From: Mycobacteriales bacterium
GTDB taxonomy: Bacteria; Actinomycetota; Actinomycetes; Mycobacteriales; CADCTP01
DNA: 33,403 nucleotides
Assembly: GCA_035995165.1 (NCBI GenBank)
Contig: DASYKU010000133.1
Span: 1 to 33,403 of the forward strand
Direction of reading: 5' to 3'
Part shown: in pieces, positions 1 to 33,403 of the stretch
Numbering within the stretch: position 1 is the stretch's first letter
Layout: every line of letters starts with the position of its first letter
Program-made: the position numbers and the translations under genes
The notes under the pieces: model-generated
What the model saw: only the letters and a program-made list of their open reading frames with translations
What the model was told of the DNA's origin: nothing
Database searches by the model: none

Positions 1-911
1 ACTGCTGGATGTGCACCCGCGGGCTGTTCGCGCAGTGCGAAACGACCCAGGTCCGAGCGCAGGGCAAGGGGGCTTCCCTGTTCGGGTACACCTCTCTCTA
101 CGGTTCAGTGCCCGGTGGGCAGGCCGAATACCTACGCGTCCCGCAGGCCCAATTCGGCCCGATCAAAATTCCCGACGGGGTCCCGGACGAGCAATACCTC
201 TACCTGTCTGACATCTTGCCCACCGCCTACCAGGCCGTGGCCTACGCCGACGTGCCCGAGGGCGGCACCCTGGCCGTGCTGGGCCTGGGGCCGGTCGGGC
301 AGCTGGCGGCGCGGATCGCCCGGTACCGGGGCGTGCCCCGGGTGATCGGCGTCGACCCGGTGCCGGAACGCCGCGCGGCGGTCGGCCGGTTCGGGGCAGA
401 GACCCTGGACCCGGACCAGCTCGACAACACCGCGGCCACCCTGATCGACCTGGTCAGCGGGCGGGGACCGGATGCGGTCATCGACGCGGTCGGCATGGAG
501 GCCCACGGCGCCCCGGTCGCGAAGGCGGCACAGGCGGCGGTCGGGCTGCTGCCGGACGCGGCCGCGCGGGCGCTGACCGACCGGGTCGCGATCGACCGGC
601 TGACCGCGCTGCACGCGGCGGTCAAGGGCGTCCGGCGCGGCGGCACCGTCTCGGTCAGCGGCGTGTACGGCGGCGAGGTCGACCCGATGCCGATGATGGA
701 GATGTTCGACCGCGGCGTGCAGCTGCGGATGGGCCAGGCCCACGTCCGGCGCTGGATCGACGACATCCTCCCGCTCGTGCTCGATGACGCCGACCCGCTC
801 GGCACCGAGGACCTCGCCACCCACGTGCTGCCGCTCGACGAGGCCCCCCGCGCCTACGAGATGTTCCAGAAGAAGCAGGACTCCTGCATCAAGGTGCTGC
901 TCACCCCGTGA
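1..911 (+). CDS. Zinc-dependent alcohol dehydrogenase, 5' end outside window
   Basis: Medium-chain dehydrogenase/reductase; it would oxidise an alcohol or aldehyde adduct with NAD(P) in the cytosol. The reading frame is open from the left edge, so the N-terminus with the first catalytic zinc ligands is missing. The first visible residues, C-W-M-C-T-R-G-L-F-A-Q-C, carry three of the four structural-zinc cysteines of this family. The Rossmann nucleotide-binding turn follows (VLGLGPVGQLAA, about residue 95 of the visible part), and the C-terminal catalytic half is intact. The formaldehyde dehydrogenase-like subfamily fits best because of the long insert after the PVGQ turn. The stop overlaps the next start as GTGA, so it is translationally coupled to the SDR gene. 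The substrate is unknown. Confidence 0.9.
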   Translation, partial: CWMCTRGLFAQCETTQVRAQGKGASLFGYTSLYGSVPGGQAEYLRVPQAQFGPIKIPDGVPDEQYLYLSDILPTAYQAVAYADVPEGGTLAVLGLGPVGQLAARIARYRGVPRVIGVDPVPERRAAVGRFGAETLDPDQLDNTAATLIDLVSGRGPDAVIDAVGMEAHGAPVAKAAQAAVGLLPDAAARALTDRVAIDRLTALHAAVKGVRRGGTVSVSGVYGGEVDPMPMMEMFDRGVQLRMGQAHVRRWIDDILPLVLDDADPLGTEDLATHVLPLDEAPRAYEMFQKKQDSCIKVLLTP

Positions 912-1855
912 GCAGCCGGGTCATCGTGATCACCGGCGCGTCCAGCGGCATCGGGCGCGCGACCGCGCTGGCCTGCGCCCGGCGCGGGGACCGGGTCGTG
1001 CTCGCGGCCCGGTCCCCGGAGGGCCTGGCCGCGGCCGAACGGGAGTGCCGGGCGACCGGCGCCGAGACCCTGGTCGTCCCGACCGACGTCAGTGACGCCG
1101 ACGCGGTCGACGCGCTGCTCGCGGTCGCCGCGACGCGGTTCGGCCGGGTGGACGCGGTCGTCCACTCGGTGACCGTCGTCGCGTACGGGCGGTTCGAGGA
1201 CGTGCCGGTCGAGGTGTTCGACCGGGCGGTGGAGATCACGCTCATCGGAGCCGCGAACGTGGCCCGCGCGGCGCTGCGGGAGTTCCGCGCCTGTGGCCGG
1301 GGCCGGCTGGTGATCGTCGGTTCACTGCTGGGGAAGATCGCCGCTCCGTACATGAGCTCGTACGTGGCGGCGAAGTGGGGCCTGCACGGGCTGGCCCGGA
1401 CGCTGCAGATCGAGGCCCGGCAGACGCGCGGGATCGACATCAGCCTGGTGTCGCCGGGTGGCGTGGACACGCCGGTGTACAGCCAGGCCGCCAGCTACCT
1501 CGGCCGCGGCGGGCGGCCACCGCCGCCGGTGGACCCACCGGAGAAGGTGGCCCGGGCGATCCTGCGCGCGCTGGACCGGCCGCGCCGGGACGTCTCGGTC
1601 GGTGTGGCCAACCCGGTGGTGATCCTCGGTTTCCGCGCGCTGCCCGCGGTGTACGACCGGATGGTCGGGCCGCTGATGCGCGCCGGCGGGCTGGGCCGGC
1701 AGCGGGTCGAGGACCACGACGGCAACGTGCTCGACCCGCAGCCGGCGGGCGAGGCGACGCACGGACGCTGGGGCCGGCACTGGCTGCGGCCGGTCGGCCT
1801 GGGCGCAGCGGCCGGCGCCGCAGTTCTCTATGGCACGAGGAGGAGTGGACGGTGA
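908..1855 (+). CDS. SDR family oxidoreductase with C-terminal extension
   Basis: Classical short-chain dehydrogenase/reductase of 315 aa. The cofactor motif TGASSGIG lies at about residues 9-16, and the catalytic Ser and Tyr-x3-Lys (YVAAK) at about residues 138-160. It would act on an alcohol/ketone pair with NAD(P). It is about 60 aa longer than the 250 aa core: the extra C-terminus has a hydrophobic Ala/Gly-rich segment near the end (LGAAAGAAVLYG), suggesting membrane association. The GTG start overlaps the dehydrogenase stop, and its own stop overlaps the next GTG, so three genes form one coupled operon. The substrate cannot be read from sequence. Confidence 0.92.
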   Translation: MSSRVIVITGASSGIGRATALACARRGDRVVLAARSPEGLAAAERECRATGAETLVVPTDVSDADAVDALLAVAATRFGRVDAVVHSVTVVAYGRFEDVPVEVFDRAVEITLIGAANVARAALREFRACGRGRLVIVGSLLGKIAAPYMSSYVAAKWGLHGLARTLQIEARQTRGIDISLVSPGGVDTPVYSQAASYLGRGGRPPPPVDPPEKVARAILRALDRPRRDVSVGVANPVVILGFRALPAVYDRMVGPLMRAGGLGRQRVEDHDGNVLDPQPAGEATHGRWGRHWLRPVGLGAAAGAAVLYGTRRSGR

Positions 1856-2340
1856 GCGGAACGTTCCCGGAGCGGACGGTGGCGACGGTTCGGCGGACGA
1901 TCGCGGCGCCGCCGGAGGACGTCTGGTCGGTGCTGGCCGACGGCTGGTCGTTCGCGGTCTGGGTGGTCGGCGCCTGCCGGGTCCGCAACGTCGACCCGGA
2001 CTGGCCCGATCCGGGCGAGGCCATCCACCACTCGTTCGGGATCTGGCCGGCGCTGGTGAACGACGACACCGTCGTGGTCTCGGCCGAGCCCGCCCGCGAG
2101 CTGGTGCTGCGGGCCAAGGCCTGGCCGGCGGGCGAGGCGGTCGTCCGCCTCGAGCTGACCCCGGACGGGCCCGGCGCGACGCTGGTGACGATCCAGGAGG
2201 ACGCGACCGCCGGCCCCGTGCTGCTGCTCCCCGCGCCGCTGCGCCGCCTCGCCCTGCATCCCCGCAACGTCGAGACCCTCCGCCGGTTGGCCTTCCTCGC
2301 CGAAGGCCGCCACCGCGAACGCCTCCAGCGCCGCCCGTAG
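1852..2340 (+). CDS. SRPBCC family (START-like) protein
   Basis: A 162 aa protein with the polyketide cyclase/START-like fold pattern: an N-terminal strand (ATVRRTIAAPPEDVWSVL) with the typical P-x-x-V-W helix entry, then alternating strands and a C-terminal helix with the R-N-V-E-T-L-R-R-L ending common in actinobacterial members. Such proteins form a hydrophobic ligand pocket; the ligand is unknown. The GTG start at 1852 is preceded by a strong ribosome site (gaggagg, around 1837-1843) and overlaps the SDR stop, so the three proteins are probably made together and may handle one lipophilic substrate. Confidence 0.8.
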   Translation: MSGTFPERTVATVRRTIAAPPEDVWSVLADGWSFAVWVVGACRVRNVDPDWPDPGEAIHHSFGIWPALVNDDTVVVSAEPARELVLRAKAWPAGEAVVRLELTPDGPGATLVTIQEDATAGPVLLLPAPLRRLALHPRNVETLRRLAFLAEGRHRERLQRRP

Positions 2341-2355
2341 ACCCCGGTCGCCAGG

Positions 2356-2990
2356 TCAGGCGGTGGCGCGGCGCCCGGTGAGGGCGGTACGGGGGGCGAG
2401 GGCCGGGCTGCCGGTGCCGGTGCCGGCGGGGAGTGCGGCGAGGAACTCGCGGAGCACGTCGGCGGTCGAGCGGGCCGGGCTCCAGCCGAGCGCGCGGGCC
2501 CTGCCGGTGTGCATGATCGGCGCGTTCGCAGCCGTTCGACCGCCGCCTTCTGCCGGCTGTACGTCGAGCTCGGGATGCCGGTCGTGGCCCAGCTCTCGTC
2601 CCGCGGCTGATCCCCCGGCGACGGCGCGTAGGCCCCGATCGAGGACGAGTAGGCCAGCCGCGGCACGCCGGCCGCGAGCACCGCGTCCAGCACCGCCCGG
2701 GTACCGCCGACGTTGACCCGCTCCAGCGCCGCCGTGTCCCAGCTCGGCTGCAGCCGCCAGACCAGCGAGACGACCGCGTCGGCGCCCGCGACCACGCCGG
2801 TCAGGCGTTCGACCGCGGCCGGGGCGGACACGTCGACCGCCTCCCAGCCGATCCCGTCGTACGGCCGGCCGGCGCCCGTCGGCGGCCGGCGGGCCACGCC
2901 GATGATCTCGTCCACCGCCGGGTCCGCGCCGAGCCGCCGCAGCACGGCCGTACCCACGTTCCCGCTCGCCCCGATCACGACCACTCGCAC
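2356..2990 (-). pseudogene. NAD-dependent epimerase/dehydratase, internally deleted
   Basis: The minus strand encodes a clear extended-SDR N-terminus (RVVVIGASGNVG, then the SSSIGAY segment and Y-S-R-Q-K containing the catalytic Tyr-x3-Lys) up to about position 2545. The frame then becomes nonsense. The family's C-terminal end is in another frame just downstream: A-N-A-P-I-M-H-T-G-R-A-R-A-L-G-W, then a DVLREFLAALP-like helix, ending at 2356. The middle of about 100-150 residues (substrate-binding part) is absent. The repeated gaacg either side of the join (around 2523-2540) is possible deletion microhomology. A functional short protein is unlikely. The GTG start at 2990 is a choice among several. 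Confidence 0.75.
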
Positions 2991-3120
2991 GAACCCGCCC
3001 AACCCCGCCGGGCCCGGATCACGCCGGGGGTTGGCCTTGGGCGTGGGTGGCGATATCTTGGACGTCCAGGATGGCGGTGGGGCTCGCCGACAACCGCGGC
3101 ATCGATGCCGACAACAGTCC

Positions 3121-3138
3121 CTACACCTTCAGGTGTAG
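3121..3138. promoter_or_regulatory. Perfect palindrome overlapping the recombinase ribosome site
   Basis: ctacacct-tc-aggtgtag is a perfect 8 bp inverted repeat with a 2 bp centre. Its right arm runs into the Shine-Dalgarno sequence taggagg (3136-3142) of the TTG-started recombinase gene at 3148. It could be an operator, a recombinase crossover site, or an RNA hairpin that hides the ribosome site. Confidence 0.6.
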
Positions 3139-3147
3139 GAGGCCGTC

Positions 3148-3771
3148 TTGGTACAGGGATCCCAGCCCGGTCGAGCCGTCGGGTACGCCCGCCGGTCGCC
3201 GAGCGGGCCGCCGCTGGAGCGGCAGCTGCGCCTGCTCGCCGAGGCCGGCTGCACGACGACGTTCGCCGACACCACCCTCGGGCGGACCACCGGGCGGCCC
3301 GAGCTGACCGCCTGCCTGGCGGCCCTGCGGCCGGGCGACACGCTGGTGGTCCCGAGCCTGGAACGGCTCACCCGCTCCGTGCACGAGCTCATCCGCGTCG
3401 TCGACGATCTGCGCGATCGGGACGTCGGCTTCCGCGCCCTCAAGGAGGGGCTGGACACGACGGCCGGCGACGGCCGGCTGGTGTTCCCGGTCTTCGCCGC
3501 GCTGGCCGGCATGGTCCGGGAGGCCGGCGCGCAGGGCGCCCGCGAGGGGCTGGCCGTCGCCCGGGCCAACGGGCAGCGACTCGGCCGTCCGCCGGTGCTC
3601 ACCGCGGACCAGGTCGAGCACGCCCGCCGCCTGCTGCGCGAGCCGGACAGCACGGTGGCCTCGATCGCCCGGCAGCTGGGCGTGAGCCGCTCGACGGTCT
3701 ACCGCGCGCTTCCCGAGCTCACAGGCCGGGGAACCGGCGCTCGGATGGCGGGACCCAGGAACTGCTCGTAG
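3148..3771 (+). CDS. Small serine recombinase (resolvase/invertase family)
   Basis: A 207 aa protein with an N-terminal resolvase domain (about residues 10-145) and a C-terminal helix-turn-helix (VASIARQLGVSRSTVYRAL, about 170-188). The nucleophile Ser follows G-Y-A-R-R, and the arginine pair is visible in LERLTRS. The GLDTTAGDGRLVFPVFAALA block is family-typical. The helix usually reading E-R-x-L-I-x-E-R-T is changed to R-E-A-G-A-Q-G-A-R-E-G, so recombination activity is uncertain. TTG is chosen because an ideal taggagg sits 5 nt upstream and no ATG or GTG is placed as well. It lies just before the sigma-factor gene in the same direction. No transposon ends were found around it. Confidence 0.88.
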   Translation: MVQGSQPGRAVGYARRSPSGPPLERQLRLLAEAGCTTTFADTTLGRTTGRPELTACLAALRPGDTLVVPSLERLTRSVHELIRVVDDLRDRDVGFRALKEGLDTTAGDGRLVFPVFAALAGMVREAGAQGAREGLAVARANGQRLGRPPVLTADQVEHARRLLREPDSTVASIARQLGVSRSTVYRALPELTGRGTGARMAGPRNCS

Positions 3772-3822
3772 AGTCTGCGGTGGTTGATGCGCCAGCCCTG
3801 GTCCTTTTCTCGGAGCTGGAGA

Positions 3823-4587
3823 ATGATGACGATCACCCTCGACCGCACCGCCGAGCGAGATGCGACCCGGGCCCGGTTCGTCCGGCTGGCCGAGCTGACG
3901 GAGCCCGGCTCGGAACGGGACCGGCTGCGGCACGAGCTCGTCCAGCAGCACCTGCCCCTGGTCCGCTACTTCGCCCGCCGGTACGCCGATCGCGGCGAGC
4001 CGATGGACGACCTCCTCCAGGCCGGCGCGATGGGTCTGATCAAGGCGGTGGACCGGTTCGACCCCGGCCGCGGCCTGGAGTTCTCGACGTACGCGGCGCC
4101 GACGATCCTGGGCGAGATCCGCCGGCACTTCCGAGACCGCACCTGGGCCGTGCACGTGAACCGGGGTCTGCAGGAGCTGAGCATCGAGGTGACCCGCACC
4201 GCGGGAGAGCTGACCCAGGAACTGAACCGGGCCCCGAGCGTCGCCGAGCTCGCCGTCCGCACGGGCCGGACGGAGGAGGAGGTGCTGGAGGCGCTGGCCA
4301 GCGCGCACGCCTACACCGCCGACTCGCTGGAGGCACCGACCGGCGAGGACCGCACCCTCGGCGACAGCATCGGCGGCGAGGACCAGGCCCTGGTGAACGT
4401 CGAGCTGCACGAGTCGCTCGGCCCCGCCCTGGCCACCCTGCCGGAGCGGGAACGGCGGATCCTGCAGCTGCGCTTCTACGGCAACCAGACCCAGTCCCAG
4501 ATCGCGGCCCAGCTCGGCATCTCCCAGATGCACGTCTCCCGGCTGCTGTCCCGGACCCTGGCCCAGCTGCGCCAGCAACTCACCTGA
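3823..4587 (+). CDS. SigB/SigF-family RNA polymerase sigma factor
   Basis: Group 3 sigma-70 factor, 254 aa, directing RNA polymerase to stress or developmental promoters. Region 2 (LPLVRYFARRYADRG ... AGAMGLIKAVDRFDPGRG ... FSTYA) contacts core and the -10; region 3 follows (SVAELAVRTGRTEEEVLEAL); region 4 (LPERERRILQLRFYGNQTQSQIAAQLGISQMHVSRLLSRTL) binds the -35. This layout is that of SigB/SigF/SigG proteins. ATG 3823 is chosen for the ggag at 3812-3815; frame-matched starts exist at 3784-3787 (longer) and 3826. No RsbW-like anti-sigma or RsbV-like antagonist gene is adjacent, unlike many sigB loci. SigB-type sites precede several nearby genes. Confidence 0.93.
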   Translation: MMTITLDRTAERDATRARFVRLAELTEPGSERDRLRHELVQQHLPLVRYFARRYADRGEPMDDLLQAGAMGLIKAVDRFDPGRGLEFSTYAAPTILGEIRRHFRDRTWAVHVNRGLQELSIEVTRTAGELTQELNRAPSVAELAVRTGRTEEEVLEALASAHAYTADSLEAPTGEDRTLGDSIGGEDQALVNVELHESLGPALATLPERERRILQLRFYGNQTQSQIAAQLGISQMHVSRLLSRTLAQLRQQLT

Positions 4588-4607
4588 CCGCGGTTTCCTC
4601 GCCGCGG
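4588..4607. terminator. Weak hairpin after the sigma-factor gene
   Basis: ccgcgg, eight bases, then ccgcgg directly after the sigma-factor stop. The stem is only 6 bp, there is no T-run, and it overlaps the predicted CDGSH promoter, so it may not terminate. Confidence 0.3.
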
Positions 4608-4616
4608 CGCGGGTAG
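4593..4616 (+). promoter_or_regulatory. Predicted SigB/SigF-type promoter of the CDGSH gene
   Basis: GTTT (4593-4596), 14 bases, GGGTAG (4611-4616) closely matches the known GTTT-N14/16-GGGTA(T/C) promoters of this sigma group. The start point would fall about 4622-4625, almost at the ATG (4627), giving a nearly leaderless mRNA. The sigma-factor gene ends 5 bases upstream of the -35. Confidence 0.6.
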
Positions 4617-4626
4617 GGCCCGGCTC

Positions 4627-4863
4627 ATGGACGGGGAGAGCGTGACGATCACGGCGTACGAGGACGGGCCGCTGCTGGTGCGGGGTCCGGTGACGTTCCT
4701 CACCCAGGACGGCCGGACGATCGAGCCCGGGCGGTCGACCGTGGCGCTGTGCCGGTGCGGGAAGTCGGCGAGCAAGCCGTTCTGTGACGGCACGCACAAG
4801 GTGGCGCGTTTCCGCGCCCCGTCGGGTCCGGACCCGAGCCGCCCGGCGCCCGCGGCCGACTAG
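4627..4863 (+). CDS. CDGSH iron-sulfur domain protein
   Basis: A 78 aa protein with the complete CDGSH cluster motif: C-R-C-G-K-S-A-S-K-P-F-C-D-G-T-H at about residues 46-61, in which three Cys and one His hold a [2Fe-2S] cluster. Bacterial members are small soluble redox or Fe-S transfer proteins. The upstream half has the beta-rich GPLLVRGPVTF...DGRTIEPG segment usual in the family. There is no good ribosome site, in line with leaderless expression from the promoter just upstream. It converges on the iron-containing redox enzyme gene, a plausible functional partner. The exact partner and role are unknown. Confidence 0.92.
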   Translation: MDGESVTITAYEDGPLLVRGPVTFLTQDGRTIEPGRSTVALCRCGKSASKPFCDGTHKVARFRAPSGPDPSRPAPAAD

Positions 4864-4892
4864 CCTGTCCGGACAGGCTTCTGTCCGGACAG
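4863..4892. terminator. Tandem palindromes between convergent genes (bidirectional terminator or operator)
   Basis: Two copies of the perfect palindrome ctgtccggacag lie at 4865-4876 and 4881-4892, 16 bp apart; the first extends to gcctgtccggacaggc (4863-4878). They fill the gap between the CDGSH stop and the iron-redox enzyme stop. A bidirectional terminator is the simplest reading, but the same half-site reappears at the other end of the iron-redox gene. Confidence 0.55.
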
Positions 4893-4898
4893 GATTCG

Positions 4899-5936
4899 TC
4901 AGGCCGATTCGGCGATGTCCTCCGGCGACCCGCGCAGCGAGGTCGACCCTGTCCTCCAGCAGGCGAGGAGGTGTTCCGCGAGCCGGGCGTCGAGCGTCAG
5001 ACAGGTCGCCGCGCCGGCCAGGATGTCAGCGGCGAGCTCCGGCTCGGCCTTGGCGAGCGCACCGCACAGGTCGTGCGCGGCGATCTGCTCGTGCACGGCG
5101 TCGGCCTCGACGTGCTCGTCGAAGAAGCGGGTGGCGACCGGGCCGAGTCCGAGCCGGCGCAGACCGGCGCCGTAGCGGCGCATCGGCAGCGAGGACGTCA
5201 TCTCCAGCGCGGCCAGATGCCCGGCGATCGCCCCGCGCCGGCTGCGGTGCAGACCGAAGTAGGACGCGGTCACGCTGCTGGCCAGCGTGACCGCCGGCAC
5301 CAGGTCGGCGTACGCGCCGTACCCGTCGTCCAGGCCGGCCTCCCGCATCGCGTCGGCGAAGAGCCGGGCGTGCATGCGCTCCGGCCGGCCGCCGCCGTAC
5401 TCGTCTATCTGCACCTCGACCAGCGCCGCCTTCGGGCCACCGGCCAGCCGCGGGATCGCCCAGGTGTGCGGGTCGGCTTCCTTCAGCTGGTAGATCGAAC
5501 GGTGCACGAGCAGCTCCCGGACCTGACCGAGGTCGGCGCGACGCTGGACGTACGCGGCCAGCGCGGGACCGTCGTCGGCCGCGACCAGGTCGGCCAATGC
5601 CCGCGGCACGTCGGCCGGGGCCACGTCGGGGACGGCGACCAGGGCCCGCAGGGCGGTGTCGAGCCGCGCCTCCAGCACCGCCCGGTATGCCAGCAGCGAC
5701 GGCTCCCACTCCCAGTCGTCGTCGACGCCGGCGAACCCGCGGTAGTGCAGCTCGTAGCAGACGTGCAGGGCGAGCAGCAGATCGCCGTCGTCCAGTACGT
5801 CGGCCCGGGGCCGCCGGCTCGGCGACGGACCGTCGAATCGGTGCGGCGGCCGCACCACGGCCGCCAGCACGGCGGCGCTGACCGGCCCGCGCGGAACGGG
5901 AAGCGGAGCCCGCACCGACCCGACGACTGCACTCAT
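4899..5936 (-). CDS. Iron-containing redox enzyme family protein (haem-oxygenase-like fold)
   Basis: A 345 aa, mostly helical protein resembling the haem-oxygenase-like di-iron superfamily (iron-containing redox enzyme family). Likely metal ligands are the conserved Glu and His residues in ALHVCYELHYRGFA, EVQIDEYGGG...RMHARLF, and HVEADAVHEQIAAHD. The family includes non-haem iron oxidases/oxygenases with varied substrates; none can be assigned. The ATG at 5936 has a ribosome site (gggag). The upstream region has an inverted repeat and a SigB-like promoter. It converges on the CDGSH gene, suggesting that the Fe-S protein could supply electrons or report iron/redox state to this enzyme (inference). 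Confidence 0.82.
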   Translation of the reverse strand: MSAVVGSVRAPLPVPRGPVSAAVLAAVVRPPHRFDGPSPSRRPRADVLDDGDLLLALHVCYELHYRGFAGVDDDWEWEPSLLAYRAVLEARLDTALRALVAVPDVAPADVPRALADLVAADDGPALAAYVQRRADLGQVRELLVHRSIYQLKEADPHTWAIPRLAGGPKAALVEVQIDEYGGGRPERMHARLFADAMREAGLDDGYGAYADLVPAVTLASSVTASYFGLHRSRRGAIAGHLAALEMTSSLPMRRYGAGLRRLGLGPVATRFFDEHVEADAVHEQIAAHDLCGALAKAEPELAADILAGAATCLTLDARLAEHLLACWRTGSTSLRGSPEDIAESA

Positions 5937-5963
5937 GAACTCTCCCGTTCCCCGACCGGCGAC

Positions 5964-5992
5964 CTGTCCGGGCCGACACCCTGCCCGGACAG
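5964..5992. promoter_or_regulatory. Inverted repeat upstream of the iron-redox gene
   Basis: ctgtccggg (5964-5972), 11 bases, cccggacag (5984-5992): a perfect 9 bp inverted repeat 28 bp upstream of the ATG at 5936. It overlaps the predicted promoter -10, as a repressor site would. Its half-site ctgtccgg is the one repeated at 4865-4892 beyond the 3' end of the same gene. Confidence 0.5.
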
Positions 5993-6005
5993 ATCCCCCC
6001 GAAAC
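5981..6005 (-). promoter_or_regulatory. Predicted SigB/SigF-type promoter of the iron-redox gene
   Basis: Read on the minus strand: GTTT (6005-6002), 15 bases, GGGCAG (5986-5981). The -10 deviates from GGGTAT at two places, so support comes mainly from the recurrence of the same GTTT-N15-GGGCAG pattern at 8849-8873 and from the nearby sigma gene. Confidence 0.4.
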
Positions 6006-6015
6006 CGGCCGGCCG

Positions 6016-6045
6016 CCGGGGTGACCGCACGTTCGGTCACCCCGG
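6016..6045 (-). terminator. Terminator hairpin of the envelope-stress operon
   Basis: ccggggtgaccg (6016-6027), a 6-base loop, cggtcaccccgg (6034-6045): a perfect 12 bp stem starting 14 bases after the DUF3618 stop at 6060. There is no U-run, as is common for actinobacterial hairpin terminators. Confidence 0.75.
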
Positions 6046-6059
6046 CTTGACGTGGCCGT

Positions 6060-6695
6060 TCAGTGGGAGGTCGGGGCCTGCTCGCGGACCTGGCCGCCGG
6101 CCTCCTGCGCCGTGTCCTTGACGTCCCCGGCGGCCGACTGCGCGTCGGCCTTCACCGTGCCGGCGGCGTCGGCAGCGGTCTCCTTCACCGACTGGACCGC
6201 CTGCTGCGCCGGCTCCTGCAGGTTGTCCTTCACCTCCGACAGCACCGCTCCGGCCTGTTGCCCGACCGCCTGCACGGCCGGCTGGGCCTGCTCCTTCGCG
6301 GCCTGCGCCAGCTCGCGTTCCCGCTGCGAGGCCGGCAGCAGCGAGGACACCAGCCAGCCGACGCCGAACGCGATCAGCCCGGCCGCGAGAGGATTGCCCT
6401 GCGCCTGCCGGCGGGCCGCCTGCGCCGTGGACGACGCGGTGTCGTTCACCGTGCCGGCGGCGTTCTGCATCCCCGACTGCACGCTGGACGCGGCGCCGGG
6501 CAGGCCGTCCCCGGTCGAGGAGTCGCCACCCATCACCTTGTCCTTCAGGCCGCCGATGGCGTCCTTGGTCTTGTCGACCCGGCGGCCCACCACCCGCGAC
6601 GGCGACACCTTCTCGGTGAGCGCGTCCACGTCGGTGCCGAGATCTCGGCGGGTCCGGTCGATCTCGCGCCTCAGCTGTTCCGATTCTTCGCCCAC
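6060..6695 (-). CDS. DUF3618 domain membrane-associated protein
   Basis: A 211 aa protein. The N-terminus (S-E-Q-L-R-R-E-I-D-R-T-R-R-D-L-G-x-D-V-D-A-L-T-E-K-V-S-P) is the diagnostic DUF3618 helix. One membrane segment follows (NPLAAGLIAFGVGWLVSSLLP, about residues 100-121), then a long Ala/Gln/Lys amphipathic helix (about 122-205) like those of LEA-type or apolipoprotein-like stress proteins. The GTG start at 6695 has a good aaggagg 7 bases upstream (6703-6709) and lies inside the end of the preceding gene (25-base overlap). It is last in a three-gene operon. Function is unknown; association with the membrane under stress is inferred. Confidence 0.88.
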   Translation of the reverse strand: MGEESEQLRREIDRTRRDLGTDVDALTEKVSPSRVVGRRVDKTKDAIGGLKDKVMGGDSSTGDGLPGAASSVQSGMQNAAGTVNDTASSTAQAARRQAQGNPLAAGLIAFGVGWLVSSLLPASQRERELAQAAKEQAQPAVQAVGQQAGAVLSEVKDNLQEPAQQAVQSVKETAADAAGTVKADAQSAAGDVKDTAQEAGGQVREQAPTSH

Positions 6696-7105
6696 TGGAC
6701 GTCCTCCTTCAGCGTCTCGATGGTCTGTTCCGGCTTCGGGTTGAGCTGCTGGAGCTGTTTGCGGCCCACGACGAACAGGACCGCGGCGACGGCGCCGAGC
6801 ACGACCGCCGTGATCAGGGCGGCCCATCCGATCGGCATCACCGCGTCCAGCGCGAACATCAGCGTCAGGGCCAGGAAGACCAGCACCAGGTAGCCGACCG
6901 CACCCGCGCCGGCGAGCATGCCGCTCGCCTTGCCGGCCTTGGTGGCCTCCTCCTTGATCTCGACCTTGGCCAGCTCGACCTCCTGCCGCATCAGCGTGGA
7001 CAGGTCGGTGGTCACCTTGCCGAGCAGGTCGCCGACCGATCGGCCGTCGATCTCCGGCGTCACGGCGGCCGGCCCGGAGCCGGCCACCTGCGAGCCGCCG
7101 GTCAC
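6671..7105 (-). CDS. DUF1469 / actinobacterial holin-superfamily-like membrane protein
   Basis: A 144 aa protein. An N-terminal amphipathic helix with the family motif L-M-R-Q-E-V-E-L-A-K-x-E-I-K-E-E (about residues 38-54) precedes two membrane segments (about 62-86 and 91-113) and a short charged tail. These are called phage holin family proteins, but the chromosomal copies sit in envelope/stress operons rather than prophages, as here. The GTG start at 7105 overlaps the upstream stop (GTGA), and the tail overlaps the DUF3618 gene by 25 bases, so all three genes are translationally coupled. The molecular role is unknown. Confidence 0.88.
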   Translation of the reverse strand: MTGGSQVAGSGPAAVTPEIDGRSVGDLLGKVTTDLSTLMRQEVELAKVEIKEEATKAGKASGMLAGAGAVGYLVLVFLALTLMFALDAVMPIGWAALITAVVLGAVAAVLFVVGRKQLQQLNPKPEQTIETLKEDVQWAKNRNS

Positions 7106-8085
7106 GAGCTCCGCCCCCGCCAGTTCTCGGGAACCGGCTCCTGGCCGGGCTCGTAGCCGATGCCGGGCTGGTAGCCAGCATCCTGCCCGGTGGCGGCGGG
7201 GGTCCCGTACCCGGTCGGCCCGGTGGTCGCCGAGCCGTCGTCGAGCCCGGCCTGGTCCGGCCCGGGCTCGTAGCCGGGCTCGTAGCCCGGCTGCGGAAGG
7301 CCGGAACCGTAGGCCGGCTCGTACGCTCCGCCGGCGGGGACGGGCTCCCCCGGCGACCGGAAGCCGCCCGCGGGCTCCGAGCCGGCCGGATATCCGGCCG
7401 GTCCGGGCTCCCCACCGGCGGCGGAGGGATCGGCCGGATAGCCGCCGGCCTCGTAACCGTTGGACGGGTACGCCGGCTCGACCGCCCGAGCCGGATAGCC
7501 CGGCGCATCCGGATAGCCCGGCGCATCCGGGTAGCCCGATGCGGCCGGCAGCGCGGGCGTGCTGGCCGGGCCGGTCAGCGCGGCCGGCTCCGAGTCGCCG
7601 GAATCACCGGAGGACGCGAGGTTGCGGGTGAGCCGACCGGCGACCACGCCGAGAACCGCGGCGCCGGCCAGGAACACCACCGGACGCCGGCGCGCGTACG
7701 AGCGGGCCTGGTCGAGCAGCTCGGCCGGTTCGTGCCGATCGAGGTGGTCGGCGAGCCCGTGCGCCCGGGACGCGGCCTGCCGCGCGACCTCCGTGGCCAC
7801 GCCGGACCGGCCGCCCTGCTGAGCCATCTCCTGCAGCTCGTCGCCGAGGGACCGGAGCCCCTCGACCGCCCGGCCCTTCTGCGTGCTCGCCTGGTCCCCG
7901 ACCTGGGTCCGGGCCTCTCCGACGAGGTCGCGGGCCTGCTGCCGGACCTCGCCGGCCACGGCGCCGGCCTGTTCCTTGGTGGCCTGCGCCACCTGGCCGC
8001 CGGCGGCCGACGCGGCCTGGCCGACCTGGCCCGCTTGTTCCTTGGCCACGTTCGCGACGCCGCCGGCGCCGTCCTGCTGTTCCAT
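7102..8085 (-). CDS. Single-anchor membrane protein with helical head and disordered YP-rich tail
   Basis: A 327 aa protein. Residues 1-140 are Ala/Gln/Glu-rich helix (KEQAGQVGQAASAAGGQV... repeats of A-x-x-A-x-x-Q), followed by one hydrophobic segment (RRRPVVFLAGAAVLGVVAG, about 134-152), then a 170-residue low-complexity tail rich in Gly, Tyr, Pro, Ala with G-Y-P-D-A-P, G-Y-P-A and G-Y-E-P units. ATG 8085 is chosen for aggagg 4 bases upstream and a predicted promoter at 8116-8140; the frame stays open farther upstream into the PRC-barrel remnant. It is first in the operon with the DUF1469 and DUF3618 genes. Architecture resembles actinobacterial envelope scaffolds; function is unknown. Confidence 0.82.
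   Translation of the reverse strand: MEQQDGAGGVANVAKEQAGQVGQAASAAGGQVAQATKEQAGAVAGEVRQQARDLVGEARTQVGDQASTQKGRAVEGLRSLGDELQEMAQQGGRSGVATEVARQAASRAHGLADHLDRHEPAELLDQARSYARRRPVVFLAGAAVLGVVAGRLTRNLASSGDSGDSEPAALTGPASTPALPAASGYPDAPGYPDAPGYPARAVEPAYPSNGYEAGGYPADPSAAGGEPGPAGYPAGSEPAGGFRSPGEPVPAGGAYEPAYGSGLPQPGYEPGYEPGPDQAGLDDGSATTGPTGYGTPAATGQDAGYQPGIGYEPGQEPVPENWRGRSS
7493..7546. repeat. Three 18-bp tandem units in the YP-rich tail
   Basis: Units ggatagcccggcgcatcc at 7493-7510 and 7511-7528 are identical; 7529-7546 is a diverged third copy. They encode G-Y-P-D-A-P repeats on the minus strand. Multiples of 3 keep the frame, so copy number could vary without breaking the protein. Confidence 0.85.
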
Positions 8086-8115
8086 CACGCCTCCTAGCGT
8101 TCCAGTCGTCCTGCC

Positions 8116-8140
8116 GTACCCGGCCGGACGCGACTCAGCC
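8116..8140 (-). promoter_or_regulatory. Predicted SigB-type promoter of the envelope operon
   Basis: On the minus strand: GGCT (8140-8137), 15 bases, GGGTAC (8121-8116). This fits the GNNT-N14/16-GGGTAC/T form described for Streptomyces SigB-group factors. The start site would be about 8106-8109, some 22 bases before ATG 8085, with aggagg in between. Confidence 0.5.
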
Positions 8141-8155
8141 GCGCAGATCGCGCGC

Positions 8156-8434
8156 GGTTCCGGTGGGGTCTCGGAGATGTGGTCGTCGCCCTCGACCGAC
8201 GGTGCACTTGTCACCTCGTCCTTGCTCGCGTCCACGGCGAGGGTGTCGCCGTCGACGCGGGACGCGGCCAGCGGCACGAAGCTCTCCTCGTGCCGAACAG
8301 GCCGGTCTTCACCGTGACCCACTCGGCTGTCCGGACGTGTCGTCCAGGTACACCTGGCCGACCTTGCCGATCTCGTCGCCGCCGGTGTCGACGACCGTCG
8401 CGCCGGTCAGGGTCCGCACGTCGAACTCGGTCAT
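8156..8434 (-). pseudogene. PRC-barrel domain protein broken by two frameshifts
   Basis: The ATG at 8434, with ggaggag upstream, opens T-E-F-D-V-R-T-L-T-G-A-T-V-V-D..G-D-E-I-G-K-V-G-Q-V-Y-L-D-D-T, a typical PRC-barrel start. At about 8324-8327 one base is missing and the homology moves frame (EWVTVKTGLFGTR); at about 8284-8290 it moves again (ESFVPLAASRVDGDTLAVDASKDEVTSAPSV...ISETPPE). The usual C-terminal end after this point is missing, and the last frame runs without a stop into the YP-tail gene. Two single-base errors in assembly would explain it as well as true decay. Intact relatives are stress-associated RNA/protein-binding barrels. Confidence 0.8.
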
Positions 8435-8541
8435 GGATCTCCTCCGTTCCGGTGACCGCGATCGCGGCCCGGGGCGTCCATCGAAGGGGCTGCCGGTCGC
8501 TTCCGGACGGACGCCCCCACTCGCTCCGTACGGGCAGCGGT

Positions 8542-8565
8542 CTGCCCGACGGACCGGAGCTCAAC
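8542..8565 (-). promoter_or_regulatory. Possible SigB-like promoter of the PRC-barrel gene
   Basis: On the minus strand: GTTG (8565-8562), 14 bases, GGGCAG (8547-8542), about 108 bases before ATG 8434. It is weaker than the other sites of this set and reported because it repeats the same spacing and -10 variant. Confidence 0.25.
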
Positions 8566-8600
8566 CGAATCAGCACTGTGAATTTCAGGCCCCGGTGTGC

Positions 8601-8632
8601 GAGGACCCCGGAAGCTCGCCTCCGGGGTCCTC
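8601..8632 (-). terminator. Terminator hairpin of the small antitoxin-like gene
   Basis: gaggaccccgga (8601-8612), an 8-base loop, tccggggtcctc (8621-8632): a perfect 12 bp stem beginning 7 bases after the stop at 8640. No U-run follows. Confidence 0.75.
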
Positions 8633-8639
8633 GGGATGA

Positions 8640-8819
8640 TCACTGCTGCTGGTCGTCGCCCGTGCGCTGCTGGGCGGCGTCGACGCCCTTGTCGATCAGC
8701 TCGTCGTGCTTGCCGCCGGTCTTCTGGTCGGCGACATCGCCGGCCTTGTCCAGGCCCTGGTCCACCTGCTCGTCGTGCTTGTCGGCCATGTCCTCGGCCT
8801 TGTCCATGAAGCCGCCCAT
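8640..8819 (-). CDS. MT0933-like antitoxin-family small protein
   Basis: A 59 aa, highly charged helical protein: M-D-K-A-E-D-M-A-D-K-H-D-E-Q-V-D-Q-G-L-D-K-A-G-D, then T-G-G-K-H and a second D-K-G-V-D-A-A-Q half. This duplicated D-K-G-x-D pattern matches the Rv0909/MT0933-like family, annotated as antitoxins. No toxin gene lies beside it, and such orphan copies are frequent in actinobacteria, so a general stress-protein role is as likely. The ATG at 8819 has gaggagg directly upstream, a predicted SigB-type promoter at 8849-8873 and a strong terminator: a complete single-gene unit. Confidence 0.82.
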   Translation of the reverse strand: MGGFMDKAEDMADKHDEQVDQGLDKAGDVADQKTGGKHDELIDKGVDAAQQRTGDDQQQ

Positions 8820-8848
8820 GGCTCCTCCTCGCGTCGGGTGCGCATGGC

Positions 8849-8873
8849 CTGCCCCGGGCGAACGGGCTGAAAC
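8849..8873 (-). promoter_or_regulatory. Predicted SigB/SigF-type promoter of the small antitoxin-like gene
   Basis: On the minus strand: GTTT (8873-8870), 15 bases, GGGCAG (8854-8849), 30 bases before the ATG at 8819. Identical in -35, spacing and -10 to the site before the iron-redox gene. Confidence 0.45.
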
Positions 8874-8936
8874 GGTTCGGCTCGAACACGGACGGGGACG
8901 GGTGTGCCGGGCGGGTTCCCGGGGCACCGTCCGGTC

Positions 8937-9593
8937 ATGGGATCGGAGCAACGACCGGGTGTCCTGTTCGACATCGACGGCACCCTGCTGGACACCAACT
9001 ACCTGCACGTCCTGGCCTGGTCGCAGGCCTTCCGGGACGCCGGCCACCAGGTCGCGATGTGGACGCTGCACCGGGCGATCGGGATCGGCAGCGAGGAGCT
9101 GGTCCAGCGGATCCTGGGCCGCGACGACGACGGGGTCGTCCAGGCCCACTCGGAGCGGTACGACGCGCTGCGCGACCAGGTCACGGCGTTCCCGGCCGCG
9201 GGCGAGCTGCTCTCGGCCTGCGCCGGCCTCGGCCTGACGGTCGTGCTGGCGACCAGCGGCGGCAAGAGCGACCTGGACTGGATGCTGCCGGCGATCGACG
9301 CACCCGACGGCGTGGTGGCCGGCGTGACCACGTCCGGGGACGTGGACGCCTCCAAGCCGCACCCCGACCTGCTCGAGGTCGCGATCCGCGACCACGGCCT
9401 CGACCCGGGCCGTACGGTGGCGGTGGGCGACACCAGGTGGGACATCGACGCCGCCCGCTCGGCCGGTCTGCCGTGTGTGGCGCTGCGCTGCGGCGGCCTC
9501 GGCGCCGACGAGCTGGACGCCGCCGCCGCCGTCTACGACGACCCCGCCGACCTCCTCGCCCACCTCAGGTCCTCGCCGCTCGCCGGCCGGTGA
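8937..9593 (+). CDS. HAD family hydrolase (phosphatase-like)
   Basis: A 218 aa Rossmann-like phosphohydrolase. Motif I D-I-D-G-T-L-L-D-T-N with nucleophile Asp is near residue 11; motif II is ATSGG (about 103); motif III Lys is in ASKPHPD; motif IV is VGDTRWDIDAA. A helical cap (about residues 17-85) is present, as in the phosphoglycolate phosphatase/beta-phosphoglucomutase subfamily. ATG 8937 places the nucleophile at the usual distance; a longer in-frame start (8904) has no support. The substrate is not predictable. It is divergent from the antitoxin-like gene and apparently monocistronic. Confidence 0.9.
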   Translation: MGSEQRPGVLFDIDGTLLDTNYLHVLAWSQAFRDAGHQVAMWTLHRAIGIGSEELVQRILGRDDDGVVQAHSERYDALRDQVTAFPAAGELLSACAGLGLTVVLATSGGKSDLDWMLPAIDAPDGVVAGVTTSGDVDASKPHPDLLEVAIRDHGLDPGRTVAVGDTRWDIDAARSAGLPCVALRCGGLGADELDAAAAVYDDPADLLAHLRSSPLAGR

Positions 9594-9605
9594 CGCGCGG
9601 GGCGT

Positions 9606-9690
9606 CTACTCGTCGCCGGTCCAGCAGCCGAGGATGACCGAGGCGACCTCGTAGGCGAGGTCGGTCGGTTTCTGCCCCTCGGCGCCGAAC
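9606..9690 (-). pseudogene. Orphan C-terminal gene fragment, family not recognised
   Basis: The minus strand reads R-F-G-A-E-G-Q-K-P-T-D-L-A-Y-E-V-A-S-V-I-L-G-C-W-T-G-D-E and a stop (TAG at 9608-9606). Codon use and the helix-like pattern look like the true end of a protein, but the frame upstream does not continue as coding-like sequence and instead meets an unrelated opposite-strand fragment at about 9691. I do not recognise the family. It may be chance. Confidence 0.3.
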
Positions 9691-9703
9691 CGGGCCGGAG
9701 ACG

Positions 9704-9970
9704 GTGGCCGCGTTGACCGACAGCCTGTCCGACCTCGTGCACGGTGACGTCGAGCGGGCGGTCGACGGGCTGCTCGCGATCGCGGGGATCGACCGCCTCG
9801 GCGGCAGCGCCGCGCAGCGCGAGATCATCGAGGACACCCTGCTGCACTGCGCCGTACGGGCCGGGCGGACCGAGCTGGCGGCCGGGATCCTGGACGGCCG
9901 GCTGCAGCGGCGCGAGTCCGACCGCGACCGCCGCCGCCTGCGCCGACTCCGCGAACCCACCCCGTCCTGA
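9704..9970 (+). pseudogene. C-terminal remnant resembling TPR-38-type tetratricopeptide proteins
   Basis: Up to 88 codons from a GTG at 9704. The G-G-S-A-A-Q-R-E-I-I-E-D-T-L-L-H-C-A-V-R-A-G-R-T-E-L-A-A-G-I-L-D-G-R-L block resembles the final helices of the tetratricopeptide-38 family (G-G-S-x-A-Q-R followed by a helix and a R-A-G-R turn). That family is normally over 400 aa, so more than 300 aa are missing. There is no ribosome site. It is read as a 3' remnant; a small new gene is possible. It faces the TetR gene. Confidence 0.4.
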
Positions 9971-10047
9971 CCCCACGGTCAGGCCACCGGTCAGGCTGCC
10001 CGGCGCGGCCAGGCGCCGGCGGTCGAGGAGCCGGTCGGCACGGTGGG

Positions 10048-10641
10048 TCAGGGCAGGGAGGTGCTGACCGCGGTCGTGGCGCGGTGCAGCGCGTCCCGCA
10101 GCCGGTCCGCGCCGCCCGTCGCGAGCTCCCCGTCCGGCAGCGCGGCCCGCAGCGTCAGCACGCCCGCGACCAGCGCCAGCACGAACTCCGCCCGCAGCGT
10201 CGCGTCCTGGGCCGGCTCCGACCGGCCGGCGCCGAGCTCGACGGCCAGCCGGGCCACGACCTCGTGCAGGGTCCGCCGGCGCAGCTCGCCCACCCGCTCG
10301 TCCGCGCCGATGTCGCGCAGCAGGAGCAGCAGCGGGTGCTCACGGCCGAACTCGGGCCAGGCGTCCAGGTCGAGCTGGTCGAGCATCGACCCGACCAGGC
10401 TGGTCCGGCTGGCCCGGAAGGCCTCCAGCGACTGCGCGAACTCCCCCATCACGGCGGCGAACAGGCCGTCCTTGGAGCCGAAGTAGCGGTTGATCAGAGA
10501 GACGTTGACCCCGGCGTCGGCGGCGACGTCCCGGGTCGTGGTGCGCTCGTAGCCGAGCACGGTGAACCGGCGCATCGCCGCGTGCAGCAGGTCGTCACGC
10601 GTGGCCTCGGCATTACGGGCCCGCGCCGGTCGCTCCGCCAT
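10048..10641 (-). CDS. TetR/AcrR family repressor of the adjacent MFS exporter
   Basis: A 197 aa regulator. The N-terminal HTH (ATRDDLLHAAMRRFTVLGYERTTTRDVAADAGVNVSLINRYFGSKDGLFAAV, about residues 12-62) is classic TetR; the C-terminal ligand domain is helical and variable. ATG 10641 gives the usual short lead to the HTH; an in-frame ATG at 10680 would add 13 residues and overlap the exporter promoter. It is divergent from the MFS gene, with the promoter and a perfect inverted repeat between them. It most likely represses the exporter and possibly itself, and is released by an exported compound. Confidence 0.92.
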   Translation of the reverse strand: MAERPARARNAEATRDDLLHAAMRRFTVLGYERTTTRDVAADAGVNVSLINRYFGSKDGLFAAVMGEFAQSLEAFRASRTSLVGSMLDQLDLDAWPEFGREHPLLLLLRDIGADERVGELRRRTLHEVVARLAVELGAGRSEPAQDATLRAEFVLALVAGVLTLRAALPDGELATGGADRLRDALHRATTAVSTSLP

Positions 10642-10673
10642 GGCCGCCAGCGTACCTGCCAAGTAATCACTTG

Positions 10674-10703
10674 TTGACATCTCTCCGCCGGGCTTCCTAG
10701 AGT
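10674..10703 (+). promoter_or_regulatory. Housekeeping-type promoter of the MFS exporter
   Basis: TTGACA (10674-10679), an 18-base spacer, TAGAGT (10698-10703). The -35 is perfect. The start site would be about 10709-10711, inside the inverted repeat at 10704-10727. Confidence 0.65.
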
Positions 10704-10727
10704 CCTGGTAAACACGCGATTACCAGG
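10704..10727. promoter_or_regulatory. TetR operator in the divergent promoter
   Basis: cctggtaa (10704-10711), 8 bases, ttaccagg (10720-10727): a perfect inverted repeat over the expected transcription start. A partly related element, caagt-aatc-acttg (10660-10673), touches the -35 and shares gtaatc/gattac. Bound repressor would block initiation. Confidence 0.65.
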
Positions 10728-10737
10728 GTCAGGGGAC

Positions 10738-12186
10738 ATGACGAACACGACGACGGCCGGGGCCGTCCGCGCCAACCTCGAGGTGGTGGCGATCGGCCTC
10801 GGCGCCCTGATGGCGGCGCTGGCCCAGACGCTGGTCATCCCGGTCCTGCCGGTGATCGCCGGAGACCTGCACGCCTCCACCACCCAGGCGCTCTGGCTGC
10901 TGACCTCGACCCTGCTCGTCGCCGCCGTGGCGGTGCCCGTGATCGGGCGGCTGGCCGACATGTTCGGCCGCCGGCTGATGTTGCTGCTGTGCCTGGGGGC
11001 ACTGCTGGTCGGATCCCTGATCGACGCGCTGACCAGCAACGTCGGCGTGATGATCGCCGGGCGGGCGCTGACCGGCGTGTCCAGCGCCGCGATCCCGCTG
11101 GGCATCAGCCTGCTGGCCGCGGTGCTGCCGCCCGAGCGCCGGGGATCGGCCGTCGCGCTGGTCAGCGCGATGCTCGGCGTCGGCGGCGCGCTCGGCCTCC
11201 CGCTGGCCGGCCTCATCGGCGACCACCTCGACTACCACATTCTCTACTGGATCGGCGCAGTCGGCGCCGCGCTCAGCATGATCGCCACCCGGGTCCTCGT
11301 CGGCGAGCCACCCACCGCCCGGCGCGGATCGGTCGACTACCTCGGCATCCTGCTGCTGGCCGGCGGCCTGGTCAGCCTGGTGCTCCCGCTGTCCGAGGGC
11401 AGCGGCTGGGGCTGGGGCTCGGCGCGGACCATCGGGCTGCTGGTCGCCTCGGTGGTGCTGCTGGCCGTGCTGGCCGTGGTCGAGCTGCGGGTACGGCATC
11501 CGCTGGTCGACATGCGGACCCTGGCCAACCCGCCGATCGCGATCACCAACGTGGCCTCGATCTTCATCGGCTTCGCGCTGTTCGCCAGCTTCGTCGGGAC
11601 CGCGAACTACGTGCAGGCCCCGACGATCTCCGGGTACGGCTTCGGCTCGTCGGTGCTCACCGCCGGCCTCTGCCTGCTGCCCAGCGGCGTGCTCATGCTG
11701 CTGCTCTCCCCCGTCGCGGCCCGGCTCATCAACGCCTGGAGCGCTGCCCGCGTGCTCACGCTGGCCGGGGTGATCATCGCCGCCGGGCTCCTCATGCGGA
11801 TCTTCGCCACCAGCTCGCTCTGGGAGATCATCGTCGGCGCCTCGATCGTCGGTGCCGGCACCGGGATCGGATACGCCTCCCTCCCGGCGCTGATCAACAC
11901 CCACACCCCGGACGAGGACCTCGCGGCGGCCAACAGCATCAACTCGCTCGCCCGGTCCCTGGGCAGCACGCTGGCCAGCGCCGTCGGCGGGAGCCTGCTG
12001 GCCGCGATCACCCTGACCGTCGGCGGCGTCACGCTGCCGTCGTTGGCCGCGTACCGCATCCTGTTCGCGATCTGCGCGGTGGCGGCGCTGCTGGCCGCGC
12101 TGGCCGGAGTGATCATGGCGTCGATGCGAGGGACGGCCCACGACCGGACCGCGCCGGACGACCGCCTGGCCGAGCCCGCCGTCTGA
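10738..12186 (+). CDS. MFS exporter, 14-helix DHA2 (EmrB/QacA) type
   Basis: A 482 aa drug:proton antiporter-like membrane protein. About 14 hydrophobic segments can be counted. The loop 2-3 motif is G-R-L-A-D-M-F-G-R-R (about residues 64-73), and motif C-like sequence GVGGALGLPLAGLIGDHL is in helix 5. An Asp in D-Y-H-I-L-Y-W-I marks helix 6. The ATG is preceded by aggggac. Divergent TetR plus operator suggests inducible efflux of a toxic or self-made small molecule; the substrate is unknown. Confidence 0.93.
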   Translation: MTNTTTAGAVRANLEVVAIGLGALMAALAQTLVIPVLPVIAGDLHASTTQALWLLTSTLLVAAVAVPVIGRLADMFGRRLMLLLCLGALLVGSLIDALTSNVGVMIAGRALTGVSSAAIPLGISLLAAVLPPERRGSAVALVSAMLGVGGALGLPLAGLIGDHLDYHILYWIGAVGAALSMIATRVLVGEPPTARRGSVDYLGILLLAGGLVSLVLPLSEGSGWGWGSARTIGLLVASVVLLAVLAVVELRVRHPLVDMRTLANPPIAITNVASIFIGFALFASFVGTANYVQAPTISGYGFGSSVLTAGLCLLPSGVLMLLLSPVAARLINAWSAARVLTLAGVIIAAGLLMRIFATSSLWEIIVGASIVGAGTGIGYASLPALINTHTPDEDLAAANSINSLARSLGSTLASAVGGSLLAAITLTVGGVTLPSLAAYRILFAICAVAALLAALAGVIMASMRGTAHDRTAPDDRLAEPAV

Positions 12187-12291
12187 CCCCCGGTCCGCCG
12201 CCGTGGCGAGACGGCACGGTGTGAGTGGGGCTTCTCGGCGCCGGCTTCGTAGCGTGGGTGGCGGAGTATCCCCGGCGAGAGACGAAATATC

Positions 12292-13014
12292 ATGATGATG
12301 GGCCCGGTGTCATTCCTCGACACGGCTGGCGCCGTGATCCTCGTCCTCTGGGCGGTGGTGATGTGGGCGGCCGTGGGCGTGTTGTGGATGGCCAGCAGGC
12401 GCCCGGTGTCGACGCTGCTCTTCGACGCGTGTGTGGGCGTCATCGGGTTGGGTGTCATCGGCCAGATCGGGCACGCCCAGGAGCACTTCGCCCAGGTCGG
12501 CATGTGGGTGGCGCATCCGAACTCGCCGCCCGGCATGACGCCCTGGGGTGACGGGCTGGCAGCGGGTTTCGGCCAGATCGCCCCCATGAACAAGACCCTG
12601 GGCATGGAGATCCTGCACCTGGTCGGCAACTTCATCTTCCTGGCCGGCCTGGCCGGGGTCATGGTGATCACCCGGCGCGCGCTGCAGACCAAGACCCGGC
12701 GGTGGGGGCGGATGGGCTTCTGGATGCAGTTCATCCACGGCCTGGAGCACCTCTCGCTGACCGTGTCCGTCGCGTTCGGCGCCCGGGCGATCGGCCTGTC
12801 CACGTTCTTCGGCCTGCTGCCGGACGGGCCGGGGCTGTGGACGTACCGGGTCTGGTGGCACTTCATCGCGAACGTCGTCGGCAGCATGATCTTCGCGATC
12901 GCCCTGCGGCACCTGTGGCGCGAGCGCCGGCAGATCGAAGCCTCCTTCTGCGACGAGCCGCGACCCGCTGCCGTCGCCGCGACCGAGCGGCGCGAGCCCG
13001 TGTCGGTCGCCTGA
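12292..13014 (+). CDS. Multi-pass membrane protein with conserved-looking intramembrane histidines
   Basis: A 240 aa protein with about five hydrophobic segments (residues 8-30, 43-63, 104-122, 145-165, 185-207). His residues recur in or beside the helices: GQIGHAQEHF, EILHLVGN, FIHGLEHLS, VWWHFIAN. Such spacing could hold haem or metal, but no known cytochrome or desaturase motif is complete. The tail is charged and Arg/Glu-rich. I think it belongs to a DUF6008-like actinobacterial family (recollection, not searched). It begins with three consecutive ATG codons (12292, 12295, 12298), so the true start is uncertain by 2 residues. It stands alone between the exporter and a convergent unknown gene. 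Confidence 0.75.
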   Translation: MMMGPVSFLDTAGAVILVLWAVVMWAAVGVLWMASRRPVSTLLFDACVGVIGLGVIGQIGHAQEHFAQVGMWVAHPNSPPGMTPWGDGLAAGFGQIAPMNKTLGMEILHLVGNFIFLAGLAGVMVITRRALQTKTRRWGRMGFWMQFIHGLEHLSLTVSVAFGARAIGLSTFFGLLPDGPGLWTYRVWWHFIANVVGSMIFAIALRHLWRERRQIEASFCDEPRPAAVAATERREPVSVA

Positions 13015-13069
13015 CCGCGGTTCCCGACTGTCCACAAGAGACTTGGCAACGATCCCGGCCGCCGGGTAG

Positions 13070-13576
13070 TCACCCGCCGAAGAGCTCCGCGCGGAGCCGG
13101 CCGAAGTCGGCGGTGCCGTAGGTGTCGAGCAGCTCGTGGACGCCGTACGCGGCCTGGCCGTTGGTGAGGCCGTTGCAGGTGTCGTTGTCGTCGCCCTTGC
13201 GCTTGCCGACCGCGCCGGAGAACTCGGTCGGGTCGGGGTCGCTGAGCCAGTACGACGTCATGAGGCCCTCGCACTGGATGCCGGGGTGGGCGTACCCGAG
13301 CAGGGCCGACGGCATCGACAGGGCACCCTGCATGCCGATCCCGACGATCTCGGCGATCCGCAGCAGGTCCGGATCGCCGGCCGCCGCGGCCGCGGCCGCC
13401 GTACCCGTCGCGGTCCAGCCGTCCCCGTGCCGCTCGACCCGCTGGTAGTCGGCCCGGACGACCGAGCCGTCGGTCAGGCACAGCCGGATCGGCTCGTCCA
13501 CGCGTACGGTCGTCCCGCCCGCGCCGGACATCACGAGCCGCGGCCCGTCGGAATGCTGCTCCCACGAGATGCGCAC
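13070..13576 (-). CDS. Hypothetical soluble protein
   Basis: 168 aa from the GTG at 13576; a longer ORF start at 13600 is possible. No family recognised. The N-terminal 45 residues look like a small beta domain (VRISWEQ...RLVMSG..TTVRVDEPIRLCLTDGSVVRADYQRV); the rest is Gly/Ala-rich with two Cys (IQCEGLMTSYW and NDTCNGLTNGQ) that might pair if exported, but there is no signal peptide. It ends T-Y-G-T-A-D-F-G-R-L-R-A-E-L-F. Codon use is like the neighbours. It diverges from the GbsR-type regulator, and the operator at 13627-13656 lies 50 bases upstream of its start, so shared control is possible. Confidence 0.65.
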   Translation of the reverse strand: MRISWEQHSDGPRLVMSGAGGTTVRVDEPIRLCLTDGSVVRADYQRVERHGDGWTATGTAAAAAAAGDPDLLRIAEIVGIGMQGALSMPSALLGYAHPGIQCEGLMTSYWLSDPDPTEFSGAVGKRKGDDNDTCNGLTNGQAAYGVHELLDTYGTADFGRLRAELFGG

Positions 13577-13626
13577 GACCGATGCTAGGCCCGGCCCCAC
13601 CGCAGCTGCCCGTCCCTCATATCATC

Positions 13627-13656
13627 CTGAGATAACAAAGATTTGTGTTATCTCAG
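13627..13656. promoter_or_regulatory. Perfect 10-10-10 inverted repeat, likely GbsR/MarR operator
   Basis: ctgagataac (13627-13636), aaagatttgt, gttatctcag (13647-13656). Both arms match fully and the centre contains a second nested repeat, acaaa-ga-tttgt. The site is strikingly A/T-rich for this genome and lies 24 bases before the regulator ATG (13680). A possible -10, gatatc-like, follows at 13665-13670. Confidence 0.75.
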
Positions 13657-13679
13657 TTGTATGCGATATCGTCGTCATC

Positions 13680-14180
13680 ATGCCGACCGACGCCGAGATC
13701 ACGTTCGCCGATCACGCCGGCCGCCTCTACGCCCGCCGCTACGGGATGGCGCCGATGGTGGGCCGGCTGCTGGGCTACCTCGCGATCTGCGACCCCCGCG
13801 AGCAGAGCATCGCCGAGCTGGCCGAGGCGCTGCTGGCCAGCCGGAGCGCGATCGCCGGTGCGATCAGCGCGCTGGAGAACCTCGGCGTGATCCGTCGCTC
13901 GCGGGCCGCCGGTGAGCGGATGGACCGGGTCCGGATCGAGTTCCCCGGCGAGGGGTCGATGGGCTTCGACATGACCGAATACCAGGAGCAGGGCGACCTC
14001 GCCCGCGAGGGCCTGGCGATGCTGGCCGACGCGCCGCCCGAGCGGCGGGCCGTGCTCCTGGAGTGGGCGGCGTTCGCCGACTTCCTGGTCGAGCGGCTGC
14101 CGATCCTCGAGAAGGAATGGAAGAGCCACCGGGAGGCGCTGCGCGCGGCCGGCGAGCTCCCCGACCCGTCCACTCTCTGA
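13680..14180 (+). CDS. GbsR/MarR-type transcriptional regulator
   Basis: A 166 aa winged-helix regulator. The N-terminus FADHAGRLYARRYGMAPMVGRLLGYLAICDP is diagnostic of the GbsR/MarR group next to DrrA-type exporters; the HTH follows (SIAELAEALLASRSAIAGAISALENLGVIRR, about residues 40-70), then the wing (RAAGERMDRVRIE), and a helical dimerisation tail. ATG 13680 is chosen from the position of this N-terminus. The stop lies 15 bases before the ABC ATPase ATG, so it is the first gene of a regulator-exporter operon. It probably binds the inverted repeat directly upstream, giving autoregulation of the whole operon. Confidence 0.9.
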   Translation: MPTDAEITFADHAGRLYARRYGMAPMVGRLLGYLAICDPREQSIAELAEALLASRSAIAGAISALENLGVIRRSRAAGERMDRVRIEFPGEGSMGFDMTEYQEQGDLAREGLAMLADAPPERRAVLLEWAAFADFLVERLPILEKEWKSHREALRAAGELPDPSTL

Positions 14181-14195
14181 GAGCGAAGGACCGTG

Positions 14196-15155
14196 ATGAT
14201 CACCACCCGCGCCGTACGCAAGTCCTTCGGCGAGCACGTCGTCCTCGACGACGTCGACCTCACCGTCGAGGCGGGCACCATCTTCGCCCTGCTCGGCCCC
14301 AACGGGGCCGGGAAGACGACGATGGTGCGGATCCTCTCGACGTTGATCCGCGCCGACGCCGGCCAGTGCCGGGTCGGCGGGCACGACGTGGCCGCCGACC
14401 CCGACGCCGTACGGGGCCTCATCGGCGTCACCGGTCAGTTCTCCGCGGTGGACAACTTCCTCACCGGCGAGGAGAACCTGCGGCTGATGGCCGACCTGCG
14501 GCACCTCGGCCGGGAGGCCGGCCGCCGCCGGGTCGCCGAGCTCCTGGAACGCTTCGACCTCACCGGCGCGGCCCGCAAGCCGCTCTCGGCGTACTCGGGC
14601 GGCATGCGACGGCGGCTCGACCTGGCGATGACGCTCGTCGGCAGCCCGGCCGTGATCTTCCTGGACGAGCCGACCACCGGGCTCGACCCGCGCAGCCGGC
14701 GCACGATGTGGCAGATCATCCGGGAGCTGGTCGGCGACGGCGTGACGATCCTGCTCACCACGCAGTACCTGGAGGAGGCCGACCAGCTCGCGGACCGGGT
14801 GGCGGTGCTGGACCAGGGCCGCATCGTCGCCGAGGGCACGCCCGCGCAGCTCAAGCGCCGCATCCCCGGCGGGCACATCCAGCTGCGGTTCGCCGGGCCG
14901 CGGGCGCTCACGGCGGCGGCCGGCCTGATCCCGGGCGCGACGCCGGACGACGACGAGCTGACCCTGCAGATCCCGGGCGACGGCAGCGTGGCCGCGCTGC
15001 GTCGGGTGCTCGACCAGCTCGACCACGCCGGTGTCGACGTCGAGCACCTGGCGATCCACACCCCCGACCTGGACGACGTGTTCTTCGCCGTCACCGGCCA
15101 CACCGCCACCGGCGAACCGGCCGTCCGGCAGAAAGAGGAGGCCCTCCCGCGATGA
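14196..15155 (+). CDS. DrrA-type ABC exporter ATP-binding protein
   Basis: A 319 aa cytoplasmic ATPase of the daunorubicin-resistance (DrrA) family. Walker A G-P-N-G-A-G-K-T-T is at about residues 38-46, signature Y-S-G-G-M-R-R-R-L-D-L-A at about 134-145, Walker B V-I-F-L-D-E-P-T-T-G-L-D-P at about 154-166, and the switch His is replaced by Gln in LLTTQYLEEAD, as is usual for DrrA relatives. The extended C-terminal domain (about 230-319) is also family-typical. ATG 14196 is preferred over GTG 14193 for its spacing from aagga (14186-14190). It overlaps the permease start by ATGA. The pair would export an unidentified compound. Confidence 0.94.
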   Translation: MITTRAVRKSFGEHVVLDDVDLTVEAGTIFALLGPNGAGKTTMVRILSTLIRADAGQCRVGGHDVAADPDAVRGLIGVTGQFSAVDNFLTGEENLRLMADLRHLGREAGRRRVAELLERFDLTGAARKPLSAYSGGMRRRLDLAMTLVGSPAVIFLDEPTTGLDPRSRRTMWQIIRELVGDGVTILLTTQYLEEADQLADRVAVLDQGRIVAEGTPAQLKRRIPGGHIQLRFAGPRALTAAAGLIPGATPDDDELTLQIPGDGSVAALRRVLDQLDHAGVDVEHLAIHTPDLDDVFFAVTGHTATGEPAVRQKEEALPR

Positions 15156-15955
15156 CCACCTTCGCCGTCGCCGACTCGGCGACCATGCTGCGCCGCAACC
15201 TCAAGCACCAGCTGCGTTACCCGTCGCTGACGCTGATGCTGGCCGGCTTCCCGATCGTGTTCCTGCTGCTGTTCGTCTACGTCTTCGGCGGCCAGCTCGG
15301 CTCCGGCCTCGGCGGGACGGTGGCTCCGCAGGGCGACCGCGGCGCCTACCTGACCTACCTCGTGCCCGGCATCCTGATCGTGACCGTGGCCTCCGCGGCC
15401 CTCGGCACCGCGATCTCGGTCGCGAGCGACATGACCGGCGGCATCATCGACCGGTTCCGGACGATGGCGATCACCCGCGCGGCCGTGCTCACCGGCCACG
15501 TGGTCGGAAGCGTGCTCCAGACGCTCGCCGTCCTGGTGCTCGTGACCGCGGTCGCCCTGGCCCTCGGGTTCCGCTCCGGCGCGAGCGCCCTGGACTGGCT
15601 CGCGGCCGCCGCGATCCTGCTGCTGTTCGCGTTCGCGCTGATCTGGCTGTCCGCCGCCCTCGGCCTCGCCGCCAGGAGCGTCGAGACCGCGAGCAACACC
15701 CCGATGTTCCTGACCCTGCTGCCGTTCCTGTCCAGCGGGTTCGTCCCCACCGGCACGATGCCGGCCGGGCTGCGGCAGTTCGCCGAGTACCAGCCGTTCA
15801 CGCCGGTCACCCAGACCGTCCGGGCGCTGCTCAGCGGCGGTCCCGTCGGGAGCAACGCCGTCGCGGCCGTCGCCTGGAGCGTCGGCATCGCGTTCGCGAG
15901 CTACCTCTGGGCGCTGCGGCTCTACGACCGCCGCCGGGCCGCCGACCCGGCCTGA
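15152..15955 (+). CDS. DrrB-type ABC-2 exporter permease
   Basis: A 267 aa ABC-2 permease. The N-terminal MLRRNLKHQLRYPSLTLMLAGFPIVFLLLFVYVFGG is the usual entry helix and first membrane segment; six hydrophobic segments can be counted. The family C-terminus FLSSGFVPTGTMPAGLRQFAEYQPFTPVTQTVRALL is present. It is translationally coupled to the ATPase by ATGA overlap. Together the two make the half-transporter dimer in the membrane, under the GbsR-type regulator two genes upstream. Confidence 0.94.
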   Translation: MTTFAVADSATMLRRNLKHQLRYPSLTLMLAGFPIVFLLLFVYVFGGQLGSGLGGTVAPQGDRGAYLTYLVPGILIVTVASAALGTAISVASDMTGGIIDRFRTMAITRAAVLTGHVVGSVLQTLAVLVLVTAVALALGFRSGASALDWLAAAAILLLFAFALIWLSAALGLAARSVETASNTPMFLTLLPFLSSGFVPTGTMPAGLRQFAEYQPFTPVTQTVRALLSGGPVGSNAVAAVAWSVGIAFASYLWALRLYDRRRAADPA

Positions 15956-16019
15956 CCCCGCGCGGGGCGCTCGCCGAGTGGCAGGCGGGCTGCCTGAGCC
16001 CGGCCGGGTAACCGGCGGA

Positions 16020-16052
16020 CCGGCGGACCGTCCACTATGGATGGTCCGCCGG
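16020..16052. terminator. Long hairpin between the ABC operon and the hydrolase gene
   Basis: ccggcggacc (16020-16029) pairs with ggtccgccgg (16043-16052), and inside it tcca pairs with tgga around a cta loop, giving a nearly continuous 15-step stem with one G-T step. It lies 65 bases after the permease stop. A shorter hairpin (caggc-gggct-gcctg, about 15982-15996) precedes it. It is probably the operon terminator; an operator for the hydrolase gene (start 16095) is the alternative. Confidence 0.55.
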
Positions 16053-16094
16053 CCCGTGTCGTCGCGGCCGGTGCCGAACGGCATACTCGGGCAC

Positions 16095-16781
16095 GTGACC
16101 AGCGTCCGAGTGTCCGTCGACGGCGGGGAGATGCCCGCCGACCTCCACCTGCCCGCCGGCGATCGTGGCCCCGGGATCGTGCTGTTCCAGGAGATCTTCG
16201 GCGTCACCGACTACGTCGACGCGCGGGCGCGGGACCTGGCCGCGCTCGGCTACGTCGTGCTCGTGCCGCACGTCTACTGGCGGCAGGGCGATCCGGTGCT
16301 CTCCGGCGAGGACGCGCTGCCGCGCGCGATGGACGCCCTGGGCAAGGTGGACTGGGACACCGCCGTGGCCGACGGGGTCGCGGCGGTCGCCGACCTGCGC
16401 GGGCGCGCCGCCGGCCCGACGGGGGTGTTCGGGTTCTGCTTCGGCGGCGGGCTGGCGTTCGCGGTCGCCGCCGCGGACGACCCGGACTTCCTGGTCAGCT
16501 ACTACGGTTCCGCGCTGCCGAACCTGCTCGACGCGGCCGGCCAGGTCCGGGCACCGAGCCTGCACCACTTCGGCCTCGACGACGCGTACCTCCCGGCCGG
16601 GACCGTGGGCCGGATCGAGGAGGCGGTGACCGCCGGACCGGTGCCGGCGACGGTGCTCACGTACGACGGCGCCGGGCACGCGTTCGACAACCCGATGCCG
16701 GCCTTCCACCACCCGCACGCCGCCCGGCAGGCCTGGGACAACACGATCGAGTGGCTGGCCCGGACGGCCCCGACCGGCTAG
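16095..16781 (+). CDS. Dienelactone hydrolase family protein
   Basis: A 228 aa alpha/beta hydrolase. The catalytic triad of this family is visible: Cys in G-F-C-F-G-G-G (about residue 118), Asp in G-L-D-D-A-Y-L-P (about 164), His in G-A-G-H-A-F-D-N-P (about 195); the Glu that tunes the Cys is in F-Q-E-I-F-G. Members hydrolyse dienelactone or other esters/lactones; the native substrate is not known and no aromatic-degradation genes are nearby. The GTG at 16095 is chosen because the catactc segment at 16082-16088 can serve as a -10 for a leaderless mRNA; in-frame upstream starts run through the hairpin. It converges on the MarR gene with a 4-base stop overlap (ctag). Confidence 0.9.
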   Translation: MTSVRVSVDGGEMPADLHLPAGDRGPGIVLFQEIFGVTDYVDARARDLAALGYVVLVPHVYWRQGDPVLSGEDALPRAMDALGKVDWDTAVADGVAAVADLRGRAAGPTGVFGFCFGGGLAFAVAAADDPDFLVSYYGSALPNLLDAAGQVRAPSLHHFGLDDAYLPAGTVGRIEEAVTAGPVPATVLTYDGAGHAFDNPMPAFHHPHAARQAWDNTIEWLARTAPTG

Positions 16782-17233
16782 GCCGACCCGGCCGGCTGTG
16801 CGCCGGTGGCGGCGATCACGCGCGTCAGCGTCCGGTGCAGGTCGAGCAGCTCGCCGACGTCCATGCCCAGCCGCTCCACGATCGCCGGCGGGACCTTCTC
16901 GGCCTGGCTCCGCAGCCGCCGTCCGCGCTCGGTGAGCTCGACGGTGAGCATCCGCTCGTCGCTGGGACTGCGGCGACGGGTGCAGTAGCCGAGCGCCTCC
17001 AGCCTCTTGAGCAGCGGGGACAGCGTGGCCGAGTCGAGCCGGAGCGACCCGCTGAGGTCCTTGACCGAGCGCGGCGACCGCTCCCACAGCGCGAGCATCA
17101 CCAGGTACTGCGGGTGCGTCAGCTGCAGCGGCTCCAGCAGCGGCCGGTAGAGCGCGATCACCGAGCGGGAGGCGACCGCCAGCGCGAAACAGACCTGCCG
17201 GTCCAGCGCCAGCACGTCCTCGGCCTGATCCAT
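16778..17233 (-). CDS. MarR family regulator, OhrR-like
   Basis: A 151 aa winged-helix regulator. The N-terminal L-A-L-D-R-Q-V-C-F-A-L-A-V-A-S-R...Y-R-P-L-L-E-P-L-Q-L-T-H-P-Q-Y-L-V-M-L-A-L-W-E block is that of OhrR, with the peroxide-sensing Cys at about residue 15. A second Cys (G-Y-C-T) is in the HTH region, not at the usual 2-Cys position. ATG 17233 has ggggag upstream. No ohr peroxidase gene is next to it, which is unusual; it is flanked by a dienelactone hydrolase (convergent) and a DUF5313 gene (divergent). It probably senses organic hydroperoxides or another oxidant (inference). Confidence 0.88.
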   Translation of the reverse strand: MDQAEDVLALDRQVCFALAVASRSVIALYRPLLEPLQLTHPQYLVMLALWERSPRSVKDLSGSLRLDSATLSPLLKRLEALGYCTRRRSPSDERMLTVELTERGRRLRSQAEKVPPAIVERLGMDVGELLDLHRTLTRVIAATGAQPAGSA

Positions 17234-17268
17234 CCGCTCCCCCATCATCGCGTTGCGCGTACTCAGTA

Positions 17269-17291
17269 AGTGTACTATTAGTTCGTACACT
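17269..17291. promoter_or_regulatory. Inverted repeat in the MarR/DUF5313 divergent region
   Basis: agtgtac (17269-17275), 9 bases, gtacact (17285-17291), in a very A/T-rich patch. A nested ttagt-tcgtac-actaa repeat (17278-17293) overlaps it. It is placed between the divergent starts (17233 and 17312), where an OhrR/MarR dimer could control both genes. Confidence 0.6.
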
Positions 17292-17311
17292 AATTGATCG
17301 GGTGAGGGGTC

Positions 17312-17764
17312 ATGGTGACTGCGGTGGAGCAGGAGTCGGATGCGCCGGTGCGCCGGCCGGACCCGGTGCACTGGGTCTGGTACGCGGTGGGCGGGCGGCT
17401 GCCCGGCCGGTACCGCGCCTGGATCTTGCGCGACGCCACCGGACCGCGCTGGATGTTGCGGCACGGCGTCCGGGCCCTGGTGCAGCTCGCGGTGCCCATC
17501 GCGCTCGTGATGACCCTGCTGCCCGGGCTGCTGTCGATCCGGGTGTTCGCGTCGGTCTGCGGGATGCTGATCGGGGTGTTCTTCGCGCTGGCGTACTCGA
17601 CCGAGAGCGTCGAGCACCGGGTGCGGCGCGCCGGGTTCCGCCCCGGGCTGGCCGAGGCCATCCGCCAGCGCGCCGCCCAGGAACGCGAGGCCGTGGCCTC
17701 CGTCCGCCGCCACGAGGCCAACGCCCGCCGCGCCGCCCGCCGCGGCTGGACTCCCCCGGACTAG
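17312..17764 (+). CDS. DUF5313 family membrane protein
   Basis: A 150 aa protein. The N-terminal P-D-P-V-H-W-V-W-Y-A-V-G-G-R-L-P-G-R-Y-R-A-W-I-L-R-D-A-T-G motif is the DUF5313 hallmark. Two membrane helices follow (about residues 54-75 and 78-97), then Y-S-T-E-S-V-E-H-R and a basic, Arg/Ala/Glu-rich helical tail. Known mainly from mycobacteria and other actinobacteria; function is unknown. Divergence from an OhrR-like regulator with an operator in between suggests redox-linked expression. Confidence 0.85.
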   Translation: MVTAVEQESDAPVRRPDPVHWVWYAVGGRLPGRYRAWILRDATGPRWMLRHGVRALVQLAVPIALVMTLLPGLLSIRVFASVCGMLIGVFFALAYSTESVEHRVRRAGFRPGLAEAIRQRAAQEREAVASVRRHEANARRAARRGWTPPD

Positions 17765-17823
17765 CCGGAGTCCGGCCGGCCGGTCGGCGTGTAGCTCTCC
17801 GGCCGGCGGGGAGGTAGCGGATC

Positions 17824-18078
17824 ATGAGGATCGCGGTCATCGGTGCGTCCGGGAACGTCGGGGCGAGAACCGTGAAGGCGCTGCGCGCGGCCGGGCGCAG
17901 GACTTCCTCGACATGGCGCGGCGGATCCTGGAGGTCCGCGGGACGCCGGTTCAGCTCCGGCCGAGCTGGCGGGACGGCCTGTTCCCGATCGGGATGGCGG
18001 GCGGCGTCCTGCTCCCGGCCCGGACGCCCGCCTCGCGGGACCACCTTCGACGACCGGCTGGCCGACGGCGCCCGCTGA
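17824..18078 (+). pseudogene. NAD(P)H-binding (NmrA/atypical SDR-like) protein, internally deleted
   Basis: ATG 17824, with gggaggtag upstream, encodes M-R-I-A-V-I-G-A-S-G-N-V-G-A-R-T-V-K-A-L-R-A-A-G-R, the first beta-alpha unit of an atypical SDR. From about 17900 the frame changes and the C-terminal part appears at once (Q-D-F-L-D-M-A-R-R-I-L-E-V-R-G-T-P-V...F-P-I-G-M-A-G-G-V-L-L-P). Near 18040 it shifts again to T-F-D-D-R-L-A-D-G-A-R and a stop. Some 120 or more central residues of a roughly 200 aa family are missing. Not functional as an oxidoreductase. Confidence 0.75.
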
Positions 18079-18142
18079 GGTGTCGATTCGAGGGCAGGTC
18101 GTTCGTAGCCAGGGTGAGGGACCGGCCGGTCCCGGAAGGGAC

Positions 18143-18676
18143 ATGACACCGATGGAAGCCAAGAACCTCGCCGACCTGTACGACCTGCCCCTGATCGACT
18201 GGCAGCGGATCGAGGCCCGGCTGACCGGCCCGGAGGCCCTGGCCGGCGCGGGCAGTTCGGACAACCGGAGCTGGCTGGCCACGACCAACGCCGATGGCAG
18301 CCCCCACCTGACCGGCCTCGGCCCGCTGTACGCCGCCGGCCTCTTCTACTTCAGCACCGGCGGGACGACCCGCAAGGGCCGGAACCTGGCCCGGGACCCC
18401 CGATGCACCCTGGGCATCTCCACCGAGGACTTCGACCTCGCGGCGGACGGCGACGCCGTCCCGGTCGAGGATCCCGACGTGGTCGCGGAGGTGGCCGGGC
18501 GCTGGGCCGACCAGGGCTGGCCGGCCCGTCCCGACTCCGCCGGCACCGCGATCACGGCCGAGTACAGCGCACCGTCCGCGGGGCCGCCGCCCTGGCGCGT
18601 CTACTGCCTCACCCCGCGGCAGGTCACGGTCGTGCTCTCCTCCCATCCCGGCGGCGCGACCCGCTGGACGTACTGA
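18143..18676 (+). CDS. Pyridoxamine 5'-phosphate oxidase-fold protein
   Basis: A 177 aa split-barrel flavoprotein-like protein. Typical segments are S-W-L-A-T-T-N-A-D-G-S-P-H-L-T-G-L-G-P-L-Y (first strands), L-F-Y-F-S-T-G-G-T-T-R-K-G-R-N-L-A-R-D-P-R-C-T-L (the R-K-x-R-N-L phosphate-contact region) and a C-terminal R-V-Y-C-L-T-P-R...T-R-W-T-Y. Relatives bind FMN, F420 or haem; the cofactor cannot be chosen here. ATG 18143 has ggaag close upstream; ATG 18152 is the alternative. It follows the NAD(P)-binding pseudogene by 65 bases. Confidence 0.88.
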   Translation: MTPMEAKNLADLYDLPLIDWQRIEARLTGPEALAGAGSSDNRSWLATTNADGSPHLTGLGPLYAAGLFYFSTGGTTRKGRNLARDPRCTLGISTEDFDLAADGDAVPVEDPDVVAEVAGRWADQGWPARPDSAGTAITAEYSAPSAGPPPWRVYCLTPRQVTVVLSSHPGGATRWTY

Positions 18677-18763
18677 CCGACGCCGGCCCGCAATCGCACC
18701 GTCTGCTCGAACCTCTGGGAGTCTGATCCACCGTGCACGAGGCGACCTGAGGAGGAGCGACAC

Positions 18764-19516
18764 ATGGCAGCGACGTTCAGTGGGTCCGACGACCTGCAGG
18801 GTGCGGAGTTCGTGAACGCGGACCTGCGTGGTGCCCGGTTCCACGGGGCCGACCTCACCGGCGTCGTCATGCGCGGTGTCGACGTGTTGGGAGCGGAGAT
18901 CGACTCGCCCTGGCTCTTCGACGGCGACAGCGTCCTCGTCAACGGCATCGACGTGGTCCCCTTCGTCGACGCCGAGCTCAACCGCCGCTTCCCCGGCCGC
19001 GCCGAGCGGCGGGCGGGCGACCCGGACGGGCTGCGTGCGGCCTGGTCCGTGCTCCAGCGCAGCTGGCAGGCCACGCTCGATCGCGTCGCCGCGATGCCGG
19101 CCGGCACGGTCGAGGTGTCGGTGGCCGGCGAATGGACGTTCACGCAGACGCTGCGGCACCTGGTCATGGCCACCGACACCTGGCTGGGCCGCGCGGTCCT
19201 CCGGCTCGACCGGCCGTACCACCCGCTCGGCCTGGCGAACGCCGGCGCCGAGAAGGAGGGCCTGGACATGTCGATCTTCACGACGGGCACGCCGTCGTAC
19301 GCCGAGGTGCTCCAGGCCCGGGCGGATCGCGTCGCGATGGTGGGCGACTTCCTCGCCACGGTCACACCGGACCTGCTGACCGGGACGCGCACGAACCCGT
19401 GGGCCCCCGGCCGATCGGAGACCGTCCTCTCCTGCCTGCACACCATCCTCGAGGAGGAGTGGGAGCACCTCCGCTACGCCGTACGCGACCTCGACACCAT
19501 CGAGGCGGGCGCCTGA
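18764..19516 (+). CDS. Pentapeptide-repeat/DinB fusion protein
   Basis: A 250 aa protein. Residues 10-45 form about five pentapeptide units (D-L-Q-G-A, E-F-V-N-A, D-L-R-G-A, R-F-H-G-A, D-L-T-G-V), enough for one or two coils of a beta-helix. A linker with D-S-P-W-L follows, then a DinB-like four-helix bundle (about 85-245) with His in LRHLVMATDTW and in LHTILEEEWEHLRYAVRDL, possible metal ligands as in DinB/YfiT proteins. The start has gaggagg. Similar fusions occur in actinobacteria. DinB-fold members include thiol transferases and metal-dependent enzymes; the function here is unknown. Confidence 0.87.
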   Translation: MAATFSGSDDLQGAEFVNADLRGARFHGADLTGVVMRGVDVLGAEIDSPWLFDGDSVLVNGIDVVPFVDAELNRRFPGRAERRAGDPDGLRAAWSVLQRSWQATLDRVAAMPAGTVEVSVAGEWTFTQTLRHLVMATDTWLGRAVLRLDRPYHPLGLANAGAEKEGLDMSIFTTGTPSYAEVLQARADRVAMVGDFLATVTPDLLTGTRTNPWAPGRSETVLSCLHTILEEEWEHLRYAVRDLDTIEAGA

Positions 19517-19528
19517 GCCGGCGCGGGG

Positions 19529-20542
19529 TCAGACCGGGTCGTCGGTGGGCGGCTTCTCGGCCGCCTCCAGAACCCGGCGGGCGGCGGCGAGCTTGCGGAG
19601 CGCGGTTCGCTGGGCCGTGCGGGCCGCCGCGAGATCCTGCTCGGCGGTGACCCGGTCGCGGCGCAGCTGCATGCGTTGCTGTTCGAGCAGTTCCTGCCGG
19701 TCGTCGACGACCTGCATGGCGGCCTCGGCCTCGGCGAGGTCGTGCTCGCTCTGCCAGTGGGCCGAGGCGGCCTCGGCCAGGTCGGCCTCAGCCTGACGCA
19801 AGCCGTCCACCCGATCCCCCGGCCAGGCCCACGCCGCCGCCGGCGCCAATCTCGCGCCCCCGCCGGGTCCGGCGCCCCCGTCCGGGTCGGGTTGCGGGGA
19901 GGGGTCGGCGGGAGCGGATCGGTCGCGGCGGCGGGCGAGTTCGTCTTCGACCGGCCACACGACCCAGCCGGCCGGCTCGTCCTCCGCGGGCACGGGCATG
20001 GCTCCGCCGGCCGACTCCACCTGCGGAAGCGGACCGAACCCGGCATGCGCCATCGGCCGGGCCAGGTGCCCGGACATGACCGCGGCCGCGGCCCCCAGGT
20101 CGACCAGCCCGGCCTGCAGGGTCCCGGCCACCTCCGCGAGCGCCGCCTCGGTCGCGTGCACACCGGCCTCGGCGGCATGCCGTCGGGCCCAGTCCAGGAG
20201 CTCGCCGACCAGCTCCTCGCGCTGGCCGGGCAGGCGCCGCAGCAGTTCGGCGTCGAGCCCCGTCTGCGCCCGCCGCAGCTCCCGGCCCAGCGCGAACAGC
20301 TCCTGCATCCGGGCCCGCTGATGACGGCTCAGCGCGTTGACCAGCCAGGCGCTCAGCGTCGGCCGGCGCAGGACCTGCAGCTCTCGGGCCAGCTCGCGCT
20401 GCCCGGCGGCACGGGCCTGCCGGACGAGCTGGTCGCGGGCGGCGACGAACCGAGCCGGCGGCACGAGGTAGAGCTCCGCGGCGATCTCGTCGGTCTCCGA
20501 CAAACGCATCCGGACCATGATGCCCGGACCGCGGAACTTCAT
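19529..20542 (-). CDS. Actinobacterial coiled-coil protein of unknown function
   Basis: A 337 aa protein. The N-terminal L-Y-L-V-P-P-A-R-F-V-A-A-R-D-Q-L-V-R-Q-A-R-A-A-G-Q...L-R-R-P-T-L-S-A-W-L-V-N-A-L-S-R is a recurrent, uncharacterised actinobacterial domain (about residues 20-70). A helical middle, a Pro/Asp/Gly-rich linker (about 195-225) and a long C-terminal coiled coil (about 230-325, A-E-A-A-M-Q-V-V-D-D-R-Q-E-L...) follow. ATG 20542 is chosen; 20518 is possible. It diverges from ku, 92 bases between starts, so a role in DNA repair or shared control is conceivable but unsupported beyond position. Confidence 0.75.
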   Translation of the reverse strand: MKFRGPGIMVRMRLSETDEIAAELYLVPPARFVAARDQLVRQARAAGQRELARELQVLRRPTLSAWLVNALSRHQRARMQELFALGRELRRAQTGLDAELLRRLPGQREELVGELLDWARRHAAEAGVHATEAALAEVAGTLQAGLVDLGAAAAVMSGHLARPMAHAGFGPLPQVESAGGAMPVPAEDEPAGWVVWPVEDELARRRDRSAPADPSPQPDPDGGAGPGGGARLAPAAAWAWPGDRVDGLRQAEADLAEAASAHWQSEHDLAEAEAAMQVVDDRQELLEQQRMQLRRDRVTAEQDLAAARTAQRTALRKLAAARRVLEAAEKPPTDDPV

Positions 20543-20634
20543 GACGCCCACCCGCGGCGAACGGTGGTGGCCTTGGCCCGATCCGGGGCAGACTGGACAC
20601 AGAAGATGAAGGTCGGACTCCCCCGGGGGGCGCG

Positions 20635-21510
20635 ATGCAGAGCGTCTGGAAGGGCGTCATCTCGTTCGGGCTGGTCTCCATCCCGGTCCAGCTGTTCGCC
20701 GCCACCGAGGAACACAGCGTGTCCTTCCGCCAGATCCACGTCTCCGACGGCGGCCAGGTCCGCTACCGGCGGGTCTGCACCCTCGACGGCGAGGAGATCC
20801 CGTACGGCGACATCGCCCGGGGCTACGAGCTGCCCGACGGGCACGTCGTCGTCCTGACCGACGAGGACTTCGCGCAGCTGCCGCTCGCCACCAGCCGCGC
20901 CATCGAGGTCCTCGGCTTCGCCGACGCGGACAGCGTCGACCCGGTCCGGCTTTCCCGCAGCTACTACTGCGACGCGACCGGCTCCGACACGAAGGCGTAC
21001 GTGCTGCTGCGCGAGGCCCTCCGGCGGACCGGCAAGGTTGCGCTGGTCAAGGTCGCCCTGCGCGGCCGCGAGTCACCGGCCGTGCTGCACCCCCGGGACG
21101 GGGTCCTCGTCCTGCACCTGCTGCTCTGGCAGGACGAGGTCCGTACGCCGCGCTTCCCGTTCCGGCAGGACGAGACCCCGCCGCGCCCCCGCGAGCTGGC
21201 CGCGGCCGAGGCCTACATCCACACGCTGACCGGGACGGCGGAGCCGGCGGAGATGGTGGACCGCTACCAGGCGGCGCTCCGGGAGCTGGTGGAGGCCAAG
21301 GTGGCCGGCCGGCAGCTCGAGCAACCGGCCACGCCGACCCCGGTCCACAGCACCGAGGCCCTGATGGAGGCGCTGCGGCGCAGCGTCGAGCAGGCCAAGC
21401 ACGACCGTGGCGACGCCGTGCCGGCGAAGAAGCGCAAGCTCCCCGCCGCCCCGGCGAAGAAGACGACGGCCAAGAAGCCCGCCGCCCGCAGGGCCGGCAA
21501 GAACGGCTAG
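20635..21510 (+). CDS. ku: Ku protein of bacterial non-homologous end joining
   Basis: A 291 aa homodimeric DNA-end-binding protein that threads onto double-strand breaks and recruits ligase LigD. The N-terminus W-K-G-V-I-S-F-G-L-V-S-I-P-V-Q-L is diagnostic; the Ku core (D-G-x-x-V-x-Y-R-R-V-C, Y-Y-C-D, A-Y-x-L-L-R-E-A-L) covers about residues 5-240. The last 30 residues are Lys/Ala/Pro-rich (K-K-R-K-L-P-A-A-P-A-K-K), the basic DNA-binding tail seen in many actinobacterial Ku proteins. The start has a G-rich ribosome site (ggggggc). No ligD lies in the window. Its stop overlaps the convergent oxidoreductase stop by ctag. Confidence 0.96.
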   Translation: MQSVWKGVISFGLVSIPVQLFAATEEHSVSFRQIHVSDGGQVRYRRVCTLDGEEIPYGDIARGYELPDGHVVVLTDEDFAQLPLATSRAIEVLGFADADSVDPVRLSRSYYCDATGSDTKAYVLLREALRRTGKVALVKVALRGRESPAVLHPRDGVLVLHLLLWQDEVRTPRFPFRQDETPPRPRELAAAEAYIHTLTGTAEPAEMVDRYQAALRELVEAKVAGRQLEQPATPTPVHSTEALMEALRRSVEQAKHDRGDAVPAKKRKLPAAPAKKTTAKKPAARRAGKNG

Positions 21511-22946
21511 CGCCGCCCGCTCCCGACCGCCTGACGCGGCCCGGACGCAGGCGGACCGGATGCAGGCGGCCCGGACGCAGGCGGCCCGGACGCGGGCCGC
21601 TGCGGGACGCCGAGCTGCGGGACGTCGAGGTGGTGCAGGGCCGCGCGGCCGATCGCCTGCTGGTGGGTGACGGTGCGCTGCGAGCGGCCGCGGCCGAGGA
21701 AGGTCACGGCCCAGTGCAGCAACGTCGTCACCCGGTTCTTGAAGCCGACCAGGTAGAAGATGTGCACGCCCAGCCACAGCAGCCAGGCGACGAAGCCGGC
21801 GAACCGCAGGCCACCGAACCGCAGCGGGCCGATGTCACCGACCGCCGAGAAGCGAGAGATGGTCGCCATCGACCCCTTGTCGAAGTAGTGGAACGGCGGC
21901 AGCGGCGCCCGGCCGGTGAGCCGGCGGGTGATGGTCCTGGCCGCGTACCGGCCCTGCTGCATCGCGACCTGCGAGACGCCGGGCAGCCCGTCGAGGCTCA
22001 TCATGTCGCCGACGACGAAGACCTCGGGGTGGCCGGCCACGGTGACGTCCGGGCCGACCGGGATCCGGCCGGCGCGGTCGACCGGCACGCCGGCCTGGTC
22101 GGCGATCTTCGCCGCCAGCCCCGACGCCCGTACGCCGGCCGCCCAGACGACGACGTTGGCGTCGATGCGGTCGACCCGGCCCGAGGTGTCCTTGACGTCG
22201 ATGCCGCGCCCGTCGACCGAGGTGACGAACGTGTTGAGCCAGACCTCGATGCCGAGGCGGTCGAGCTGCCGGGCCGCCTGCGAGGACACCTTCGGACCGA
22301 AGGAGGTCAGCACGCCGGACTGGCCGTCGAGCAGCAGGATCCGCGCCCGGGTGGTGTCGATGCGGGAGAAGTCCCGGCGCAGCGTCGTCCGGGCGAGCTC
22401 GGCGATCTGCCCCGCCATCTCGACCCCGGTCGGACCGGCGCCGACCACGACGAACGTCATCAGCCGCTGGACCTCGGCCGGGTCGGTCGCGAGGTTCGCG
22501 AGCTCGAAGGCACCGAGGATCCGGCCGCGCAGCTCCAGCGCGTCGTCGACGGTCTTGAGGCCGGGGGCGTCCAGCGCGTACTGGTCCTGGCCGAAGTAGG
22601 ACGTGCTGGCACCCGCGGCGACGATCAGGCTGTCGTACGGGGTGACCGTCGTGATGTCCCACGCCCGGGAGGTCACGGTGCGGGCGGCGAGGTCGAGGGT
22701 GTGCACGTCGCCGAGCAGCACGTCGAGGTTCTTCTGCTTGCGCAGGATCTCCCGGGTGGCCGGCGCGATCTCGCCCTCGGACAGGATGCCGGTCGCCACC
22801 TGGTAGAGCAGCGGCTGGAACAGGTGGTGCGTCGTCCGGCTGATCAGCGTCACGTCGACGTCGGCGTCCTTGAGCTCCTTCGCGGCGAACAGCCCGCCGA
22901 AGCCGGAACCGATGATCACCACACGATGCCGTCGGGTGCTGGCCAC
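21507..22946 (-). CDS. Type II NADH dehydrogenase-like FAD oxidoreductase with repetitive tail
   Basis: A 479 aa membrane-bound flavoenzyme that would pass electrons from NADH to quinone without pumping protons. The FAD motif G-S-G-F-G-G-L-F-A-A-K-E is at about residues 13-24, the NADH motif V-V-G-A-G-P-T-G-V-E-M-A at about 166-177, and the late FAD contact V-F-V-V-G-D-M at about 307-313. A C-terminal hydrophobic segment (GFVAWLLWLGVHIFYLVGF, about 395-413) attaches it to the membrane, as in Ndh. The last 30 residues carry P-A-S-G-P repeats absent from the core family. The GTG start at 22946 has gaggagg 5 bases upstream. Confidence 0.9.
   Translation of the reverse strand: MASTRRHRVVIIGSGFGGLFAAKELKDADVDVTLISRTTHHLFQPLLYQVATGILSEGEIAPATREILRKQKNLDVLLGDVHTLDLAARTVTSRAWDITTVTPYDSLIVAAGASTSYFGQDQYALDAPGLKTVDDALELRGRILGAFELANLATDPAEVQRLMTFVVVGAGPTGVEMAGQIAELARTTLRRDFSRIDTTRARILLLDGQSGVLTSFGPKVSSQAARQLDRLGIEVWLNTFVTSVDGRGIDVKDTSGRVDRIDANVVVWAAGVRASGLAAKIADQAGVPVDRAGRIPVGPDVTVAGHPEVFVVGDMMSLDGLPGVSQVAMQQGRYAARTITRRLTGRAPLPPFHYFDKGSMATISRFSAVGDIGPLRFGGLRFAGFVAWLLWLGVHIFYLVGFKNRVTTLLHWAVTFLGRGRSQRTVTHQQAIGRAALHHLDVPQLGVPQRPASGPPASGPPASGPPASGPRQAVGSGRR
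21541..21600. repeat. Four 15-bp tandem units at the oxidoreductase C-terminus
   Basis: ccggacgcaggcgga, ccggatgcaggcggc, ccggacgcaggcggc and ccggacgcgggccgc run head to tail. On the minus strand they encode P-A-S-G-P units, a disordered tail. The period is a multiple of three. Confidence 0.85.
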
Positions 22947-23050
22947 GGGGTCCTCCTCTCGCAGGCCCGCGGTGTCCGGGCCTCCACCCTGGTCAACATC
23001 ACCGCCGCGAACCCGATTTCCCGTGCCGTGAATCGATCAAGTGCGAGTGG

Positions 23051-24031
23051 TCACAACGGCTCCGGATCGCGCAGCGAGGTCGCGGACAGGAACGCGCCGA
23101 TCCCCTCCGGCGACCGCCGCGCCACTCCGGCCAGCAGGTCCGCGACCTGGACCCGCGGGTCGTCCCGGGAGTCGACCACCACCAGCCCGGCCAGCGGCGA
23201 CACCCCGGCGCCGTCGGCCAGTACGTCCTGCAGGCGCCGCAGCCGGCCGGCCGTCAGGGCGCTCTGCTCGTCGTGGATCACCAGCACTCGCCGCTGCCCG
23301 CCGCTCCAGAACAGGACGGTCTCGGCCAGCGCCGGCAGCATCGGCTCCAGCGGCGGCGGGATCGACCGGTCGTCGCTGGTCAGCCTGGTCAGCACGGCCC
23401 ACACCCGGGTCCGGCTCAGCCCGTCGAGGACGTCCTCGGCCGGTACGCCCAGCCCGTCCCGGGCCAGCGCGTCCCGGGCCCGGAAGAACCGGTCCAGGAC
23501 CTGGCGATCCGGCTCACGCCGCCGCTTGACCCGGACCAGCTGGGCGAAGGCCGCGAGGAAGGCGTCCCAGTCGCGGCCACCGCGGCGCCGGGCCCGGTAG
23601 AGGGCGAGGGCGGCCGGACGGAGGTCCTGGGTCAGCCGGGTGCCGGCCCCGTACGACGGCTCGGCCAGGAACAGGTCGACGATCCGCGTGACGAGGAAGT
23701 ACTCCTTGTCGACCACGTGGACGTGCGCGCGGCCGCCCAGCGCGCCCAGCAGCCACTCCCGCGCCGCACCCGCGTCGGGGCCGCGCAGGAACTGCCCGGA
23801 CTTGACCTCCTCCAGCGAACCCCGGAACCCCGACCGCAGCGCCGAGATCAGCTCGACCGCCTCGCCGACGCCCAGGTCGACGCTCGCATGCGTGATGACC
23901 GGAGTGGCCGGATGCAGCAGGTTGGAACCGGAGAACCCGGACTCGTCGCAGGCGATCTCCACGACGGCGCCGGCCACCCCGGCCACCGGTGGCAGGCCGC
24001 CCTGCAGCGGCAGCCTCTGCATGCCGACCAT
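23051..24031 (-). CDS. DUF3800 domain protein (predicted RNase H-like nuclease fold)
   Basis: A 326 aa protein. The DUF3800 pattern of acidic residues is visible: Asp/Glu in A-C-D-E-S-G-F-S-G-S (about residue 28), Glu in E-E-V-K-S-G (about 73), Asp in V-I-H-D-E-Q-S-A (about 253) and the final D-D-P-R-V-Q-V-A-D-L-L-A-G (about 290-300). These fit a metal-binding RNase H-like site; nuclease activity is inferred, not shown. ATG 24031 is chosen; 24022 is possible. It lies 43 bases downstream of the SNF2 helicase gene on the same strand, so the two probably form one operon. DUF3800 proteins occur in mobile and defence contexts. Confidence 0.8.
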   Translation of the reverse strand: MVGMQRLPLQGGLPPVAGVAGAVVEIACDESGFSGSNLLHPATPVITHASVDLGVGEAVELISALRSGFRGSLEEVKSGQFLRGPDAGAAREWLLGALGGRAHVHVVDKEYFLVTRIVDLFLAEPSYGAGTRLTQDLRPAALALYRARRRGGRDWDAFLAAFAQLVRVKRRREPDRQVLDRFFRARDALARDGLGVPAEDVLDGLSRTRVWAVLTRLTSDDRSIPPPLEPMLPALAETVLFWSGGQRRVLVIHDEQSALTAGRLRRLQDVLADGAGVSPLAGLVVVDSRDDPRVQVADLLAGVARRSPEGIGAFLSATSLRDPEPL

Positions 24032-24074
24032 GCTCGCCCGCCCACCCGGACCGGACCACCGAATTCGGTGCCGG

Positions 24075-26210
24075 TCAGGCCGCCGCCCGCAGCGCATCCG
24101 TCAGCAACGCGGCCAGCGCCTCGACCTGGACGTCGGCCGAGGAGGACACCTCTTCGTCCGACCCGTCCAGCGCCCGGGCGGCGAGGCCGGCCTTGCTGTC
24201 GATCAGCTCGGCGATCCGGGCGTCGATGGTCTGCGCGGCGATGATGCGCCACGCGGTGACCGGTTCGGCCTGCCCGATGCGGTGGCTGCGGTCGATGGCC
24301 TGGGTCTGCTCCGCGTCGGTCCAGGACAGCTCGGCCAGCACGATGTTCGAGGCGACCTGCAGGTTGATGCCCACGCCGGCCGCCGTCAGCGAGCACACCG
24401 CGACCGCGACGTCCGGGTCGTTGACGAACGCGTCGATGTTCGCCTGCCGCACCGCCGGCGTCTGGTCGCCGCGGATCGAGGAGTAGCGCACCCCCTGCCG
24501 GGCGAAGCTCTCCTCGGCGGCGTCCATCACGTCGACGTGCTTGGCGAAGAAGACGACCTTGCCGGCGCTGCGGGCCAGCTGGAGGGCGTAGTCCGCGGCC
24601 AGGTCGGCCTTGGCCTGGCCGATGCGCCGCATCATGCTGAAGACGTTCTCGCCGGACTTCGCGGCCGTCGCGTCCTTCAGCTCCGACCGGGCCACCCGGC
24701 GGACGAGGTCCAGGTCGATGCCACCGTCGACGGCGCCGGCGTCGGAGGACCGGTTCGCGAGCGCGGACTCGTACCGCGCCACCATCCGGCCGGCGAGGTC
24801 CCGCTCCGCCGCCCGGATCGACCGCCCGGCCGGTCCGTCCAGCTCGACGGGAAGGTCGGCGATGCGGCGGGCCGGGATGTCGGCGGCCACGTCGAGCTTG
24901 CGCCGGCGCACGATGCCGAGGTCGATCACGCACTGGCGGGCCGCGGCGTAGAAGCCGCGGTCGGCGGGCGTCAGGCCGGTGTCCTCGAGCGCGTCCACCA
25001 GCTCCTCGAGGGGCTTGCTGTCGTCGATCCAGCCGAGGAACTGCCAGATCGCCCGGAAGTCGTCGATGTCGTTGATCAGCGGCGTGCCGGTCAGCGCCAT
25101 CAGCAGCGGCCGCGCCGTACGGGACCGGATGCGGTCGGCGAGCGCGAGGACGTGCTTCGAGCGCTGCGAGGCCTTGTTCTTGATGAAGTGGGCCTCGTCC
25201 ACGACCATCCCCCGGAACCGGAAGTCCCCGAGCCAGCCCAGGTGCCGGTCCAGCACCTCGTAGTTGAGCACGACGATGTCGGCGAAGCCGTCGACGGTCT
25301 CGCCGTCACCCTGCACGACCGTGACCCGGCGGTTCGGGGTCCAGCGGGCCGCCTCGCGCGCCCAGTTGGTCTTCACGACGCTCGGTACGACGACGAGCAG
25401 CGGGTAGGCGCTCGCCGCCTCGGCCGCGAGCAGCGCCTGGGCCGTCTTGCCCAGCCCCGGCTCGTCGGCGAGCAGGAACGTGCGGTGGCCGGCCGCGGCC
25501 GCGGCGACCACCTGCCCCTGGTGCGGCATCAGCTCCAGGCCCGCCGGGGTGAACCGGGCCGTCGGCGACGGAAGCTCCATCAGGGCCGGCGCTCCCCCGC
25601 CGGCGCGCTCGAAGGAGCTCAGCAGCGGGTTGATCAGCTCCCAGCCGAGCAGCCGGCGCGGCCGGGCGGCGCGCTGCGGGACGGCGGAGAAGTCGGGCGC
25701 GAGGAAGGGGTTCGCCAGCTGGCTGGAGATCACCGACTGCGGCACGACCCGCCGCTCCGAGCCGGCGGCCGCGGGCGCGGTCTCGGCCGGAGCGGTCTCC
25801 TCCGGCGCCGGCTCGATGCCGAGCTCCCGCAGCATCTGCCGCTTGAGGGACCGCGCCGCGTCGGAGACGTCGGCGTCCTCGGCCAGCAGCGCCAGCAGCC
25901 CGGCGTCCTGTACCGCGGTCGTCGCGAGGATGGTCGCGATGCCGTCCAGCCGCTTGAGCTGCTCGGCCCGGTGACCGTCGCCTCCCGCCGCCGCCCGGAC
26001 GCGGGCCCGCTCGTCGCGCAGCAGCAGGGCGACGGCCTGGAACTTGGTACGCACGGACGGCGTCACGCGGTCGCGCCGGGCCGCCGCCTCGACCTCCCGG
26101 GCGGTCCGGGCGAGCTCCGAGATGACGTCGCCACGGTGGCGGACGGGTGGCTGCTTGCGCGGGGCGGTGCGGCGAGCACCACCCGGCTGGCGCCGGCCCG
26201 GTCGGGTCAC
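24075..26210 (-). CDS. SNF2-family DEAD/DEAH helicase-like ATPase
   Basis: A 711 aa protein. An N-terminal region of about 220 aa (basic start, helical, Ala/Pro/Glu linker) precedes RecA domain 1 with Walker A D-E-P-G-L-G-K-T (about residues 246-253), D-E-A-H (about 336), the T-G-T-P motif, and RecA domain 2 with V-F-F-A-K-H-V-D-V, S-L-T-A-A-G-V-G-I-N-L and Q-A-I-D-R-S-H-R-I-G-Q (about 630-641). This is the SNF2/HepA class of double-strand DNA translocases. GTG 26210 is chosen because cctcct on the plus strand (aggagg) sits 6 bases upstream; the ORF could run up to 26252. It is followed by the DUF3800 gene. Confidence 0.93.
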   Translation of the reverse strand: MTRPGRRQPGGARRTAPRKQPPVRHRGDVISELARTAREVEAAARRDRVTPSVRTKFQAVALLLRDERARVRAAAGGDGHRAEQLKRLDGIATILATTAVQDAGLLALLAEDADVSDAARSLKRQMLRELGIEPAPEETAPAETAPAAAGSERRVVPQSVISSQLANPFLAPDFSAVPQRAARPRRLLGWELINPLLSSFERAGGGAPALMELPSPTARFTPAGLELMPHQGQVVAAAAAGHRTFLLADEPGLGKTAQALLAAEAASAYPLLVVVPSVVKTNWAREAARWTPNRRVTVVQGDGETVDGFADIVVLNYEVLDRHLGWLGDFRFRGMVVDEAHFIKNKASQRSKHVLALADRIRSRTARPLLMALTGTPLINDIDDFRAIWQFLGWIDDSKPLEELVDALEDTGLTPADRGFYAAARQCVIDLGIVRRRKLDVAADIPARRIADLPVELDGPAGRSIRAAERDLAGRMVARYESALANRSSDAGAVDGGIDLDLVRRVARSELKDATAAKSGENVFSMMRRIGQAKADLAADYALQLARSAGKVVFFAKHVDVMDAAEESFARQGVRYSSIRGDQTPAVRQANIDAFVNDPDVAVAVCSLTAAGVGINLQVASNIVLAELSWTDAEQTQAIDRSHRIGQAEPVTAWRIIAAQTIDARIAELIDSKAGLAARALDGSDEEVSSSADVQVEALAALLTDALRAAA

Positions 26211-26531
26211 AGACTTCCTCCTCTGAACGCCGCGGCACGACGGCCGCGGCAAATGCCGCAGGGTCCTCCAGGTCGGGCGAACGACGCCCGGGCCAGAGGC
26301 CCTGGTACTTCGCGCCGAGCCGGCTGCGAATCTCCGAAGAGCAACGCTGCGGGTCTCGGCGGGCTCTCACACGAACCCGGAGCCGCCGATGGGGTGGACT
26401 CGTGATCACCGCTCGAGAAGGTCGTCGTCGGACGACGGTTCGGATCTCGGCTGCCTCAATGCTATCAACGTCGGCGGCCCCGCGTGATTCCCAGGGCCGT
26501 CAGGCGGAGAACGGACGGATAACATCCGCCG
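26211..26531. other. Divergent intergenic region, no gene seen
   Basis: 321 bases between the SNF2 start and the lyase start. Short frames on both strands have no family resemblance. The right end is slightly A/T-richer; ggataac at 26517-26523 could be a -10 for a leaderless transcript starting at about 26530. A strong ribosome site for the SNF2 gene is at 26217-26222. No clear operator was found. Confidence 0.5.
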
Positions 26532-28109
26532 GTGAGGTCACCGGATCCGGACCAGGTGGACGATCCGGACGGCGGTGACGATCGCGCCGTATCCACCCGC
26601 GACCGCCGCCTGGCGACGGTGACGATCACCGAGGCTCCGCTGGCGATCGACGACCTGCTGGCGGTGGTCGACGGCGCGCGGGTGGAGCTGGACGCCACCA
26701 CCCGGGCCGGGATCGCCGCCGGGCGGGCGGTGGTGGACCGGGCGCTCGCCGCCGGCGAGATCGTCTACGGCCTGACCACCCAGGTCGGGCACGGCCGGAA
26801 CATCCGGCTCACCGACGAACAGATCAGCGGCGCCCAGCGGCTGCTCATCGTCTCGCACGGCGGCGGGATCGGGCCGCCGCTGCCGACCGCGGTGGTGCGG
26901 GCCGCCCTCGCCGCACGGCTGAACGGCATCGCCCGCGGGGGCTCCGGCGCCGGCGTCGCGGTCGCGGAGATCCTGGCGGCGATGCTGAACGCCGGCGTGC
27001 ATCCGGTCGTCGCCGAGACGGCCTCGGTCGGGGCGGCCGACCTCGGGCAGATGGCCGGCATGGCCCAGGTCGCGATCGGCATGGGACGCGCCGAGTTCCG
27101 GGGCGAGGTCGTCCCGGGCGCCGAGGCGCTGCGCCGCGCCGGGATCACGCCGCTCGAGCTCGGCGGCAAGGACGGCCTGGCGCTGATCTCCGCCAACGGC
27201 GTGTCGGTCGGCCAGGGCGCGCTGGTCGTGGCCCGGGCCGCCGCGGTGGCCGAGGCCGCCGACGTCGCGGCGGCGCTGTCGATGGAGGCGATCGGCGCCA
27301 ACACCTCGGTCCTGCACCCCGCGGTGGGGCACGCCAAGCCCATCCCCGGTCAGATCGCGGCCGCGGACCATCTGCGCGCGCTGCTCGCCGGGAGCCCGCT
27401 GCTCAGCCCGGACAGCGGCCGGTCGGTGCAGGACGCGCTGTCCTTCCGGGTCGTGCCGCAGGTGCACGGGGCCCTGCGCGAGTACGTCACCGCGGCCCGG
27501 TCCGCGGTGACCGCCGAGCTGAACGCCGCCGCCGACAACCCGCTGGTGTTCGTGCCCGACCAGGTGCTGGTGAGCAACGGGAACTTCCACCCGGTGGTCC
27601 TGGCGACCGCGCACGACGCGCTGCGGATCGTCCTGGCCCAGGTCGGGCAGCTCAGCGAACGCCGGATGAGCCACCTGTGGGACATGTTCTTCGGGCAGCG
27701 GGTGAGCGGGTCGGCCACCGTGGCGTACGGCGTGCAGCTGCGCTATCCGGCGGCCGCGCTGCTGCCCGAGCTGAAGCAGCTCGCGGCGCCGGCCAGCCTC
27801 GACGCGCCGTCCCTGGACCACGGCATCGAGGACCACGGCACCAGCGCGCCGCTGTCCGTACGGAAGACCGACGCCGCGCTGGACATGCTCGAGGACCTGC
27901 TGGCGATCGAGCTGCTGCTGGCCCGCGACGTGCTCTCGACCGCGCCCGCCACGCCGGCCCTCGGCGCCGGCACCGCCGCGGCGCTGCGGACCGTCGAGCA
28001 GGCGATCGCGAGCGCCGAACCGTACCCGGACACCGTGCACCGGGCGCTGCGCGACCACTTCCCGGCCCGGCCCCGCCGAGGGGTCAGCCGACCCAGCCGC
28101 GGTAGGTGA
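26532..28109 (+). CDS. HAL/PAL-family ammonia-lyase homologue lacking the MIO triad
   Basis: A 525 aa protein that follows the histidine/phenylalanine ammonia-lyase fold end to end: Y-G-L-T-T-Q-V-G-H-G-R-N (usual Y-G-V-N-T-G-F-G), G-S-G-A-G-V-A-V, S-N-G-N-F-H-P, Q-D-A-L-S-F-R-V-V-P-Q-V-H-G-A, E-L-N-A-A-A-D-N-P-L-V-F, S-E-R-R-M-S-H-L, E-D-H-G-T-S-A-P. Where the family has S-V-G-A-S-G-D-L, whose Ala-Ser-Gly cyclises to the MIO electrophile, this protein has S-V-G-A-A-D-L (about residues 164-170): Ser and Gly are gone. It cannot make MIO in the standard way, so classical deamination is doubtful. GTG 26532 may be leaderless; GTG 26619 (T-I-T-E-A-P) is an equally credible start. Confidence 0.85.
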   Translation: MRSPDPDQVDDPDGGDDRAVSTRDRRLATVTITEAPLAIDDLLAVVDGARVELDATTRAGIAAGRAVVDRALAAGEIVYGLTTQVGHGRNIRLTDEQISGAQRLLIVSHGGGIGPPLPTAVVRAALAARLNGIARGGSGAGVAVAEILAAMLNAGVHPVVAETASVGAADLGQMAGMAQVAIGMGRAEFRGEVVPGAEALRRAGITPLELGGKDGLALISANGVSVGQGALVVARAAAVAEAADVAAALSMEAIGANTSVLHPAVGHAKPIPGQIAAADHLRALLAGSPLLSPDSGRSVQDALSFRVVPQVHGALREYVTAARSAVTAELNAAADNPLVFVPDQVLVSNGNFHPVVLATAHDALRIVLAQVGQLSERRMSHLWDMFFGQRVSGSATVAYGVQLRYPAAALLPELKQLAAPASLDAPSLDHGIEDHGTSAPLSVRKTDAALDMLEDLLAIELLLARDVLSTAPATPALGAGTAAALRTVEQAIASAEPYPDTVHRALRDHFPARPRRGVSRPSRGR

Positions 28110-29040
28110 CCGGGTCGACGTTGCCGCCGCAGACGATGGCGACCACGTGGCGGCCGGCGAAGCGGCCGGGGTCCTCCAGGACGGCGGCGACGCCGAGCGC
28201 CGCGGAGGGCTCGGCGACCAGACCCGCGTGCTCGTACAGGGCCCGCAGGCCCGCGATGATCGAGGTCTCCCGGACGAGGACGGCGTCGTCGGCGACCGCC
28301 AGCAGATCGTCCAGGACCGCCGGGATGGGGTGGCGGCCGGCGACACCGTCGGCGATCGTGTCGATCGAGTCGGTGCTGACGACCCGGCGTTCGTGCCAGG
28401 ACCGGGTCATGGCCGGGGCGCCCGCCGGCTGCACGCAGAGCACCTCGGTGGCCGGCCGCAGGGTCTTCAGGACGTAGCCCACGCCGGTGGCCATCGCGCC
28501 CCCGCCGAGGGCGATCAGCACCGCGTCGGCGGGCGGTCCGGCGGCCAGCTCCAGGCCGATGGTCGCCGCGCCGTCGCAGGTCTCGACGTCGAGGCTGTCC
28601 TCGACCAGCCGGACACCACGCTGCCGCGCGAGCTCCGCGGCCCGGGCCCGGGCCGCCTCGATGTCGCCGTCGACCAGCTCCAGCTCGGCGCCGAGCGCGC
28701 GGATCCGGTCCAGCTTGGCCGCGGTGGCCGACCGGGACGCCACGACCGTCACGGCCAGGTCCCGGCGGCGACCCGACCAGGCCAGCGCCTGCCCGAGGTT
28801 GCCGGCGCTGGCGCACACCACGGCCCGCCCGCCGCCGGCGGCGAGCAGACCCGCGACCACCTCGGTCCCCCGGCCCTTGAAGCAGCGGACCGGGTTGGCC
28901 GTCTCCAGCTTGATGCTCACCGCGCAGCCGAGTACGCGGTCCAGCGCCTCGCAGCGGTACAACGGCGTGTCGAGGAACACCGGGTCGATCAGCCGGCGCG
29001 CCGCCCGGATCCGGTCGAGGTCCAGACGCGTCCCGGCCAT
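28084..29040 (-). CDS. PLP-dependent threonine/serine dehydratase-like enzyme
   Basis: A 318 aa fold-type II PLP enzyme. The cofactor lysine is in C-F-K-G-R-G-T-E (about residue 55; family S-F-K-x-R-G), the substrate/PLP loop is A-S-A-G-N-L-G-Q-A (about 78-86), and the Gly-rich phosphate loop is A-L-G-G-G-A-M-A-T-G-V-G (about 178-189). The end C-G-G-N-V-D-P is the family C-terminus. There is no C-terminal ACT regulatory domain, so it resembles catabolic dehydratases or racemases. ATG 29040 is used. It converges on the lyase homologue with a 26-base overlap and diverges from the DinB gene 51 bases away. The substrate is probably a hydroxy-amino acid. Confidence 0.88.
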   Translation of the reverse strand: MAGTRLDLDRIRAARRLIDPVFLDTPLYRCEALDRVLGCAVSIKLETANPVRCFKGRGTEVVAGLLAAGGGRAVVCASAGNLGQALAWSGRRRDLAVTVVASRSATAAKLDRIRALGAELELVDGDIEAARARAAELARQRGVRLVEDSLDVETCDGAATIGLELAAGPPADAVLIALGGGAMATGVGYVLKTLRPATEVLCVQPAGAPAMTRSWHERRVVSTDSIDTIADGVAGRHPIPAVLDDLLAVADDAVLVRETSIIAGLRALYEHAGLVAEPSAALGVAAVLEDPGRFAGRHVVAIVCGGNVDPVTYRGWVG

Positions 29041-29091
29041 GGGGATGAAACCTACGTTGCCGCGGGGCCGCCGCATTGGCATCCTTCCGGC

Positions 29092-29682
29092 GTGGCTGAC
29101 ACCGATCCCAAAGACGACCTCCGCCGCTACCTGCAGCGCGGCCGGGAGGCGTTGCTCTGGAAGCTCGACGGACTGTCCGAGTACGACGTCCGGCGGCCGC
29201 TGGTGCCGAGCGGGACCAACCTGCTGGGCCTGGTCAAGCACGTGGCCGCGGTGGAGTCCGGCTACCTCGGCGAGACCTTCGGCCGGCCGTTCCCGGAGGA
29301 GATGCCCGACTGGGACGCCGCCGAGCCGAACGCCGACATGTGGGCGACCGCCGACGAGTCCCGGGAGGACGTCGTCGGGCTCTACCGCCGGGTCTGGGCG
29401 CACTCCGACGCCACCGTCGACGCGCTGCCCCTGGACAGCCTCGGCCGGGTGCCGTGGTGGCCGCCGGAGCGGGCCGAGACCACCCTGCACCGGATCCTCG
29501 TGCACATGATCGCCGAGACCGAGCGCCATGCCGGCCACGCCGACCTGGTCCGGGAGCTGATCGACGGCGCGACCGGGGTGCGCGCGGGCAACACCAGCCT
29601 GCCCGACGCTGACCAGCAGTGGTGGGCGGACTACCACGCGAAGCTGGAACGGACCGCCCGGGAGTTCATCGCCAGGGAGTGA
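29092..29682 (+). CDS. DinB/DUF664 family protein
   Basis: A 196 aa four-helix-bundle protein. L-L-G-L-V-K-H-V-A-A-V-E-S-G-Y-L-G-E-T-F-G-R-P (about residues 43-65) and I-L-V-H-M-I-A-E-T-E-R-H-A-G-H-A-D-L-V-R-E-L-I-D-G (about 137-160) are the characteristic DUF664 blocks, with three His placed as metal ligands. These proteins are related to mycothiol-dependent enzymes, but most are uncharacterised. The GTG at 29092 has no ribosome site, suggesting a short or absent leader. The 3' end overlaps the convergent isocitrate lyase-family gene by 17 bases. Confidence 0.9.
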   Translation: MADTDPKDDLRRYLQRGREALLWKLDGLSEYDVRRPLVPSGTNLLGLVKHVAAVESGYLGETFGRPFPEEMPDWDAAEPNADMWATADESREDVVGLYRRVWAHSDATVDALPLDSLGRVPWWPPERAETTLHRILVHMIAETERHAGHADLVRELIDGATGVRAGNTSLPDADQQWWADYHAKLERTAREFIARE

Positions 29683-30427
29683 CGAGCGCGGTGAGGTTCT
29701 CGGTCAGCGCGGCCTGCAGCAGCGGGCCGAAGGTGATCCGCTGCACGCCCAGCGACCTGAGCTCGTCGAACGACCCGGACGGCGCGCCCGTGACCGGATG
29801 CGCGGTGACGTTGACCGGGCCGTCGAGCGCGGCGAGCAGCGCGCGCAGCGTGTCGGCGTCGGGCACCCGGACGGGGTAGACGCAGCGGGCGCCGGCCGCC
29901 TCGCACGCGGTCAGCCGGCGGATCGCCTCGGCCAGCGGGTCGTCGAACCTCTGGGTCGTACCGATGAACGCGTCCGTACGGGCGTTGACGACGAGGTCGA
30001 TGCCGGCCGCGTCGGCCGCGGCCCGGATGGCCCCGATGTAGTCGGCATGCTCCTGCACCTCGCGCAGCCGCTTCTGGCTGTGCACGGTGTCCTCGATGTT
30101 GACGCCGACGGCGCCGGCGTCCAGGACCCGCTCGACCAGTTCGGCCGCCGGCGTGTCGTAGCCGGACTCCACGTCGGCGGTGACCGGGACGTCGACCGCG
30201 CCGGTGATCCGCCGGATGCCGTCGAGCGCGTCGTCCAGGCTCATGCCCTCGTTGTCCCGCTGGCCACGGGAGTCGGCCAGCGGGTGGCTGCCGATGCTGA
30301 GGGCCGGGAAGCCCGCCTCGACCACGGCGCGGGCCGACCAGGCGTCCCAGACGGTCGGCAGGACGAGGGTGCTGCCGGTGTGGTGCAGCCGGAGGAGTTC
30401 CGAGGCGCGCGAGGCGAGGTCGCTCAT
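29666..30427 (-). CDS. Isocitrate lyase/PEP mutase superfamily enzyme
   Basis: A 253 aa TIM-barrel protein. Family features: T-V-W-D-A-W-S-A-R near the N-terminus, S-I-G-S-H-P-L-A-D-S-R-G (about residues 44-55), metal-binding V-T-A-D-V-E-S-G-Y (about 82-90), V-G-V-N-I-E-D-T and V-V-N-A-R-T-D-A-F. The K-K-C-G-H motif of true isocitrate lyases is not present, so it belongs to the short PEP mutase/carboxy-PEP mutase-like branch that cleaves or forms C-C or C-P bonds on small oxo-acids. The actual reaction is unknown. ATG 30427 has aagga 9 bases upstream. It diverges from azlC. Confidence 0.9.
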   Translation of the reverse strand: MSDLASRASELLRLHHTGSTLVLPTVWDAWSARAVVEAGFPALSIGSHPLADSRGQRDNEGMSLDDALDGIRRITGAVDVPVTADVESGYDTPAAELVERVLDAGAVGVNIEDTVHSQKRLREVQEHADYIGAIRAAADAAGIDLVVNARTDAFIGTTQRFDDPLAEAIRRLTACEAAGARCVYPVRVPDADTLRALLAALDGPVNVTAHPVTGAPSGSFDELRSLGVQRITFGPLLQAALTENLTALVTPWR

Positions 30428-30514
30428 GCACCCGATCCTTTCACCGCCCCCCGACCGCGGGTCAGCCGCACGGAACGCACCCATCTGCCCCTCGTCCGTG
30501 GCTAGCGTCGTCGC

Positions 30515-31195
30515 ATGGATCAGGACCGGATCGTCGGGCGGGCCGTCGGGATCGGCCTCGGCGTCGGCGTGTACGGCGTCTCGTTCGGGGTGCTCGCGGT
30601 GGCCGCCGGGATGAGCGCGGCCCAGGCCTGCGTGATGTCGATGCTGGTGTTCACCGGGGCGTCGCAGTTCGCGTTCATCGGGGTGCTCGCGGCCGGCGGC
30701 GGCGCGCTGGCGGCGATGGGCCCGGCGGTGATGCTGGCGCTGCGCAACGCCGCGTACGGGCTGTCGCTGGCTCCGATCCTGCCGGGCCGGCTGCGGGACC
30801 GGGCGCTGGCCGCGCACCTGGTGATCGACGAGACGACCGCGATGGCCCGGGCCCAGGACGACCCGGCGGCGTCCCGGCGGGCGTTCCTGGCCACCGGCGT
30901 CAGCGTCTGGTTGTTCTGGAACGCCGGCACGCTGCTCGGGGCGCTGCTCGGCGGCGGGCTGTCCGACCCGCGGGCGTTCGGGCTCGACGCGATGTTCCCG
31001 GCGGCGTTCCTCGCGTTGCTCGCGCCGCAGCTGCGCCGCCCGGGCGCGCCGGCCGCCGCGGTCGTCGGGGCGGTGCTGGCCCTGGTGCTCCTGCCGTACG
31101 CGCCGAGCGGGGTGCCGGTGATCGCCGCGCTGGCCGGCGTGGTCCCGGGCGTGCTGCTCGCCCGCGGCGTCCGCTCCCGCGGGGTGCCGGCATGA
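30515..31195 (+). CDS. azlC: AzlC-type branched-chain amino acid exporter subunit
   Basis: A 226 aa membrane protein. G-V-Y-G-V-S-F-G-V-L-A-V-A-A-G-M-S, then V-F-T-G-A-S-Q-F-A-F-I-G (about residues 45-56) and L-R-N-A-A-Y-G-L-S-L-A-P (about 75-86) are the AzlC signatures; about seven helices. With AzlD it forms an exporter of branched-chain or related amino acids. tagcgt at 30503-30508 is a good -10 placed for a leaderless ATG. It overlaps azlD by ATGA. Confidence 0.94.
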   Translation: MDQDRIVGRAVGIGLGVGVYGVSFGVLAVAAGMSAAQACVMSMLVFTGASQFAFIGVLAAGGGALAAMGPAVMLALRNAAYGLSLAPILPGRLRDRALAAHLVIDETTAMARAQDDPAASRRAFLATGVSVWLFWNAGTLLGALLGGGLSDPRAFGLDAMFPAAFLALLAPQLRRPGAPAAAVVGAVLALVLLPYAPSGVPVIAALAGVVPGVLLARGVRSRGVPA

Positions 31196-31494
31196 GCTGG
31201 ACCGTCCTGCTGGCGCTGTGCGCGGTCTCGTACGGGCTGAAGGCGGTCGGGCCGGTGCTGGCCGGCGGCCGGGAGCTCGGCCCGCGGACCCGGCGGACCC
31301 TCGACCTGGTCTCGGTGCCGCTGCTGGCCGCGCTCATCCTCACCCAGACCGTGGGCGACGGTCACCGGCTGGTGGCCGACGCCCGGCTGCCCGCGCTCGC
31401 CGTCGCCGCCGTCCTGGTCTGGCGGCGCGCCCCGTTCCTGGTCGTCGTCCTCGCCGCCGCCGGCACCGCCGCCGTCCTCCGCGCCCTGACCTGA
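31192..31494 (+). CDS. azlD: AzlD-type exporter partner subunit
   Basis: A 100 aa protein with about four membrane helices. Family features are the K-A-V-G-P segment in helix 1, R-R-T-L-D-L-V-S-V-P-L-L-A-A-L-I (about residues 34-50) and the W-R-R-A-P-F-L-V-V-V-L-A-A-A-G-T-A-A ending. The start overlaps the azlC stop (ATGA), so both subunits are made together. It converges on the LacI gene 10 bases away. Confidence 0.93.
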   Translation: MSWTVLLALCAVSYGLKAVGPVLAGGRELGPRTRRTLDLVSVPLLAALILTQTVGDGHRLVADARLPALAVAAVLVWRRAPFLVVVLAAAGTAAVLRALT

Positions 31495-31504
31495 CGCCGG
31501 CGGC

Positions 31505-32521
31505 TCAGCCGGTGGTCGACTCGCGGACGACCAGATCGGGCTCGAAGACGACCTGGCGATGCTGGTGGGTCTCCCGGTCGGTCGCCTCCTCCAGCAACAG
31601 CTCCATCGCGGCCCGGCCGAGCTGGAACCGCGGCTGCCGTACGGAGGTCAGCGGCACCGCGGCGGCCGCCGCGAAGTCGATGTCGTCGTACCCGACGATG
31701 GCCAGGTCGCCCGGCACCGACAGCTGCCGCCGGACCGTGTCCTGCAGCAGGCCCAGCGCGAGCAGGTCGTTGGCACAGAACGCGGCCGTCGGGCGCTTGC
31801 GGGCGGACATCGCCGCCAGCCGCGGGCCGCTGGCCCGGCCGGCGTCCACGTCCAGCCGCGGCGTCTCGATCACCGTGAGGGCGTCCTTGCGCAGCCCGGC
31901 CGCCGCGATCGCGGACCGGGCGCCGAGCAGCCGCTGCCGGACCTGGTCGATCGAGACCGGGCCGCCGACGAACGCGATCCGGGTGTGCCCCTGGGCGACG
32001 AGGTGCGCGACGGCCAGCTCACCACCGAGCCGGTCGTTGACCGAGACCGAGCACTGGTTGCGGCTGGTGCCCCGGTCGACCAGCACGACCGGGGTGCCCC
32101 GCTCGCGGATCTCCTCGATGGCGCCGGCGGTCTCCTCCCCCACCGGCGTGATGAGGATGCCGAACGCGCGCTGCTCCTTGAGCATGCTGAGGTAGTGCCG
32201 CTCCCGGGCCACGTCGTCGTTGCTGTTGCAGAGCACGACCGAGGAGCCGGACGCGCCCGCGGTCTGCTCGACCCCGGCGGCCACGTCGGTGAAGAACGGG
32301 TTGCGGACGTCGAGCACGACCAGCCCGACCGTACGGCTGCGGCCGGCCCGCAGCTGGCGCGCGGCCTCGTTCCGGACGAAGCCGAGCTCCTCGATCGCCC
32401 GCAGCACCCGGGCCCGGGTCTTGGGCGACACCCGCTCGGGCCGGTTCAGCACGTTGGACACGGTGCCCAGGGAGACGCCCGCGCGGGCGGCGACGTCGAC
32501 CACGCCGGCCGGTTCGCTCAT
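31505..32521 (-). CDS. LacI family transcriptional regulator
   Basis: A 338 aa repressor. The N-terminal HTH V-V-D-V-A-A-R-A-G-V-S-L-G-T-V-S-N-V-L-N-R-P (about residues 6-27) and hinge helix E-A-A-R-Q-L-R (about 52-62) are complete; the rest is a periplasmic-binding-protein-like sugar domain (G-L-V-V-L-D-V-R-N-P-F-F-T-D-V, A-F-V-G-G-P, A-A-F-C-A-N-D-L-L-A-L-G, I-V-G-Y-D-D-I-D-F). It diverges from a sugar ABC transporter gene, which it presumably represses until the imported sugar binds. The candidate operator is at 32661-32672. Confidence 0.95.
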   Translation of the reverse strand: MSEPAGVVDVAARAGVSLGTVSNVLNRPERVSPKTRARVLRAIEELGFVRNEAARQLRAGRSRTVGLVVLDVRNPFFTDVAAGVEQTAGASGSSVVLCNSNDDVARERHYLSMLKEQRAFGILITPVGEETAGAIEEIRERGTPVVLVDRGTSRNQCSVSVNDRLGGELAVAHLVAQGHTRIAFVGGPVSIDQVRQRLLGARSAIAAAGLRKDALTVIETPRLDVDAGRASGPRLAAMSARKRPTAAFCANDLLALGLLQDTVRRQLSVPGDLAIVGYDDIDFAAAAAVPLTSVRQPRFQLGRAAMELLLEEATDRETHQHRQVVFEPDLVVRESTTG

Positions 32522-32617
32522 CGCCGTCCGCTCCGCACGCCGAGCACGCTAGACCGCACCGTACGAACAGAGCGATCCGCCGCCGTGATGCTCGGGTAAC
32601 GGATCAGAAACTCCCTC

Positions 32618-32646
32618 TTGACGCCCCACGTGACCCACATTACGTT
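32618..32646 (+). promoter_or_regulatory. Promoter of the sugar ABC operon
   Basis: TTGACG (32618-32623), a 17-base spacer, TACGTT (32641-32646). Good match to the housekeeping actinobacterial consensus; the start site would be about 32652-32654. Confidence 0.65.
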
Positions 32647-32660
32647 CGGCCCTCAGGAAA

Positions 32661-32672
32661 TGAAAGGTTTCA
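32661..32672. promoter_or_regulatory. LacI-family operator
   Basis: tgaaa-gg-tttca lies just after the predicted transcription start and 30 bases before the ABC gene. Arms are perfect; the centre is gg, whereas most LacI-family sites have cg. Bound repressor would block early elongation or initiation. Confidence 0.6.
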
Positions 32673-32701
32673 CTCGCAGCTCGGCAGAGGGGACACCAGG
32701 C

Positions 32702-33403
32702 ATGGCGGAACCCGTTCCCCGGCTGGTCCTCGCCGAGGCGAGGAAGAGCTTCGGTGCCGTCGCGGCCCTCGAGGACGGCTCGATCACGCTGCTCCCGGGC
32801 GAGGCGCACGCGCTGGTCGGGGAGAACGGCGCCGGCAAGTCCACCCTGGTCAAGATCCTCGGCGGCGTGTATCGGCCGGACTCGGGCACGCTGCTCATCG
32901 ACGGCGAGCCGGTGCAGTTCGGCGGCCCGTCGGACGCGCAGGCCGCGGGCGTGGCGATCATCTACCAGGAGCCGTCGCTGTTCCCGGACCTCACCGTGGC
33001 CGAGAACATCTACATGGGACGGCAGCCGCGCGGGCGGTCGCGGGCCATCGACCGGTCCACAATGGACCGGGACGCGCGCGCGGTGTTCGCCGGGCTCGGC
33101 GTCGCGCTCGACCCGACCCGGATCGCCCGCGGGCTCTCGGTCGCCGACCAGCAGATCGTCGAGATCGCCAAGGCGCTGTCGTTCGACGCCCGGGTGCTGG
33201 TCATGGACGAGCCGACGGCGGCGCTGACGACGGTCGAGGTGCTGCGGCTGTTCGACGTCATCACCACCCTGCGCGAGCGGGGCGCGGCCGTGCTGTTCAT
33301 CTCGCACCGGCTGGAGGAGGTCTTCGCCTGCTGCCAGCGGGTCACGATCATGCGCGACGGCCGCTTCGTCCGGACGGCGCCGGTCGAGGACCTCACCATC
33401 GAC
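32702..33403 (+). CDS. Sugar ABC importer ATP-binding protein, 3' end outside window
   Basis: 234 codons of an RbsA/XylG/MglA-type ATPase, which normally has about 500 aa and two fused nucleotide-binding domains; the visible part is the first domain. Walker A G-E-N-G-A-G-K-S-T is at about residues 40-48, Q-loop I-Y-Q-E-P at about 87, signature L-S-V-A-D-Q-Q-I-V-E-I-A-K at about 146-158, Walker B V-L-V-M-D-E-P-T-A-A-L at about 167-177, and H-loop I-S-H-R-L-E-E at about 199. ATG 32702 fits the family start and follows gagggga. It is the first gene of a probable CUT2 pentose/deoxyhexose importer under the LacI regulator; the sugar is unknown. Confidence 0.94.
   Translation, partial: MAEPVPRLVLAEARKSFGAVAALEDGSITLLPGEAHALVGENGAGKSTLVKILGGVYRPDSGTLLIDGEPVQFGGPSDAQAAGVAIIYQEPSLFPDLTVAENIYMGRQPRGRSRAIDRSTMDRDARAVFAGLGVALDPTRIARGLSVADQQIVEIAKALSFDARVLVMDEPTAALTTVEVLRLFDVITTLRERGAAVLFISHRLEEVFACCQRVTIMRDGRFVRTAPVEDLTID

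What the first reader, a model, noticed from the sequence alone, without database searches (positions are those of the whole stretch)
26532..28109. Ammonia-lyase homologue without the MIO-forming Ala-Ser-Gly
All other conserved blocks of the HAL/PAL fold are present over 525 aa, yet the invariant S-V-G-A-S-G-D-L is S-V-G-A-A-D-L (codons ggg gcg gcc gac around 27028-27039). The Ser and Gly needed for the MIO electrophile are absent without any frame break, and the Tyr loop is also altered (T-T-Q-V-G-H-G-R-N). Since the protein is otherwise intact, it may have a new chemistry (MIO-independent isomerase, lyase, or binding role). Its convergent neighbour is a PLP dehydratase-like enzyme that also handles amino acids.
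Basis: partly seen in the sequence, partly recalled or inferred. Interest (0 to 1): 0.75.

Follow-up and report, generated by a model that had tools for sequence, protein, structure and literature searches.

The report
Ammonia-lyase relative lacking its MIO cofactor
A bacterium, probably an actinobacterium, carries a relative of histidine ammonia-lyase that has lost the built-in MIO cofactor; it belongs to a conserved, little-recognised lineage together with ergothionase, so it probably splits trimethylamine off a histidine-like betaine instead of ammonia off an amino acid.

Summary
The gene at 26532-28109 (probable start 26619) encodes an intact HAL/PAL-fold protein reading SVGAADL where MIO enzymes have S[V/L]G[A/C]SGDL: one residue shorter, no Ser. 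It is neither error nor decay: 25 of 25 close relatives found (window included) share the Ser-less loop. With signature columns removed, these, four alphaproteobacterial proteins and Treponema denticola ergothionase form one clade (100/99). Clade members also lose PpHAL Tyr280, Gln413 and mostly Asn195, but keep Tyr53, Arg283, Phe329 and Glu414. The predicted structure matches ergothionase first; the host's own HutH, modelled likewise, does not. So the 'new chemistry' is in outline a known one: MIO-independent trimethylamine elimination. The window protein lies in a subfamily for which I found no description; its substrate is open. The host has egt and hut genes but no thiourocanate-hydratase-like second urocanase. 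A sister subclade in hut clusters with betaine transporters points to hercynine-to-urocanate. Against that, 6 of 9 carriers in one family lack urocanase, and one gene run hints at aryl-CoA metabolism. New variant of a known kind; interest 0.55.

The parts
26532..28109 (+). MIO-less aromatic-amino-acid-lyase homologue (ORF from the first GTG; probable true start GTG at 26619, giving 496 aa)
   Evidence: Open frame; PF00221 411.7 bits; start inferred from relatives L003/L004
27024..27044 (+). S-V-G-A-A-D-L: shortened loop where MIO enzymes have S-[V/L]-G-[A/C]-S-G-D-L
   Evidence: DNA; alignments; 30 of 30 clade rows lack the Ser, 15 of 15 MIO rows have it
26766..26768 (+). Tyr equivalent to PpHAL Tyr53 (retained)
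   Evidence: 30 of 30 clade rows and 15 of 15 MIO rows
27189..27191 (+). Ser at PpHAL Asn195 (Asn lost in 29 of 30 clade rows)
27438..27440 (+). Leu at PpHAL Tyr280 (Leu/Ile in 30 of 30 clade rows)
27825..27830 (+). Ile-Glu at PpHAL Gln413-Glu414: Gln lost, Glu kept
   Evidence: 29 of 29 clade rows with letters lack Gln413 and keep Glu414
28084..29241 (-). convergent PLP-dependent dehydratase-like gene (PF00291; start by a crude gene caller), overlapping the lyase 3' end by 26 bp; probably not linked in function
   Evidence: no homologue clustered beside other clade members

Best explanation
The gene encodes a cofactor-free C-N lyase of the ergothionase lineage within the HAL/PAL fold. MIO enzymes need the MIO electrophile because ammonia is a poor leaving group. 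This lineage has lost the Ala-Ser-Gly turn and residues on that side of the pocket, but keeps the Tyr/Arg/Phe/Glu set that takes the beta-proton and holds substrate carboxylate and ring (roles recalled from HAL work). It would therefore act on a substrate whose nitrogen already leaves well: a trimethylammonium (betaine) group. Most likely reaction: an imidazolyl-alanine betaine (hercynine or ergothioneine, both expected in this host, which has egt genes) gives trimethylamine plus urocanate or thiourocanate. Shown here: loss of the triad, conserved clade, common clade with ergothionase, best structural match to ergothionase, host egt and hut genes. Inferred: trimethylamine as leaving group. Least certain: the ring (imidazole).
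For: Clade: 25 of 25 relatives at E<=1e-80 or better (incl. the window) have the shortened Ser-less loop. Tree of 46 rows, signature columns removed: these 25, 4 alphaproteobacterial rows and T. denticola ergothionase form one clade, 100/99*. Signature: Tyr280 to Leu/Ile 30 of 30, Asn195 lost 29 of 30, Gln413 lost 29 of 29 with letters; the 15 MIO rows keep Asn195 (15), Tyr280 (14, the 15th being the engineered Y280F structure) and Gln413 (14); Tyr53, Arg283, Phe329 are kept in 30 of 30 clade rows and Glu414 in 29 of 29. Ergothionase aligns through the loop without a gap. Structure: AF2 pLDDT 91.5, pTM 0.91; Foldseek rows 1-3 are ergothionase 6s7j, TM 0.90-0.91 at 26% identity; HALs TM up to 0.88 at 31-32%, best other MIO enzyme TMq 0.89/TMt 0.82 (5ltm); VIA Z 44.4, rmsd 2.2, 480 aligned, next entry 42.3, 2.1, 481. 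Control: the host's own HutH, same alignment rows, has ergothionase at Foldseek row 20 and VIA entry 11 (Z 42.6 against 45.9). Betaine context in sister lineages: a betaine-type (OpuAC) binding protein in the same gene run in 3 of 3 annotated rhizobial loci and near the lyase in 3 of 5 f32 loci, which hold HutU in 5 of 5 (one a 120-aa piece). Host: EgtD and EgtC over cut-off, EgtB partial, HutU over cut-off. Urocanase in 14 of 14 carriers against 123 of 382 non-carriers of one phylum draw. Print: ergothionase lacks MIO and makes TMA (PMC13405746, passages).
Against: In family f16, 6 of 9 carriers of an intact copy have no urocanase, though 99-100% complete; 3 of 9 against 22 of 103 non-carriers, p=0.42, so the product need not feed the Hut pathway there. 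No betaine-binding protein joined the known cluster in the 20 window-subclade neighbourhoods; in 4 of these my crude gene caller missed even the lyase and several are short contigs, so this is weak. In G251 a 66%-identical copy heads a run with a benzoate-CoA-ligase-like protein and a salicylyl-CoA 5-hydroxylase, which fits an aryl product better. Ergothionase is a long branch and its place in the clade is unsettled: p-AU 0.228 for its lying outside the other 29. By sequence alone the window is not nearer to ergothionase: single sequence 177 bits against 201 for a HAL; subclade profile 298.8 against 301.5 and 298.8 for two HALs. The urocanase association is confounded by shared ancestry. The only other genome of the host's genus lacks the gene.
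Confidence: 0.6

Rival explanations
1. Same cofactor-free lyase type, but the window subfamily acts on a non-imidazole substrate: an aryl-alanine betaine (for instance of tryptophan, tyrosine or phenylalanine) or another substrate with a good leaving group, giving an aryl-acrylate that goes to a CoA-dependent pathway.
For: 6 of 9 f16 carriers lack urocanase. In G251 the lyase ends 38 bp before a benzoate-CoA-ligase-like gene (357 bits, cut-off 375), which overlaps a salicylyl-CoA 5-hydroxylase gene (1191.9 bits, cut-off 1078). Two rhizobial relatives sit with a CoA-transferase, MaoC and SDR. The 20-row window subclade is separate from the hut-linked f32 subclade (100/100 each).
Against: The CoA-ligase context is one MAG locus. 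The host lacks that arrangement in the window and has egt and hut genes. All 13 other carriers of the phylum draw have urocanase.
Confidence: 0.25
2. Pseudoenzyme: the fold was kept for binding or regulation after catalysis was lost.
For: The electrophile and Asn195 are gone; mutants of a HAL at Asn194 (like those at Tyr52, His82 and Glu411) are dead on histidine (PMC11432326, abstract and passages).
Against: Tyr53, Arg283, Phe329 and Glu414 are conserved in all clade rows with letters there, His83 in 19 of 20 of the window subclade. dN/dS about 0.24-0.38 in four pairs of the window subclade and 0.06 in two f32 pairs. The same losses occur in ergothionase, which is active. One copy, in G219, is broken.
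Confidence: 0.08
3. A MIO-independent ammonia lyase, aminomutase or hydratase of free amino acids: the reader's 'new chemistry'.
For: Not excluded by sequence; the retained pocket residues are HAL-like. A MIO-independent route was proposed for PAL with electron-poor substrates (PMC7247363, passage).
Against: Ammonia is a poor leaving group, and the residue losses match those of ergothionase. The PAL route is disputed: a MIO-deficient PAL mutant was inactive (PMC12535398, passage). The host already has a HutH with Ala-Ser-Gly.
Confidence: 0.05
4. Isolated mutation or sequencing error.
For: None found.
Against: 25 distinct sequences from separate genomes or MAGs share the shortened loop.
Confidence: 0.01

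Closest known systems
Ergothionase (ergothioneine trimethylamine-lyase), T. denticola, PDB 6s7j/6s7q
   Same: Same fold; MIO triad replaced by a loop of the same length; Tyr280 to Leu, NGT to S-x-N, KEG to KDG; one clade at 100/99; best structural match.
   Different: 26-27% identity in structural alignments; the window subclade has its own invariants (Val for Cys284 in 20 of 20; Trp354 of the 496-aa numbering); activity untested; the host's one urocanase-family protein is not of the thiourocanate type.
Histidine ammonia-lyase (HutH, TIGR01225 / NF006871)
   Same: Fold, Tyr53, His83, Arg283, Phe329, Glu414; 31-32% identity to PpHAL in Foldseek.
   Different: No Ala-Ser-Gly, Asn195, Tyr280 or Gln413; 333-336 bits against cut-offs of 539 and 524; the host has a separate HutH with Ala-Ser-Gly followed by hutU and hutI.
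Rhizobial plasmid proteins annotated 'histidine ammonia-lyase' (WP_011649502.1, WP_054185170.1)
   Same: Same shortened loop (SIGAADL, SIGAGDL) and same clade.
   Different: Arg at His83; sit in runs with betaine-type ABC transporters.
f32 subclade in hut clusters (L094, L096-L099)
   Same: Same loop length and signature; 42-45% identity to the window protein.
   Different: Linked to hut genes and, in L098, two OpuAC-type transporters; Glu at the KDG site and Asp after GNF.

Membership tests
MIO-dependent ammonia-lyase / aminomutase (HAL, PAL, TAL) | Ala-Ser-Gly (or x-Ser-Gly) triad that cyclises to MIO | tested here: not met
   SVG-A-A-DL, no Ser
MIO-dependent ammonia-lyase / aminomutase (HAL, PAL, TAL) | HAL/PAL fold over the full length | tested here: met
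   PF00221 411.7 bits; TM up to 0.88 to HAL
MIO-dependent ammonia-lyase / aminomutase (HAL, PAL, TAL) | Asn195 and Tyr280 | tested here: not met
   Ser and Leu
HutH (TIGR01225, NF006871) | Score above the curated cut-off | tested here: not met
   333.4 of 539.15 and 335.6 of 524
Ergothionase lineage (MIO-less clade of the fold) | Common clade with ergothionase, apart from MIO enzymes | tested here: met
   30 rows, 100/99*, signature columns left out; inner branching open
Ergothionase lineage (MIO-less clade of the fold) | Shortened Ser-less loop plus loss of Tyr280 | tested here: met
Ergothionase (EC-level function) | Four essential catalytic residues reported by Maurer 2019 (that there are four is recalled from its abstract) | not tested
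   The paper is not held; residue identities not at hand
Ergothionase (EC-level function) | Releases trimethylamine from ergothioneine | not testable with these tools
   Needs an assay
Ergothionase (EC-level function) | Thiourocanate hydratase in the genome (expected only if thiourocanate goes on by that route; the desulfhydrase route was not tested) | tested here: not met
   One urocanase-family match in the host; it scores as HutU (841 bits) and below the thiourocanate hydratase cut-off (625 of 930)

The most novel reading that the evidence does not exclude
The lineage holds an undescribed hercynine (histidine-betaine) trimethylamine-lyase that turns the ergothioneine precursor straight into urocanate and so links the Egt and Hut pathways. 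The f32 members in hut clusters with betaine transporters would be its clearest case, and the window protein, in a host with egt and hut genes, a further one.
Probability: 0.3. Interest if true: 0.75.

Novelty: new variant of a known kind. Interest (0 to 1): 0.55.

Why it matters
Public records call the rhizobial members 'histidine ammonia-lyase', and at the cut-offs I used NCBIfam profiles hit the window protein and its scanned relatives only as HAL/PAL/TAL/aminomutase, all below the curated cut-offs, so a cofactor-free lineage is hidden inside HutH annotation. If its members are betaine trimethylamine-lyases, turnover of ergothioneine and related betaines may be much wider than the few organisms named in PMC13405746 (passage), and the family shows how a fold that depends on a self-made electrophile can do without it once the leaving group is good enough. 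The signature (no Ser in the loop, Leu/Ile for Tyr280) gives annotators a simple rule.

Tried and rejected
Rejected: sequencing error or isolated mutation (25 distinct sequences share it); frame break (none); decay of the clade (conserved residues, dN/dS; one broken copy seen, G219); functional link with the PLP-dehydratase neighbour (no homologue clustered beside other members); a common neighbourhood for the window subclade (in the first 13 stretches nothing beyond synteny of five f16 genomes and a few two-locus matches to broad families).

Led nowhere or limited: the main ergothionase paper (10.1002/chem.201901866) is not held, so its catalytic residues could not be mapped. Searches for print on a hercynine or aryl-betaine lyase (no paper; listings, from which I opened passages of PMC9732360, PMC7653990 and PMC13405746) showed no such enzyme in what I read. 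Searches on MIO-less lyases showed ergothionase, MIO-deficient PAL mutants (PMC3903478, PMC12535398, passages) and a proposed MIO-independent side route of PAL (PMC7247363, passage). In a 2022 review of MIO enzyme evolution 'ergothio' and 'Ala-Ser-Gly' do not occur in the main text (PMC9002059). The library holds open-licence PMC papers only. Plasmid searches: 856 records hit each; I read the lyase of six (L061, L062, L063, L111, L112, L113). Genome searches score only a few candidates per genome (3, 7, 13), so carriers may be missed. My gene caller is crude (codon-position G+C) and did not call the lyase itself in L061, L063, L088, L089, L091, L093; absence of neighbours rests on the rest. 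AF2 coordinates are not returned, so active-site distances were not measured. The AU test did not settle ergothionase's place inside the clade (p 0.228) nor whether the Klebsiella plasmid protein is a separate loss (p 0.085). Left out of the tree: seven of nine outgroup stretches (L100, L101, L103-L107) that my filter did not pick up, the broken G219 copy, and most HutH loci fetched.

Full report
What is there. The ORF at 26532-28109 (+) is open and matches the aromatic amino acid lyase family over its whole length. The likely start is GTG 26619, near where relatives have a start codon (inference). Its loop reads Ser-Val-Gly-Ala-Ala-Asp-Leu at 27024-27044, one residue shorter than the Ser-Val-Gly-Ala-Ser-Gly-Asp-Leu of P. 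putida HAL. NCBIfam models for HutH score it well below their cut-offs (333-336 bits against 539 and 524).

It is a clade, not an accident. Searches gave 2 loci in genome contigs, 3 besides the window in 200 genomes of the order, 9 intact plus 1 broken among 112 genomes of family f16 (including the 3) and 13 besides the window in 396 genomes of the phylum. That makes 25 distinct genes including the window (two cut at contig ends, L078 and L080), all with SVG[A/T/S/Q][A/G]D[L/I/V], none with Ser-Gly. Scores separate cleanly from HutH: in the order draw the weakest clade member is at E 3e-196 and the best other protein at 1e-67; in the phylum draw (listing limited to E<=1e-80) the weakest member listed is at 2e-95. 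The distribution is patchy: the only other genome of the host's genus, 96% complete, has a HutH-type match only. The host itself has a HutH with Ala-Ser-Gly on another contig.

The signature goes beyond the loop. In an alignment of 46 rows, 30 share the shortened loop: the 25, 4 alphaproteobacterial (3 Rhizobium, 1 Azospirillum) and T. denticola ergothionase. In P. putida HAL numbering: Tyr280 is Leu or Ile in 30 of 30 (Tyr in 14 of 15 MIO rows, the 15th being the engineered Y280F structure 1gkj); Asn195 is lost in 29 of 30 (kept in L111) and kept in 15 of 15 MIO rows; Gln413 is lost in 29 of 29 with letters and kept in 14 of 15 MIO rows. Tyr53, Arg283 and Phe329 are kept in 30 of 30 and Glu414 in 29 of 29; His83 in 19 of 20 of the window subclade, 5 of 5 f32 and ergothionase, but Arg in 4 of 4 alphaproteobacterial rows. 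In a Geobacillus HAL, mutants at Tyr52, His82, Asn194 and Glu411 were inactive on histidine (PMC11432326, abstract and passages): three of these positions are kept in the window protein, and the Asn is gone.

Phylogeny. A tree with the signature columns removed puts all 30 together (100/99*), the window in a 20-row subclade (100/100*), the five f32 rows in their own (100/100*), and ergothionase next to the alphaproteobacterial rows (92/82). The AU test does not exclude ergothionase lying outside the other 29 (p 0.228); it is a long branch. The MIO/no-MIO label needs two changes on the tree, the second being a Klebsiella plasmid protein.

Structure. AlphaFold2 from 34 window and locus sequences gave pLDDT 91.5 and pTM 0.91. 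Foldseek ranks three chains of ergothionase 6s7j first (TM 0.90-0.91, rmsd 2.2-2.3) at 26% identity, above HALs at 31-32% identity (TM up to 0.88) and a PAL (5ltm, TMq 0.89, TMt 0.82). VIA-align gives 6s7j Z 44.4 (rmsd 2.2, 480 aligned), next 3unv 42.3 (rmsd 2.1, 481 aligned). No ergothionase sequence was in the alignment. As a control, the host's own HutH modelled from the same rows has HAL and tyrosine aminomutase on top, with ergothionase at Foldseek row 20 and VIA entry 11 (Z 42.6 against 45.9). By sequence alone there is no such preference: the window protein scores 201 bits with a HAL and 177 with ergothionase, and a profile of its subclade gives 301.5 (a HAL), 298.8 (ergothionase) and 298.8 (PpHAL).

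What ergothionase does. A 2026 paper states that ergothionase lacks the MIO cofactor and splits ergothioneine into trimethylamine and thiourocanic acid (PMC13405746, passages). The primary structure paper (Maurer 2019) is not held; what I say of its mechanism is recalled. The chemical sense, my inference, is that a trimethylammonium group leaves without help, so the electrophile is not needed.

Substrate clues in sister lineages. In f32 (5 loci) the lyase lies in or beside hut genes: a HutU homologue in 5 of 5 (in L094 a 120-aa contig-end piece), a second, HutH-type lyase in 3 (in L099 a 75-aa piece; over the HutH cut-off in L097 and L098), HutI and HutF-type models over cut-off in L098, and an OpuAC-type betaine-binding protein in 3. 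The HutU proteins scanned (L097, L098, L099) fit canonical HutU (931-942 bits, cut-off 375) and stay below the cut-off of the thiourocanate hydratase model (671-690 of 930). This is what a hercynine-to-urocanate step would look like. In the three annotated rhizobial loci the lyase lies in a run with a betaine-type ABC transporter (by Pfam in L063, by homology in L061, by annotation in L111), two of them also with a CoA-transferase, MaoC and SDR.

Substrate clues for the window subclade are mixed. The host has EgtD (358 bits, cut-off 291), EgtC (302, cut-off 219), a partial EgtB, HutU (841) and a HutI piece cut by the locus end (190, cut-off 298), and a single urocanase-family protein, so it should make hercynine and ergothioneine and can use urocanate. 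Urocanase is present in 14 of 14 carriers and 123 of 382 non-carriers of the phylum draw (p 2e-7; by genus 10 of 10 against 84 of 227, p 7e-5), but relatedness inflates this. In f16 it is 3 of 9 against 22 of 103 (p 0.42), so 6 of 9 carriers, all 99-100% complete, lack it. In the f16 genomes G232 and G145 the gene, with an AraC-type regulator, lies between a NarK-like transporter (298 bits, cut-off 312) and nirB and nitrate-reductase-like genes (typed in G232; G145 has the homologues), which fits a nitrogen-scavenging role. In G251 it heads a run with a benzoate-CoA-ligase-like gene and a salicylyl-CoA 5-hydroxylase gene. No betaine-binding protein joined the known cluster in the 20 window-subclade neighbourhoods, 4 of which were badly gene-called.

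Selection. Nei-Gojobori dN/dS is about 0.24-0.38 for four pairs of the window subclade and 0.06 for two f32 pairs; the genes look functional.

Verdict. A real, conserved, cofactor-free member of the HAL/PAL fold, of the lineage that contains ergothionase. How it works is known in outline from that enzyme; which betaine it takes is open.

Noticed in passing
L112:2857-4389 (Klebsiella pneumoniae plasmid NZ_CP067373.1): A plasmid 'aromatic amino acid ammonia-lyase' beside an ABC transporter, hutC, a HutD-family gene and a formimidoylglutamate deiminase gene has SVGYLIATAH: Ser and Gly of the triad gone, three residues shorter, Phe329 to Gly, Asn195 to Gly, Tyr280 to Leu. Perhaps a second, separate loss of MIO (p-AU 0.085 for one clade with the others). 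Klebsiella gave 197 plasmid records in the tblastn search, of which only this one was read.
   Followed up: partly
L071:742-6259 (G251): Window-type lyase 38 bp before a benzoate-CoA-ligase-like gene that overlaps a bifunctional salicylyl-CoA 5-hydroxylase gene: an unexpected partner set for a HAL-fold enzyme.
   Followed up: partly
L064, L065 (f16 genomes): Window-type lyase plus AraC-type regulator inside a nitrate/nitrite assimilation cluster (NarK-like, NirB, nitrate-reductase-like).
   Followed up: partly
L111 (Rhizobium acidisoli plasmid): MIO-less lyase in a run with a betaine ABC transporter, two LLM flavin oxidoreductases, an ornithine-cyclodeaminase-family protein and succinate-semialdehyde dehydrogenase: looks like a betaine catabolic operon.
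   Followed up: no
G219:C43:19272-19792: A broken copy of the window-type lyase (two C-terminal pieces, 61-63% identity), the one case of decay seen.
   Followed up: no
window 20635-21510 and 30515-31494: A bacterial Ku (NHEJ) gene over its cut-off and an AzlC-like gene (below cut-off) followed by a small gene; ordinary neighbours.
   Followed up: no
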